From Cellulomonas sp. URHD0024 (lineage in GTDB: Bacteria > Actinomycetota > Actinomycetes > Actinomycetales > Cellulomonadaceae), in the NCBI RefSeq assembly GCF_000426185.1, contig NZ_AUEW01000004.1, positions 1 to 64,000 of the forward strand: 64,000 bases of DNA, in the 5' to 3' direction. Position numbers and translations under genes: made by a program. The stretch's first letter is position 1, and each line of letters opens with the position of its first letter. This document shows positions 1 through 64,000 of this stretch, one piece after another. Under the pieces are notes generated by a model that saw only the letters and a list, made by a program, of their open reading frames with translations, ran no database searches and was not told the DNA's origin.

Positions 1-88
1 TGGGTAGGCGCTGGGGTGAGGGTGCCGGAGCCGGTCGTAGCTTGAGAACTGCACAGTGGACGCGAGCATCTTTTTGAATGATCTTTGT
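1..88 (+). other. 3' part of the 16S-23S internal transcribed spacer
   Basis: This is the spacer just before the 23S rRNA. No tRNA gene is visible in the portion present. It holds the 5' arm of the 23S processing stalk (51-81). The 16S gene would lie upstream, outside the window. Confidence 0.8.
51..81 (+). other. 5' arm of the 23S precursor processing stalk (partner 3200-3233)
   Basis: The 14-mer GCACAGTGGACGCG at 51-64 is the exact reverse complement of 3220-3233, on the other side of the 23S gene. Next to it GAATGA (76-81) pairs with TCATTC (3200-3205), and AGCA/TGCT pairs lie between. Long stems enclosing 23S rRNA are the usual RNase III substrate in bacterial pre-rRNA processing. The pairing is seen directly; the role follows from known rRNA processing. 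Confidence 0.8.
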
Positions 89-3197
<3,109 letters not shown>

Positions 3198-3277
3198 ATT
3201 CATTCAAGTCAATGTGCTACGCGTCCACTGTGCGGTTCCCGAGAGACGAACGGGAACCCGTTTGACAACTCGACAAC

Positions 3278-3394
3278 GTTACGGCGGTCATAGCGAAGGG
3301 GAAACGCCCGGTCCCATTCCGAACCCGGAAGCTAAGCCCTTCAGCGCCGATGGTACTGCACTCGCCAGGGTGTGGGAGAGTAGGACGCCGCCGG
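3278..3394 (+). rRNA. 5S ribosomal RNA
   Basis: About 117 nt. The ends GTTACGGCGG and CCGCCGGAC form helix I. Between them are the conserved CCCATTCCGAACCCGGAAGC loop region and GGGAGAGTAGGACGCCG. It lies 80 nt after the 23S in the usual 23S-5S order. Confidence 0.95.
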
Positions 3395-3406
3395 ACATCA
3401 TTCGAG

Positions 3407-3436
3407 AAAGAGCCACCCTTCGGGGTGGCTCTTTTT
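3407..3436 (+). terminator. Rho-independent terminator of the rRNA operon
   Basis: A 12-bp perfect stem (3407-3418 with 3423-3434) closes a TTCG tetraloop, and the descending arm runs into a T tract. It lies 12 nt after the 5S gene. Confidence 0.93.
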
Positions 3437-3547
3437 CGTTGTCTCGAGCTGTTTCGACGTTGGTCTGGGCTCAGCGGTCGTCGGGCCGTTGAGCGGTCAG
3501 TTGCTGGCAACGCGACCGGGGCTTCGGCGACTCGCCGGTATCTCCGC

Positions 3548-3993
3548 TCAGGTGGATCGGAGAAGCGCCTCTACGCGGTCGGCGAGGGTCTCGACGGGTT
3601 GCCGGCCGTCGAGCTCGAGCGTGGCTCCGCTCCGGAGGAGCGGTTCGACGGTCGCCGTGTATGCCTGATCTCCGTCCGGTCGGCAACGGTGCTGCCGTAG
3701 GGGTTGTTGGTCCGGGCGGTCACTCGCTCGAGGAGGACGTCCACCGGGGCGCTGAGCAGGACTACGTGGTCGAACAGGGGGTAGAACCGGCCCTGGTTCT
3801 CGACGGTGCCCGCGACGATGATGTCGGGGTTCTCGTCGAGAAGCGCGGCCATGCGTTGCTCGTCCCACCTGCCGTCGGCGAGCACCCAGCCGTCACGGTC
3901 GGTGTCGACGGTGAGTCGGCCTCGTTGGTCCAGGGCGTCGAGCAGCGTGGTCTTGCCGGCCCCGGACATGCCCGTGACGAGGATCCTGGGCAT
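3548..3993 (-). pseudogene. small P-loop kinase-like ATPase, interrupted by a single-base frameshift
   Basis: The ATG at 3993 opens a protein beginning MPRILVTGMSGAGKTTLLDAL, with a Walker A motif (GMSGAGKTT) at residues 8-16. It resembles the shikimate- or adenylate-kinase-like proteins of actinobacteria, about 150-180 aa, with no proven substrate. The frame reads well to NNPYGSTVADRTEIR (near 3665), then turns into low-complexity Arg/Ser. The expected C-terminus, AYTATVEPLLRSGATLEL and onward, continues in the next frame to a stop at 3548. Adding one base near 3660-3668 would restore about 148 residues. This may be a true inactivating deletion or a sequencing error. It starts 13 nt after the glgB stop, probably in the same transcript. 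Confidence 0.7.
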
Positions 3994-4006
3994 GTCCGGG
4001 TTGCCG

Positions 4007-6190
4007 TCAGGCGGTCGCTTCGAAGACGACGACGCCCAGCGGAGGGACGCGGATCGAGGCGGAGGCTGGGCGGCCGTAGTGCTCGATGTCCTCGGCGTGG
4101 AGCTCGCCGAGGTTGCCCACGCCCGAACCGCCGTAGTCGACCGAGTCGGAGTTGTAGATCTCGCGCCAGATCCCGCTCTTCGGCAAGGCGAGCCGGTACT
4201 CCTCGTGCGGGACGCCGGCGAAGTTGACGACGACCGCGACCGGCGGGACGCCGACACCCTTGCGCAGGTAGGCGAGCGTGTTGCGGAAGGCGTCGTCGGA
4301 GTCGATCCACTCGAAGCCGTCGGGGCTGTGGTCGAGCTGCCAGAGGGCCGGTGTGTCGCGATAGATGCGGTTGAGGTCCGTCACGGATCGCATGACGCCT
4401 TGGTGCGCCGGGTCGTCCAGGGCGTGCCAGTCCAGGGAGCGGGACTCGGCCCACTCGGTCTGCTGGGCGAACTCGCTTCCCATGAAGAGCAGCTGCTTTC
4501 CGGGATGGGTCCACTGGTAGCCCAGGAGGAGTCGGACGCCGGCGAGCTTCTGCCAGTGGTCGCCGGGCATCCGCTCGTAGAGCGACCCCTTGCCGTGGAC
4601 GACCTCGTCGTGGCTGATCGGGAGCACGAAGCGCTCGGAGTAGGCGTAGACCATCGAGAAGGTGATCTCGTTGTGGTGGTAACGGCGGTGGATCGGCTGC
4701 TCCGTCATGTAGCGGAGAGTGTCGTTCATCCAGCCCATGTTCCACTTCAGTCCGAAGCCGAGGCCGTTGCCGTCCGTGGGGGCGGTGACGCCGGGCCAGG
4801 CGGTGGACTCCTCGGCGATCATCATGATGCCCGGGGTGCGCCGGTACGCGGTGGCGTTGGCCTCCTGCAGGAACGAGATGGCGTCCAGGTTCTCGCGGCC
4901 GCCGTACTGGTTGGGCCGCCACTGTCCGGCCTTGCGGGAGTAGTCGAGGTAGAGCATGGAGGCGACGGCGTCGACCCGCAGCCCGTCGACGTGGAACTCC
5001 TCGAGCCAGAAGGTCGCGTTGGCGACGAGGAAGTTGCGGACCTCCGCGCGGCCGAAGTTGAAGACGTAGGTGCCCCAGTCGGGGTGTTCGCCGAGGAGGG
5101 GGTCGGGGTGCTCGTACAGCGAGGAGCCGTCGAACTGGGCCAGCGACCACTCGTCCTTGGGGAAGTGCGCGGGCACCCAGTCGACGATGACGCCGATGCC
5201 GGCGCGGTGCAGGGTGTCGACGAGGTAGCGGAAGTCGTCGGGGTGCCCGAACCGCGACGTCGGTGCGTAGTAGGAGGAGACCTGGTAGCCCCACGAGCCA
5301 CCGAACGGGTGCTCGGCGACGGGCAGGAGCTCGACGTGGGTGAAGCCGAGTGAGAGCACGTGCTCGGTCAGCTGGTGGGCCAGGTCACGGTAGGACAGGC
5401 CGACGCGCCACGAGCCGAGGTGGACCTCGTAGACGCTGATCGGCGCGGTGTGCGGGTCACGGGTGGTCCGCGACGTGATCCAGTCCTCGTCGCCCCAGAC
5501 GAAGCTCTCCTCGACGACGACCGAGGCGGTGGCGGGCGGCACCTCGGTCCCGCGGGCCATGGGATCGGCCTTCTGCCGCCACGACCCGTCCTGACCGAGG
5601 ATCTCGAACTTGTAGCGGGCGCCCGCGCGGACGCCCGGGGCGAAGATCTCCCACACGCCGCTGTCGCCCAGCGAGCGCATGGCGTGCGAGGCGCCCTGCC
5701 AGTAGTTGAAGTCCCCGACGACCCGGACGGCTCGTGCGTTGGGCGCCCAGACGGCGAACGACGTGCCGCTGACCTCGCCGAGCTCGCCCGGGTAGGTGTG
5801 CACGTTGGCGCCGAGAACGGTCCACAGCGTCTCGTGGCGGCCCTCGCGGACCAGGTGCCGGTCGAGCTCCTTCACGGTGGGCAGGAAGCGGTAGGGGTCG
5901 TCGGCGATCGTGGTCAGGGCGTTGTACGTGACCTCGAGGCGGTAGTCCGGCACCTCAGCGACGGGGAGGACCGCCACCCAGATGCCCTCGTACTCGTGCC
6001 GGGCGGGGATCCGACCGGTTGCGGTGACCACCACGACGGCGTCCGCGAGCGGCCGCAGGGTGCGGATGGTGATGCCACTGCCGCCGGCGTGCGGACCCAG
6101 GACGTCATGCGGCGCGTAGGACACGCCGTAGGCGACGCTGCGCAGCACGTCTGTGTCGACAGGGACCGGGGACGGTGCAGCCGGGCTCAT
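4007..6190 (-). CDS. glgB: 1,4-alpha-glucan branching enzyme GlgB
   Basis: Transfers alpha-1,4 chain segments to O-6 to create branches in cytosolic glycogen-like glucan. The 727 aa fit a long GlgB with two N-terminal beta-sandwich modules, the second (CBM48-like) containing [21 protein letters not shown]. The GH13 barrel has the nucleophile region DGLRVDAV, the acid/base region MMIAEEST and the [14 protein letters not shown] signature, followed by the C-terminal all-beta domain. ATG 6190 was chosen; an in-frame TTG at 6202 would add four residues. It lies 192 bp downstream of the maltokinase gene and completes the GlgE pathway by branching the linear product. The spacer 6191-6382 contains an 8-bp inverted repeat (6221-6228/6241-6248) that could be a weak terminator. 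Confidence 0.95.
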
Positions 6191-6382
6191 CCCCCTACCC
6201 AACCACCCGTGGGGCGTTTGCGCAGGTCTGTCGCATGAGTGACCTGCGACACCCGGACGGTGGGCGGGCTCACGATCGAGGCACGGCAGCGCTCCGTCGG
6301 GGCCGCTACCGAGCGCGCAGGACGGTCGCAGGGCCTGCGTCGCCGCCGCCGAGCGGTGTGCGCGGCTCGGTGGGGAGGAACG

Positions 6383-7626
6383 TCACTCGGCGGTCAGGCG
6401 CTCCAGCCCGGCGATCGGGATCGGCAGCCAGTCGGGGCGGTTGCGGGACTCGTAGACCGCCTCGTACAGGGTCTTGTCGAGCTCGAGCGCCCGCACCAGC
6501 GTCGCGTCCTCGTCGAGCCCGTAGCCGGCGAGCAGAGCATCCCGTGCCTGGGCGGTCCAGGTCTGCGCAGCCGGCCCGGTGAGCCCACCGACCGCCGCCG
6601 CGTAGTCGATCGAGCGCAGCAGTCCGGCGACGTCGCGGACGGCGAGATCGGGTCGGGTCCTCTCGGACAGCGGGGCCAGGGGCTCCCCTTCGAAGTCGGT
6701 GATGAACCAGGTGCCGTGCGAGCGGAGCACCTGGCCGAGGTGCAGGTCCCCGTGCACGCGTTGGCGGGGTGGCGCGGACGGCAGGGAGCGGACCTCGGCG
6801 ACGACCCCTGCGACCCCGTCGGCGAACCGCGCGAGGGCCGGTACCGCGGACAGCGACCAGGAGAACCGGCTCTCGACGGCACGCGCCACCTCCTCGGTCG
6901 TCGACGGTGCGACGCCGTACGCCTCGACGAGACTGCCGTGCATCCCGTGGGTCACGGCGCCCAGGTCCGTCGCGGGGCCGACGAAGGAGTCGCCTCGACG
7001 CGCGACCGAGCACGCGAGCTCGAACCCGTCCTCGGCGTCGTCGACGAAGGCGGCCAGGACACCGAGGTAGCCCGGCTCGTCGGCACCCGGCCAGGTCGCC
7101 TGCAGCCAGGCGAGCGGAGCCGGGACGTTCTTCCATCCGGTGGCGACGAGATGGCGCGGAACGTCGACGTCCGGGTTCTCCCCGGGCGCCACGGCGCGCA
7201 GCACCTTGAGGATCCCGCTGCTGCGCTCGTCGGCCCCCGGCCCCAGGATCACCGAGGTGTTGGACTGCTCGCCGCTGATCATCCGAGCCGTCGAGACGTC
7301 GAACGCGCCGCCCGGCCCGTCGGCGGCGGCGAGCCACGCGCGCAGGAACGCAGGGTGCGCGGCTCCGTCGGACACGGGTCGCCCGTCGAGCGATCCGACG
7401 ACGTCACCGGTGGACGAGAAGACCAGCGGCACCTGCAGGACCACGTCGATCGACCCCGCGAGCACGCGGACCAGCAGGATGCGGACGTCGTCGCCCAGGT
7501 CGATCCCGCCGACCACGGTGAGGTCCGCAGCCACGCCTTTGGCCGGGTACCACCGCCGGCCCGGCAGCCACCCCCGCACCACCTCGAGGAGGCGGGCGTC
7601 GTCGGGGTCGCTGCGGGCGACGAGGG

Positions 7627-7630
<4 letters not shown>
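6383..7630 (-). CDS. mak: maltokinase (Mak/Pep2)
   Basis: ATP-dependent kinase making alpha-maltose 1-phosphate from maltose, the step between TreS and GlgE. It has 415 aa. The N-terminal cap includes GRRWYPAKG, typical of the family. The kinase part has [12 protein letters not shown] (catalytic Asp) and ITDFEGEP (metal-binding Asp), the aminoglycoside-phosphotransferase-like motifs of maltokinases. Its ATG overlaps the treS stop as ATGA, so translation is probably coupled. In some actinobacteria the same two activities occur in one fused protein; here they are separate. Confidence 0.93.
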
Positions 7631-9374
<1,744 letters not shown>

Positions 9375-9378
<4 letters not shown>

Positions 9379-11384
9379 GGCGTGACCAGGCGGATCACGT
9401 GGGCGGCGCGTACCACCGGGTCCAGACGGATGAACGCGGGCGACGACCACTCGTAGGCGTCGTCGGACAGGACGTCGTGCGCGACGACCGGCCTCCCGTG
9501 CTCGAGGCCGAGCGCGCCGAGGTCGAGCTCGACCCACCCCTCCCGAGCGTTGGCGGTGTCGAGGTTCACGATCACGAGGATCGTGTCGGCCCGTCCGGTC
9601 GCGGAGTGCTCGGCGGACAGGTGCCTCGAGAACGCCACGAGCGCGTCGTCGGAGGTCGGGTGGATGTGCAGGTTCCGCAGCTGTCGCAGCGCCGGGTGGT
9701 TGCGCCGGATCTCGTTGAGGCGCCCGAGGAGCAGGTTGATGCCGATCTTGTCCGCGACGCCCCAGACGCGCGGCTTGAACTCGTACTTCTCGTTGTCGAT
9801 CTGCTCCTCGACGCCGGGCCGGGGGACGTTCTCGACGAGCTCGTAGCCCGAGTAGATGCCCCACGTCGGTGCCCCGAGCGCCGCGAGCACAGCACGCACC
9901 GCGAAGCCTCGCACGCCTGTGGCCTGCAGGTACGGCGGCAGGATGTCGTGCGTGGTGGGCCAGAAGCTCGGCCGCAGCCACGAACCCTGCTCGCCCGAGA
10001 CCTCGGCGAGGTACTCGGTCAGCTCGGGCTTCGTGTTGCGCCACGTGAAGTAGGTGTACGACTGGTGGAACCCGATCTTGGCGAGCGTGAGCATCATGGC
10101 CGGTCGCGTGAACGCCTCGGACAGGAAGATGACCTCGGGGTGGTCCGTCCGGACCGAGGCCAGGATCCGCTCCCAGAAGTCCAGGGGCTTGGTGTGCGGG
10201 TTGTCGACGCGGAACAGCGTCACGCCGTGGTCGATCCACACCTGCAGGACCCGGCGGATCTCGCGGTAGATGCCCTCGGGGTCGTTGTCGAAGTTCAGCG
10301 GGTAGATGTCCTGGTACTTCTTCGGCGGGTTCTCGGCGTACGCGATGGTGCCGTCCGCCCGCGTGGTGAACCACTCGGGGTGCGTGGTGACCCAGGGGTG
10401 GTCCGGCGAGCACTGCAGCGCGACGTCGAGGGCGACCTCCATGCCGAGCGCCCGGGCATCGGCGACGAACGCGTCGAAGTCGTCGAACGTGCCCAGCGAC
10501 GGCTCGATCGCGTCGTGGCCGCCGTCCTTCGACCCGATCGCGTACGGCGAGCCGGGGTCACCGGGCTCGGCGTCGAGCGAGTTGTTGCGCCCCTTGCGGA
10601 ACGTGGTCCCGATGGGGTGCACGGGCGTCAGGTAGACCACGTCGAACCCCATCCCGGCGATCCGCGGCAGGTCGAGCGCGGCGGTGCGCAGGGTGCCGGA
10701 CGTCCAGGTGCCCGTCTCGTAGTCGTAGGTCGCGCCCGCAGAGCGCGGGAAGAGCTCGTACCAGGAACCCGCCAGCGCGAGCGGCCGGTCGACGACGAGC
10801 GGGTACGACGGCGACGCGGTCACCGACTCCCGGATCGGGTGCTCGGCGAGTGCGGCCCGCACGGCCGGGGACAAGCCAGCGGCCAGCCGGTCGGCCGGCG
10901 GCCGGGTGTGGTCGCGCAGGCCGACGATCGCGTCCAGGAGAACGGCCTGGATGCCCTTGGTGCCCTTGCGCCTGCTCGCCTTCTCGAGGAGCAGCGCCCC
11001 CTCGGCGAGCATGAGCTCGACGTCGACACCCGCCTCGACCTTGATCGACGCGTCGTGGGACCACGTGCCGTAAGGGTCCGACCAGCCCTCGACGCGGAAT
11101 GTCCAGCGGCCGGTGCTCGTCGGGACGACGCGTGCCTCGAACCGGTCGAGACCAGGTGCGATGTCCACCATCCGGGCGCTCGCGCGGTCGACGCCGGACG
11201 GGTCGGTGAGCACCGCCGTCGCACCGACCGCATCATGCCCTTCGCGGAACACGGTCGCCCGGATAGGGACGGCCTCGCCGACGACAGCCTTGGCCGGGAA
11301 CCGCCCAGCCTCGGCGACGGGGGAGACCTCCACGACGGGGATGCGCCCGACGGTGCTGCTTACCGGGCCGGGGGTAGTCGTCAC
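9375..11384 (-). CDS. glgE: alpha-1,4-glucan:maltose-1-phosphate maltosyltransferase GlgE
   Basis: Extends alpha-1,4-glucan with maltosyl units from maltose 1-phosphate. It has 669 aa. The N-terminal beta-sandwich starts [11 protein letters not shown], as in known GlgE proteins. The GH13 domain has the nucleophile region [19 protein letters not shown] and the acid/base region [14 protein letters not shown]. It is first in the glgE-treS-mak operon. GTG 11384 was chosen over a longer frame because a TAGGTT hexamer (11392-11397 on the minus strand) lies exactly 7 nt upstream, indicating a leaderless message, and because family similarity begins just after it. Confidence 0.95.
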
Positions 11385-11391
11385 ATTCCCG

Positions 11392-11397
11392 AACCTA
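11392..11397 (-). promoter_or_regulatory. -10 element, leaderless promoter of glgE-treS-mak
   Basis: TAGGTT on the minus strand, 7 nt before the GTG of glgE. No clear -35 or Shine-Dalgarno sequence is seen. Confidence 0.5.
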
Positions 11398-11477
11398 GCC
11401 GTAGGTGCTGGTGGCAGGCATCCGGAGGCGCAATGTGGGATGGGTGCCGTGGCACGCAAGGAATCCGCCGCAAGCGG

Positions 11478-11524
11478 AGATTCAGAGGATCCGCGCACTA
11501 TTCGTCGGCGGATCCTCTGAATCT
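11478..11524. terminator. 17-bp perfect inverted repeat, likely terminator hairpin
   Basis: AGATTCAGAGGATCCGC (11478-11494) is repeated in inverse at 11508-11524 around a 13-nt loop. It lies 14 bp after the stop of the minus-strand flavoprotein gene and about 80 bp before the glgE promoter, so it probably ends the flavoprotein transcript. No T tract follows on either strand, so it could instead be a stable RNA end or a REP-like element. Confidence 0.55.
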
Positions 11525-11537
11525 GTGAGTGAGGGGG

Positions 11538-13184
11538 TCAGCGGAGGGTGGCGGCCAGGGCTCGGCCCGTCGTTCGGCCGGTGAAGAGGCAGCCGCCCAG
11601 GAACGTGCCCTCGAGCGCCCGGTGACCGTGCACACCACCGCCGCCGAAGCCTGCCGCCTCGCCTACCGCCCACAGCCCGGGCAGTACCTGCCCGTCGGGT
11701 CGAAGGGCGCGGCCTTCCAGGTCGGTGTGCAGGCCGCCGAGGGTCTTGCGGGTGAGCACGGACAGGCGCACCGCGAGCAGCGGGCCGTGCGCGGGATCGA
11801 GCAGCGCGTGCGGCTTGGCCACGCGGATGAGCCTGTCGACGACGAACCGGCGGGCCATGGCGGTCGCGACGACCTGGGGGTCCTTGCCCAGGCCGGTGGC
11901 CACCTGCTGGTCGCGCGCCTCGATGGTCCGCTGGAGCTCGGAGGCGTCGATCCTTGCCGTGCCCGACAGCGCGTTCATCTTCGCGGCCAGCTCGGCGGGC
12001 GAGTCCGCCCAGAGGAACTCGTCGGACTTCTGCGCGAACGCCTCGACCGGTCCGACCGCTCCGGGCTTGACGCGTTCGAGCAGCAGGCGCAGGTCCTTGC
12101 CGGTGAGGTCGGGGTTCTGTTCCGAGCCGGACAGGGCGAACTCCGCGCCGAGGATCGTCTTGTCGAGCACGAACCACGAGTGGTCGTCGCCACGCTCGGT
12201 GATGTGCTGGAGCGCACCGAGGGAGTCGAAGCCGGGGAAGAGCGGTGCGGGGAGCCGATTGCCGTCGGCGTCGAGCCAGAGGCTGCTCGGGCCGGCGAGG
12301 ATGCGGATGCCGTGCTCGCTCCACACCGGGGAGTGGTTGGTGATTCCCTCGGGGTAGTGCCACATGCGGTCCTCGTGCACGACGGCCGCCCCGGAGGCAC
12401 GGGCGGCCTCGATGCCCGAGCCGTCCACGTGGTCGGGCACGCCGGAGAGCATCCGGGCCGGGAGGGTGCCCGCGGCGGTCGGCCACGTCGCCCGGACGAG
12501 CTCGTGGTTCGCGCCGATGCCACCGGTCGCGACGACCACGGCGGTCGCGTCCAGGGTGAAGGGCCGCACAGTCGTCCGGCTGCTGGGCACGGCGCGGTCC
12601 ACGCCGTCGGACGCCAGCACGTCACCGGCCACGCCGGTCACGACGCCGTCCGTCGTCAGGAGCGACGTGACGCGGTGCCGGAAGCGGACGTCGACCAGTC
12701 CCGCGCGACGACCCTCGAGCAGGGCGCGCACGAACGGTTCGAGGATCCCCGGCCCGGTGCCCCAGGTGACGTGGAACCGGGGGACCGAGTTGCCGTGCCC
12801 GCCGGCTTCGTACCCGCCGCGCTCGGCCCACTGCACGAGCGGGAACCACTTCACGCCCTGGCCCGCGAGCCACGGGCGCATCTCACCGGCGGCGAACGAC
12901 ACGAACCCGTCGGCCCACGCGCGCCCCCAGCGATCGTGGTCGCCGAACTGCGCCGAGCCCAGCCAGTCGGCCAGCGCGAGCTCGGCGGAGTCCTTGACGC
13001 CCAGGCGCCGCTGCTCCGGGGAGTCGACGAGGAAGAGGCCCCCGAACGACCAGAACGCCTGACCGCCCAGGCTCGCCGCGTTCTCGGCGTCCAGGAGCGT
13101 GACGTGCTGCCCGGCCGCGAGCAGCTCGGCGGTGGCGACGAGCCCGGCCAGGCCCGCTCCGACGACAACGACGGTGTTGGTCAT
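11538..13184 (-). CDS. FAD-binding dehydrogenase, 3-ketosteroid dehydrogenase-like
   Basis: 548-aa flavoprotein of the FAD_binding_2 (fumarate reductase/KstD) superfamily. The N-terminal Rossmann motif is VVVVGAGLAGLVATAELLAAG followed by the acidic end of strand 2 (LLDAE). A second FAD-contacting region is VVVATGGIGANHELVRATWP, and the C-terminal FAD site is GLWAVGEAAGFGGGGVHGHRALEGT. This subgroup is annotated only as 'FAD-binding dehydrogenase', and its substrate is not known to me. It sits between glgX and glgE with no obvious link to glucan metabolism. TACCGT lies 6 nt before the ATG, consistent with its own leaderless promoter. Confidence 0.85.
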   Translation of the reverse strand: MTNTVVVVGAGLAGLVATAELLAAGQHVTLLDAENAASLGGQAFWSFGGLFLVDSPEQRRLGVKDSAELALADWLGSAQFGDHDRWGRAWADGFVSFAAGEMRPWLAGQGVKWFPLVQWAERGGYEAGGHGNSVPRFHVTWGTGPGILEPFVRALLEGRRAGLVDVRFRHRVTSLLTTDGVVTGVAGDVLASDGVDRAVPSSRTTVRPFTLDATAVVVATGGIGANHELVRATWPTAAGTLPARMLSGVPDHVDGSGIEAARASGAAVVHEDRMWHYPEGITNHSPVWSEHGIRILAGPSSLWLDADGNRLPAPLFPGFDSLGALQHITERGDDHSWFVLDKTILGAEFALSGSEQNPDLTGKDLRLLLERVKPGAVGPVEAFAQKSDEFLWADSPAELAAKMNALSGTARIDASELQRTIEARDQQVATGLGKDPQVVATAMARRFVVDRLIRVAKPHALLDPAHGPLLAVRLSVLTRKTLGGLHTDLEGRALRPDGQVLPGLWAVGEAAGFGGGGVHGHRALEGTFLGGCLFTGRTTGRALAATLR

Positions 13185-13190
13185 CTTCGT

Positions 13191-13196
13191 ACGGTA
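13191..13196 (-). promoter_or_regulatory. -10 element, leaderless promoter of the FAD-binding dehydrogenase
   Basis: TACCGT on the minus strand, 6 nt before the ATG at 13184. Confidence 0.4.
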
Positions 13197-13222
13197 CGCC
13201 TCTTGGACGGACGTCCAGCAGC

Positions 13223-15442
13223 TCAGACGAGGACGTACACCCGCATGCTCATCGGCTCGATCACGAACCCCTCGCCGGGCGCTGTGTGCAGGCCGCCCTC
13301 GATCGCGACCGCGGACGCTTCGTTCGGGTGCTCCCAGACCGAGTCCCACGCGAGCCGCCACGTGCCGCCGTGATCGTCGGCCAGCACGATGTCCACGGCG
13401 TCGAGCGAACCGTTGATCACCAGCAGGACGGCGTCCTTCGAGGAGGTGGAGCCCGTCTCCTTCGCCGCGGTGCGCACCATCTGGAGCGTGCGCACCGACG
13501 GGTCGTGCCAGCGGTCGTGGTCGAACGGGACGCCGAGGGCGTCGTACCAGGCGAGGTCCGGGCGTCGGTCCCTGTCGACCGGCCGGCCCGTGTAGAAGCT
13601 CTCGGTCCGCAGCGCCGGGTGGTCGCGGCGCAGGGCGAGCAGCCAGCGGGACGTCGCGAGCAGGTCCTTGCGCCACGCACTCAGGTCCCAGCGCATCCAC
13701 GAGATCTCGGAGTCCTGGCAGTAGGCGTTGTTGTTGCCCTTCTGCGACCGCCCCATCTCGTCACCCGCCGTGATCATGGGCACGCCGGCGGCGAGCACCA
13801 GCGTCGCGAACAGGTTGCGGATCGACCGACGGCGCAGCGGGACGAGGTCGACGGCGGGGGACTGCCAGGTCACCGGCCCCTCGATGCCGTGGTTCCACGA
13901 GCGGTTGTCGTCGGACCCGTCGCGGTTCTGCTCGCCGTTCGCCGCATTGTGCTTGTGGTCGTACGCGACCAGGTCGGCCATGGTGAAGCCGTCGTGCGCG
14001 GTGACGTAGTTGACCGACGCGATCGGCCCGCGAACCAGGGGCGGGTCGCTGTGCCCGAACAGGTCGACCGAGCCGGACAGACGCGTCGCCAGGTCGCGCA
14101 CGCGGTGGCCGGGCAGGCCGTGCGCGGCGCGGGCGGGGTCGGCCAGCCAGAACGAGCGGACCGCGTTGCGGAACCGGTCGTTCCACTCGCCGAACGGCTC
14201 CGGGAACTGGCCGGTGCGCCAGCCGCCGGGACCGACGTCCCAGGGCTCGGCGATGAGCTTGAGACCGTGCAGGCTCGGCTCGTTCGCCATCCCGACGAGC
14301 GCGGGGTGGTCGGGGGAGAAGCCGGAGGCGTCCCGTCCCAAGGTGACCGCCAGGTCGAACCGGAAGCCGTCGACGCCCACGACGTCCGCCCAGTAGCGCA
14401 ACGAGTCGAGAGTCATCCGCACCACCTCGGGACGGCGGAAGTCGAGCGTGTTGCCGGTACCGGTCACGTCGTCGAGCGCGGCCGGTGCGTCTCCGTTGTG
14501 CCGGTAGTACGCGGCGTTGTCCAACCCGCGCCAGGAGATGTGCTGACCCGGCAGGCCGCCCTCGCACGTGTGGTTGTAGACGACGTCGAGCAGCACCTCG
14601 AGGCCCGCAGCGTGCAGCGAGTGCACGGCGGTCCGCAGCTCGTCGAGGACCGCAGCCGGGCCCGCCTCACGGGCGGCAGCCGTGGCATACGCCGCGTGCG
14701 GCGCGAAGAACCCGAGCGTGCTGTAGCCCCAGTAGTTGGTCAGGCCCTTCTCGATCAGGTGCGGTTCCGAGGCGAACGCGTGCACCGGGAGGAGCTCGAT
14801 CGCGGTGACTCCCAGACCGAGCAGGTGGTCGACCACCGCAGGGTGCGCGAGACCCGCGTACGTCCCGCGCACCTCCGCGGGCAGCTTGTCGTTGAGCAGG
14901 GTCAGCCCGCGGACGTGGGCCTCGTAGATCACCGACCGCGACCACGGCACCCACGGCCGGTTGGTCGTCGGGTCGGGGCTGGTCAGGTTGTCGGTGTCGA
15001 CGACGACCGAGCGCGGGACGTAGCGCGCGGAGTCGACCGTGCTCGCCGGACCGTACGGGTCGCCCACGAGATCGCGACCGACCACGTGGCCGTACGTCTC
15101 CGGGCCGTACCCGAGCTCGCCCACGAGACCGCGGGCGTACGGGTCGACCAGCAGCTTCGCAGGGTTGTACCGGTGGCCCGCGGCCGGCTCCCACGGGCCG
15201 TGCGCACGGAACCCGTACCGCTGCCCGTCGGTCACACCCGGCACGCTGCCGGTGAACACGCCGTGCACCGGACCGTCGAGCCGGACGCGGCGCTCGTTGC
15301 GGCCGTCGAACAGGCACAGGTCCACGGCGGTGGCATGGGCGGCGTAGACGGCCACGTCCACGCCGTCGTCGGTCACGTGCACGCCGAGACGTGGTGGGCG
15401 GCGCCCAGACAGCGGGCGCCGGCGTGGGGAGGTCGAGGTCAC
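13223..15442 (-). CDS. glgX: glycogen debranching enzyme GlgX
   Basis: Isoamylase-type GH13 enzyme that hydrolyses alpha-1,6 branches in the cytosol. It has 739 aa, with an N-terminal CBM48 module (RLGVHVTDDGVDVAVYAAHA, then YGFRAHGPWEPAAGHRYNPAKL). The barrel has LDVVYNHTCEGG, the nucleophile region GFRFDLAVTLGRD, the acid/base region LIAEPWDVGPGGW and NYVTAHDGFTMADLV. It opposes GlgB and lies upstream of the GlgE operon on the same strand. The GTG start lies in a near-perfect palindrome (15432-15448). A weak CACAAT hexamer 6 nt upstream may be its -10. Confidence 0.94.
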   Translation of the reverse strand: MTSTSPRRRPLSGRRPPRLGVHVTDDGVDVAVYAAHATAVDLCLFDGRNERRVRLDGPVHGVFTGSVPGVTDGQRYGFRAHGPWEPAAGHRYNPAKLLVDPYARGLVGELGYGPETYGHVVGRDLVGDPYGPASTVDSARYVPRSVVVDTDNLTSPDPTTNRPWVPWSRSVIYEAHVRGLTLLNDKLPAEVRGTYAGLAHPAVVDHLLGLGVTAIELLPVHAFASEPHLIEKGLTNYWGYSTLGFFAPHAAYATAAAREAGPAAVLDELRTAVHSLHAAGLEVLLDVVYNHTCEGGLPGQHISWRGLDNAAYYRHNGDAPAALDDVTGTGNTLDFRRPEVVRMTLDSLRYWADVVGVDGFRFDLAVTLGRDASGFSPDHPALVGMANEPSLHGLKLIAEPWDVGPGGWRTGQFPEPFGEWNDRFRNAVRSFWLADPARAAHGLPGHRVRDLATRLSGSVDLFGHSDPPLVRGPIASVNYVTAHDGFTMADLVAYDHKHNAANGEQNRDGSDDNRSWNHGIEGPVTWQSPAVDLVPLRRRSIRNLFATLVLAAGVPMITAGDEMGRSQKGNNNAYCQDSEISWMRWDLSAWRKDLLATSRWLLALRRDHPALRTESFYTGRPVDRDRRPDLAWYDALGVPFDHDRWHDPSVRTLQMVRTAAKETGSTSSKDAVLLVINGSLDAVDIVLADDHGGTWRLAWDSVWEHPNEASAVAIEGGLHTAPGEGFVIEPMSMRVYVLV

Positions 15443-15448
15443 CTCGAC
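15432..15448. promoter_or_regulatory. 17-bp palindrome over the glgX start codon
   Basis: GTCGAGGT and ACCTCGAC are inverted around one central base. The GTG start of glgX falls inside. It could be an operator or an RNA hairpin hiding the start; it could also be chance in GC-rich DNA. Confidence 0.3.
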
Positions 15449-15559
15449 ATTGTGCGGGACCGTCGGCGCTGCTGTGCGAACGGCGTGTTTCCGGCAGGCG
15501 ACACGCGTGCCGCCCTTCCGGCTGGCGACACCCGCGTCCGTGCGGGCCGCTGCGGCGGG

Positions 15560-15565
15560 TAATCT
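15560..15565 (+). promoter_or_regulatory. -10 element, leaderless promoter of etfB-etfA
   Basis: TAATCT exactly 7 nt before the GTG of etfB. No Shine-Dalgarno sequence is present. This supports the GTG at 15573 over a longer reading frame. Confidence 0.55.
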
Positions 15566-15572
15566 TCCGCGG

Positions 15573-16367
15573 GTGAGGATCGTCGTCTGTGTGAAGCATG
15601 TCCCGGACATCCAGTCGGACCGGGCGATCGGCCCCGACCACCGCGTGGTGCGCGACGGGGGTGACGGCACCATCAACGAGCTCGACGAGAACGCGCTCGA
15701 GGCGGCCATCGCGCTCGTCGAGGCGTCCGGCGGTTCGGTCGTGGCGCTGACCGCGGGTCCCGACGATGCAGCGGACGCCGTGCGTCGCGGTCTGCAGCTC
15801 GGCGCGCAGGAGGCCGTGCACGTGCTCGACGACGCGATCGGCGGTTCCGACGCGATCGGCACGGCGCGGGTCCTCGCCGCCGCGATCCGGCACCTGGACG
15901 CCCAGGAGCCGGTCGACCTCGTCGTGACCGGAATGGCCGGCCTCGACGGGCTGACGTCGCTGCTGCCGACGGCGATCGCCGAGCTGCTCGACCTGCCCGC
16001 CCTGCCGCTCGCCGCCGAGCTGACCGTCGACGACACGACGCGCACCGTGCAGGTCCGGCGCAACCTGGACCATGCGACCGAGGTGCTCTCGGCCTCGCTG
16101 CCCGCGCTCGTCTCCGTCACCGACCAGGCGAACGAGCCGCGCTACCCGGGCTTCAAGGGCATCATGGCGGCCCGCAAGATCCCGATCACGACCTTGACGC
16201 TGGCCGACCTCGACCTGGACGCCTCGCACGTCGGCGCGCTCGGCGCCCGCACGGAGGTGCTCGAGGCCGCCGCTCGGCCTCCTCGGGAGAACCGCGTGCT
16301 GATCAACGACACCGGCGACGCCGGCGTCCGGCTCGCTGCGTACCTCGTCGACAACCAGCTCGTCTGA
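15573..16367 (+). CDS. etfB: electron transfer flavoprotein beta subunit
   Basis: With EtfA forms the soluble FAD-containing electron carrier that takes electrons from acyl-CoA and related dehydrogenases. It has 264 aa, the usual length. The N-terminus VRIVVCVKHVPD and DENALEAAIALVEASGG are typical of the family, as is the C-terminal part with FKGIMAARKIPI. The GTG start is supported by similarity and by TAATCT 7 nt upstream. EtfA follows after 20 nt. Confidence 0.94.
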   Translation: MRIVVCVKHVPDIQSDRAIGPDHRVVRDGGDGTINELDENALEAAIALVEASGGSVVALTAGPDDAADAVRRGLQLGAQEAVHVLDDAIGGSDAIGTARVLAAAIRHLDAQEPVDLVVTGMAGLDGLTSLLPTAIAELLDLPALPLAAELTVDDTTRTVQVRRNLDHATEVLSASLPALVSVTDQANEPRYPGFKGIMAARKIPITTLTLADLDLDASHVGALGARTEVLEAAARPPRENRVLINDTGDAGVRLAAYLVDNQLV

Positions 16368-16387
16368 CCCGGAAGAAGACTCCCGAC

Positions 16388-17368
16388 GTGACTGCATCTG
16401 TGCTCGTCCTGCTCGACCACACCGAGGCCGGCGCCCTGCGCGCGCCCGTCCGTGAGCTGCTGACGCTGGCCCGTTCGCTCGCCGGCGCCGAAGCCGTGCA
16501 CGCCGCCTGGGCCCTCGACGGCGTCGAGCCGTCGGCCTCGGTGCTCGAGGAGGTCGCGTCGCTCGGGGCCACGCACGTCCACCGCCTGTCCGCCGATGCC
16601 GACCTGCACCTCTCCGCCGTGCTGGCCGAGGCGCTCGCCTCCCTGCTCGACGCGACCGGCGCCGGCCTGCTGCTGCTCGAGTCGTCGTTCGAGAACTCGG
16701 AGGCGGCGGCACGCCTCGCGGTCACCACCGGCGCCGGCGTCATCACGGACGCCGACGCACTCTCGCTGGTGGACGGCCGGTTCGTCGCCGCCAAGACCGT
16801 CTTCGCCGGCACCTGGAACACCTCGTGCGCGATCACCGCGCCGCTGGCGATCGTCACCGTGAAGCCGAACAGCGTGGTCGTCTCGAGCGTGGCGGCGGCG
16901 GCGCCGGTCGTCTCCGAGCACGCGGTCGCCGTGAGCGACAAGGCGCGCCGGGTCACGCTCGTGGAGCGGACCGTGCGGCCCGAGAGCGGTCGACCGGACC
17001 TCGGCAGCGCGAGCGTCGTCGTGGCCGGTGGCCGAGGCACGGAGGGCGACTTCTCGCTCGTCGAGGAGCTCGCCGACGTGATCGGCGGTGCCGTCGGTGC
17101 CACGCGCGTGGCCACCGACGAGGGCTGGATCGGGCACGACGCGCAGATCGGGCAGACCGGCGTGACGATCGCCCCGAAGCTCTACGTGGGCGTCGGCGTC
17201 TCCGGCGCGGTCCACCACCGCGGCGGGATGCAGGCCTCCGGCACGATCGTCGCGATCAACTCCGACCCCGACGCACCCATCTTCGAGATCGCCGACTTCG
17301 GCGTCGTCGGCGACCTGTTCACGGTCCTCCCGCAGGCCGTCGCGGAGCTCCGCCGCCTCAAGGGCTAG
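16388..17368 (+). CDS. etfA: electron transfer flavoprotein alpha subunit
   Basis: Partner of EtfB, binding most of the FAD. It has 326 aa. The N-terminal domain starts SVLVLLDHTEAG. The C-terminal FAD domain has VVVAGGRGTEG, GQTGVTIAPKLYVGVGVSGA and VHHRGGMQASGTIVAINSDP, followed by IFEIADFGVVGDLF, all standard for EtfA. Start GTG at 16388, 20 nt after etfB, with GGAAG upstream. Confidence 0.95.
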   Translation: MTASVLVLLDHTEAGALRAPVRELLTLARSLAGAEAVHAAWALDGVEPSASVLEEVASLGATHVHRLSADADLHLSAVLAEALASLLDATGAGLLLLESSFENSEAAARLAVTTGAGVITDADALSLVDGRFVAAKTVFAGTWNTSCAITAPLAIVTVKPNSVVVSSVAAAAPVVSEHAVAVSDKARRVTLVERTVRPESGRPDLGSASVVVAGGRGTEGDFSLVEELADVIGGAVGATRVATDEGWIGHDAQIGQTGVTIAPKLYVGVGVSGAVHHRGGMQASGTIVAINSDPDAPIFEIADFGVVGDLFTVLPQAVAELRRLKG

Positions 17369-17448
17369 CCCGATCCGGCGAACTGCCTGACGGTGAACCC
17401 CCTGCTCCGCTACGGTTCGCGCGACGGAATCACCACCAGGGGGACCAC

Positions 17449-17847
17449 ATGCTGCGCCTTCTCTTGCCCATCGTCGAGCTCGCGCTGTTCGTCTACTGCC
17501 TCATCGACTGCATCCAGACCGACTCCGTCCTGGTGCGCAACCTGTCCAAGACGTTCTGGGTCCTGCTGATCATCTTCGTGCCGATCGTCGGGGGCATCGC
17601 GTGGCTCGTCGCGGGGCGACCGGAGGGTTCGTCGCGCGGGCGGGCCGTGCCGTGGCCGTCCACCCGGACGGCCGGCTTTCCGGAGCACGAGCGGCCGCGC
17701 ACCGGATCTCCCGACGACGACCCCGGGTTCCTGGCGGGCATGCGTGCCTCGGACGAGAAGCACGCGCAGATGCTCTCCGAGTGGGAGCAGCAGCTGCGCG
17801 AGCGCGAGGCGAAGCTGAAGCAGACCGAGGAGCCCGAGGACCGCTGA
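17449..17847 (+). CDS. small membrane protein with PLDc_N (phospholipase D-nuclease N-terminal) domain
   Basis: 132 aa. Two hydrophobic segments (about residues 2-20 and 32-52, containing FWVLLIIFVPIVGGIAWLVAG) match the PLDc_N family, common in actinobacteria and of unknown function. The rest is a charged cytoplasmic tail ending in a short predicted coiled coil (SEWEQQLREREAKLKQTEE). The ATG has a CAGGGGGA ribosome binding site. It is a single gene converging on the kinase gene that ends at 17858. Confidence 0.8.
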   Translation: MLRLLLPIVELALFVYCLIDCIQTDSVLVRNLSKTFWVLLIIFVPIVGGIAWLVAGRPEGSSRGRAVPWPSTRTAGFPEHERPRTGSPDDDPGFLAGMRASDEKHAQMLSEWEQQLREREAKLKQTEEPEDR

Positions 17848-17857
17848 GCAGGGTCGC

Positions 17858-18859
17858 TCAGGACAGGTCGCGCAACCAGCGCAGCACCGCCATCGCCTGC
17901 GCGGCCTGGAAACGGCGCAGGTTCGGGATGCCCAGCGGGGGCGGTAGGCGCGAGCTCCACGCGAGGTAGCCGGCGAGCCCGGCGAGCCCAGCACGCAGGT
18001 CGTCGTCGTGGACGCCCTCGGACAGGGACTTGCTCCGGAAGTTGGTCGCCGCATCGCCGCCGCCCTGCAGGGCGACGCTGGGGAGCATGAACGCGAGGTC
18101 GAGCCACGGGGCGCCGATGCTCGCGTGCGGCCAGTCGATGAGCCAGACGCGGTGTGCGCGGTCGGGGTCGATGATGACGTTGTCGGCACGCAGGTCGCCG
18201 TGGACGAGCGAGTCGCCCGCGCACACCCGCAGAGCAGCGTCCTCCCACCGGACCAGCTGCCCACGGTTCTCGAACGCCCACCGGCCCAGGTCGCCACCGA
18301 CCTCGGCGTACCGCTCCTGGACCTCGTCGTCCAGCGCGGTGAGCTTGCGCCACCCGGTGAAGTCGTCGGCGAGCAGGTCGTCGGTGCGGGGCAGCTGGTG
18401 ACCGGGGAGCGGCTCGGCCTTCCCGAGGGCGCCCAGCGCCTCGGCCACGGCCTCGAGGTCGGCGGCCTTCCACGGCAGCTCGGGGGACCGGCCGTGGATC
18501 ACCTCGAACCCGAGGATCACCCAGTCGTCGTCGTCGGACGACCAGAGCAGGGCGGGAGCGGGGACCTGCGGAGGCAGGGCACGCGCCACGCGGATCTCCG
18601 CACGGGCGAGGTCCGGGGAGGACGGGTTCTGCTCACCGGAGACGGCCTTGACGAAGACACCGCGGCCGTCGGCCAGCTCGAGCACCGCAGCGAAACCGGG
18701 GCTGAACCCGCTGTTCGCGCTGATCTCTGCCGTCACCTGGGAGCCCGCGAGCTCTGCGATCCGAGCCCGGACGTGCCGGGGGAGGTCGCGCCAGTCCAGC
18801 CGCTGGCCGCTGAAGGCAAGCGGGAGGGCGATGACGTCGTCGGCACTCACGCGGCACAT
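17858..18859 (-). CDS. aminoglycoside phosphotransferase (APH)-family kinase
   Basis: 333 aa with the protein-kinase-like APH fold. SLVHGDLRADNVIID is the catalytic loop (catalytic Asp) and VWLIDWPHASIGAPWLDLA the metal-binding loop. Members phosphorylate diverse small molecules; the substrate here is unknown, and drug resistance should not be assumed. ATG 18859 was used; GTG 18850 is an alternative three codons in, with better spacing from AGG. It diverges from the cysteine desulfurase gene. Confidence 0.8.
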   Translation of the reverse strand: MCRVSADDVIALPLAFSGQRLDWRDLPRHVRARIAELAGSQVTAEISANSGFSPGFAAVLELADGRGVFVKAVSGEQNPSSPDLARAEIRVARALPPQVPAPALLWSSDDDDWVILGFEVIHGRSPELPWKAADLEAVAEALGALGKAEPLPGHQLPRTDDLLADDFTGWRKLTALDDEVQERYAEVGGDLGRWAFENRGQLVRWEDAALRVCAGDSLVHGDLRADNVIIDPDRAHRVWLIDWPHASIGAPWLDLAFMLPSVALQGGGDAATNFRSKSLSEGVHDDDLRAGLAGLAGYLAWSSRLPPPLGIPNLRRFQAAQAMAVLRWLRDLS

Positions 18860-18933
18860 CCTGCCAGGTGATGTCGAGACCCTGGCGGGTGATCCCACGC
18901 ACCGGGAGGACGGGGTGCGTCGCCAACCGTTCG

Positions 18934-18939
18934 TAGACT
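18934..18939 (+). promoter_or_regulatory. -10 element, leaderless promoter of the cysteine desulfurase operon
   Basis: TAGACT exactly 7 nt before the GTG at 18947. The identical hexamer and spacing precede gatC. Confidence 0.55.
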
Positions 18940-18946
18940 GGGCCGT

Positions 18947-20122
18947 GTGAGCGTGTATCTCGACCATGCGGCGACCACGCCCATGGCCCCGGAGGCCACG
19001 CGGGTGCTCGTCGAGCAGCTCGCGCGGACCGGCAACCCCTCGTCGCTGCACACCTCGGGTCGGGCCGCGCGGCGGGTCGTCGAGGAGTCGCGTGAGCAGC
19101 TCGCCGCGGCCCTGGGCGCGCGGCCCAGCGAGGTGCTGTTCACCGGCGGCGGGACCGAGGCCGACAACCTCGCCGTCAAGGGCCTGTTCTGGGCCCGGCG
19201 AACTCGCGACCTGCGACGACGCCGGATCCTGGTCTCGGCCGTCGAGCATCACGCGGTCCTCGATCCCGCCTTCTGGATGGCCGAGCACGCGAGCGCGGAG
19301 CTGGTGCTCCTGCCCGTGGACTCGGACGGGGTGCTCCGTGTCGACGCTCTGGCCGAGGAGCTCGCCGAGCATGCGGACGAGACCGCGCTCATCTCGGTCA
19401 TGTGGGCGAACAACGAGGTCGGGGCACTGCAGCCGCTGTCGGACGTGGTCGCCCTCGCGCGCCAGTACGGGGTACCGGTGCACGCCGACGCGGTGCAGGC
19501 CGTCGGGCAGGTGCCGGTCGACTTCGGTGCGTCCGGGCTGGATGCGCTCACGCTGACCGGGCACAAGGTCGGCGGACCGGGCGGGGCCGGCGCGCTGCTG
19601 GCGCGCCGGGGGCTCGAGCTGACGCCGGTCCAGCACGGTGGCGGGCAGGAGCGGGGGGTGCGGTCCGGGACGCTGGACGCCGCGCTGCTGGCCTCGTTCG
19701 CCACGGCGGTCTCGTCGGCGGTCGACGGCCGGGCCGCCTTCGCCTCGCGGGTCGGTGCGCTGCGCGACGAGCTGGTCGACGGCGTTCTCGCGTCGGTCCC
19801 CGGTGCCGTGCTGCGCGGTCCGCGGTCGGGCCGGTTGCCCGCGAACGCCCACTTCACCTTCGGGGGTTGCGAGGGCGACTCGCTGCTGTACCTGCTCGAC
19901 TCGGCCGGCGTCGAGGCCTCCACCGGGTCCGCGTGCCAGGCCGGTGTGCCGCGGCCCAGCCACGTGCTGCTGGCGATGGGCGTCGACGAGCTCGAGGCAC
20001 GCGGTGCCCTGCGGTTCAGCCTCGGGCACACGAGCGTGCCCTCCGACGTCGCCGCGCTGCTGGCGGTGCTGCCCGGTGTGGTCGAGCGTGCGCGCGCGGC
20101 CGGGCTCGCGGTGGTGTCCTGA
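18947..20122 (+). CDS. iscS: cysteine desulfurase (IscS/NifS family)
   Basis: PLP enzyme that removes sulfur from cysteine to form a persulfide for tRNA thiolation and Fe-S assembly. It has 391 aa. [13 protein letters not shown] opens the protein, TGHKVGG carries the PLP lysine (about Lys207), and STGSACQAG carries the persulfide cysteine (about Cys330). It is the first gene of an operon. Its TGA shares one base with the ATG of mnmA, which fits a role as sulfur donor for MnmA. Confidence 0.94.
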
Positions 20123-21231
20123 TGCGCGTCCTCGCGGCACTCTCGGGCGGCGTCGACTCCGCGGTCGCTGCGGCCCGAGCTGTCGACGCCGGGCACGACG
20201 TCGTCGGCGTGCACATGGCCCTGTCCCGCAGCCGGGACCAGTTCCGCACCGGCTCGCGGGGCTGCTGCTCGATCGAGGACGCCGGTGACGCCCGGCGGGC
20301 CGCGGACGTGCTGGGCATCCCGTACTACGTGTGGGACCTGTCGGAGAAGTTCGAGGACACGGTCGTCGCGGACTTCGTCGCCGAGTACGAGGCGGGCCGC
20401 ACGCCGAACCCTTGCGTGCGCTGCAACGAGCACATCAAGTTCGCGACGCTGCTCGACAAGGCGGTGGCGCTCGGGTTCGACGCCGTGGCGACCGGGCACT
20501 ACGCGCGCATCGGCCCTTCCGACGACGGCACGCGGTCGCTGTTCCGCGCGGCCGACGCGGCGAAGGACCAGTCCTACGTCCTCGCGGTCATGGGTCCCGA
20601 GCGGCTGGCCCGGTCGCTGTTCCCGCTCGGCGACGTCGTCTCCAAGGAAGAGACCCGCCGGGAGGCCGCCGCGCGTGGGCTGTCGGTGTCGGCCAAGCCC
20701 GACTCCTACGACATCTGCTTCGTCGCGGACGGGGACACGCAGGGGTTCCTGCGGTCGCGGCTCGGCTCCCAGCCGGGCGAGATCGTCGACGAGTCCGGAG
20801 CGGTGCTCGGCACGCACGACGGCGCGTACGCGTACACGGTCGGACAGCGGCGGGGGCTCGCGATCGGTCGACCTGCGCCGGACGGGAAGCCGCGGTACGT
20901 GCTGTCGGTGGAGCCGGTGAACAACCGCGTGGTCGTCGGCTCGGCGGCGGACCTGGCCGTCGACGTGGTGCTGGCGGACCGTGCGGTGTGGTTCGCGCCG
21001 CCCGCCGACTCGTTCGACTGCTCGTTGCAGGTCCGCGCGCACGGTGCGGCGGTGCCCGCGCGGGCCGACCTCCTGCCCGACGGGTCGGTCTCGGTCGCTG
21101 TCGACGGCGCCCTGCGCGGAGTCGCACCCGGTCAGTCCGCCGTGCTCTACGACGGCACGCGCGTGCTCGGTCAGGCGACCGTGACTGCCGCGGTGCGGTC
21201 GTCGCTCGGCGCCGTCGGCGCTGCCCGGTGA
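20122..21231 (+). CDS. mnmA: tRNA-specific 2-thiouridylase MnmA
   Basis: ATP-dependent thiolation of U34 in tRNAs for Lys, Glu and Gln. It has 369 aa, the usual length. The PP-loop motif [11 protein letters not shown] is at the N-terminus. [12 protein letters not shown] and [10 protein letters not shown] contain the family's cysteines. TPNP and YTVGQRRGL are also typical. It follows cysteine desulfurase with a one-base overlap and overlaps the next gene as GTGA, so the four genes from 18947 to 22606 are probably one transcript. Confidence 0.95.
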
Positions 21232-22253
21232 GCCGCCCGTCCGTCACCGGCAGCGGGCCGTGGCCGGGGAGCGACGCGCTGGAGGCGCAGAGCGTCGTCG
21301 TCGGCGACCTGCTCGACACCCCCTCGGAGGTGCTCGGGATCCCGTTCGCGGTGTCCCTGGCGGCGCGCGGACCGTGGAGCGACCTGGTCGGACGGGCGTC
21401 GGCACTGCTCGCCGACCTGCCCACCGAGCTCGGTCCGCACGGCTGGAAGCTCGCCGACCGCCCCGGCCGGGACCTCGCACGGGCGCAGGCGTTCGGCCGT
21501 GAGGACCTGGACGCGCTCGCGGTCGCCGCGCACGGGTACGCCGGGCCGCTCGTCGTACCGGTCCTCGGCCCTCTGACGCTCGCGGCCTCGCTCTACCTCT
21601 CCCGCGGTGACCGGGTCCTGTCGGACAGCGGCGCCGTGCGCGAGCTCGCGGCCTCGCTGTCCGACGGCATCGGCGCGCATCTCGCCTCGCTGGCCCGGGC
21701 CGTCCCCGGCGCCGTGCCCACCGTCCTGCTGCACGAGCCCCTGCTCGCGCAGGTGATGGCCGGGGTGCTGCCGTCCTTCTCCGGGTACTCGGCCCTGCGG
21801 TCGGTGCCTGGGCCGGTCGCGGCCGGGCATCTCTCGGCCGTCGCGACGGGTCTGCGTGCGTCCGGCGCGGAATCCGTCATCGTGCACGGGGGCAGCGCGT
21901 GGTCGTCCCTGGGGGCGATCCGGGCCGCGGGTGCCGACGGGTTCGCGCTGGCCGTCACCGCGCTCGACGAGCGGTCCTGGGAGCGGGTCGCGGAGGTCGT
22001 CGAGGGCGGCCTGGCGTTCTGGCCGGAGCTGCCCCCGCAGGCGTCCTCCCAGTGCGCCGGACCTGATGTGGCCGGGCAGGCGGACCTGCTCCTGCGGCCC
22101 TGGCGGTCGGTCGGGCTGCCGTCCTCCCGTCTGCGCGACGTCGTCCTGCTGGCCGGCGACGCCACCGGGGTGGGGTCGCCCGACGACGCCCGGGCCGTGC
22201 TGGCCGGACTCGTTCGCGCGGCCCGCCTCGTCGCGGAGCGTGCGGAGTCGTGA
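21228..22253 (+). CDS. MetE-like (UROD/MetE superfamily) protein of unknown activity
   Basis: 341 aa, starting at a GTG that overlaps the mnmA stop. It resembles the 'methionine synthase, vitamin-B12 independent' family protein that lies between mnmA and ligA in mycobacteria and other actinobacteria. The barrel features [16 protein letters not shown] and LHEPLL are recognisable. The HxC zinc-binding motif of true MetE is not seen: the corresponding stretch reads VIVHGGSAW, and the N-terminal half of MetE is absent. Homocysteine methylation is therefore doubtful, and conserved placement with tRNA-thiolation genes hints at another role. Confidence 0.7.
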
Positions 22254-22606
22254 TCCGTCGGCCCCTGGTCCTGCTGCTGGCCTCTGCGGCCGCCCTGGTC
22301 GGTCTGGTGATCCTCGCCGTCGCGCTCGTCGGCATCGGCACGCGGACTCTGCAGGCGGCGCAGGCCGGCGACTCGCCCTGCCTGCAGTCCTACGCGCAGG
22401 ACCTTCCGGGGTCGCACGTCCGGTACACGGCGTTCCCGCCGCGCAGCATCTGCACCTTCGATGTCGCCGGCGCACCGAGGTCGGTCGTCGTCGCCTCGGC
22501 GTCGCCCGCGGCAGCCGGCCTGGGGGCGGTCCTGGCGCTGGGCGGGATCGCCGTCTGCGCCGGGGTGCTCCTGGCCCCGCGGCTGCGCAGAGCTGACTCG
22601 GTCTGA
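22250..22606 (+). CDS. small membrane protein, function unknown
   Basis: 118 aa, starting at a GTG that overlaps the previous stop (GTGA). One hydrophobic segment covers about residues 5-28 and another about 84-108. Between them lies a loop of about 55 residues with two cysteines (near SPCLQ and SICTF), probably outside the membrane. No family is recognised. Tight coupling to the upstream gene suggests it is really translated. Confidence 0.6.
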   Translation: MIRRPLVLLLASAAALVGLVILAVALVGIGTRTLQAAQAGDSPCLQSYAQDLPGSHVRYTAFPPRSICTFDVAGAPRSVVVASASPAAAGLGAVLALGGIAVCAGVLLAPRLRRADSV

Positions 22607-22621
22607 ACCCACCGACCCTGA

Positions 22622-25006
<2,385 letters not shown>

Positions 25007-25040
25007 CCACCGGTGCTCAGCAGGGCTCTCGCAAGGGTTG

Positions 25041-25091
25041 GTCGTGAAGGTCGTCGTGAAGGGTTCTTCGTGAGGGGTTCGTCGTGAAGGT
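25041..25091 (+). repeat. short imperfect tandem repeats around the acetyltransferase start
   Basis: The motif TTCGTCGTGAAGG and close variants occur four times in about 50 bp, each with an internal GTGA. The last copy supplies the GTG start at 25084. An earlier GTG at 25044 opens a ten-codon frame ending at a TGA in the third copy. Repeat growth by slippage is the simplest explanation. Confidence 0.5.
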
Positions 25092-26376
25092 GGCGGAGGT
25101 GACCGGTCCGACCGTCCGGTTGGCGCGCGCCGACGAGATCGCGGGCGCGGGTGCGCTCACGGCCGAGGCCTACCTCGCGGACCGGCTGCTCGACGAGGAC
25201 GACGAGTACGAGGCCCAGCTCCGGGACGCCGCCCGGCGTGCCCGAGAGGCGATCCTGCTCGTCGCGACGGTTCCCTGCGTGGAGTCCGACGGCACCGCGA
25301 CGGTCGTCGGAACGGTGACGCTGGCGCGGTACGGCACGGACTACGCCGAGATCGCCGAGCCCGGCGAGCTCGAGGTGCGGATGCTCGCGGTGGCCCCGCG
25401 TGCCCGGGGACGCGGTATCGCGGAGGCGCTGATGCGAGCCGCGCTCGGGTACGCGGTCGCGTCGGGTGCGCGGCGGGTCGTGCTCTCGACGCTCGACTCG
25501 ATGGTCACCGCGCACCGGCTCTACGCACGGCTGGGCTTCGTCCGCGCGCCGGACCGTGACTGGGGGCACCAGTACGTGCACCTCCGGGTGCAGACGTGGA
25601 CGCCACCGGAGGCGCCGGGCGCACTCGTGGAGTCACGGACCTGGCCACCGTTGAGGGTCGAGGACGTCGACGGCTGGCGGGTCGGGATCTCCGACGGACT
25701 CACGCGCCGGGGTAACAGCGCCTTGCTCACCGGTACGGCGATGCGCCCCGGGGATGCGCTCGACCGGATCGAGCGCATGTACTCGCAGGCCGGTCTGCCG
25801 AGCATCGTCCGCACTCCTCGGCCCGGCGGGGACGGGCAGGGGGAGGAGGTTGCCGCGCTGCTCGACGCCCGCGGCTACCGGACGGTCGCCGAGACCGACG
25901 TGCTCGTCCGCTCGCTCGTGGGGGAGCCCGTGCTGCCCGCCCGGCTCGAGCTGCCCGGTGTGCGGATCTCGGAGCGCGACGAACCGGACGACGCCTGGCT
26001 GGAGCTCTGGCTCGGCGCCAAGAACGACGCCGCCGACCGGGACACCGGACGCGCGATCCTCACCGGCGTCCCCGCGCTCTACCTGTCGATGACGTCGACC
26101 TACTCCGCGACACCGCTGGCGGTCGTCCGGGTCACGGTGGTCGACGACTGGGCGGCGGTGTCCTGCCTGGTCGTCGACGGCTCGGCGCGACGTCGCGGCC
26201 TCGCACGGGCGCTCACGCTGCATGCCCTGCACGACGGGCGCGATCGTGGTGCCCAGCGGGCGTTCCTGCAGGTCGAGGCCCACAACGCGGCTGCCGCGGC
26301 GCTCTACTGGGGTCTGGGCTTCCAGCCCGCGGACCGGTATGCCTACCGGGAGCGCGACGCACGATCAGGGGGCTAA
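25084..26376 (+). CDS. tandem GNAT acetyltransferase
   Basis: 430 aa with two GNAT (acetyl-CoA-dependent N-acetyltransferase) domains. In the first, EVRMLAVAPRARGRGIAEALM is motif A, the acetyl-CoA pyrophosphate loop. In the second, SCLVVDGSARRRGLARALTLHAL and AHNAAAAALYWGLGF play the same parts. Two-domain GNAT proteins are common in actinobacteria, with one domain often degenerate; MshD of mycothiol synthesis has this layout, but nothing specific points to it here. The GTG start lies in a tandem repeat, so the exact start is uncertain. Its TAA overlaps the stop of the opposite gene. Confidence 0.82.
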   Translation: MKVAEVTGPTVRLARADEIAGAGALTAEAYLADRLLDEDDEYEAQLRDAARRAREAILLVATVPCVESDGTATVVGTVTLARYGTDYAEIAEPGELEVRMLAVAPRARGRGIAEALMRAALGYAVASGARRVVLSTLDSMVTAHRLYARLGFVRAPDRDWGHQYVHLRVQTWTPPEAPGALVESRTWPPLRVEDVDGWRVGISDGLTRRGNSALLTGTAMRPGDALDRIERMYSQAGLPSIVRTPRPGGDGQGEEVAALLDARGYRTVAETDVLVRSLVGEPVLPARLELPGVRISERDEPDDAWLELWLGAKNDAADRDTGRAILTGVPALYLSMTSTYSATPLAVVRVTVVDDWAAVSCLVVDGSARRRGLARALTLHALHDGRDRGAQRAFLQVEAHNAAAAALYWGLGFQPADRYAYRERDARSGG

Positions 26377-27029
26377 CGGGCCGCCCAGAGGAGCCCGCGC
26401 TCGATGATCGTGCGAACGGGGGGCAGCTCGAGGTCGGCCAGCTGGTGCCCGGGTGCGCAGACGAACACGCGACCGCTGCCCCAGGGGCGTGTCCAGACGG
26501 CGGGTGACGTCACGGGTGCGTGCCACGGGTCGTCGGGACCCGGCGCGATCGTGGTGGTGGCGAGCACGTCGTTCAGGTCGTCGGCGAGGAGCCAGTACTG
26601 CTCCGAGCGCAGGCTGAAGTCGGAGAGTCCCTCGACGATCGGGTGGTCGGCACGGGACGGCACGAGCGTGACGGCGTGGTCGACGATCCCGCCGGGGTGC
26701 GCCGCGAACTGGGCGCCGACGAGCTGCAGGTAGTCGGTCGCCATCCGGAAGGAGTCGACGATCCCACCGTGCCAGCCGGCGAGGCCGGTGCCGGCGGCGA
26801 CCGCGTCGCGCAGGCCGTGGAGCTCGTCGGCGAGGATCTCGCCCATGGTCCAGCACTGCACGACCAGGTCGGTCGAGGCCATCAGCGCGGAGTCGGCGTA
26901 GGCCTCGAGCGATGCTTCGACGACGACCTCGAAGTCGTGCTCGCGCAGGAACGGCACGAAGAGGTCGACGGCCTCTGCGGGAGCGTGGCCGTCCCACCCG
27001 CCCTGGACGACGAGGGCTTGCTTGGTCAC
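26373..27029 (-). CDS. ThuA-like domain protein
   Basis: 218 aa. A Rossmann-like ThuA (trehalose-utilisation) domain covers most of the protein: ALVVQGGWDGHAP at the start, LAGWHGGIVDSFR in the middle, and WTRPWGSGRVFVCAPGHQ near the end. ThuA-like proteins occur with sugar transport and oxidoreductase genes and take part in oxidised-disaccharide catabolism in some species; the activity here is not shown. It lies 9 nt downstream of the ROK gene, with CTAGGAG as ribosome binding site before a GTG start. Confidence 0.82.
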   Translation of the reverse strand: MTKQALVVQGGWDGHAPAEAVDLFVPFLREHDFEVVVEASLEAYADSALMASTDLVVQCWTMGEILADELHGLRDAVAAGTGLAGWHGGIVDSFRMATDYLQLVGAQFAAHPGGIVDHAVTLVPSRADHPIVEGLSDFSLRSEQYWLLADDLNDVLATTTIAPGPDDPWHAPVTSPAVWTRPWGSGRVFVCAPGHQLADLELPPVRTIIERGLLWAAR

Positions 27030-27038
27030 GTCAGGCTC

Positions 27039-28223
27039 CTAGGAGATCAGGGCGTCGATCGCCGCGGCGGACAGGACATGGTCGGACGCCATCGCGGACG
27101 CGCCGAGCACGCCGGCCCGGCCCTTGGTCCGGGACGCGACGATGCGCAGGTGCTGCGTGGCGAGCGGCAGTGATCGACGGTAGACGACCTCGCGGATGCC
27201 GGCCAGCAGCTGCTCCCCGGCCTCGGCGACGATGCCTCCGATGACGATCACCGACGGGTTCAGCATGCTCACGCACGCGGCGAGCACGTCGCCGATGCGC
27301 CGGCCGGCCTCGCGGACCTCTCGGCTGGCGTCGGGGTCGCCCGCCCGCACCAGGGCGACGACGTCGGCACTCGTCGAGGCGGCCACCCCCGCGGCGCGCA
27401 GGGCGTCGGCGATGGCGGGTCCGCTGGACAGGGCTTCGAGGCAGCCGGTGTTGCCGCACCGGCAGGGCAGGTCCGGTCCGCCGGGGACCGCGATGTGTCC
27501 GAGGTCTCCGGCGGCACCCTGGGCGCCGCGGCGGATCTGGGCGTCCGAGATGATGCCGGCGCCGATGCCGGTGGCGACCTTGACGAACAGCAGGTGGTCG
27601 ACGGTGGGCCACTGCGAGGTGTGCTCGCCGAGGGCCATGACGTTGACGTCGTTGTCGACGAGGACCGGGACGTGCTGCAGGCGTCGCGACAGGTGACCGG
27701 GCACGTCGGCGTCGTCCCAGCCCGGCATGATCGGCGGGTTGATCGGGCGTCCCGACGAGTGCTCGACCGGTCCGGGGAGGCCGACGCCGACGCTGACGAG
27801 GTCGGACAGGGGACGGTTGGCCGTCTCGAGCAGGCCGTGGCCCAGGGCCACCACCCGGTCCAGCACCGCGGCGGGACCCTCGGCGATCGCGATCGGCTCG
27901 CCCACCTCCGCGAGCACGGTGCCGACGAGGTCGGTCAGCGCGAGGCGGGCGTGCGTGGCACCGAGGTCGACCGCGAGGACCGCACGGGCGGCCGGGTTGA
28001 ACGCGAACGTGGCGGGCGGACGGCCCCCGGTCGAGGTGGCCTCGCCGGCGGGGGTGACGAACCCCGAGGACAGCAGGAGGTCCACACGCGCGGCGATCGT
28101 GGAGCGCGCCTGACCGGTGAGTGTTGCCAGGTCCGAGCGGGTGCGCGGCTGTCCGTCGCGAAGCAGCTGGAACATCTCCCCGGCGCCCGTCGGCCTGGGG
28201 GCGAACTTGAGGAGCTCGTCCAT
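27039..28223 (-). CDS. ROK-family transcriptional regulator (NagC/XylR type)
   Basis: 394 aa. The N-terminal winged helix (residues about 15-75, DLATLTGQARSTIAARVDLLLSSGFV) is followed by a ROK sugar-binding domain with VLAVDLGATHARLAL (ATP-binding-like) and the zinc-binding cluster CRCGNTGCLE. Such proteins repress sugar genes and release DNA on binding a sugar or sugar phosphate. It is divergent from the sugar ABC operon starting at 28333 and co-transcribed with the ThuA-like gene, so it is the likely local repressor of both. ATG 28223 was chosen because it begins just before the helix-turn-helix. Confidence 0.88.
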   Translation of the reverse strand: MDELLKFAPRPTGAGEMFQLLRDGQPRTRSDLATLTGQARSTIAARVDLLLSSGFVTPAGEATSTGGRPPATFAFNPAARAVLAVDLGATHARLALTDLVGTVLAEVGEPIAIAEGPAAVLDRVVALGHGLLETANRPLSDLVSVGVGLPGPVEHSSGRPINPPIMPGWDDADVPGHLSRRLQHVPVLVDNDVNVMALGEHTSQWPTVDHLLFVKVATGIGAGIISDAQIRRGAQGAAGDLGHIAVPGGPDLPCRCGNTGCLEALSSGPAIADALRAAGVAASTSADVVALVRAGDPDASREVREAGRRIGDVLAACVSMLNPSVIVIGGIVAEAGEQLLAGIREVVYRRSLPLATQHLRIVASRTKGRAGVLGASAMASDHVLSAAAIDALIS

Positions 28224-28295
28224 GCGCACAGTGAACCATCTCGCCTTGTGTAGGTCACGTTCGCATAACTCTGACACGAGCAGCGCGACTTTTGC

Positions 28296-28325
28296 TTGAC
28301 GCACGACAGAAGTTCGCCCTAGTTT
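28296..28325 (+). promoter_or_regulatory. leaderless promoter of the sugar ABC transporter operon
   Basis: -35 TTGACG (28296-28301), an 18-bp spacer and -10 TAGTTT (28320-28325), followed 7 nt later by the ATG at 28333. There is no Shine-Dalgarno sequence. The 109-bp divergent region should also contain the ROK operator, but no convincing palindrome was found. Confidence 0.7.
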
Positions 28326-28332
28326 TTCCGAC

Positions 28333-29850
28333 ATGGTCAATGCAGACCCTCCCGTGCTCCTCCACATGCGCGGCATCGTCAAGCACTTCCCCGGCGCCCG
28401 GGCCCTCGACGGCGTCGACCTCGACATCCGTGCCGGCGAGGTGCACTGCCTGCTCGGTCAGAACGGTGCCGGCAAGTCGACGCTGATCAAGGTCCTCGCC
28501 GGAGCGCACCAGCCCGACGAGGGCGAGATCCTGGTCGACGGCTCGCCCGTGACCATCTCCCACCCGGTCGCGGGGCTCAAGCTCGGCATCGCGACCATGT
28601 ACCAGGAGCTCGACGTCGTCGACGGCCTGTCGGTCGCCGAGAACGTCTACCTCGGGCACGAGCTGGCGGTCGGCGGGTTCTCCCAGCGGCGCGCCGCCAC
28701 CGCCAACACCCGCACCATCCTCAAGAGGCTTGGCCACGGCGACATCTCGCCGCACCGCGAGGTCGGACGCCTGTCCGCGGCCGGCAAGCAGATCGTCAGC
28801 ATGGCGCGTGCGCTCTCCCACGACGCCCGCGTCATCGTCATGGACGAGCCCTCCGCCGTGCTCGACTCCGAAGAGGTCAAGAACCTGTTCCGGGTGGTGC
28901 GTGAGCTCACCAGCTCGGGCGTCGCGGTCGTCTACATCTCGCACAGACTGGAAGAGATCCGCCAGATCGGCGACCGCATCACGGTGCTCAAGGACGGCCG
29001 CACCGTCGCGACGGGTCTGCCCGTGGCCGACACGCCGACCGCCGAGCTGATCCGCTTGATGACCGGCCGCACGGTCGAGTACGCGATCCCGCCGCGGCCC
29101 CCGGTCGCCGACGACGCGCCGACGGTGCTGCACGTCGACGGACTGGGTCTGAAGGGCGCGTTCCGTGACGTGTCCTTCGACGTCCGTGCGGGGGAGGTCG
29201 TCGGCCTCGCGGGGCTGGTCGGCTCGGGACGCACGGAGATCCTCGAGACGATCTTCGGCGCCCGCAAGCGCACGGCCGGCACGGTGAGCGTCGGCGGCCA
29301 GGCGCTGCGCGCCGGCGCGGTGAGCAAAGCCGTCGAGGCCGGCATCGGGCTGTGCCCCGAGGAGCGCAAGAGCCAGGGCCTGATCCTCGACGAGCCCGTG
29401 TACCGCAACATCACGCTCTCCACGTTCACGCGGACGGCCAACGCCTCGTTCCTCGACGAGCGGTCCGAACGCCGCGCCGCGAAGGTGCAGATCGACGCGC
29501 TCGACGTCCGGCCGTCGGACCCGGAGCGCACCGCCCGCACGCTGTCCGGCGGCAACCAGCAGAAGGTGCTCCTCGCACGCTGGCTCGTGCACGGCTGCCG
29601 GGTCCTGCTGCTCGACGAACCGACGCGGGGCGTCGACGTCGGCGCCCGTGCCGAGATCTACGCGTTGATCGCGGACCTCGCGAAGAGCGGGGCCGCCGTG
29701 GTCGTCGTCTCCAGCGAGATCGCCGAGGTCATCGGCCTGTCCGACCGGATCCTCGTGGTCTCCGAAGGGCGCGTGGTCCACGACGGGCCTGCGTCCGGTA
29801 TCGACGAGCACCGAGTGCTCGACCTCGTCATGGAAGGAAGTGCCGCATGA
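28333..29850 (+). CDS. sugar ABC transporter, duplicated ATP-binding subunit (RbsA/XylG type)
   Basis: 505 aa with two nucleotide-binding domains in one chain, as in ribose, xylose and inositol importers. The first has Walker A GQNGAGKSTLI, signature LSAAGKQ and Walker B VIVMDEPSAVLD. The second has the degenerate Walker A GLVGSGRTEI, signature LSGGNQQK and Walker B LLLDEPTRGVD, typical of the carbohydrate uptake transporter 2 (CUT2) family. It is the first gene of the import operon and overlaps the permease gene by ATGA. Confidence 0.94.
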   Translation: MVNADPPVLLHMRGIVKHFPGARALDGVDLDIRAGEVHCLLGQNGAGKSTLIKVLAGAHQPDEGEILVDGSPVTISHPVAGLKLGIATMYQELDVVDGLSVAENVYLGHELAVGGFSQRRAATANTRTILKRLGHGDISPHREVGRLSAAGKQIVSMARALSHDARVIVMDEPSAVLDSEEVKNLFRVVRELTSSGVAVVYISHRLEEIRQIGDRITVLKDGRTVATGLPVADTPTAELIRLMTGRTVEYAIPPRPPVADDAPTVLHVDGLGLKGAFRDVSFDVRAGEVVGLAGLVGSGRTEILETIFGARKRTAGTVSVGGQALRAGAVSKAVEAGIGLCPEERKSQGLILDEPVYRNITLSTFTRTANASFLDERSERRAAKVQIDALDVRPSDPERTARTLSGGNQQKVLLARWLVHGCRVLLLDEPTRGVDVGARAEIYALIADLAKSGAAVVVVSSEIAEVIGLSDRILVVSEGRVVHDGPASGIDEHRVLDLVMEGSAA

Positions 29851-30899
29851 GCGACCAGGAGATCGAGGTGCCAGCCGCCCGGGGCGCGGCGGTCGAGGAC
29901 ACGATCACCCAGGACCAGGTGAAGGCGCCTCGCAAGGGCGTCCTGCACGGCGCCGCCGGTCGCAACCTCGGCCTGGTGATCGCCCTCGTCGCGATCTGCA
30001 TCGTCGGGGTGGTGACGGCGGGGGACCGGTTCGCGAGCGTCAACAACCTCCTGACGATCCTGCGTCTGGCCTCGGTCCTCGGAGTGCTGAGCATCGGGAT
30101 GACCTTCGTCATCACGGGCGGCGGCATCGACCTCTCGGTCGGCTCGGTCGTCGGGCTTGCGTCGGTCTGGGCGACCACGCTGGCCACCCAGACGCTCGCA
30201 GGGAACCTCAACTGGGGTGTCATGGTGGTCTGCGCGCTCGCCGTGGGGCTCTGCGCGGGCCTGGTCAACGGCGTGCTCATCGCCTACGGCAAGGTCGTCG
30301 CGTTCATCGCGACGCTGTCCATGCTGGTCGCGGCGCGGGGCCTGGCGGAGATCATCGCCAGGCGCCAGACCCAGGTCGTCAGGGTCCAGGGCTTCAAGGA
30401 CTTCTTCCTCGCCGACCCGTTCGGGATCCCGACGCTGGTCTGGATCTTCGTCGTCGTCGCGGTGGCCGGCTGGATCCTGCTCAACCGCACGACGTTCGGC
30501 CGTCGCACCATCGCGGTCGGCGGCAACCCCGAGGCTGCCCGCCTCGCGGGGATCAAGGTCAAGCGCCACACGATGTACCTGTACGCCCTCTCCGGTCTCG
30601 CGGCCGGCATCGGCGGCGTCATGATGCTGGGCCGGACCACGGCAGGCAGCTCCACCAACGGCCAGCTCTACGAGCTGGACGCCATCGCAGCCGTCGTCGT
30701 CGGCGGCACGCTCCTCGCCGGGGGCCGCGGCACCATCGTCGGCACCGTCCTGGGCGTCTTGATCTTCACGACGCTCTCCAACATCTTCACGCAGAACAAC
30801 CTGTCCATCTCGGCTCAGGCCGTGGCCAAGGGCGTGATCATCGTCGTCGCCGTCATGCTCCAGCAGCGGATCGCCGACCGGTCACGCTCGAAAACCTGA
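29847..30899 (+). CDS. sugar ABC transporter permease (RbsC type)
   Basis: 350 aa. About ten hydrophobic segments follow a 45-residue cytoplasmic N-terminus. The family signatures GGGIDLSVGSVVGL, VGGNPEAARLAGIKV and VVGGTLLAGGRGTIVGTVLG are present. A single gene implies a homodimeric channel. Its ATG overlaps the stop of the ATPase gene. Confidence 0.94.
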   Translation: MSDQEIEVPAARGAAVEDTITQDQVKAPRKGVLHGAAGRNLGLVIALVAICIVGVVTAGDRFASVNNLLTILRLASVLGVLSIGMTFVITGGGIDLSVGSVVGLASVWATTLATQTLAGNLNWGVMVVCALAVGLCAGLVNGVLIAYGKVVAFIATLSMLVAARGLAEIIARRQTQVVRVQGFKDFFLADPFGIPTLVWIFVVVAVAGWILLNRTTFGRRTIAVGGNPEAARLAGIKVKRHTMYLYALSGLAAGIGGVMMLGRTTAGSSTNGQLYELDAIAAVVVGGTLLAGGRGTIVGTVLGVLIFTTLSNIFTQNNLSISAQAVAKGVIIVVAVMLQQRIADRSRSKT

Positions 30900-30957
30900 C
30901 GCACCACAGGCACGCACAGCCCACCCAGCACAGCAGTTCCGATCAAGGAGGATCGTC

Positions 30958-32010
30958 ATGTCCGCACCCCTTCGCCACCGCTGGCTCGCCGTCGCCGGCG
31001 CCACTGCGGCCCTCGCGTTCGTCGTCGCCGGTTGCACGTCCAACACGCCGACCGACAAGGGCAGCGAGAGCGCCGCCCCGGCGCCCGTCGCGGCCGGCGG
31101 CAACGACGAGCCGGGCGACAAGGTCGTCATCGGCTTCTCGGCTCCGGCGGCGGACCACGGCTGGATGGGCTCGATCACCGCGTCCGCGGTCGACGAGGCC
31201 GCGAAGTACTCGGACGTGGAGCTCAAGCAGGCCGAGGCCACCAACGACGTCAACCTGCAGATCAGCCAGATCGAGCAGTTCATCAACGACGGCGTCGACG
31301 CCATCGTGCTCCTGCCCTTCGACGGGGCCGCACTGACGGAGGTTGCCAACAAGGCGATGGACGCCGGCATCGTCGTGGTGAACGTGGACCGTGAGTTCGA
31401 CGACCCGAACGCCGCCCGCACGACGATCCTCGGCGACAACTACGGCATGGGCGTCAGCGCCGGCAGCTACATCTGCGAGCAGCTCGGCGGAAAGGCCGGC
31501 GCCAAGGTCGCCGAGATCGCCGGAATCGACTCCCTCCCGCTGACGCAGGACCGCAGCAAGGGCTTCAAGGACGCGCTCGGAACCTGCGGGCTGAAGGTCG
31601 ACGCCCGCGTCGCCGCGGACTTCACCGTCCAGGGCGGCGAGGCGGCGGCAGCCAACCTCCTGCAGGCGCAGCCGCACCTCGACGCCATCTGGAACCACGA
31701 CGACGACCAGGGCGTCGGCGTCCTGGCAGCGATCGAGGCCGCGGGTCGCAACGAGTTCTTCATGGTCGGCGGTGCCGGATCGAAGAACGTCATGGACGCC
31801 ATCAAGGCCGACAACACGGTGCTCAAGGCGACGGTCGTCTACCCGTCCACGCAGGCTGCCGACGGCGTCAAGCTCGCCCGGCTGCTCGTGCAGGAGAAGG
31901 CCATGAGCGACCTCGTGGACGTGCAGGTGCCGCGCAAGATCCAGCTGTTCGCGCCCGTCGTGACCAAGGAGAACGTGGACCAGTTCCTGCCGACCGCGTT
32001 CGAGTCCTGA
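30958..32010 (+). CDS. sugar ABC transporter substrate-binding lipoprotein (RbsB type)
   Basis: 350 aa. The signal peptide ends in the lipobox VVAG-Cys26, predicting a lipid-anchored surface protein. The mature part is a periplasmic-binding-protein family 4 fold (VVIGFSAPAADHGWMG, VDAIVLLPFDG, AIWNHDDDQGVGVLAA), typical for pentoses, hexoses or inositol. The ligand cannot be read from sequence. It has a strong ribosome binding site, AAGGAGGA, fitting the high expression usual for binding proteins. Confidence 0.92.
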   Translation: MSAPLRHRWLAVAGATAALAFVVAGCTSNTPTDKGSESAAPAPVAAGGNDEPGDKVVIGFSAPAADHGWMGSITASAVDEAAKYSDVELKQAEATNDVNLQISQIEQFINDGVDAIVLLPFDGAALTEVANKAMDAGIVVVNVDREFDDPNAARTTILGDNYGMGVSAGSYICEQLGGKAGAKVAEIAGIDSLPLTQDRSKGFKDALGTCGLKVDARVAADFTVQGGEAAAANLLQAQPHLDAIWNHDDDQGVGVLAAIEAAGRNEFFMVGGAGSKNVMDAIKADNTVLKATVVYPSTQAADGVKLARLLVQEKAMSDLVDVQVPRKIQLFAPVVTKENVDQFLPTAFES

Positions 32011-32081
32011 CCACCAGCCACCTCGTGCCGGGCGGGTCGTCCGCGGCCCGCCCGGCAGCACCGACAGGAAGGACCAGAGAC

Positions 32082-33257
32082 ATGACAGAGCGTCTCGGCG
32101 TCGGCATGGTCGGGTACGCGTTCATGGGCGTCGCGCACTCGCAGGCGTGGCGCACGGCACCGCACTTCTTCGACCTGCCCCTGCACGTGGACATGGCAGC
32201 GATCGCGGGTCGCGACGAGGCCGCCGTCACCGCTGCCGCGCAACGGCTCGGTTGGTCGAGCGTCGAGACGGACTGGAAGGCGCTCGTCACCCGCGACGAC
32301 ATCGACCTCGTGGACATCTGCACCCCCGGGGACACGCACGCCGAGATCGCGATCGCGGCGCTGGCTGCCGGCAAGCACGTGCTGTGCGAGAAGCCGCTCG
32401 CCAACAGCGTGTCCGAGGCGGTCGCCATGGCGCAGGCCGCAGAGGCAGCCCGCGCCAACGGCCAGCTGGCCATGGTCGGCTTCACGTACCGGCGGGTGCC
32501 CGCGATCCAGCTGGCCCGCCAGCTCGTGGCCGACGGGCGGATCGGGACCGTCCGGCACGTGCGCGCGCAGTACCTCCAGGACTGGATCGCCGACGCGAAC
32601 GCGCCGCTGTCCTGGCGCCTGGACAAGCAGAAGGCCGGCTCGGGCGCGCTCGGTGACATCGGCGCGCACATCGTCGACCTCGCGCAGTTCGTCACGGGCG
32701 AGCAGGTCACCGGCGTCTCGGCGGTTCTCGAGACGTTCGTGCACGAGCGACCGGTGGCCACGGCCTCGTCGGGGCTGCACGGCACGGCCGGCGCCGAGAC
32801 GGGCCCCGTGACGGTGGACGACGCCGCGATCTTCCTGGGTCGGATGTCCGGCGGCGGAGTCGCGACCTTCGAGGCGACCCGGTTCGCCTGGGGCCGCAAG
32901 AACGCGATCCGCCTGGAGATCAACGGCTCGGCCGGTTCGGTGGCGTTCGACTTCGAGGACATGAACGTCCTGCACTTCTTCGACGTCGCGCAGCCCGCCG
33001 TCGAAGCCGGTTTCCGGCGGATCGTCGTCACCGAGCCCGAGCACCCCTATGTAGCAGCGTGGTGGCCGGCGGGTCACGGGCTCGGGTACGAGCACGCGTT
33101 CACGCACCAGGCCGTGGACCTGGTGACGGCGATCGCGGAGCAGCGGCAGCCGGAGCCGAGCTTCGCGGACGGTCTGGCGATCCAGCGGGTGCTCGACGCC
33201 GTGGAGCGCTCGGCGGCGAACCGCAGCACGTGGACTTCTGTGAACGAGGAGAGCTGA
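32082..33257 (+). CDS. Gfo/Idh/MocA-family oxidoreductase
   Basis: 391 aa. An N-terminal NAD(P)-binding Rossmann domain ([17 protein letters not shown], then [15 protein letters not shown]) carries the family hallmark [13 protein letters not shown] with its conserved Lys. The C-terminal alpha/beta domain includes [16 protein letters not shown]. It likely oxidises a hydroxyl of the imported sugar or cyclitol. It lies 71 nt after the binding-protein gene, with AGGAAGGA upstream of the ATG, and two nt before the next gene. Confidence 0.9.
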
Positions 33258-33259
33258 CG

Positions 33260-34261
33260 ATGGCACGACCGATCACCCTGTTCACCGGCCAGTGGGCCGA
33301 CCTGCCGTTCGAGGAGGTGGCCCGGCTCGCTTCCGGCTGGGGCTACGACGGCCTCGAGATCGCCTGCTGGGGCGACCACCTGGACCCCTGGCGCTGGGAC
33401 GACGACGAGTACGTCGCCGGCAAGCTCGCGTTGCTGGAGAAGTACAACCTCCAGGTCTTCGCGATCTCCAACCACCTCAAGGGCCAGGCCGTCTGCGACG
33501 ACCCGATCGACCAGCGACACCGGGACATCGTCTCGGACCGTGTGTGGGGCGACGGCGACCCGGAGGGAGTCCGGCAGCGGGCCGCCGAGGAGATGAAGCA
33601 CACCGCACGGATCGCCGCGAAGCTCGGCGTCGAGGTGGTCGTCGGCTTCACGGGCTCGAGCATCTGGAAGTACGTCGCGATGTTCCCGCCGGTCTCGGCG
33701 GAGACGGTCGAGGCCGGCTACCAGGACTTCGCCGACCGGTGGAACCCGATCCTCGACGTGTTCGACGAGGTCGGCGTCCGGTTCGCGCACGAGGTGCACC
33801 CCAGCGAGATCGCCTACGACTACTGGACGACCGTGCGCACGCTCGAGGCCATCGGGCACCGGCCCGCGTTCGGCCTCAACTGGGACCCCAGCCACTTCGT
33901 CTGGCAGGACCTGGACCCGGTCGGCTTCCTGTGGGAGTTCCGGGACCGGATCTACCACGTCGACTGCAAGGACACGAAGAAGCGGCTGGGCAACGGTCGC
34001 AACGGCCGGCTGAGCAGCCACCTGCCGTGGGGCGATCCCCGACGCGGCTGGGACTTCGTCTCCACCGGCAACGGCGACGTGCCGTGGCAGGACGCCTTCC
34101 GTGTGCTCAACTCGATCGGCTACGCGGGGCCGATCTCGGTGGAGTGGGAGGACGCGGGGATGGACCGGCTCGTGGGTGCACCGCAGGCCCTCGAGTTCGT
34201 CCGTCGCAACGCGTTCGACGCTCCCGCTGCGTCGTTCGACGCTGCGTTCAGCACACGCTGA
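33260..34261 (+). CDS. sugar phosphate isomerase/epimerase (xylose isomerase-like TIM barrel)
   Basis: 333 aa. AP_endonuc_2/xylose-isomerase-like barrel. Metal-ligand candidates are in [33 protein letters not shown] and ISVEWED. Such proteins isomerise or epimerise keto sugars or dehydrate inosose-type intermediates, and are often paired with Gfo/Idh oxidoreductases, as here. It is probably the last gene of the import operon; a hairpin follows immediately. Confidence 0.87.
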
Positions 34262-34263
34262 GG

Positions 34264-34297
34264 GAGACGCGCACGATCGGGAGTGCGTGCGCGTCTC
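34264..34297 (+). terminator. hairpin at the end of the sugar operon
   Basis: GAGACGCGCAC (34264-34274) pairs with 34287-34297 over a 12-nt loop, starting 3 nt after the stop codon. There is no T tract, as is common in actinobacterial terminators. Confidence 0.55.
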
Positions 34298-34378
34298 GAA
34301 CTGGGGACGAGCGTCGTCCGCACCGTGGTTGAGGGGCCACGGCGCGGACGGCGCTCGACCTGTGTCGGCTCCGGCCGG

Positions 34379-35353
34379 TCAGCGCTTGACGAGGGTCGTC
34401 GTGGAGCCGCCGCACAGACCCGAGTCCACGGTGTCCAGGTGGGTCGTCCCGGAGGAGCGCAGCGACGTCGCGGTCGCGGTGACCTCGCCGGGCGCGATCA
34501 CCTGGTCCTTCGCGTAGTAGAACCAGTCGACGTCCTCGGTGTACGTGCTGCGGGCGCCCTTGTGGCCGGCGATGTCGATGAACCAGAGGTTGAAGTTCAC
34601 GGACATCGGGACCCGAGGCGCGACGGGGTACTGGCCGGTCTGCTCGTCGACGGTGTGGTCACCGAGCAGCGCGCCGTCCATGTAGTACTTCACGTGCCCG
34701 TCCCACACCTGCGTCACCACGGTGTGCCAGCCGTTCAGGCTGCTCGTCTGCTGCGAGTGCGCGTTGTGCGGGTCCCACGGCTCCAGGCGGTAGCCGTTGT
34801 AGCTCGTCTGGTACGCGATCGGACCGCGGGCGCCCCAGCCGCCGTTGGGCAGGTACTCCGTGAAGTCGAGCTCGCTGTAGTCCGGGTCGTAGTCGAAGCG
34901 CTGCTGCGGACCGATCGCGAAGAAGGTCTCGTTGACGTGGTCACCGTCCTTGCCGGACGTCGGGCTGTCGGTGAACCTGATCCGGCTGGCGTAGGTCCCG
35001 TCCTTGAACCGGCGCTCTCCGGTGAGGAGCTCGGCCTGCGACGTGCCGCCGGCGTTCCCGGTGGTGTAGGCGGTGAGCCGTGCGACCTTCGAGCCGTCCA
35101 CCGTCGGGAAGGAGATGTTGCTCGACGACCACGCCGCGCCCACGACGCCGGGACCGCCCGCGTTGGTGCGTGCCTGCCAGCCGTTGCCGGTCAAGGCGCT
35201 GTCGTTCGGGGAGGTGTAGCTGAAGTCGTCGAAGAGAGCGCTGCAGGTGCTCGTCCCGGCTGCGGAGGCGGCGCTCGCGCCGAGCAGGGCCGTGCCGAGC
35301 ATCGCCGTGCCGAGGATCATCGCGGACACCGTCGTCCGTCGCACTCTCATCAT
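34379..35353 (-). CDS. secreted glycoside hydrolase family 16 protein
   Basis: 324 aa. A Sec signal peptide (MMRVRRTTVSAMILGTAMLG and on, ending near ASAA) predicts export. The beta-jelly-roll has the GH16 catalytic motif E-L-D-F-x-E within DYSELDFTEYLP, giving nucleophile and acid/base glutamates. Substrates in this family include beta-1,3-glucans, xyloglucan, agar and carrageenan; which applies cannot be read here. It has no binding module, though about 45 residues follow the catalytic fold. It has its own promoter with an overlapping LacI-type operator, so carbohydrate-controlled expression is likely. The short spacer downstream (34298-34378) holds no gene. Confidence 0.83.
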   Translation of the reverse strand: MMRVRRTTVSAMILGTAMLGTALLGASAASAAGTSTCSALFDDFSYTSPNDSALTGNGWQARTNAGGPGVVGAAWSSSNISFPTVDGSKVARLTAYTTGNAGGTSQAELLTGERRFKDGTYASRIRFTDSPTSGKDGDHVNETFFAIGPQQRFDYDPDYSELDFTEYLPNGGWGARGPIAYQTSYNGYRLEPWDPHNAHSQQTSSLNGWHTVVTQVWDGHVKYYMDGALLGDHTVDEQTGQYPVAPRVPMSVNFNLWFIDIAGHKGARSTYTEDVDWFYYAKDQVIAPGEVTATATSLRSSGTTHLDTVDSGLCGGSTTTLVKR

Positions 35354-35422
35354 CTGATCAGGTCTTCTCGTTGGGGAGGATCGCTGTCCGCACGTGACGG
35401 ATCAGCGCTGGTCGGGGGTCGC

Positions 35423-35450
35423 ACACTACTGGCTGGTAAGCGCTTCCGAA
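35423..35450 (-). promoter_or_regulatory. promoter with overlapping LacI-family operator for the GH16 gene
   Basis: On the minus strand a TTCGGA -35 (35445-35450), 16-bp spacer and TAGTGT -10 (35423-35428) surround the palindrome GGAAGCGCTTACC, centred on AGCGCT at 35439-35444. AGCGCT-centred palindromes are the known operators of CebR-type LacI repressors controlling polysaccharide genes in Streptomyces and cellulomonads. A repressor bound here would block RNA polymerase. The rest of 35354-35650 holds no convincing gene. Confidence 0.6.
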
Positions 35451-35650
35451 GGGGTCTATCGGCCCGGGTGGCCGGAGCGTGTGGGTTTCGGGACCGACGA
35501 GCACGACGGAACCGGCCGGCAACCGGCCGAAGTCGGGCGAGTCGGGCACGATACGAGGATGACTGGCGTCCGTGCGGTACACGACAGGCCGGCCTCCGCG
35601 GCGCGGGCGTCCGTGCTCGCCCCGGCGGCCGCGGTCCTCGGGCCGGTCGC

Positions 35651-36067
35651 ATGATCAGCATCGCGCGAGCAGAGCAGCTGCACGCCGCCGGGCTGCGTTG
35701 GAACCCGCGCGCCGGTGACGCGTTCGCCGTCCGGGTGCTCGAAGACCAGGTGTTCACGATCGCCGACATGGTGGTCGAGCCGCGCGAGTACCCGACCGGC
35801 ACGGTGCTGGGGTTCAACGGGACCACCGAGTGGGCGCTCGACTCGGTGCGGCAGGAGGACGCCTTGTGGCTGCCCCGCGAGGACCAGCTGCGCGAGCTCC
35901 TGGGCGGCACGTTCCGCAGCCTGGCGCGCTCGACGTGGGGTGGCTACCAGGTTCTGGTCGAGCTCGTCGGCCGCCCGGAGCAGGTGTTCTCGGCCGACGA
36001 CGCCGCCGACGCCTATGCGCAGGCGGTGCTGGCGCTCGTCGTGGCGGCCGTCGATCCGCGGGGTTGA
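35651..36067 (+). CDS. conserved actinobacterial protein of unknown function
   Basis: 138 aa. It begins MISIARAEQLHAAGLRW and contains GDAFAVRVLEDQVFTIADM and a well-conserved-looking LGFNGTTEWALDSVRQEDALWLPREDQL. Similar short proteins in actinobacteria are sometimes labelled 'pilus assembly protein CpaE', but it has no P-loop and is unlike CpaE, so that label should not be trusted. No transmembrane segment or signal peptide. No ribosome binding site is visible; a 31-codon frame starting at 35559 ends in an ATGA overlap with this start and might couple translation. Confidence 0.7.
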   Translation: MISIARAEQLHAAGLRWNPRAGDAFAVRVLEDQVFTIADMVVEPREYPTGTVLGFNGTTEWALDSVRQEDALWLPREDQLRELLGGTFRSLARSTWGGYQVLVELVGRPEQVFSADDAADAYAQAVLALVVAAVDPRG

Positions 36068-36181
36068 GTCGCGGCCGACCCGATTGTCGCTGGTGTGTCG
36101 AGAATGCCGCGGCGGCTCCGACCACCGCATGAGGGACGACGAGGCACCGGGCCACGCGTCGCACACGTCGGAGGTACCGAG

Positions 36182-36697
36182 ATGTCCATCACCCCGTTCC
36201 TGTGGTTCGACGACGAGGCGGAACAGGCCGCCGAGCGCTACGTCAGCCTCTTCCCGAACTCGCGGATCGTCGAGGTCGCCCGCTACGGCGAGGGTGGTCC
36301 GCAACCCGCCGGGACAGCCTTCAACGTGACCTTCGTGCTCGACGGGCTCGAGATCCAGGCCCTCAACGGCGGGCCGGGGCATCCGCACAGCGACGCGTTC
36401 TCGCTGCAGATCGTCGTTCCCGACCAGCAGGAGTGCGACCGCCTGTGGGACGCCCTGCTCGCGGACGGCGGCATGCCCAGCCAGTGCGGGTGGCTGATCG
36501 ACCGGTGGGGCCTGTCGTGGCAGGTCATCCCCGAGGCCCTCCCCGCGCTCCTCGCCGACCCGGACCCCGCGCGCGCCCACCGCGCCCTGACCGCGATGTT
36601 CACCATGGCCAAGATCGACGTCGCCACGCTGTACGCGGCGGCCGACCGTGCGTCGACGCCTGGTCCAGGGGTGGGTCGCCCGGTCGCCACCGTGTGA
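36182..36697 (+). CDS. VOC-superfamily (PhnB-like) protein
   Basis: 171 aa. MSITPFLWFDDEAEQAAERYVSLFPNS is the classic opening of PhnB/3-demethylubiquinone-methyltransferase-like VOC proteins, and NVTFVLDGLEIQALNGGP and WQVIPEAL are also typical. The members are metal-binding beta-alpha-beta folds; no reaction is established for most of them. It has a good ribosome binding site (GGAGGT) before the ATG and no operon partner. Confidence 0.85.
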   Translation: MSITPFLWFDDEAEQAAERYVSLFPNSRIVEVARYGEGGPQPAGTAFNVTFVLDGLEIQALNGGPGHPHSDAFSLQIVVPDQQECDRLWDALLADGGMPSQCGWLIDRWGLSWQVIPEALPALLADPDPARAHRALTAMFTMAKIDVATLYAAADRASTPGPGVGRPVATV

Positions 36698-36726
36698 GGG
36701 TTGGGGAGCGGGTGAGCCGACACGTC

Positions 36727-36732
36727 TAGACT
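36727..36732 (+). promoter_or_regulatory. -10 element, leaderless promoter of gatCAB
   Basis: TAGACT exactly 7 nt before the ATG of gatC; no Shine-Dalgarno sequence in between. Confidence 0.55.
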
Positions 36733-36739
36733 TCCGGTC

Positions 36740-37039
36740 ATGTCCACCCTCTCTCGCGACGAGGTCGCGCGCGTGGCGGGCCTGGCACGGATCGACCTGA
36801 CGCCGGAGGAGCTCGACCGCCTTGCGGGCGAGCTCGACGTCATCGTCGAGTCGGTCGCGCGCGTGAGCGAGATCGCCACGCCCGACGTGCCGGCCACCAG
36901 CCACCCCCTGCCGCTGACCAACGTGTTCCGTGCCGACGTGCCCGAGGCCCCGGTGGACCGGGACCTCGTGCTCGCGTCCGCGCCCGCGTCGATCGACGGC
37001 AAGTTCGCGGTCCCGCAGATCCTGGGGGAGGACGCGTGA
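36740..37039 (+). CDS. gatC: Asp-tRNA(Asn)/Glu-tRNA(Gln) amidotransferase subunit C
   Basis: 99 aa, the standard length. GatC is the small subunit that wraps around GatA and GatB. It opens [20 protein letters not shown] and ends near [14 protein letters not shown], as in known GatC proteins. It is first of three genes overlapping by 4 nt each. Presence of the full set implies that Gln-tRNA (and perhaps Asn-tRNA) is made by transamidation. Confidence 0.95.
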
Positions 37040-38547
37040 GCGACCTGACGCGCATCTCGGCCGCCGCGCTCGCGGACGCCCTGACCAAGAAGGAGGTGTC
37101 CAGCGTCGAGGCGACGCAGGCGCACCTCGACCGGATCGCCGACGTCGAGCACGCGGTGCACGCGTTCCTGCACGTGTCCGGCGACGAGGCGCTCTCTACA
37201 GCGGCCGACGTCGACAGGCGCCGTGCCGCGGGGGAGACCCTGCACGCCCTCGCCGGCGTCCCGATCGCCGTCAAGGACGTCGTCGTGACGAAGGGGCTGC
37301 CGACGACGGCCGGCTCGAAGATCCTCGAGGGCTGGGTCCCGCCGTACGACGCGACGCTCGTCGAGAAGATCAAGGCCGCCGGGCTGCCGATCCTGGGCAA
37401 GACCAACATGGACGAGTTCGCGATGGGCTCCTCCACGGAGCACTCCGCGTACGGCAACACCCACAACCCCTGGGACCTCGACCGGATCCCTGGTGGTTCG
37501 GGCGGCGGTTCGGCTGCGGCCGTCGGCGCCTACGAGGCTCCGCTGGCCATCGGCACGGACACTGGCGGCTCCATCCGTCAGCCTGCCGCGGTCACCGGCA
37601 CGGTCGGCGTGAAGCCCACGTACGGAGGGGTGTCCCGCTACGGGCTCATCGCGCTGGCGTCGTCGCTGGACCAGGCCGGTCCGGTCACCCGCACGGTCCT
37701 CGACTCGGCGCTGCTGCACGAGCTGATCGGTGGGCACGACCCGCGTGACTCGACGTCGATCGACGAGCCGCTGCCGGGGCTCGTCGCCGCGGCGCAGCTG
37801 GGCGCGACCGGGGACCTGTCGGGCGTGCGCGTCGGCGTCATCACCGAGCTGCAGGGCGAGGGCTACCAGCCCGGCGTGCTCGCACGGTTCCACGAGTCGC
37901 TCGAGGTCCTGCAGGGCGCGGGAGCCGAGATCGTCGAGGTCTCCTGCCCCCACTTCACCTACGCGCTCGCGGCGTACTACCTGATCCTGCCGGCCGAGGC
38001 GTCCAGCAACCTGGCCAAGTTCGACGGCATGCGGTTCGGCCTGCGGGTCGTCCCCGAGGACAACCCGACCGCCGAACGTGTCATGGCGGCCACCCGCGGC
38101 CAGGGGTTCGGCGACGAGGTCAAGCGCCGCATCATCCTGGGCACCTACGCCCTGTCGGCCGGCTACTACGACGCCTACTACGGCTCGGCGCAGAAGGTCC
38201 GCACGCTCATCCAGCGCGACTTCGACGCCGCGTTCGGGCAGGCCGACGTGCTCGTCTCCCCGACGGCGCCCACCACGGCGTTCAGGCTCGGCGAGAAGCT
38301 CGACGACCCGCTCGCCATGTACCTGAACGACGTCGCGACGATCCCCGCCAACCTCGCCGGGATCCCGGGGATGTCGCTGCCCTCGGGCTTGTCCGACGAC
38401 GGCCTGCCCGTCGGCTTCCAGATCCTCGCCCCGGCCAAGGCCGACGACCGGCTGTACCGCGTCGGCGCGGCGCTGGAGATGCTGCTGGAGACGGCCTGGG
38501 AAGGTCCGCTGCTGCTGAAGGCCCCCGAGTTGGAGATCGCGCGATGA
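37036..38547 (+). CDS. gatA: Asp-tRNA(Asn)/Glu-tRNA(Gln) amidotransferase subunit A
   Basis: Amidase-signature subunit that releases ammonia from glutamine. It has 503 aa. The Ser-cisSer-Lys triad is visible: Lys80 in [11 protein letters not shown], the cis-Ser in [14 protein letters not shown] and the nucleophile in [13 protein letters not shown]. The GTG start overlaps the gatC stop and its stop overlaps the gatB ATG. Confidence 0.96.
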
Positions 38548-40040
38548 GCACGCTGGTGGACTACGACGACGCCGTCGACCGCTACGACACGGTGATCGGG
38601 ATCGAGGTGCACGTCGAGCTCGGCACCCGCACCAAGATGTTCGACGGCGCGGAGGTCACGTTCGGTGCCGAGCCGAACACGCAGGTCACCCCCGTCTCGC
38701 TCGGGTTGCCCGGCGCGCTGCCGGCCGTGAACGCGACCGCCGTCGAGTACGCGATCCGCATCGGCCTGGCGCTGAACTGCTCGATCGCCGAGAACTGCCG
38801 GTTCGCGCGGAAGAACTACTTCTACCCGGACGTGCCCAAGAACTTCCAGACGTCGCAGTACGACGAGCCCATCGCCTACGAGGGCTGGGTCGACGTCGAG
38901 CTGGACGACGGCAGCATCTTCCGCGTCGAGATCGAGCGTGCGCACATGGAGGAGGACGCCGGCAAGAACACCCACATCGGTGGCTCCGACGGTCGCATCC
39001 ACGGCGCCGAGTACTCGCTGGTCGACTACAACCGTGCGGGCATCCCGCTGGTGGAGATCGTCACCAAGCCGATCACGGGCGCCGGCTCGCGGGCGCCGGA
39101 GGTGGCGCGGGCGTACGTGCAGACGCTGCGCGACATCTTCCGCGCACTGGGCGTGTCGGAGGCGCGGATGGAGCGCGGCAACGTCCGCGCCGACGTCAAC
39201 GTGTCGATCCGTCCGACGCCCGAGTCGGTGCTCGGCACCCGCACGGAGACCAAGAACGTCAACTCGTTCCGGTCGGTCGAGCGGGCCGTGCGCTACGAGG
39301 TCAGCCGGCAGGCAGGCGTCCTCGACGACGGGATCGCGATCATCCAGGAGACGCGGCACTGGCACGAGGACACCGGGACCACGGCGTCCGGCCGCGTGAA
39401 GTCGGACGCGGAGGACTACCGGTACTTCCCGGAGCCCGACCTCGTGCCGATCGCCCCGGACCGCGCGTGGATCGAGGAGATCCGTGCGGGTCTCCCGGAG
39501 ATGCCGGCCGCGCGACGCCGCCGGCTGCAGGCCGAGTGGGAGTACGCCGACGCCGAGATGCGCGACGTCGTCAACGCCGGCGCCGTGGAGCTCATCGAGA
39601 CCACGATCGCCGCGGGCGCCAGCCCGGCCGCCGCGCGCAAGTGGTGGATGGGCGAGCTGGCCCGTACCGCCAAGCAGCAGGACGTCGAGCTCGAGGCGCT
39701 CCCCGTGACGCCCACGCAGATCGGCCAGCTGCAGAAGCTCGTCGACGACGGCGCGATCAACGACAAGCTCGCCCGCCAGGTGCTCGAGGGCGTGCTGGCG
39801 GGCGAGGGCGACCCGGCGGACGTCGTGGCCGCCCGCGGCCTGGGCGTCGTGTCCGACGACGGTCCGTTGCTCGACGCGATCGACGGCGCGCTCGCCGCGC
39901 AGCCCGACATCGCCGAGAAGATCCGCTCGGGCAACCTCGGGCCGGTCGGCGCGATCATCGGGGCCGTCATGAAGGCGACGCGTGGGCAGGCGGACGCAGG
40001 CCGCGTGCGGGAGCTGCTGCTCGAGCGGATCGGCTCGTAA
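38544..40040 (+). CDS. gatB: Asp-tRNA(Asn)/Glu-tRNA(Gln) amidotransferase subunit B
   Basis: 498 aa. GatB activates the mischarged aminoacyl-tRNA with ATP and accepts ammonia from Gat[39 protein letters not shown]-like [19 protein letters not shown], and [14 protein letters not shown] mark the kinase-like core. The C-terminal helical/YqeY part follows ([20 protein letters not shown]). It is the last gene of the operon. Confidence 0.96.
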
Positions 40041-40092
40041 CCTGCCCGGCACACGCTCGTCGTAGTGTCGGTGCACCCGAGAGGAGCAGCCG

Positions 40093-40638
40093 ATGGACAA
40101 GCCCACGCTGCAGGGCGAGATGATCGTGCTCCGACCGATCCGCGCGAGCGACGCGGACGCCATGTGGGAGATGCTCGACGACCCGGACGGCCGGCGGCTG
40201 ACCGGCACGACGGCCAAGTTCACACGCGAGGAGATCGACGCGTGGTGCGCCAGTCGGGAGTCCGCCGAGGGCCGCTACGACTTCGCCGTCACCGTCGACG
40301 GGGACGACACGTTCCGCGGTGAGATCGTGCTGAGCGACGTCGACGAGATCGTCGGGTCGGCCGGCCTGCGCCTCTCGATGGGTCCGCAGTACCGCGGCCG
40401 TGGTTACGGCACCGAGGGCATCCAGCTCGTCCTCGGGCTGGCGTTCGACGGCCTCGGGCTGCATCGCGTCGAGCTCGACGTGCTCAGCATCAACGCGCGC
40501 GCCAAGTCGCTCTACGAGAACATCGGCTTCCGCGTGGAGGGTCGCAAGCGCGACGCCTACCGCGACGGTGACGGCTGGTGCGACGCGATCATCATGGCGA
40601 TCCTCGAGGACGAGTACCGCGCCGCCCAGCTGGACTGA
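40093..40638 (+). CDS. GNAT-family N-acetyltransferase (RimJ-like)
   Basis: 181 aa. It begins TLQGEMIVLRPIRASDADAMWEML, the usual opening of RimJ/RimL-type acetyltransferases. Motif A is LRLSMGPQYRGRGYGTEGIQL, and VLSINARAKSLYENIGFRVEGRKRDAY is the C-terminal acetyl-CoA part. The substrate, protein N-terminus or small molecule, is unknown. GAGGAGC provides a ribosome binding site; a TAGTGT hexamer near 40062 may be its -10. Confidence 0.87.
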   Translation: MDKPTLQGEMIVLRPIRASDADAMWEMLDDPDGRRLTGTTAKFTREEIDAWCASRESAEGRYDFAVTVDGDDTFRGEIVLSDVDEIVGSAGLRLSMGPQYRGRGYGTEGIQLVLGLAFDGLGLHRVELDVLSINARAKSLYENIGFRVEGRKRDAYRDGDGWCDAIIMAILEDEYRAAQLD

Positions 40639-40646
40639 GGCGAGCG

Positions 40647-41966
40647 TCAGTCACGGGCGCGGTGGAAGTCGTCCAGCGCGACCTTCCGCTCGACGGCATG
40701 GTCGACGATGGGCGCCGGGTAGCCGTCGGGCGGTGTCCGGAGCCGCCACGGCTCGTGCACGGCGACCCCGTCGACTCCGCGCAGCTCCGGGACCCACTGC
40801 CGGACGTAGGACCCGGACGGGTCGAACGTGCGGCCCTGCGTCACCGGGTTGAACACCCGGAAGTACGGTGCGGCGTCGCGGCCGGTGCCCGCCACCCACT
40901 GCCAGTTGAGCTGGTTCTGCGACACGTCTGCGTCGACCAGCCAGGCCATGAAGTGCTCCGCGCCGCGCTGCCAGCGCACGTGCAGGTCCTTCACCAGGAA
41001 CGAGGCGACGACCATGCGGACACGGTTGTGCATCCAGCCGAGCGCCCGCAGCTGGCGCATCCCGGCGTCGACGATCGGGTACCCGGTCCGGCCCTCGGCC
41101 CAGGCGGCGAACGCCGCGAGCTCCGCACGGCCCGCGGCCCAGGCGTCGTCGGGCACGACGTCGCGCAGCGAGGTGTGCGCAGCGGTCGGGTGGTGCCAGA
41201 GCACGTCGGCGTGGAACTCCCGCCAGGCCAGCTCGGAGCGGAACACGTCTGCTGAGGCGGGCAGCCCCGCGAGGAGCGTCCGCGGGTGCAGCTCGCCGTA
41301 CTTCAGCGGGACGGACAGGCGTGACGTGCCGTCGAGGTCGGGTCGGTCCCGATCGGTCGCGTACCGCGCCAGTCCGTCGCGCAGGAACTCCTGCCAACGC
41401 CGCAGGGCCGCGGCCTCGCCCGCTGGTGGGAGCCGGACGTCGGTGGCGGGCGGGACCGGGATGCTGTCGGACCGCAGGTGCGCCCACGGGCTCCCGGTCG
41501 GTCGGGGTGCCGGCGGAGCCCAGCCGTGGTCCAGCCAGGCACGCCGGAACGGCGTGAACACCTGGAACGGCGTGCCGCCTCGTGTGAGCAGGCGACCCGG
41601 CGCGACGGCGTAGGGCGAGCCCGTGCGGACGAGGGAGAGGCCCTCGTCGCGCCGCCGACCGTACGGTTCGGTCGCGGCGGTGACGTGCACCTGCGAGGCC
41701 CCGACCTCGGACGCGACCGCCGGCACGACGTCGCGGGGGCGCCCGTGCCGGACCACGAGACGCCCACCGAGGGACTCGTCGAGCGCCCGCAGGGAGTGCG
41801 TCAGGTAGGCGAGTCGCGGTGCGCCCGCGGTGGCCGACAGGACCGGGTCGACGACGAACAGGGGTACGACGAGGCCGTCGTCGGCCCGTGCCGCCTCCAC
41901 CGCGGCGAGCAACGACGGGTTGTCCGCGAGGCGCAGGTCGCGGCGGAACCAGTGGATCGTCGGCAC
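40647..41966 (-). CDS. phr: deoxyribodipyrimidine photolyase
   Basis: Repairs UV cyclobutane pyrimidine dimers using blue light and FAD. It has 439 aa. The N-terminal antenna domain begins IHWFRRDLRLADNPSL. The FAD domain has ELAWREFHADVLWHHP, GRTGYPIVDAGMRQLRALGWMHNRVRM and QNQLNWQWVAGTGRDAAPYFRVFNPVTQ, typical of class I CPD photolyases. GTG 41966 has TAGCGT 6 nt upstream, fitting a leaderless message. Confidence 0.93.
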   Translation of the reverse strand: MPTIHWFRRDLRLADNPSLLAAVEAARADDGLVVPLFVVDPVLSATAGAPRLAYLTHSLRALDESLGGRLVVRHGRPRDVVPAVASEVGASQVHVTAATEPYGRRRDEGLSLVRTGSPYAVAPGRLLTRGGTPFQVFTPFRRAWLDHGWAPPAPRPTGSPWAHLRSDSIPVPPATDVRLPPAGEAAALRRWQEFLRDGLARYATDRDRPDLDGTSRLSVPLKYGELHPRTLLAGLPASADVFRSELAWREFHADVLWHHPTAAHTSLRDVVPDDAWAAGRAELAAFAAWAEGRTGYPIVDAGMRQLRALGWMHNRVRMVVASFLVKDLHVRWQRGAEHFMAWLVDADVSQNQLNWQWVAGTGRDAAPYFRVFNPVTQGRTFDPSGSYVRQWVPELRGVDGVAVHEPWRLRTPPDGYPAPIVDHAVERKVALDDFHRARD

Positions 41967-41972
41967 CCGGCG

Positions 41973-41978
41973 ACGCTA
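41973..41978 (-). promoter_or_regulatory. -10 element, leaderless promoter of the photolyase gene
   Basis: TAGCGT on the minus strand, 6 nt before the GTG at 41966. Confidence 0.45.
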
Positions 41979-42054
41979 TCCGCGCGGGCACCGGTGCGCT
42001 CTCCGGGGTGCCGTGCGGCTGGTGCACCGGCACCCTGCGGGCCACGATGAAGGC

Positions 42055-43575
42055 ATGACCGGCGTCGAGAACGCGGCACCCAAGCGCGACACGCTTCCAC
42101 GTGACCGCGGGTTCTTCGGGCATCCGTACGGGCTCTTCACGCTCTTCAACACCGAGCTGTGGGAGCGGTTCAGCTACTACGGGATGCGCGCGATCCTGCT
42201 GTACTACCTGACCGACTCCGTGGCCAAGGGCGGCCTCGGGATCGAGAAGGCGTCGGGCGAGGCGCTCGTCGCGATCTACGGCTCGTCGGTCTACCTGCTG
42301 TCCGTGCTGGGCGGCTGGCTCGCGGACCGCATGATCGGTTCACGCCGCTCGGTCCTCTACGGCGGGATCGTCATCGCCGCCGGGCACATCTTCCTCACCA
42401 TCCCGGCGGCCGGCTTCTCGTTCCTCGGCATCTGCCTGGTCGCACTCGGCACCGGCCTGCTCAAGCCGAACGTCTCCAGCATGGTGGGCGAGCTGTACGA
42501 CCGCGACGACCCCCGGCGTGACTCCGGGTTCTCGATCTACTACATGGGCATCAACATCGGCTCCCTCGCCGCCCCGTTCCTCGTCGGGCTCGCCCGAGAG
42601 TGGGGCGGGTACCACGCCGGCTTCGCGGTCGCTGCGATCGGGATGGGCTTCGCCCTGGTGTTCTTCGTCGCGGGCCGCAAGTACCTGGGCGGCGCGGGCG
42701 ACGCCGTCCCCAACCCGCTGACCCGGGCCGACCGGCCCGCCGTCGTCCGGCTCCTGCTCATGGTCCTCGGTGGCATCGCGGTGGCGGTCGCGATCGCGGT
42801 CTGGGTGCGGGGCGGCTTCGGGATCGAGGCGCTGGTCGACGCCGTGTCCTACCTCGCGTTCGCGGCCCCGATCGCGACGTTCCTGGTGATGTTCCGGTCG
42901 CGCAAGGTGACGGCGCACGAGCGCACCCGACTGCGCGCCTACATCCCGCTGTTCATCGCGGCGACGCTCTTCTGGATGATCTTCGAGCAGGCCGCCAACA
43001 CGCTGTCGTCGTTCGCGAAGGACCGCACCGACCTGCACATCCTGGGCATCGCGATCCCGCCCGAGTTCTTCCAGTCGGTCAACCCGGCCGCGATCATCAT
43101 CCTGGCGCCGGTCTTCGCCTGGATCTGGCTGAAGCTCGACGACCGGCCGCCGACAGCGGTGAAGTTCGCGCTGGGGCTCATGTTCGCGGCGCTGAGCTTC
43201 GTCTTCCTGGCCGCGGCGTCGGCCGTGATCGGGGAGGACAAGGCGCCGTCGTGGGTGCTCGTGACCGTCTACGTGATCCAGACCATCGGCGAGCTGTGCC
43301 TGTCTCCGGTGGGCCTCGCCGCGACGACGCTGCTCGCACCGCGCGCGTTCCGCGGCCAGGCCATGGCGCTGTGGTTCCTGGCGCCCGCGGCCGGGAACGC
43401 GATCACCGCCCAGCTCATCCAGAGCACCGAGGGCGTCAGCGACACGGCGTACTTCGGTGTCATCGGGCTGGTCTCGCTCGCGTTCGCGGGCGGGATGTTC
43501 GCGGTCGCTCCCTGGGTGACCCGGCACATCAAGGCGGGCGCCGAGACGGCGGGCGAGGCAGCGCTGCAGCACTGA
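42055..43575 (+). CDS. POT-family proton-coupled di/tripeptide transporter
   Basis: 506 aa, about 14 hydrophobic segments. The first helix carries the ExxER proton-coupling motif (ELWERFSYYGMRAILLYYL), a hallmark of the POT/PTR2 family. GTGLLKPNVSSMVGELYDRDDPRRDSGF and FSIYYMGINIGSL are further signatures. It takes up short peptides with protons. Single gene, divergent from the photolyase gene. Confidence 0.93.
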   Translation: MTGVENAAPKRDTLPRDRGFFGHPYGLFTLFNTELWERFSYYGMRAILLYYLTDSVAKGGLGIEKASGEALVAIYGSSVYLLSVLGGWLADRMIGSRRSVLYGGIVIAAGHIFLTIPAAGFSFLGICLVALGTGLLKPNVSSMVGELYDRDDPRRDSGFSIYYMGINIGSLAAPFLVGLAREWGGYHAGFAVAAIGMGFALVFFVAGRKYLGGAGDAVPNPLTRADRPAVVRLLLMVLGGIAVAVAIAVWVRGGFGIEALVDAVSYLAFAAPIATFLVMFRSRKVTAHERTRLRAYIPLFIAATLFWMIFEQAANTLSSFAKDRTDLHILGIAIPPEFFQSVNPAAIIILAPVFAWIWLKLDDRPPTAVKFALGLMFAALSFVFLAAASAVIGEDKAPSWVLVTVYVIQTIGELCLSPVGLAATTLLAPRAFRGQAMALWFLAPAAGNAITAQLIQSTEGVSDTAYFGVIGLVSLAFAGGMFAVAPWVTRHIKAGAETAGEAALQH

Positions 43576-43603
43576 CGTCGGGATGACGGAGAGGTGGTCG
43601 AGC

Positions 43604-44269
43604 ATGTCTGAGGTACTGACGTGGTCCGTCGTGACCGACCAGGTCGACGACCGGCACTGGCGGGTCATCGGCGGAAGGCTTCGGGCGACGTTCGGGGCCG
43701 ACGACTTCGCCGGTGCCGCCGCGTTCGTCGCCCGCATCGCGCAGGCCGCGGACGCGGCCGACCACCACCCGGACGTGCTGCTGCGCTGGGGTGAGGTCGC
43801 GGTGACCACGGTGAGCCACGACGCGGGCGGCCTGACGCAGCGGGACGTGGACCTCGCCCGGACGATCAGTGCGCTCGCCGACGAGCTGAGCCTGACCGGG
43901 AAGCCGCCGAAGTCGGAGATCGTCGAGATCGCGATCGACGCGATCGACATCCCGGGCGTACGGCCGTTCTGGCGGGCGGTCCTGGCGTACGACGAACGAA
44001 AGGTCGGCAGCAGCAGCGAGCTCGCGGACCCGGCCGGCGTAGGGCCGACGTTCTGGTTCCAGCAGATGGACGAGCCGCGCCCGCAGCGCAACCGGATCCA
44101 TCTCGACGTCCTGGTGCCGCACGACGAGGCCCAGGCGCGGGTCACGGCGGCGATCGCGGCCGGCGGGCACCTGCTCGACGACGGTGCCGCACCGGCGTTC
44201 TGGGTTCTCGCCGACAAGGAGGGCAACGAGGCGTGCGTCTGCACCTGGCAGGGGCGCTCGAACAGCTGA
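43604..44269 (+). CDS. pterin-4a-carbinolamine dehydratase-like domain joined to a VOC-like domain
   Basis: 221 aa. Residues about 1-95 match 4a-hydroxytetrahydrobiopterin dehydratase: ADHHPDVLLRW contains the catalytic His pair (about 54-55), and VSHDAGGLTQRDVDLA the third His and the family C-terminus. The stand-alone enzyme is about 100 aa; the rest here (SEIVEIAIDAIDIPGVRPFW, then QRNRIHLDVLVPHDEAQARV) looks like a glyoxalase/VOC half-domain. The fusion is known in actinobacteria without a proven role. ATG 43604 is preferred for its GAGAGGTGG; ATG 43583 is possible. Confidence 0.8.
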   Translation: MSEVLTWSVVTDQVDDRHWRVIGGRLRATFGADDFAGAAAFVARIAQAADAADHHPDVLLRWGEVAVTTVSHDAGGLTQRDVDLARTISALADELSLTGKPPKSEIVEIAIDAIDIPGVRPFWRAVLAYDERKVGSSSELADPAGVGPTFWFQQMDEPRPQRNRIHLDVLVPHDEAQARVTAAIAAGGHLLDDGAAPAFWVLADKEGNEACVCTWQGRSNS

Positions 44270-44275
44270 CGAGGG

Positions 44276-44944
44276 CTACTCGGCGGGGAGGGTGAACGTC
44301 CAGCCCTGCGCCAGCCGTTCCTCGACGACGGCCGTGACCGCGGCGAGCGTCCCGGTGCGGTGGTCGCCGCCACCGTCGTGGGCGAGGACCAGCTCGCCGG
44401 GGCGCATGGCCGCGCGCAGGTACGCCGTCAGGGTGGGGACGTCCTGCGTCGACCAGTCGTCGATGGTGTTGAGCACGCCGAGCGGTCGCATGCCGAGCGA
44501 TGCCGCGACCTCGGCGGAGACGCCCCAGCTGCCGTTGGGTGCGCGGTAGTAGGGGACCTGCGCGTCGGGCGCGGCGGACCTGATGATCGCCAGGTTCTCG
44601 ACCAGGTCGGCGCGGACGCGCTCGGCCGGCCAGTCTCCGAGGTCGTCGTGCCGCGTCGTGTGGTTCCCGAGCGGGTGGCCGTCGCGCACGATGCGTCGAA
44701 GGACGGCCGCCCCGCCGGGCGCGGTGACCTGCCGCCCGATCACGCAGAACACTGCCCGGATGTCGTGCGCCCGCAGAAAGTCCAGCAGCGCCTCGGTCGT
44801 CGCGCCGTTGGGGCCGTCGTCGAAGGTCAGCGCGCAGACGAGCCCGGTTCCGGCAGCGCGGGTCACGTGGTCCGTGTCCGTCGCGCCACCTGGGCGGCCG
44901 CGAGCTCCGGTGCCCGAGGCCAGAGGTCGTCCTCGCCGTGCCAC
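44276..44944 (-). CDS. polysaccharide deacetylase (NodB domain) family protein
   Basis: 222 aa. Carbohydrate esterase 4 fold: LTFDDGPNG contains the catalytic base and metal Asp, GNHTTRHDDL the two metal-binding His, YYRAPNGSWG motif 3, and LVLAHDGGGD the late His motif. Likely N-deacetylates a cell-wall or surface amino sugar. No clear signal peptide is present, unusual for this family. GTG 44944 is supported by TAGAGT 6 nt upstream; an internal GTG at 44866 would give a 26-residue shorter form. Confidence 0.84.
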   Translation of the reverse strand: MARRGRPLASGTGARGRPGGATDTDHVTRAAGTGLVCALTFDDGPNGATTEALLDFLRAHDIRAVFCVIGRQVTAPGGAAVLRRIVRDGHPLGNHTTRHDDLGDWPAERVRADLVENLAIIRSAAPDAQVPYYRAPNGSWGVSAEVAASLGMRPLGVLNTIDDWSTQDVPTLTAYLRAAMRPGELVLAHDGGGDHRTGTLAAVTAVVEERLAQGWTFTLPAE

Positions 44945-44950
44945 CAGGGA

Positions 44951-44956
44951 ACTCTA
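44951..44956 (-). promoter_or_regulatory. -10 element, leaderless promoter of the polysaccharide deacetylase gene
   Basis: TAGAGT on the minus strand, 6 nt before the GTG at 44944. Confidence 0.45.
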
Positions 44957-44974
44957 GCCAAGGAGGTCGGTGAG

Positions 44975-45142
44975 GTGACGACCGTGGCGACCATGCCCCA
45001 CGGCAATCGAACGACGCGCCGCGACTCGCTTACTGACTTGTCAGTAAGCATTGACCTCTATGTCCCTGTTCGGCACACTCTCGGGATGCTCGTAGTGGGG
45101 CATCTGCGGTCAACGGCGACGCACAGGGGGCGGTTGAGGTGA
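44975..45142 (+). CDS. possible 55-aa small protein ahead of the MauE-like gene
   Basis: A GTG 7 nt after a perfect AAGGAGGT opens a 55-codon frame that ends in a GTGA overlap with the MauE-like gene. These two signals favour real, coupled translation. Against it, the middle codons are AT-rich and rare for this genome, and the frame contains a palindromic operator-like site, which suggests promoter DNA. The product is basic, has no cysteine, no clear membrane segment and no family I recognise. Confidence 0.3.
   Translation: MTTVATMPHGNRTTRRDSLTDLSVSIDLYVPVRHTLGMLVVGHLRSTATHRGRLR
45029..45048. promoter_or_regulatory. 20-bp perfect palindrome, TetR-type operator candidate
   Basis: CTTACTGAC, two bases, GTCAGTAAG. 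Size and form are those of TetR/AcrR-family operators. It lies 90 bp upstream of the MauE-like gene, in an AT-richer patch that also holds TTGACC (45051-45056), a possible -35. No TetR gene is in the window, so the regulator would act from elsewhere. Confidence 0.5.
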
Positions 45143-45672
45143 CCTATTTTCGGCTCGGTGCCGGGATGGTGCTGATCGGCGTCTTCGCCGTCGCGTTCCT
45201 CGGCAAGGCGCGATCGCGCGCGGCACGCAGGGACGCCGTCGACGCCGCCGCGCATCTCGCCCCGCATCTGCCGCCGGCGCCCGCCGTGGCCCTCGCCCTG
45301 CTGGGGGAGTCGATCGTGGTCGTCGCACTGGCGGCGGGCCTCGTTCTCGGCTCGGGAACCATCGTCCGCGTCGGGGGTGGTGTCGCCGTCGTCGAGCTCG
45401 TCGTCTTCTCGATCGCGCTGCTCGGTGCGATCCGCCGACGCGACGCCGCGCCGTGCCACTGCCTCGGGGCCTCGGACGCAGCGCCGGCTCCCCGGCACGT
45501 CGCGCGCAACGTCGGGCTGATCGTGGCGGCCCTCGTCGTGGCGCTCCCCGCTTCGGCACCGGTCGAGGTGGCGGGTGTGCTCCTGGCCCTCGTCGTGTCC
45601 GTCGTCGTCGTGGGCGCGATCGTCCTGCTCGACGACCTGAGCGACCTCCTGCGTCCGGCGGGCGCGCTCTGA
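45139..45672 (+). CDS. MauE/DoxX-like redox-associated membrane protein
   Basis: 177 aa, four to five hydrophobic segments. The motif CHCLG (Cys106, Cys108) after the third segment corresponds to the CxCFG site of MauE, the membrane protein needed with MauD for disulfide formation in methylamine dehydrogenase. It also resembles DoxX-like quinone-linked proteins. Expected role: passing electrons between the membrane pool and the exported thiol protein encoded next. Start GTG at 45139. First clear gene of the 45139-49345 operon. Confidence 0.82.
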   Translation: MTYFRLGAGMVLIGVFAVAFLGKARSRAARRDAVDAAAHLAPHLPPAPAVALALLGESIVVVALAAGLVLGSGTIVRVGGGVAVVELVVFSIALLGAIRRRDAAPCHCLGASDAAPAPRHVARNVGLIVAALVVALPASAPVEVAGVLLALVVSVVVVGAIVLLDDLSDLLRPAGAL

Positions 45673-45718
45673 GCTCGAACCCCTCAACCCCTCGAACCCC
45701 GCAACGAAGGAGTTCCCC

Positions 45719-46213
45719 GTGCCCTACCTGGTCGCCGCCGTCGTGGTTCTGACAGCTCTCGTGCTCGTCAATCTCGCCCTCACCGGTGCCATCGTGCGAC
45801 GCCTGCGCGCCGACGAACGCCGGGCTCTCGGGCCTGATCTGCCGCGTGCTCTGCTCGGCGTCGACGTCTCCGACAAGGTCGCCCCGTCCGGGCGGGTGCT
45901 CGTCGCCTTCTCGTCGACGACGTGCGAGGGCTGCGTGCGGGACGCGCCGGACCTCGTCGCCCGGGTCCCCGAGCTCGCGGACGCCGGCGTGAGCGTGGTC
46001 CCGGTGCTGCTGGACAGCGGACCCGATTCCCAGCACATAGGTCGGACGCTCGCCGGTGCCGGAGCCGTCGTGCACCAGTCCTCGATGGACGACTGGTTCG
46101 CGGCGTTCGGCGTGCCGGGGACGCCCACCTACGTCCTGGTCGAGGACGGTCGGACCGTCGCTGCCGACCGGACCCTGCAGGGTTGTCTCGCGGCGTCGGT
46201 GCCGGCGCGGTGA
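45719..46213 (+). CDS. membrane-anchored thioredoxin-like protein (TlpA/MauD type)
   Basis: 164 aa. One N-terminal transmembrane helix (residues about 3-26) anchors a thioredoxin-like domain facing outward. FSSTTCEGC gives the CxxC active site (Cys69, Cys72), and GVPGTPTYVLVEDG contains the cis-Pro loop. A third Cys lies near the C-terminus (LQGCLA). Paired with the MauE-like protein it should oxidise or isomerise thiols outside the membrane. The GTG start has AAGGAG upstream. It overlaps the ABC gene by GTGA. Confidence 0.82.
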   Translation: MPYLVAAVVVLTALVLVNLALTGAIVRRLRADERRALGPDLPRALLGVDVSDKVAPSGRVLVAFSSTTCEGCVRDAPDLVARVPELADAGVSVVPVLLDSGPDSQHIGRTLAGAGAVVHQSSMDDWFAAFGVPGTPTYVLVEDGRTVAADRTLQGCLAASVPAR

Positions 46214-48048
46214 CGCCCGACCGACCGGCTCGGCGGTTGACGGGCGCCGCGTCGAGCATCGCGTTCCACCTGCGCGCCGCGCCGGTCCTCGTCGGCGTGC
46301 GCCTGGCCACGGCCGTCCTGGCTGGGTTCGCGCCGGTCGTCGGGGCGTGGACCCTGGCGCGCCTGGTCGACGCGCTGACGGATGGTGCGGACGAGCGCAA
46401 CGCGGTGCTGGCCGGGGTCGGCGTGGCCACCGTTGCCGCCGCGGCGGCGGTGATCCAGCACGTGAGCCGGTACCTCGACTCCGAGGTGGCGCGGCGCGTC
46501 GGTCTGCGCCTGCAGTCGGACCTCTTCGCTGCGGTGTCCCGTGACCCCGGGCTGAGCCGGCTGGAGGACCCGCGCTTCCACGACCGGCTCCAGCTGTCGC
46601 GGGTCGCGGCACAGACCGTCCCGCAGATCTTCACCCCGGCCCTGCTGCAGTCCATCCAGGCCCTCGTCGCCCTGATCGGCTTCTTCGTCGCGATGGTCGT
46701 CGTCTTCCCGGCGGCCGCAGTGGTCGCGGCCGTGGCGATCGCCCCGAGCGTATGGGCGCAGCGACGGCTGAGCAGGCTCCGGTCGGCGTCCCTCGCCATC
46801 CGCAGCCCGCACGAACGACGACTCCTCTTCTACGCGACGACGCTGACCGACCTCCGGGTGGCCAAGGAGGTCCGGCTGTTCGACCTGGGCGAGCACCTGC
46901 GTGGCAGGCTCGTCGACGAGGTCGGTGCGATCCAGGAGACGGAGCGACGGGTCGACCGGCGTACGGCCGTCGTCGACTCGGGGCTGGCCGTCCTCGCCGC
47001 CGCAGTCCTCGGCGGGCTGCTCGTGGGCACTGTCCTGCTGGTGCTGGACGGCCACGGGACCGTCGGCCAGGTGACGCTCCTCGTGGCGTCGCTGGCCGGG
47101 ATGCAGGCGGCTGCAGCCGGACTCGTGTCCCAGGCCGGAGCGGTCGACGAGGGAGCGATGCTGCTGGACCACTACCGTGCGGTGGTCGAGGGCGGCGCGC
47201 CCGTCCAGCCGGCGTCCGGTGCCGTCGAAGGCGCCGTCGAGGCGCTGCAGGACTCCGTCGTGTTCCACGACGTCTGGTTCCGGTACGCCGACGACCAGCC
47301 GTGGGTCCTTCGAGGCGTCGACCTCGTCCTGCGCCGCGGCGAGTGCACGGCGATCGTCGGCGTGAACGGCGCAGGCAAGTCGACCATCGCCAAGCTCCTG
47401 TGCCGGCTGTACGAGCCGGACCGGGGCCGGATCACCTGGGACGGCACAGACATCGCGACGGTGGACGTGCGTGCGCTGCGCGAGCGGATGTCGGCGGTCT
47501 TCCAGGACTTCGTGTGCTGGGAGCTGTCGGCGCACGAGAACGTCGCGTTCGGCTCGCTCGCTGAGGCCCGCCGACGGCCTGAGTCGGTCCACGAGGCGGC
47601 GCGAAGCGCCGGGGTCGAGGACCTGCTCGCCGGGCTGCCCGCGGGCTACGACACGATCCTGTCTCGGTCGTTCTCCGGCGAGCCGGTCGGCGACCAGGAC
47701 GCCACCACCGGAGTGGTTCTGTCGGGAGGGCAGTGGCAGCGCGTGGCCGCCGCGCGGGCCTTCCTGCGGACGTCGAGCGACGTGCTGGTGCTCGACGAGC
47801 CGTCGTCCGGGCTCGACCCCGTCGCGGAGGCCGACCTGCTGTCGTCGCTGGTGGACGCACGCCGGCACGGCACGTGCCTCGTCATATCGCACCGGGTTCG
47901 CGCCGTGCGGGGAGCCGACCAGGTGGTCGTGCTGGACGACGGCGCCGTCATCGAACGGGGGACGCACGCCGAGCTCCAGGATGCCGGTGGCTCGTACGCG
48001 AGGTGGTTGGACGTGCAGGCCGACGCGCTGCTGGGGGGGACCCGATGA
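46210..48048 (+). CDS. ABC exporter, fused membrane and ATPase domains
   Basis: 612 aa. A six-helix exporter-type membrane domain (residues about 15-330) is followed by an ATPase domain with Walker A GVNGAGKSTI, signature LSGGQWQRVA, and Walker B LVLDEPSSGLD. It is a half-transporter that must dimerise. There is no N-terminal C39 peptidase, unlike many bacteriocin exporters, so any leader cleavage needs another enzyme; an S26 peptidase is encoded two genes on. It overlaps its neighbours by 4 nt on both sides, a strong sign of joint function. Confidence 0.9.
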   Translation: MTPDRPARRLTGAASSIAFHLRAAPVLVGVRLATAVLAGFAPVVGAWTLARLVDALTDGADERNAVLAGVGVATVAAAAAVIQHVSRYLDSEVARRVGLRLQSDLFAAVSRDPGLSRLEDPRFHDRLQLSRVAAQTVPQIFTPALLQSIQALVALIGFFVAMVVVFPAAAVVAAVAIAPSVWAQRRLSRLRSASLAIRSPHERRLLFYATTLTDLRVAKEVRLFDLGEHLRGRLVDEVGAIQETERRVDRRTAVVDSGLAVLAAAVLGGLLVGTVLLVLDGHGTVGQVTLLVASLAGMQAAAAGLVSQAGAVDEGAMLLDHYRAVVEGGAPVQPASGAVEGAVEALQDSVVFHDVWFRYADDQPWVLRGVDLVLRRGECTAIVGVNGAGKSTIAKLLCRLYEPDRGRITWDGTDIATVDVRALRERMSAVFQDFVCWELSAHENVAFGSLAEARRRPESVHEAARSAGVEDLLAGLPAGYDTILSRSFSGEPVGDQDATTGVVLSGGQWQRVAAARAFLRTSSDVLVLDEPSSGLDPVAEADLLSSLVDARRHGTCLVISHRVRAVRGADQVVVLDDGAVIERGTHAELQDAGGSYARWLDVQADALLGGTR

Positions 48049-48875
48049 CGATCGAGGTGGGACTGCTCGGACCGATGGTTGCCGTGCACGCCGGCGTGCC
48101 CGTGGATCTCGGCAGCACGTCCCGCCGGGTCGTCCTCGCCGCGCTCCTCATGGCGGACGGCAGGGTCGTCGCCACGGACGAGCTCGTCGACATGATCTGG
48201 CCCTCGGACCCTCCCCGAACCGCGCTGTCCAAGCTCCAGGGGCATGTCTGCGCCCTGCGCAAGGCGCTGCGGGCGGCCGGCGTCCCGGACCCGACGCGAT
48301 ACGTCGTGACCACGGCACCGGGCTACCTCGTTCCGCGTGGTGCCATGCAGACCGACCTGGCCGCGTTCGTCGAGGTCGTCGACGGGGCGCGCTCGAGTGC
48401 GGGAGCCGGTCGCCTGGACGAGGCTGCCGAGCGGTACGGGCGGGCGCTCGACATCGTCCGTGGGCCTGCCCTGGCCGACCTGGGCGCCGCGCGGACCCTG
48501 CTCGCGGCAGACATGCTGACCGAACAGGTACTGGCCGTCGTCGAGGCCAAGGCCGAGATCGACGTGCAGCGGGGGCGCGCAGCGGACGCCCTCGAGATCG
48601 CGACGCGGGCGCTGCGCGCACACCCCTTCCGCGACCGCCTCCACGAGCTGTCGATCCACGCCCTCGTCGAGCTCGGTCGGCCCACGGACGCCATCCGGTC
48701 GTACCGGCGATGTCGCGACCTCTATCGCGCGGAGCTCGGGATCGAGCCCAGCGAAGCCGTGCGTCGCCTCGTCGATGCGATCTTGAGCGAGACGGTCATG
48801 TCTCGTGCTGGTGCCGTCAGGGCCGCTGTCGTGACGCCGCGCCCGGCGCATCCGCGAACGGAGCTGCGCCTGTGA
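48045..48875 (+). CDS. SARP-type transcriptional activator (OmpR-like DNA-binding + BTAD)
   Basis: 276 aa. The N-terminal winged helix (about residues 10-95; RRVVLAALLMADGRVVATDELVDMIWP, KLQGHVCALRKAL, PGYLV) is followed by a bacterial transcriptional activation domain (about 100-245; YGRALDIVRGPALADL, RDRLHELSIHALVELGRPTDAIRSYRRCRDLY). This is the minimal layout of SARP regulators such as DnrI and ActII-ORF4, which activate peptide and secondary-metabolite clusters by binding heptamers spaced 11 bp. Exactly such repeats lie at 49655-49683. It overlaps both neighbouring genes. Confidence 0.88.
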   Translation: MTIEVGLLGPMVAVHAGVPVDLGSTSRRVVLAALLMADGRVVATDELVDMIWPSDPPRTALSKLQGHVCALRKALRAAGVPDPTRYVVTTAPGYLVPRGAMQTDLAAFVEVVDGARSSAGAGRLDEAAERYGRALDIVRGPALADLGAARTLLAADMLTEQVLAVVEAKAEIDVQRGRAADALEIATRALRAHPFRDRLHELSIHALVELGRPTDAIRSYRRCRDLYRAELGIEPSEAVRRLVDAILSETVMSRAGAVRAAVVTPRPAHPRTELRL

Positions 48876-49345
48876 TCGTCGTGCTGCTCGCGGCGCTGGT
48901 CGTCGGGGCGACGGTCCTGCTCCTGCGGCACGCGCTCACGGTCGTCGCGGTGCGCGGTCCGAGCATGGAACCGACCCTCGAGCACGGCGCGCTCGTCCTC
49001 GTCCGCCGCAGAGGCAGTGTGCCCGGTGCTGGCGACATCGTCGTCCTGCACCCCGTGCCCTCCGAGGCGGGCTTCGGTTCGGGGCTGATCATCAAGCGGG
49101 TCGCGGCGACCGCGGGCGCGCCGGTGCCGCAGGACGTTGCCGCCGCCGCGGGTATGGTCCCCGGCGCCCCCGTGCCGCCCGGCCGGTTCGTCGTCCTGGG
49201 CGACAACGCCGCCGCCAGCGCCGACTCGCGCACATGGGGTCTGGCGCACGACGAGCTCGTCTACGGCCGGGTCATCGCCCGGCTGTCCGGCACCCGGGAC
49301 GTGGAGCTCCGGCGCCGCCCGCCGGACCCTTCGGCTGCTGTGTGA
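48872..49345 (+). CDS. minimal S26-family signal peptidase
   Basis: 157 aa, smaller than housekeeping LepB. One N-terminal transmembrane helix (residues about 2-20) is followed by the catalytic Ser31 in VRGPSMEPTLEHG, Lys75 in LIIKRVAATAG and the conserved box VVLGDNAAASADSRTWG. Type I signal peptidases cut after Ala-x-Ala outside the membrane. Being the last gene of the exporter operon, it is probably dedicated to the product of this locus; the cysteine-rich peptide encoded at 49424-49591 has a suitable Ala-Asp-Ala site. Confidence 0.87.
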   Translation: MIVVLLAALVVGATVLLLRHALTVVAVRGPSMEPTLEHGALVLVRRRGSVPGAGDIVVLHPVPSEAGFGSGLIIKRVAATAGAPVPQDVAAAAGMVPGAPVPPGRFVVLGDNAAASADSRTWGLAHDELVYGRVIARLSGTRDVELRRRPPDPSAAV

Positions 49346-49365
49346 GCGTTCGGGCCGAGATGCCC

Positions 49366-49417
49366 GCCCGGGCAACGACGACGGGCGCGACTGGCCGCCC
49401 GTCGTCGTCGCCCGGGC
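49366..49417. terminator. bidirectional terminator between the operon and the peptide gene
   Basis: A 22-bp stem (49366-49387 with 49396-49417) with one mismatch and an 8-nt loop sits 20 bp after the signal peptidase stop and 6 bp after the stop of the opposing small gene. Neither side has a T tract. Confidence 0.75.
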
Positions 49418-49423
49418 TGTTCG

Positions 49424-49591
49424 TCACGTCTGGACGTAGTAGCAGTCCGTGCCGGGCCGGCCGGGGGTAATGCAGCAGTACTCCTTGTAGGGGCCACGCA
49501 TTCCGACGTACCAACAGTTGGCCGCGTCGGCCTCACGCGTGGGTAGCAGCGCCGTGAGGGCGCGGTCGGCGAGAGCGCGAATCTTCGTCAC
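49424..49591 (-). CDS. small cysteine-rich precursor peptide (55 aa)
   Basis: A GTG at 49591, with AAGGAGA six nt upstream, opens 55 codons ending at TGA 49424. The first 23 residues, MTKIRALADRALTALL then PTREADA, form an amphipathic helix and finish in Ala-Asp-Ala, a type I signal peptidase-like site; it is not a normal Sec signal, since the hydrophobic core is too short. The predicted 32-residue core has four cysteines (26, 39, 40, 50; one Cys-Cys pair), one Trp and five Tyr, within segments ANCWYVG, KEYCC and TDCYYVQT. The adjacent operon supplies exporter, peptidase, thiol oxidation and regulator. No known family is recognised; a bacteriocin or signal is inferred, not shown. Confidence 0.72.
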   Translation of the reverse strand: MTKIRALADRALTALLPTREADAANCWYVGMRGPYKEYCCITPGRPGTDCYYVQT

Positions 49592-49654
49592 GATGTCTCC
49601 TTCGTCTCGGGGGGTCCGGTCTTCGAGCCCCCTGAAGGCATGCTCCGTGGCGTC

Positions 49655-49683
49655 GCTGACGGTCTGCTGACGCGTCGCTCACG
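49655..49683 (-). promoter_or_regulatory. three phased heptamers, SARP-type operator of the peptide gene
   Basis: On the minus strand CGTGAGC (49677-49683), CGTCAGC (49666-49672) and CGTCAGC (49655-49661) follow each other at exactly 11 bp, with spacers GACG and AGAC. This is the arrangement known for SARP activators, which bind next to a weak -10. The block ends 63 bp before the GTG of the peptide gene. No good -10 was found, as is usual for activator-dependent promoters. ilvD starts 155 bp away on the other side and has its own promoter. Confidence 0.6.
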
Positions 49684-49825
49684 ATCCCCGGCGCCCTGAG
49701 ACGGCCGGCCAGGTCTGTTCCCACGGCTACGTCGACCGACGGCCGGTGGGACACGGCGAGGGCGGACCGTCGCGACTGCACAGTCCGCAGGGTGACCCGC
49801 GAGCGGAGCACCTGAACGGCAGTCA

Positions 49826-49831
49826 TACACT
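49826..49831 (+). promoter_or_regulatory. -10 element, leaderless promoter of ilvD
   Basis: TACACT exactly 7 nt before the ATG at 49839. No Shine-Dalgarno sequence. Confidence 0.55.
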
Positions 49832-49838
49832 CGCGAGC

Positions 49839-51569
49839 ATGACCGTGACGTCCGACAAGAACCCGAGCTCCACCACTCCCGACGTCGACATCAAGCCCCG
49901 CTCACGGACCGTCACCGACGGTCTCGAGGCGACGGCCGCACGCGGCATGCTCCGCGCGGTCGGGCTCGGTGACGACGACTTCGCCAAGCCGCAGATCGGC
50001 GTTGCGAGCTCGTGGAACGAGATCACGCCCTGCAACCTGTCGCTCCAGCGGCTCGCGCAGGCCGTCAAGAGCGGCGTCCACGCGGCCGGCGGCTACCCGC
50101 TCGAGTTCGGCACCATCTCCGTCTCGGACGGCATCTCGATGGGCCACGAGGGCATGCACTTCTCGCTGGTGAGCCGTGACATCATCGCCGACTCCGTCGA
50201 GACGGTCATGCAGGCCGAGCGTCTCGACGGCTCCGTGCTGCTGGCCGGCTGCGACAAGTCGCTGCCGGGCATGCTCATGGCCGCGGCGCGTCTGGACCTG
50301 GCGAGCGTGTTCCTCTACGCGGGGTCGATCGCGCCGGGCTGGGTCAAGCTGTCGGACGGCACCGAGAAGGACGTCACCATCATCGACGCGTTCGAGGCCG
50401 TCGGCGCCTGCGCCCGTGGGCTGATGAGCCGCGAGGACGTCGACCGCATCGAGCGGGCCATCTGTCCCGGTGAGGGAGCGTGCGGCGGCATGTACACCGC
50501 CAACACCATGGCCTCGGTGGCTGAGGCCATGGGCATGTCGCTGCCCGGCTCGGCCGCACCGCCCAGCGCGGACCGTCGTCGCGACGCCTTCGCGCACAAG
50601 TCCGGCGAGGCCGTCGTCGAGCTGCTCCGTCGGGGGATCACGGCGCGCCAGATCATGACCAAGGAGGCGTTCGAGAACGCGATCGCCGTGGTCATGGCGT
50701 TCGGCGGCTCCACCAACGCCGTCCTGCACCTGCTGGCCATCGCGCACGAGGCCGAGGTCGACCTCACGCTCGCCGACTTCTCCCGCGTCGCCGCGAAGGT
50801 GCCGCACCTGGGCGACCTCAAGCCGTTCGGCCGGTACGTCATGAACGACATCGACCGCATCGGTGGCGTCCCCGTCGTCATGAAGGCGCTCCTCGACGCG
50901 GGCCTGCTGCATGGCGACTGCCTCACCGTGACCGGGAAGACCGTCGCCGAGAACCTGGCCGACGTGAACCCGCCGGACCCCGACGGCAAGATCCTGCGCG
51001 CGCTGAGCAACCCGATCCACAAGACGGGCGGCATCACGATCCTGCACGGATCGCTGGCGCCCGAGGGTGCGGTCGTGAAGTCCGCGGGCTTCGACTCCGA
51101 CGTGTTCGAGGGCACCGCCCGGGTGTTCGAGCGGGAGCGTCACGCGCTGGACGCCCTCGAGAACGGCACGATCGTCGCCGGTGACGTCGTCGTCATCCGC
51201 TACGAGGGCCCCAAGGGCGGTCCTGGCATGCGCGAGATGCTGGCCATCACCGGCGCGATCAAGGGTGCGGGCCTGGGCAAGGACGTGCTCCTGCTGACGG
51301 ACGGTCGCTTCTCGGGCGGCACGACTGGGCTGTGCGTCGGGCACGTGGCTCCGGAGGCCGTCGACGGCGGTCCGATCGCGTTCGTCCGGGACGGCGACCG
51401 GATCCGGCTGGACATGGCCAACGAGCTGCTCGAGGTCCTCGTGTCCGAGGAGGAGCTCGAGTCGCGCAAGGTCGGCTGGGAGCCGTTGCCGGCCAAGTAC
51501 ACCCGCGGCGTGCTGGCCAAGTACGCCAAGCTCGTGCAGTCGGCATCGAAGGGCGCGGTCCTGATCTGA
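49839..51569 (+). CDS. ilvD: dihydroxy-acid dehydratase
   Basis: Iron-sulfur enzyme that dehydrates dihydroxy acids in valine, isoleucine and leucine synthesis. It has 576 aa. The cluster-binding cysteines lie in [19 protein letters not shown] and [38 protein letters not shown] is the C-terminal active-site region. It is monocistronic and 8.6 kb from ilvBNC, on the same strand. ATG 49839 was chosen over a longer frame because of the leaderless promoter and because similarity begins soon after. Confidence 0.96.
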
Positions 51570-51577
51570 GCGGTCTG

Positions 51578-52333
51578 GTGGTCAGACGATCGTTGGCGGT
51601 CACCGCGGCGTTCGGCGTGCTGGTGCTCTCGGCGTGCGGCGCCGGACCCGACCCGGTGAGCGCGCCGTCCGCTCGCGCCACCTCGACGCCGTCCGCCGTC
51701 CCGACGCCGACCCCGACCCCTACGCCGACGCCGACGGTCGAGCCCGTCGCGGGGCCAACTGCCGCGCCGGCGCAGCGCCTGGACGCGGGACCCGTCGGCA
51801 ACGGCGCGCCGGCGCAGCTGCAGGGCTCCGGCGACGTCGCGGTGACCTACCTGGTCGACGGCGACGTCGCGGTGGTCGTCACGCTCGACTGCAGCGCCTG
51901 CGCGGGTCCGACCGCGCTCACGGGACCCGGTCGACGGTCGCCGTTCGGCAGCACCGACGGGCCGCTCACCGGCTCCTACCTCATGGATCCCCTCAAGGGC
52001 AGCGACCCGAACCAGTCGGTCTGGTTGCAGGCGCAAGGACCGTGGACGCTGCGGTTCGAGAGCTGGAACGACCTGCCGGTCGTGCACGGCCAGCAGGCGG
52101 GTTCGGGCTCGTCGGTGCTGAGGTTCGGCGACACGGCCACGTCCGCGCAGGTCTCGTGGACCCCGGCCGGACCGGGCGACCGCTTCTCCGCCCGGAGCTT
52201 CGGCACCAAGGAGGCCGGGCCGCCGCAGCTGTTCGGTGACACCGAGGCGTTCGCCGACGTCGAGGACGTGGCCATGCCGGGGATCCTCGCGATCGCGACC
52301 ACCGGCAGCTGGACGATCACACCGACGCCGTGA
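51578..52333 (+). CDS. secreted lipoprotein of unknown function
   Basis: 251 aa. The signal peptide ends in the lipobox LSA-Cys20. A Thr-Pro linker (TPTPTPTPTPT) follows at about residues 40-52. The globular part contains a CSAC pair and several strands but no family I recognise; it may be a beta-sandwich. It starts 8 nt after the ilvD stop, which may reflect co-transcription rather than shared function. It converges on the regulator gene 3 nt away. Confidence 0.72.
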   Translation: MVRRSLAVTAAFGVLVLSACGAGPDPVSAPSARATSTPSAVPTPTPTPTPTPTVEPVAGPTAAPAQRLDAGPVGNGAPAQLQGSGDVAVTYLVDGDVAVVVTLDCSACAGPTALTGPGRRSPFGSTDGPLTGSYLMDPLKGSDPNQSVWLQAQGPWTLRFESWNDLPVVHGQQAGSGSSVLRFGDTATSAQVSWTPAGPGDRFSARSFGTKEAGPPQLFGDTEAFADVEDVAMPGILAIATTGSWTITPTP

Positions 52334-52336
52334 GGC

Positions 52337-52657
52337 TCACTGGCCCGCGATCGCTCTCAGCGCGGCCAGGTGCGCCTGCAGCGCGTCCCGGCCGGCTGAC
52401 GTCGCCGAGAGCCACGTCCGCGGCCGCTTGCCCACGTACCCCTTGCGCGCCGACACGTAGCCGGCGTCCTCCAGGACGGTCACGGCCTTGCTCAGCGCGG
52501 AGTCGCTGATCTGGACCGCATCCCGGACGGCGCCGAACTCGGCCTCGTCGGTCGCGGCGAGGGCCGCGACCACCGAGAGGCGCACGGGGGAGTGGATGAT
52601 CTCGTCGAGCCGGGAGCGAGCCGTCTCTCCCACGGCGTCGCTGTCGGGCAGAGCCAT
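52337..52657 (-). CDS. winged-helix transcriptional regulator (ArsR/MarR-like)
   Basis: 106 aa. A single winged-helix domain: LDEIIHSPVRLSVVAALAAT, then SDSALSKAVTVLEDAGYVSARKGYVGKRPRTWLSAT (recognition helix and wing). It belongs to the short HTH_34-like proteins that accompany small membrane proteins and ABC transporters in actinobacteria. Its ATG shares one base with the stop of the upstream membrane protein gene. It probably controls the divergent promoter region 53086-53212. Confidence 0.82.
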   Translation of the reverse strand: MALPDSDAVGETARSRLDEIIHSPVRLSVVAALAATDEAEFGAVRDAVQISDSALSKAVTVLEDAGYVSARKGYVGKRPRTWLSATSAGRDALQAHLAALRAIAGQ

Positions 52658-53085
52658 CACGCCCGCCCCTCGCGCCACGCGCCGACGGCCAGCGGTGCCG
52701 TGACGACGAACGCGCTGACGAGCCAGAACAGGCTCGACTCGCGGAACCACTCCAGCCCGACGAAGAGCGTGATGCCGTAGAGCACGCCCCAGGTCGACAT
52801 GGCGGGCACCAGACGCCCGGACAGGCCGCGCTTGGTCACGGGTGCTCCCCGGCGCAGGGCGAAGCTCAGGAACGCGACGGTCGCCATGTACGCACCGAGC
52901 AGCACGAGGCCGCCGGCGTCGTCGGGGGTCGTGCTCAGCCCGACGTACGTCATGAAGGTGCTGGTCGCGAACCCGGTGAGCCACTGAGCGTGGCGGTTCT
53001 GGCCCGCGGCGCGCAGCGAGTCGGCTGCGCCGTGGGTCAGGGTCAGGAGGTGCTGCGCCTGCTCGGGCGTCGGGTTCATCGTCAT
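52657..53085 (-). CDS. small membrane protein paired with the winged-helix regulator
   Basis: 142 aa with about four hydrophobic segments (for example GGLVLLGAYMATVAFLSFAL and FWLVSAFVVTAPLAVGAW). No enzyme motifs. It is translated just ahead of the regulator with a one-base overlap, an arrangement seen often with this regulator type, and may act as its membrane sensor or partner; this is inference. Start ATG 53085; a second ATG at 53079 is possible. Confidence 0.72.
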   Translation of the reverse strand: MTMNPTPEQAQHLLTLTHGAADSLRAAGQNRHAQWLTGFATSTFMTYVGLSTTPDDAGGLVLLGAYMATVAFLSFALRRGAPVTKRGLSGRLVPAMSTWGVLYGITLFVGLEWFRESSLFWLVSAFVVTAPLAVGAWREGRA

Positions 53086-53116
53086 GGAAGTAGTTTCCAT
53101 AACGGAAAGTACTTTC
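53086..53116. promoter_or_regulatory. two similar palindromes between regulator and ABC transporter operons
   Basis: GGAAGTAGTTTCC (53086-53098) and GAAAGTACTTTC (53105-53116, perfect) are related inverted repeats about 19 bp apart in an AT-rich patch of the divergent region. They are likely binding sites of the adjacent winged-helix regulator. Confidence 0.5.
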
Positions 53117-53212
53117 GCACGTCCGTTCCGCCTCCCGGCCGGTGCCGGCACCTGTACCGTCGCTCGCGGCCGGCACATCGCCGGACGTATCCCCTGCAGG
53201 GAGCACAACGCT

Positions 53213-54229
53213 GTGAGCACCAGCACGACGACGGCCATATCCACGCGGGGTCTGCGCAAGACCTACCGCAAGCTCAACGGTCGCCGCTCGGTCGCCGTGG
53301 GGGGACTCGACCTCGACGTCCCCATCGGTGGGGTGCACGGCTTCCTCGGGCCGAACGGCGCGGGCAAGACGACGACGATCCGGATGCTGCTCGGCCTCAT
53401 CCGCCCGGACTCGGGCACGATGACCCTGTTCGGCGAGGACGTGCCCGCCCGGCTGCCTCAGGTCGTCGGGCGCGTCGGCGCGATCGTCGAGCAGCCCAAG
53501 TTCTTCCCCAGCTTCTCGGGACGCAAGAACCTCTCCCTGCTCGCGCGTGCGATCGACGCGCCCCCGCACCTGGTGGACGTGGTGCTGGAGGACGTCGGGC
53601 TCACGGACCGCGCGAAGGACCGGTACAAGGGGTACTCCCTCGGCATGAAGCAGCGGCTCGCGATCGCGGCGACGTTGCTCAAGGACCCCGACCTGCTGAT
53701 CTTCGACGAGCCGACGAACGGCCTCGACCCGGCGGGCATCCGCGAGATCCGCGGCACCATGCGTGGGCTCGCGGACCGCGGCAAGACCGTGCTCGTCTCG
53801 AGCCACATCCTGGCCGAGGTCGAGCAGGTGGCCGACACGGTCTCGATCATCGCCCGCGGCGAGCTCATCGCGAGCGGCAAGGTCAGCGACCTCATCGGGG
53901 CGGGCGCGACCGCCACGACCGTCCGCGTGGGGATCGTCGACTCCGAACGTGCCGCGCAGGTGCTGCAGGCGCGGGGGTGGGGCGTCACGCGCGAGGGCGC
54001 GTACCTCGTCGTCAGCGGCTCGGTGCAGCCGGGCCACATCACGCGGGCGCTCGCGGACCAGGGTCTCTACCTGGACGAGCTCGTGCCGATCCGTGCCGAC
54101 CTGGAGTCCGTGTTCCTCGAGCTGACCGCCGGCCGAGGACCAGGGACGCACGCACCGGGCGACAGACCGGACGGACCTGGCGCTCACGCGCTGGACTCCG
54201 ACAGCGCGCAGGCGGGGGCGGCGTCATGA
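53213..54229 (+). CDS. ABC transporter ATP-binding protein
   Basis: 338 aa. One ATPase domain with Walker A GPNGAGKTTTI, signature YSLGMKQRLAIA, Walker B LLIFDEPTNGLD and the switch His in VLVSSHI. The C-terminal 110 residues match the extension found in bacitracin- or lantibiotic-immunity-type (DrrA/CcmA) ATPases, ending in a Pro/Gly-rich tail. GTG 53213 is chosen because similarity begins there and AGGGAG lies upstream. It overlaps the permease gene by ATGA. Efflux of a drug, lipid or peptide is likely, the substrate unknown. Confidence 0.88.
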   Translation: MSTSTTTAISTRGLRKTYRKLNGRRSVAVGGLDLDVPIGGVHGFLGPNGAGKTTTIRMLLGLIRPDSGTMTLFGEDVPARLPQVVGRVGAIVEQPKFFPSFSGRKNLSLLARAIDAPPHLVDVVLEDVGLTDRAKDRYKGYSLGMKQRLAIAATLLKDPDLLIFDEPTNGLDPAGIREIRGTMRGLADRGKTVLVSSHILAEVEQVADTVSIIARGELIASGKVSDLIGAGATATTVRVGIVDSERAAQVLQARGWGVTREGAYLVVSGSVQPGHITRALADQGLYLDELVPIRADLESVFLELTAGRGPGTHAPGDRPDGPGAHALDSDSAQAGAAS

Positions 54230-55221
54230 TCCGTCTCGTCGGCATCGAGCTCGACCGTTTCAGGGCCAGGTTGCTCATCCGGCTCGGCGTGATCGCTCTG
54301 CTCGTCCTGTCGGGACTGACGCTGATCTCGGCCTGGGATGCTGCGAAGCCTGCGTCGGCGGCCCAGGTCGCTCAGGCGACGCAGTACTTCGAGCAGCAGG
54401 AAGCGGACTGGAAGGAGAACGGGCCCCAGATGCTCGCCGACTGCCGCGCGCAGGAGGCGACCGCCCGCAAGGACGCCGAAGCGGCCGGCACGGATCCCGC
54501 CGACGTCGACTACGGGTGCGACCACATGGCCCCGACCCTCGCGAACTTCCTGCCGAAGAACCCGAACTTCGCGGTGGACACCGCCGGCCTGCTCGGCCAG
54601 CTCGCCGCGCTGTACGTGCTCGTCCCGGCCGTGCTCGCGGTGAGCTTCGTCGCGGCGGAGTTCTCGACGGGCGCCATCGGCAACTGGCTCACGTTCGCAC
54701 CGCGCCGCACGCGTGTGCTCGCCAGCAAGCTCGCCGCGGCCGTGGTCGCGACGATCCCGTACGCGGCCCTAGGACTGGGCCTCGTGATCGGCGGGTCCTG
54801 GCTGATCTACGCCCACTTCGGCGAGGCGCACGGGGGGACGGGCGAGATCTGGGCCGAGTCCGGCCGGATCCTCGCGCTGGCGGCCGTCGTCGCGATGGTG
54901 GGCGCCGCGCTCGGCACCCTGCTGAGGCACACGGCCGCGGCTCTGGGGGTCGTGCTCGGCTGGGCCGTGCTCGTCGAGGGCATCCTGATGAACGTCGCGA
55001 CCGGCCTGAGGCCGTGGTCCGTGGTCATGAACATCACGGCGTGGACCAACGGCGGTGCCGAGTACTACGTGAACAAGTGCACGACGACGCCGACGGGGCA
55101 GGAGTGCACCGCCATCGTCCACCAGGTCTCCCAGACGCACGGCGCTGTCGTCGGCGGGGTGGTCGCAGTCGCGCTCGTGGCGGCGGCTCTCCTCGTGTTC
55201 CGTCGTCGAGACATCGCCTGA
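54226..55221 (+). CDS. ABC transporter permease (ABC-2 type)
   Basis: 331 aa. One helix near the N-terminus, a roughly 80-residue external loop with two cysteines, then about five helices (SFVAAEFSTGAIGNWLTFAP lies at the conserved ABC-2 position). A second outside loop near the end also has two cysteines (NKCTTTPTGQECTA). It works with the ATPase encoded just before. Short ABC-2 permeases of this type act as dimers. Confidence 0.85.
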   Translation: MIRLVGIELDRFRARLLIRLGVIALLVLSGLTLISAWDAAKPASAAQVAQATQYFEQQEADWKENGPQMLADCRAQEATARKDAEAAGTDPADVDYGCDHMAPTLANFLPKNPNFAVDTAGLLGQLAALYVLVPAVLAVSFVAAEFSTGAIGNWLTFAPRRTRVLASKLAAAVVATIPYAALGLGLVIGGSWLIYAHFGEAHGGTGEIWAESGRILALAAVVAMVGAALGTLLRHTAAALGVVLGWAVLVEGILMNVATGLRPWSVVMNITAWTNGGAEYYVNKCTTTPTGQECTAIVHQVSQTHGAVVGGVVAVALVAAALLVFRRRDIA

Positions 55222-55257
55222 CCGGCGGATCTACCGCGCCGGGTTCACGATGGGTGG

Positions 55258-56922
55258 GTGAGCTGGAGCGTCGAGGATGCGCCGTGGTGGACCCGTGCTG
55301 TCGTGTACCAGGTGTATCCGCGGTCGTTCGCGGACTCCGACGGTGACGGCATCGGTGACCTGCGCGGCATCCTCCACCGCCTCGACCACCTCGTCGAGCT
55401 CGGCGTGGACGCCGTGTGGCTGTCGCCGGTCTACGCCTCGCCGCAGGACGACAACGGCTACGACATCAGCGACTACCAGGCCGTCGACCCGGTGTTCGGC
55501 ACGCTCGACGACCTCGACGAGCTGATCGCGGCCCTGCACGAGCACGGGATCAAGCTGGTCATGGATCTCGTCGTGAACCACACGTCCGACGAGCACCCGT
55601 GGTTCGTGGAGTCCCGCGACCCGACGAGCCCGAAGCGTGACTGGTACTGGTGGCGCCCACCTCGCGCGGGCCTCGCCGCGGGTGCACCGGGCGCGGAGCC
55701 CACCAACTGGGGGTCCTTCTTCTCCGGCTCCGTCTGGGAGCTCGACGAGACGAGCGGCGAGTACTACCTGCACCTGTTCAGCCGCAAGCAGCCGGACCTC
55801 AACTGGGAGAACGAGGAGGTCCGGCAGGCCGTCTACGCCATGATGCGCTGGTGGCTCGACCGGGGCGTCGACGGCTTCCGGATGGACGTCGTCAACGTGC
55901 TCTCCAAGGACACGTCCCTGCCGGACGGTCCCGTGCACGGCGGTGTCTGGGCGGACGGCTCGGCGTCGTACATCTGCGGGCCCCGGATCCACGACTTCCT
56001 GGCGGAGATGCACCGGGCCGTGTTCGCCGGCCGGCCGGAGCGACTGCTGACGGTCGGCGAGATGCCGGGGGTCACGATCGACCAGGCCCGCGTGTTCACG
56101 GATCCCGCCCGCGCCGAGGTCGACATGGTCTTCCAGTTCGAGCACGTCGGCCTCGACCACGGACCGGGGGGCAAGTTCGACGTCCGGCCGTTGCGGCTGG
56201 CGGACCTCAAGGCGTCGTTCGGCCGCTGGCAGGCGGGGTTGGCGGACATCGGCTGGAACAGCCTCTACTGGGACAACCACGACCAGCCGCGGATCGTGTC
56301 CCGGTTCGGCGACGACGGCCACTTCCGACGAGAGTCCGCGACCATGCTGGCGACGGTCCTGCACCTGCACCGCGGCACGCCGTTCGTCTACCAGGGCGAG
56401 GAGCTCGGGATGACGAACGCGCACTTCACGCGCCTCGACCAGTACCGGGACATCGAGACGCTGCGCCACGTCGAAGCCTCCGGAAGCCTGGCGGGCGTCG
56501 CCGAGCGGGGTCGAGACAACGCCCGCACGCCGATGCAGTGGTCGTCGGACCCGAACGCCGGATTCTCCACCGGCACGCCGTGGATCGACGTCAACGAGAA
56601 CTTCGGCATCATCAACGCGGCGGCCGAGCGCGCCGACCCGGAGTCCGTCTTCCACCACTACCGCCGCCTGATCGCGCTGCGCCACGACGACCCGGTCGTC
56701 GCCCTCGGCGACTTCACGATGCTCCTGCCCGATCACGAGCACGTCTACGCCTTCACGCGCTCGTGGGACGGGGTGACGCTCACGGTGCTCGGGAACTTCT
56801 CGGGCTCGCTGCAGGACGTCGTGCTGGACCACGACCCCGGGGAGCTGATCCTGTCCAACTACTCCGCACCGGCCACGACCCTGCGCCCGTGGGAGGCGCG
56901 CGTGCACCGGCACGTGGGGTAG
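55258..56922 (+). CDS. alpha-glucosidase (GH13, oligo-1,6-glucosidase type)
   Basis: 554 aa, cytosolic. It opens WWTRAVVYQVYPRSFADSDGDGIGDL, the classic start of GH13 alpha-glucosidases. VVNHTSDEHPWF, the nucleophile region GFRMDVVNVLSKD, the acid/base region LTVGEMPGV, and YWDNHDQPRIVSRFGDD follow. The GDGDGIGDL-like calcium loop is present as SDGDGIGD. It splits maltose, isomaltose or related oligosaccharides to glucose. GTG 55258 has a CACGAT hexamer 6 nt upstream, a weak leaderless promoter candidate. It starts 36 nt after the ABC permease. Confidence 0.92.
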   Translation: MSWSVEDAPWWTRAVVYQVYPRSFADSDGDGIGDLRGILHRLDHLVELGVDAVWLSPVYASPQDDNGYDISDYQAVDPVFGTLDDLDELIAALHEHGIKLVMDLVVNHTSDEHPWFVESRDPTSPKRDWYWWRPPRAGLAAGAPGAEPTNWGSFFSGSVWELDETSGEYYLHLFSRKQPDLNWENEEVRQAVYAMMRWWLDRGVDGFRMDVVNVLSKDTSLPDGPVHGGVWADGSASYICGPRIHDFLAEMHRAVFAGRPERLLTVGEMPGVTIDQARVFTDPARAEVDMVFQFEHVGLDHGPGGKFDVRPLRLADLKASFGRWQAGLADIGWNSLYWDNHDQPRIVSRFGDDGHFRRESATMLATVLHLHRGTPFVYQGEELGMTNAHFTRLDQYRDIETLRHVEASGSLAGVAERGRDNARTPMQWSSDPNAGFSTGTPWIDVNENFGIINAAAERADPESVFHHYRRLIALRHDDPVVALGDFTMLLPDHEHVYAFTRSWDGVTLTVLGNFSGSLQDVVLDHDPGELILSNYSAPATTLRPWEARVHRHVG

Positions 56923-56975
56923 CCCCCGCACCCGCCCGGGGGCGCGCACCACAGACGCTGCCCTCCGGCGGTCTC

Positions 56976-56981
56976 TAGCGT
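56976..56981 (+). promoter_or_regulatory. -10 element, leaderless promoter of the DUF2306 gene
   Basis: TAGCGT exactly 7 nt before the ATG at 56989. Confidence 0.5.
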
Positions 56982-56988
56982 CGATCGC

Positions 56989-57723
56989 ATGACGACGACG
57001 GCTGCCCCGCCCGCCCCGCAGATCACGACCGTACGCCGCAACCGTGTGGGCTGGACCGCGGTCCTGCTCGCCTCTGTCGGCGTCGTCGCCTTCTCGGCGG
57101 TGCCCTACTTCACCGCATCGCTGAGCACGCTGGCCGACCAGGACAGCGGACTGGCCAAGGGATATGCCGGTCAACCCGCGTTCGTGCAGGCCGCGCTCTA
57201 CGTCCACATCACGTTCGCCACGCTCGCGCTGCTCCTCGGACCACTGCAGTTCTCCGCCCGGCTCCGGAACCGACGACGCGCGCTGCACCGCGCGATCGGC
57301 CGTACGTATCTGCTCTCGGTCGCCGTGAGCGCGCTCGCGTCGCTCGTCATGGCTCCGTTCAACACCGCGGGGATGGTCGGCTTCTTCGGGTTCGGCACGC
57401 TCGCCGTGCTGTGGCTGTGGACCGGCGGCCGTGCCTACCGGGCCATCCGGACCGGCGACGTCCCCAGCCACCAGGCGTGGATGATCCGCAACTACGCCCT
57501 CACCTATGCGGCGGTGACGCTCCGGGTGCTCCAGCCGTTGTTCCTCGTCGTGCAGCTGGTGCCGTTCTCGTCCGTCACGACGGAGTCGTACGAGGCCGCC
57601 TGGGACAACGGCTATGCCGCGGTCCCGTTCCTGTGCTGGCTCATCAACCTCGTGGTCGCCGAGTGGCTCGTCCGCCGTCGAGGGCTGCCGTCGTACCGCC
57701 TCACGTCGGTGGCCGCGGTCTGA
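56989..57723 (+). CDS. DUF2306 membrane protein
   Basis: 244 aa, about seven hydrophobic segments. The family's conserved His residues are visible: YVHITFATLALLLGPLQF, ALHRAIGRTYLLSV and PSHQAWMIRNYALTYAAVTLR. These suggest a haem- or quinone-related membrane protein, but no function is established. Single gene. Confidence 0.8.
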   Translation: MTTTAAPPAPQITTVRRNRVGWTAVLLASVGVVAFSAVPYFTASLSTLADQDSGLAKGYAGQPAFVQAALYVHITFATLALLLGPLQFSARLRNRRRALHRAIGRTYLLSVAVSALASLVMAPFNTAGMVGFFGFGTLAVLWLWTGGRAYRAIRTGDVPSHQAWMIRNYALTYAAVTLRVLQPLFLVVQLVPFSSVTTESYEAAWDNGYAAVPFLCWLINLVVAEWLVRRRGLPSYRLTSVAAV

Positions 57724-57818
57724 TCGGGGGCCGATGGCACGCTCCAGGGGCGTGATCTCGCCGGCTGCACCTCGCCACGGCACGACTTGTAGGCTCTGCG
57801 GGGGAGGAAGGAGTCGCC

Positions 57819-58406
57819 GTGGGCAAGGTGCACGAGAAGATCGACGACCGGCTGCGTGCGTTCATCGAGGCGCAGCCCGTGTTCTTCGTCGCGACCGCCC
57901 CGAGCGGTCCGGACGGTCACGTGAACGTCTCGCCCAAGGGGATCGGCGGCACGTTCGTCATCCTCGACGAGCACCGCGTGGCCTACCTCGACATCACGGC
58001 CAGCGGGTCCGAGACGATCGCTCACCTGCGCGACAACGGCCGTATCACGATCATGTTCTGCGCGTTCCAGGGCCCGCCCAACATCGTCCGGCTGCACGGC
58101 CACGGCCGCTTCGTCACGCTCTACGACGAGGGTTTCGACGAGCTGTCGGCGCTGTTCCCTCCCACGGCGGGCGCCCGCGCGGTGATCCTCGTCGACGTGG
58201 AACGCGTCTCCGACTCGTGCGGCTACGGCGTCCCGCTGATGACCGTGGAGGGCGAGCGCGACCTGCTGCCGCCCTACATGGAGCGCAAGGGCGTCGAAGG
58301 TCGGGCCGACTACAGGCGGCTCAAGAACCGGACGAGCATCGACGGGCTCCCGGCGTTCGACATGGATCCGTCGCCGGCGGAGCCCACGGATGTGTCCGCC
58401 CACTGA
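57819..58406 (+). CDS. pyridoxamine 5'-phosphate oxidase-family flavin-binding protein
   Basis: 195 aa. Split-barrel FMN or F420-binding fold: QPVFFVATAPSGPDGHVNVSPKG is the usual opening, then YLDITASGSETIAHLRDNGRITIMF and VRLHGHGRFVTLYDEG. Family members reduce or oxidise varied substrates; true pyridoxamine phosphate oxidase is not implied. The GTG has GGAAGGAG upstream, and a TAGGCT hexamer near 57791 may be its -10. Confidence 0.85.
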   Translation: MGKVHEKIDDRLRAFIEAQPVFFVATAPSGPDGHVNVSPKGIGGTFVILDEHRVAYLDITASGSETIAHLRDNGRITIMFCAFQGPPNIVRLHGHGRFVTLYDEGFDELSALFPPTAGARAVILVDVERVSDSCGYGVPLMTVEGERDLLPPYMERKGVEGRADYRRLKNRTSIDGLPAFDMDPSPAEPTDVSAH

Positions 58407-58443
58407 TCACGTGAACCACGATGTGAGACACCACGGGGGCGAC

Positions 58444-58472
58444 GTGACATGCGCGAAACGTGGGCGTAGTCT
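58444..58472 (+). promoter_or_regulatory. promoter of the ilvBNC attenuator
   Basis: -35 GTGACA (58444-58449), a 17-bp spacer and -10 TAGTCT (58467-58472), close to consensus. The leader peptide GTG is 7 nt further on, so transcription should start at or next to the start codon. Confidence 0.72.
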
Positions 58473-58479
58473 CGTCGGC

Positions 58480-58521
58480 GTGCAGACCACCCTCGTAGTA
58501 CTTCCTGAGCGCGCCGGCTGA
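58480..58521 (+). CDS. ilv leader peptide MQTTLVVLPERAG
   Basis: 13 residues from GTG to TGA. Codons 5-8 are CTC GTA GTA CTT, reading Leu-Val-Val-Leu; GTA and CTT are rare in this genome. Ribosome stalling there when branched-chain aminoacyl-tRNAs are scarce would prevent the terminator at 58554. It is translated from a leaderless transcript. Comparable leaders precede ilvB in corynebacteria and other actinobacteria. Confidence 0.8.
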   Translation: MQTTLVVLPERAG

Positions 58522-58552
58522 GGCCTCCCCGTCCAGGCCCCGTCAGCGCGCT
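58506..58552 (+). promoter_or_regulatory. pause/antiterminator region of the ilv attenuator
   Basis: GAGCGCG (58506-58512) and CTGA (58517-58520), at the end of the leader peptide, can pair with TCAG and CGCGCTC (near 58542-58552); a smaller GGCCT/AGGCC hairpin lies between. These alternatives compete with the terminator arm that begins at 58554. The exact fold needs calculation. Confidence 0.5.
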
Positions 58553-58553
58553 C

Positions 58554-58594
58554 GCCCCTCGTCCAGCCCGTTCCGTGGCTCGAGGGGCTTTTCT
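58554..58594 (+). terminator. Rho-independent attenuator of ilvBNC
   Basis: GCCCCTCG (58554-58561) pairs with CGAGGGGC (58581-58588), with AGCC/GGCT extending the stem inside, followed directly by TTTT. It lies 33 nt after the leader peptide stop and 62 nt before ilvB. Confidence 0.85.
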
Positions 58595-58655
58595 GTGTTC
58601 GGCACCAGGCAGCAGTTGTCAGCTCGACTGAGCAGCACCACCCAGGGAGACATCG

Positions 58656-60515
58656 ATGGTCCAGGGTCCACACCCGGCACCGCCGCGCACGCCCGCGCAC
58701 GCCCCGACCGCGAACGTGACGAGCCCCCGCGTACCTGCCGTTGCCGGCACGAGCGCGATCGGTCCCGAGCAGGTCACCGGTGCCAAGTCGATCGTCCGCT
58801 CGCTCGAGGAGGCGGGTGTCGAGGTCGTGTTCGGCATCCCCGGCGGCGCGATCCTGCCCCTCTACGACCCGCTGATGGACTCCACGCGCGTCCGCCACAT
58901 CCTGGTGCGCCACGAGCAGGGCGGCGGCCACGCGGCTGCGGGCTATGCGGCGGCGACCGGTCGGGTCGGCGTCTGCATGGCGACCTCGGGCCCGGGGGCG
59001 ACCAACCTCGTGACCCCCATCGCCGATGCCCACATGGACTCCGTGCCGCTGGTCGCGATCACCGGGCAGGTCGTCTCGTCGCTGATCGGGACGGACGGCT
59101 TCCAGGAGGCGGACATCGTCGGGATCACGCTGCCGGTGACCAAGCACAACTACCTCGTCACCGACCCCGACGACATTCCCCGGGTCATCGCCGAGGCGTT
59201 CCACATCGCCTCGACCGGCCGCCCCGGCCCGGTGCTCGTCGACATCTCGAAGTCCGCCATGCAGGCGAACACCACGTTCTCCTGGCCGCAGGACCTGAAC
59301 CTGCCCGGCTACCACCCGGTGACCAAGCCGCACGCCAAGCAGATCCGCGAGGCGGCGCGGCTCATCGCGACGTCGCGCAGGCCGGTCTTCTACGTGGGTG
59401 GCGGCGTGATCCGCGCACGTGCGGCAGCCGAGCTCACCACGTTGGCCGAGGCGGCCGGCGCGCCCGTCGTGACCACGCTCATGGCGCGTGGCGCGCTGCC
59501 CGACAGCCACCCGCAGCACCTGGGCATGCCCGGCATGCACGGCACGGTCGCCGCGGTCGCCGCGCTGCAGAAGGCCGACCTGATCGTGGCGCTCGGCGCG
59601 CGGTTCGACGACCGCGTCACCGGACAGCTGTCGAGCTTCGCGCCGAACGCGACGATCGTGCACGCGGACATCGACCCTGCCGAGATCGGCAAGAACCGGG
59701 TCGCCGACGTGCCGATCGTCGGGGATCTCAAGGAGGTCATGGCCGACCTGCTGCCGGAGCTCGCCCGCGAGCACGTCCAGCACGGCAAGCCGGACCTCGA
59801 GGGCTGGTGGCGCCAGCTGGACGAGTGGCGCGCGACGTTCCCCCTCGGCTACGACGAGCCGGCCGACGGTCACCTCTCGCCGCAGCACGTGATCTCGCGC
59901 ATCGGCGAGCTGTCCGGACCGGAGTCGATCTTCGCGGCGGGCGTCGGCCAGCACCAGATGTGGGCGGCACAGTTCATCAAGTACCAGCGGCCCAACTCCT
60001 GGCTGAACTCCGGTGGCCTGGGCACCATGGGCTACGCGGTTCCGGCCGCCATGGGCGCCAAGGTGGGCGACCCGTCGCGCACCGTGTGGGCGATCGACGG
60101 TGACGGCTGCTTCCAGATGACCAACCAGGAGCTGGCCACCTGCACGATCAACGACATCCCGATCAAGGTCGCGATCATCAACAACTCCTCGCTCGGCATG
60201 GTCCGCCAGTGGCAGACCCTGTTCTACGAGTCCCGCTACTCGAACACCGACCTGAACACCGGGCACGGCACCGTGCGGATCCCGGACTTCGTGAAGCTGG
60301 CCGACGCCTACGGGTGCGCCGGCCTGCGCTGCGAGTCCGCAGCCGACGTCGACGCGACGATCAAGCGCGCGCTCGAGATCAACGACCAGCCCGTGGTGGT
60401 CGACTTCACCGTGTCGCGCGACGCGATGGTGTGGCCGATGGTCGCCGCGGGTGTCAGCAACGACCAGATCCAGTACGCGCGTGGGATCAGCCCCGCGTGG
60501 GACCGAGAGGACTGA
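58656..60515 (+). CDS. ilvB: acetolactate synthase large subunit
   Basis: TPP- and FAD-dependent first common step of branched-chain amino acid synthesis, making acetolactate or acetohydroxybutyrate. It has 619 aa. [20 protein letters not shown] starts the conserved part, with the TPP glutamate region [16 protein letters not shown], the FAD domain in the middle and the TPP/Mg motif [12 protein letters not shown] to [12 protein letters not shown]. About 40 extra N-terminal residues are Pro/Ala-rich. The ATG has AGGGAG upstream. First structural gene of ilvBNC, 3 nt before ilvN. Confidence 0.96.
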
Positions 60516-60518
60516 GCC

Positions 60519-62322
<1,804 letters not shown>

Positions 62323-62337
62323 TCCTCCTCTCGACGA

Positions 62338-62374
62338 CGAACGGCACCGCAGGCTCCGGCCGCGGTGCCGTTCG
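62338..62374 (+). terminator. terminator of ilvBNC
   Basis: A 13-bp perfect stem (62338-62350 with 62362-62374) around an 11-nt loop, after the repeat region. Confidence 0.75.
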
Positions 62375-62545
62375 CGTTCCCGGGCCGCGGCGCCCGAACG
62401 CCGCGACGGCGCCCGGTGCAGCGCGTGCCGCCGGGAGGGACGGCGCCGTCGGCGGCGAAGTGCGTGGAGGCGCGGGGGTGTGGCGGCCCGTTAGGGTCTG
62501 CTTGGGCGTGCGCACAGAGGGCGTACCGACGACGGAGGGACGACG

Positions 62546-63094
62546 ATGACCGACGAGCAGGCACCGACGCAGGCAGCGGCCGGAGAGGTCGAGGATCTGC
62601 GGATCGCGGCGTTCTGGCAGGCGGCCCGCGGCCACGTCGGACTCGGCAAGATGGACGCGGTCATGGGCGGTACCCCGGACGACGTCGTGCCGCCGCCCTC
62701 GTGGTCGTACGGCCCGGGCCCCGAGGCCGACGAGCTGCTGGGTCGCGTGCTCTCCGGCGCCAAGACCGGTACGGCGACCCTGCTCGCGCAGCTGGAGGGC
62801 GCCGGTCTCGAGGCGCCACGCGTGGGGGACCTGTCGATCGTCACGGACGGCGCGGGCGAGCCGAAGGCGGTGCTGCGGACCTCGGACGTCGAGGTGGTCC
62901 CGTTCGACCAGGTCACCGCAGAGCACGCGTCCGCCGAGGGCGGGTCCGACGCGTCGTTGGAGTCCTGGGTCGCCGAGCACGAGGTGTCGTTCGGCGAGGT
63001 GCTCGGCGACGGGTTCTCGCCGGCGACCGAGGTGGTGCTGGAGCGGTTCGAGATCATCTACCCGACGAGCGGCCCGACGCCCGCCGTCGACTGA
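62546..63094 (+). CDS. ASCH-domain protein
   Basis: 182 aa. The ASCH (YqfB-like, RNA-binding-like) fold is recognised from DELLGRVLSGAKTGTATLLAQLE, VGDLSIVTDGAGEPKAVLRTSDVEVVPFDQV and the acidic SLESWVAEHEVSFGEVL. Some ASCH proteins hydrolyse modified nucleosides or bind RNA; the role here is unknown. The ATG has GGAGGGA upstream. Single gene between ilvC and leuB. Confidence 0.84.
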   Translation: MTDEQAPTQAAAGEVEDLRIAAFWQAARGHVGLGKMDAVMGGTPDDVVPPPSWSYGPGPEADELLGRVLSGAKTGTATLLAQLEGAGLEAPRVGDLSIVTDGAGEPKAVLRTSDVEVVPFDQVTAEHASAEGGSDASLESWVAEHEVSFGEVLGDGFSPATEVVLERFEIIYPTSGPTPAVD

Positions 63095-63159
63095 CGGCCG
63101 TGCGGGGCGCTGCCGGAGCCACCATCTGAGACGCTCGTCCCGAGCCGTGGGACGGGGTT

Positions 63160-63165
63160 TACGCT
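63160..63165 (+). promoter_or_regulatory. -10 element, leaderless promoter of leuB
   Basis: TACGCT 6 nt before the ATG at 63172. Confidence 0.45.
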
Positions 63166-63171
63166 CGACCC

Positions 63172-64000
63172 ATGGTCGAGACCTCTGCTGCCCAGCACAT
63201 CAACCTCGCCGTCGTCGCAGGCGACGGCATCGGCACGGAGGTCGTCGAGCAGGGCCTTCTGGCACTGAACACCGTGCTGGACGCCGCTGGCGGTAGCCGC
63301 GTCACGGTGTCGACGACGGACTTCGACCTCGGTGCGCGCCGCTGGCACGCGACGGGCGAGACGTTGACAGATGCGGACCTCGAGGCGATCCGCACGCACG
63401 ACGCGATCCTGCTGGGCGCCATCGGTGACCCGAGCGTCCCGTCCGGCGTGCTGGAGCGCGGGCTGCTGCTCAAGCTGCGCTTCGCCCTGGACCACTACGT
63501 CAACCTGCGCCCGAGCCGTCTGTACCCGGGCGTGACGTCGCCGCTCGGCAACCCGGGCGAGATCGACTTCGTGGTGGTCCGCGAGGGCACCGAGGGTCCG
63601 TACGTCGGCAACGGCGGCGCCATCCGCGTCGGCACCCCGCACGAAGTCGCCAACGAGGTCAGCGTGAACACGGCGTTCGGCGTGGAGCGCGTGGTGCGTG
63701 ACGCGTTCGCCCGCGCCGCTGCCCGCCCGCGCAAGAAGCTGACGCTGGTGCACAAGCACAACGTGCTGGTCCACGCCGGCCACCTGTGGCGTCGGACGGT
63801 CGAGGCCGTGAACGCCGAGTTCCCCGACGTGACCGTCGACTACCTGCACGTCGACGCGGCGACGATCTTCCTCGTCACCAACCCGTCCCGGTTCGACGTG
63901 ATCGTCACCGACAACCTGTTCGGCGACATCCTCACGGACCTCGCGGCGGCGATCACGGGTGGCATCGGCCTGGCGGCCTCGGCGAACATCAACCCGGACC
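63172..64000 (+). CDS. leuB: 3-isopropylmalate dehydrogenase, 3' end outside the window
   Basis: NAD-dependent oxidative decarboxylation in leucine synthesis. The first 276 of about 350 residues are present. [19 protein letters not shown] opens the protein; [25 protein letters not shown] and [24 protein letters not shown] are the substrate and metal sites of the isocitrate/isopropylmalate dehydrogenase family. Context with ilvBNC favours LeuB over isocitrate or tartrate dehydrogenase. Confidence 0.93.

Follow-up and report, generated by a model that had tools for sequence, protein, structure and literature searches.

A Cellulomonas operon of a widespread actinomycete family that very probably matures and exports a cysteine-rich peptide

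Comparison of an operon from Cellulomonas sp. URHD0024 with its homologues places it in a widespread actinomycete family that would make a cysteine-rich peptide, very probably pairing all of its cysteines, and would remove its leader and export it. We favor, with fair though far from firm confidence, a scheme in which this operon would make a small disulfide-bonded peptide that is oxidised and cut at the cytoplasmic face of the membrane and exported thereafter.

The operon and its peptide gene

The five genes occupy positions 45139-49345 (+) of the window, that is, the whole stretch of 64,000 nt analysed, and face a short peptide gene. The first-pass annotation had described this operon with its motifs, 4-nt overlaps and a 55-codon frame, and every one of these features was found where it had been placed:

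45139-45672 (+), MauE/DoxX-type membrane protein; GTG start, 177 aa, five predicted transmembrane helices
45719-46213 (+), membrane-anchored thioredoxin-like protein; GTG start, 164 aa, CEGC motif
46210-48048 (+), ABC exporter, a permease-ATPase fusion without C39 that serves as the family marker; GTG start, 612 aa
48045-48875 (+), SARP-type activator; ATG start, 276 aa, BTAD E = 2e-30, Trans_reg_C E = 1.5e-6
48872-49345 (+), small S26 signal-peptidase-like enzyme with a Ser-Lys dyad; GTG start, 157 aa
49346-49423 (no strand), hairpin separating the convergent genes; -56.8 kcal/mol, z = -5.6 against 200 shuffles
49424-49591 (-), precursor peptide gene, 55 aa; AAGGAG ribosome site, leader MTKIRALADRALTALLPTREADA and 32-residue core with four Cys
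49650-49686 (no strand), two 15-nt direct repeats with starts 22 nt apart and 13 of 15 nt alike, upstream of the precursor gene
44886-49760 (no strand), stretch lacking any blastn counterpart in the nearest relative, where a different 6.6-kb insert lies between the same two flanks

The overlaps lie at 46210-46213, 48045-48048 and 48872-48875, and a gap of 46 nt separates the MauE gene from the thioredoxin gene. Pfam assigns the first product to MauE (E = 2.3e-12), with a CHCLG motif between transmembrane helices 3 and 4, whereas all matches of the thioredoxin-like protein are sub-threshold (best AhpC-TSA, E = 4.2e-4). The exporter matches ABC_tran (E = 6.7e-27) and ABC_membrane (E = 1.8e-7). 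It had been proposed to lack a C39 peptidase domain and to leave leader removal to the S26 enzyme; indeed, the Pfam scan detected no C39 in its 612 residues, and the S26 protein is encoded separately. The latter matches Peptidase_S26 (E = 2.2e-18) and TIGR02227 (68.6 bits against a cut-off of 47), and displays the Ser-Lys dyad and conserved boxes of type I signal peptidases. Of the class-defining RiPP enzymes sought (lanthipeptide, YcaO, radical SAM), none turned up in the same scan, which covered the operon's five proteins, its peptide and three neighbours. Nor did an immunity gene come to notice in these comparisons.

The hairpin is likely a terminator common to both convergent genes. A repeat spacing of 22 nt did not occur in any of 300 shuffles, and any spacing of 15-60 nt in 4 of 300; these repeats are a candidate SARP operator, at which the activator may switch on the precursor gene.

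The leader ends in P-x3-A-x-A, without a double glycine. Its maximum 12-mer hydropathy is 1.01, against 2.1-2.6 in four lipoprotein-like N-termini, and thus falls short of a Sec-type h-region. The core cysteines are spaced C-x12-CC-x9-C, exactly as in the nearest locus, from Cellulosimicrobium. A leader profile built without the window recovered the frame at E = 2e-6 (leave-one-out, E scaled to 7,196 candidate frames), and a search of the entire 4.47 Mb genome with the peptide of a locus from elsewhere (L064, of another genome) matched this frame only, albeit weakly (E = 0.03). Both results indicate that the 55-codon frame is more than chance.

Distribution of the family and its precursors

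Homologous exporters (39-50% identity) occur in many actinomycete genera, adjoining thioredoxin-like, S26 and often MauE genes. Two sets of loci were compared: a first set of 45, for which 40 of 48 close exporter matches were retrieved, and an exporter-selected second set of 80. Five second-set loci overlapped the first set; they were removed for precursor counts and cysteine parity and kept for linkage, side counts and the 17/80 count given below. The co-occurrence anticipated across actinobacteria was borne out, with MauE, thioredoxin, exporter and S26 genes together in 38/45 first-set loci, and thioredoxin and S26 genes together in 69/80 of the second. The proposed five-family set is borne out in part: the SARP is not constant, a SARP/BTAD match of at least 60 bits being found in only 28/45 loci (window included), and MauE was found in only 53/80. 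MauE was not found in the other 27/80, nor S26 in 9/80, which is no proof of absence because several loci are short or lie at contig edges (e.g., L176, L181, L220 and L226).

Short frames adjoining these exporters share the leader M...LxDRLLxxLVPxxxAxAxxC, followed by hypervariable Cys-rich cores. In an alignment of 41 leaders, the proline, the alanine at -1 and the first cysteine are invariant and the alanine at -3 nearly so. None of the 45 parseable leaders contains cysteine, and none of 46 reaches a 12-residue hydropathy of 2.0 (median of the maxima 0.77). The leader model found a precursor in 39/45 first-set loci, the same 39 being recovered by leave-one-out profiles, and in 58/75 non-overlapping second-set loci. 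The proposed Cys-rich substrate therefore withstands the objection that homologous operons might lack such a frame nearby. No precursor was detected at E<0.01 in 17/80 second-set loci, although looser inspection uncovered one in five of those 17. A profile of the peptides (41 of 46 used) matched 25/29 exporter-bearing genomes and 2/365 others; the latter is the informative figure, since the 25 matched genomes largely hold the training sequences. The loci show two hallmarks of ribosomal leader-core peptides (RiPPs): short precursors in which the leader is conserved and the core varies, and maturation and export genes clustered with them.

The cysteine count is even in 76/77 precursor clusters (60% identity) as compared with 125/179 other small frames with at least four Cys, so that the base rate to be exceeded is ~70% rather than 50%. 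From this parity we infer that the core would carry disulfides. When 4-Cys members are set against 6-Cys relatives, all five compared are missing the same two cysteines, numbers 2 and 6, a paired loss that predicts a Cys2-Cys6 bond in 6-Cys members of the L098 type.

Four loci without S26, all of one genus, encode precursors devoid of Ala-x-Ala. Covariation of enzyme and motif is nonetheless imperfect, because these four represent a single genus and L154, L157, L163 and L199 encode Ala-x-Ala precursors with no S26 found within the locus; a strict rule equating S26 presence with Ala-x-Ala presence was therefore dropped.

The first-pass annotation had staked its proposal on the frame being conserved in close relatives. 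This was not observed: 35 other same-genus genomes yielded no match at E<=1e-3. This absence has little refuting force, since the seven other MauE matches within the order all lie outside the genus and in the only relative that has both flanks the operon is missing entirely, with other ORFs in its insert. Among 58 related genomes, the peptide found only weak matches outside the source genome, the best at E = 0.004 in a 131-aa frame. It had no match among phages, and the peptide profile had none among solved structures. A single-protein MauE query of genome contigs found no relative, an alignment of MauE sequences offered no sufficiently conserved stretch, and the MauE of locus L062 matched only Streptomyces atratus fragments among plasmids.

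Membrane side and order of events

Alignments covered 17 of 45 exporters, 30 of 40 S26 enzymes and 29 of 45 thioredoxin-like proteins. The motif C-x-C-[F/L]-G is present in all 43 MauE sequences examined (window included) and in 52/53 of the second set, consistently with a Mau-type protein. The thioredoxin CxxC is invariant, as are S31, K75, D118 and S119 of the S26 enzymes, with R120 nearly so.

Sides were assigned by the positive-inside rule alone, from K/R counts around anchors and loops. In the thioredoxin-like proteins, K/R residues after the anchor outnumber those before it in 43/45 first-set and 73/73 second-set members, that is, 116/118 with two ties and no reversal, the two sets sharing five loci and two of 75 second-set proteins being left out since no clear anchor lay close to the start chosen. 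The same bias holds for 37/40 and 49/55 S26 enzymes, respectively (16 of 71 in the second set uncounted on the same grounds), with five reversals (the mis-started window entry, L091 and three of the second set) and four ties. The window enzyme has no K/R before its anchor and two after it, against four and none in the two housekeeping signal peptidases. Mean K/R content of MauE is 5.9 in loop 1 and 5.3 in loop 3 versus 0.02 at the N-terminus, 0.4 in loop 2 and 0.3 in loop 4; its C-terminus is net acidic (K/R 1.2, D/E 2.2), though expected inside. A fused MauE-thioredoxin protein would carry both motifs on one membrane side. Its AF2 model has a five-helix MauE part and a low-confidence thioredoxin part, and helical bundles and further helical folds made up most of what a structure comparison retrieved (best Z 8.3), which is uninformative. 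Paracoccus MauE and MauD display the family's charge pattern, and their substrate MauA starts with SRRSVIGKLG, a Tat-like sequence.

These patterns suggest that the thioredoxin domain and the MauE CxCFG loop lie on the cytoplasmic side, as does, less uniformly, the S26 active site, opposite to that of the housekeeping signal peptidases of this genome. They run counter to the earlier assumption that the disulfides are made outside the membrane. From this bias, oxidation and trimming of the peptide probably occur at the inner face, and export follows. The leader would bring the precursor to the membrane-bound enzymes, where the MauE/thioredoxin pair, with CxC and CxxC on the same side, would oxidise or shuffle cysteine pairs and might hand electrons on to the quinone pool, as DsbB does. 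S26 cleavage after ADA would yield a 32-residue peptide with two disulfides and a calculated monoisotopic mass of 3689.57 Da. Oxidation and cutting are thus read from charge as preceding export, and the ABC exporter would eject the finished peptide.

The main competitor has the exporter move the reduced precursor across first, with the thioredoxin/MauE pair and S26 acting outside. That is where type I signal peptidases and TlpA-like proteins usually work, all 30 S26 enzymes scanned match signal peptidase I (TIGR02227, E<=1e-3), and Ala-x-Ala preceded by proline resembles a signal-peptide c-region. However, the charge bias of the thioredoxin anchors, most S26 anchors and the MauE loops is the opposite of what such topology predicts, and all 30 enzymes also match the nickel-SOD maturation protease (TIGR02754, E<=1e-3; window 45 bits, below the cut-off of 63), which acts in the cytoplasm; we regard outside action as possible but rather unlikely. 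Somewhat less probable still, and compatible with either side, is a reductive or isomerising, CcdA/ResA-like function of thioredoxin and MauE in correcting wrong disulfides. The ResA model matches 7/29 thioredoxin members and the MauD model (TIGR02661) 5/29, the window protein not among the latter; loci L075 and L099 have two thioredoxin-like genes each, the copy adjoining the exporter lacking CxxC; and MauE is often not found. On the other hand, none of the operon proteins has a CcdA-like domain in the Pfam scan, and the nearly always even cysteine count demands net oxidation somewhere, though this might occur spontaneously outside.

Two further explanations concern the peptide itself. Zinc or copper binding is common among small Cys-rich proteins, and the cysteines could be metal ligands rather than paired, but hypervariable cysteine spacing, even counts and linkage to thioredoxin and exporter genes render this improbable. 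That the peptide frame arose by chance, and that the operon serves to mature another product (a cytochrome or metal enzyme, for instance), would fit the frame's lineage restriction and the lack of any Pfam or NCBIfam family modelling it; the leave-one-out recovery, the same leader beside most homologous operons and the identical spacing in Cellulosimicrobium make it highly implausible. The Mau enzyme system also ranks low as an explanation: MauA (PF02975) has no homologue in the source genome, whereas the model matches in Paracoccus, the positive control.

Known systems and implications

The Paracoccus denitrificans Mau cluster resembles the operon in its MauE with CxC, anchored thioredoxin-like MauD, charge pattern and adjoining Cys-rich substrate gene, but the latter encodes an enzyme subunit of 188 residues beginning with a Tat-like sequence instead of a short leader peptide, and the cluster has no annotated ABC exporter or S26. 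Class II (pediocin-like) bacteriocin systems, in which an accessory thioredoxin-like protein accompanies a C39 ABC exporter, share leader peptide, disulfide core, redox helper and ABC export; the operon differs in lacking the double-glycine leader and C39 and in having separate S26, MauE and SARP genes. The nickel-SOD maturation protease is likewise an S26-family enzyme that cuts a short leader, but the window enzyme scores under that model's cut-off and is membrane-anchored, and its substrate would be a peptide, not NiSOD.

Whether these loci represent a class of bacterial peptide factories, in which inward-facing MauE/thioredoxin and S26 act first and export follows, with the same orientation for the MauE/MauD of methylamine dehydrogenase, we consider evenly balanced. 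If the inward orientation is true, Cys-rich MauA, with its Tat-like start, would fold before export; if the inner-face reading holds, bacteria would have a native route to cytosol-side disulfide peptides, and the picture of MauE/MauD would change. The leader P-x3-A-x-A-x2-C, even cysteine counts and hypervariable cores define a class of actinomycete peptides, apparently rich in disulfides, that can be searched for; exporter, protease and redox helper are packed into a single compact operon, which lends itself to transfer into a laboratory host. To judge from sequence, the secreted product is likely a specialised peptide that would act as an antimicrobial or a signal.

The first-pass annotation knew of no described class with this gene set, which is nearly right. 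We call the class uncharacterised because the open-licence literature (among the matches listed, subscription journals being outside its scope), Pfam and NCBIfam revealed no characterised family of this kind. The nearest is decRiPPter, which proposes three Streptomyces candidate RiPP families that contain mauE, in one case together with mauD, and precursors with at least eight Cys (PMC7794033). In the passages concerned, its authors propose a role for mauE in precursor modification, without experiments on those families (PMC7794033). The main text does not contain the terms 'S26', 'signal peptidase' or 'thioredoxin', whereas the present family has S26 and thioredoxin-like genes; the passages on the mauE families give no leader motif, cysteine parity, wide distribution or topology (PMC7794033), and the comparison with the present family is one of description. 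That paper names Streptomyces viridosporus T7A (PMC7794033), and our second set includes S. viridosporus NRRL 2414 (L190), whose precursor has six Cys.

The operon, its site and the facing peptide gene

The positions that the first-pass annotation had proposed for five genes and a facing 55-codon frame were confirmed, as were its 4-nt overlaps, present at three gene junctions. A domain scan assigned MauE, a weak AhpC/redoxin domain, an ABC exporter, SARP and Peptidase_S26 to the operon products, and bore out the claim that the exporter lacks C39, none being found in it.

45139-45672, + strand: MauE
45719-46213, + strand: thioredoxin-like protein
46210-48048, + strand: ABC exporter
48045-48875, + strand: SARP activator
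48872-49345, + strand: S26 peptidase
49346-49423: hairpin
49424-49591, - strand: 55-codon precursor gene
49650-49686: direct repeats

The hairpin between the S26 gene and the convergent precursor gene is strong (-56.8 kcal/mol, z=-5.6). SARPs bind direct repeats at 11- or 22-nt spacing. Upstream of the precursor gene lie two 15-nt direct repeats 22 nt apart, equalled by 0 of 300 shuffles at spacing 22 and by 4 of 300 at any spacing of 15-60.

Of 396 genomes searched in the order, 8 had a MauE match (E<=1e-4), namely the window's own and seven outside the genus, and the window peptide had no match at E<=1e-3 in 57 other genomes searched, 35 of the same genus. The nearest relative by IlvD (G005, 97%) keeps both flanks around a different 6.6-kb insert, which by reading of its ORFs appears to carry sugar-transport and glycosidase genes. 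Among eight relatives fetched, six have the ilvD side only, and one (L138) has this side and part of the other flank with other DNA between. The operon thus occupies a variable site (window 44886-49760). Nearby, a single gene (43583-44269, +) fuses a pterin-4a-carbinolamine dehydratase domain to a glyoxalase-like domain.

The exporter family and its leader-type precursors

The ABC exporter is the best family marker. Scoring three candidates per genome in 394 genomes of the class yielded 49 matches in 29 genomes, the window's own included, at E<1e-115, followed by a gap to the next at 2e-85. We fetched 40 of the 48 other exporter places and added four publicly annotated loci from Streptomyces plasmids, giving with the window a first set of 45 loci, 38 of which combine MauE, thioredoxin-like, ABC and S26 genes. 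In the plasmid loci a short hypothetical protein (L100 has two) is followed by MauE/DoxX, then by a TlpA-like or unnamed protein matched by the thioredoxin profile, and lastly by ABC and S26; in two of the four, a SARP or BTAD gene adjoins the operon. For a second set, named genomes were scanned with the exporter alignment and the best 80 of 583 relatives kept; judged by titles, these 80 are all from actinomycetes, among them Cellulosimicrobium, Streptomyces, Nonomuraea, Actinomadura, Nocardiopsis, Lentzea, Micromonospora, Salinispora, Nocardia, Amycolatopsis and Microbispora. Thioredoxin-like, S26 and MauE genes were found in 75, 71 and 53 of these 80 loci, respectively.

Ten frames seeded a leader profile that, once iterated to 36, detected 46 frames of the first set (E<0.05), spread over 39 of the 45 loci. 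Held-out tests, in which leaders at least 60% alike were also removed, recovered the same 39 loci (window, E=2e-6; weakest, L080, E=0.07). Without retraining, the profile found a frame at E<0.01 in 63 of the 80 second-set loci among 22,516 candidates, or in 58 of 75 once the five loci overlapping the first set were set aside; a looser look added precursor frames in L169, L175, L182, L202 and L222. Across the 394 genomes of the class, the precursor profile matched 25 of the 29 exporter-bearing ones, these 25 largely containing its training sequences, and 2 of the 365 without an exporter match, both marginally (E 4e-4 and 9e-4); the genomes it listed agree with those of the exporter scan. The four exporter-bearing genomes missed were G713 and three with a divergent leader (no Ala-x-Ala). 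The consensus reads M...LxDRLLxxLVP xxx A x A xx C, with the Pro, second Ala and first Cys invariant across 41 rows, and scanning 41 precursors against Pfam and NCBIfam returned single-member matches alone, at E 0.03 or weaker.

Several loci depart from this arrangement. L069 and L085 each carry three tandem precursor genes, and L075, L080 and L099 two thioredoxin-like genes each, the exporter-adjacent one having lost its CxxC in L075 and L099. Very short 4-Cys precursors adjoin the exporter in the Actinomadura loci L188 and L225, where neither MauE nor thioredoxin was found. Neither S26 nor a leader-type precursor was found at exporter locus L089, which has a small frame of another kind (9955-10239, -) ending in three Cys.

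Cysteine parity and the Ala-x-Ala motif

First-set frames were filtered for two or more Cys and never for parity. All 46 have an even count, including that of L067 (ten in total), which allowed no leader/core split. Even counts also hold for 60 of the 61 second-set frames independent of the first set, and for 76 of 77 precursor clusters at 60% identity. Other small second-set frames with at least 4 Cys were even in 125 of 179 cases, which sets the base rate at about 70%. The sole odd cluster is L198 (5812-6318, +), where a leader-like start is followed by an apparently shifted frame, an unrelated-looking tail with 3 Cys, possibly a frameshift or broken precursor.

In the core of the window peptide, the 4 Cys stand at spacings of 12, 0 and 9, identically to those of Cellulosimicrobium terreum (L150), and related cores (L096-L098, L069, L214 and L227) have 6. 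Both Cys 2 and Cys 6 of the latter are missing in all five 4-Cys members compared, which suggests that these two residues pair.

Precursors lack Ala-x-Ala in four S26-less loci of one genus (L092, L093, L095 and, going by its ORF list, L119). This sub-type has the precursor motif APxxAxRxCxPDC and a fused MauE-thioredoxin, a protein present in 4 of the 12 genomes from the genus. A strict correspondence between S26 and Ala-x-Ala was rejected on L154, L157, L163 and L199, which have Ala-x-Ala precursors and no S26 found within the fetched stretch. Seven second-set precursors fail the P-x-Ala-x-Ala pattern; inspection by eye shows V-x-A in L187, L201 and L206, and A-x-A minus the Pro in L203, L209 and L229, with L198 as the remaining one. 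In Lentzea and Kibdelosporangium (L175, L182 and L202), S26 accompanies precursors ending A-G-A-C. As L175 and L202 hold the fusion alongside S26, fusion is independent of S26 loss.

Side of the membrane

Since the leader is no Sec signal, the exporter is the likely exit. K/R residues are in excess on the C-terminal side of the thioredoxin anchor in 43 of 45 first-set and 73 of 73 second-set proteins and reversed in none, the two ties being L086, a fragment, and L092, which is fused. For the S26 anchor, 37 of 40 first-set and 49 of 55 second-set proteins show the same excess, and two and three show the reverse; the window's S26 is among the two through a misassigned start, and from the true GTG it has 0 K/R before the anchor and 2 after. 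In the two housekeeping signal peptidases of the same genome, 4 K/R precede the anchor and the ten residues counted behind it contain 0; one Lys falls within the segment called as the anchor.

The AF2 model of fused L092 (mean pLDDT 73.8) has five MauE helices (2-26, 47-66, 68-94, 113-131 and 141-159), with the motif at 101-105. MauE K/R counts are 0.02 at the N-terminus and 5.9, 0.4, 5.3 and 0.3 in loops 1-4, the C-terminus is net acidic, CxCFG sits in loop 3, and in fused proteins the CxxC domain follows helix 5, on the side of loop 3. Paracoccus MauE shares this charge pattern (0, 5, 0, 5, 0), the anchor of MauD is preceded by no K/R and followed by two Arg, and SRRSVIGKLG gives MauA a Tat-like start. 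Tat carries folded proteins.

We therefore favor a scheme in which the peptide would be oxidized and trimmed at the cytoplasmic face and would then leave via the ABC exporter; its weakest link is the statistical charge rule from which the orientation is read.

We place the operon with leader-directed, ABC-exported disulfide peptides, whose logic is already known. Among the papers listed in our literature search, we found no account of this set of genes, of the leader or of the apparent orientation, and none came closer than decRiPPter (PMC7794033), which reports three candidate RiPP families with mauE in Streptomyces, one also with mauD, having precursors with at least 8 Cys and a proposed role in precursor modification.

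Given the inward charge pattern of MauE and MauD and the twin-arginine-like start of MauA in the Paracoccus denitrificans mau cluster (L232:40409-42182), methylamine dehydrogenase disulfides, too, may form before export.
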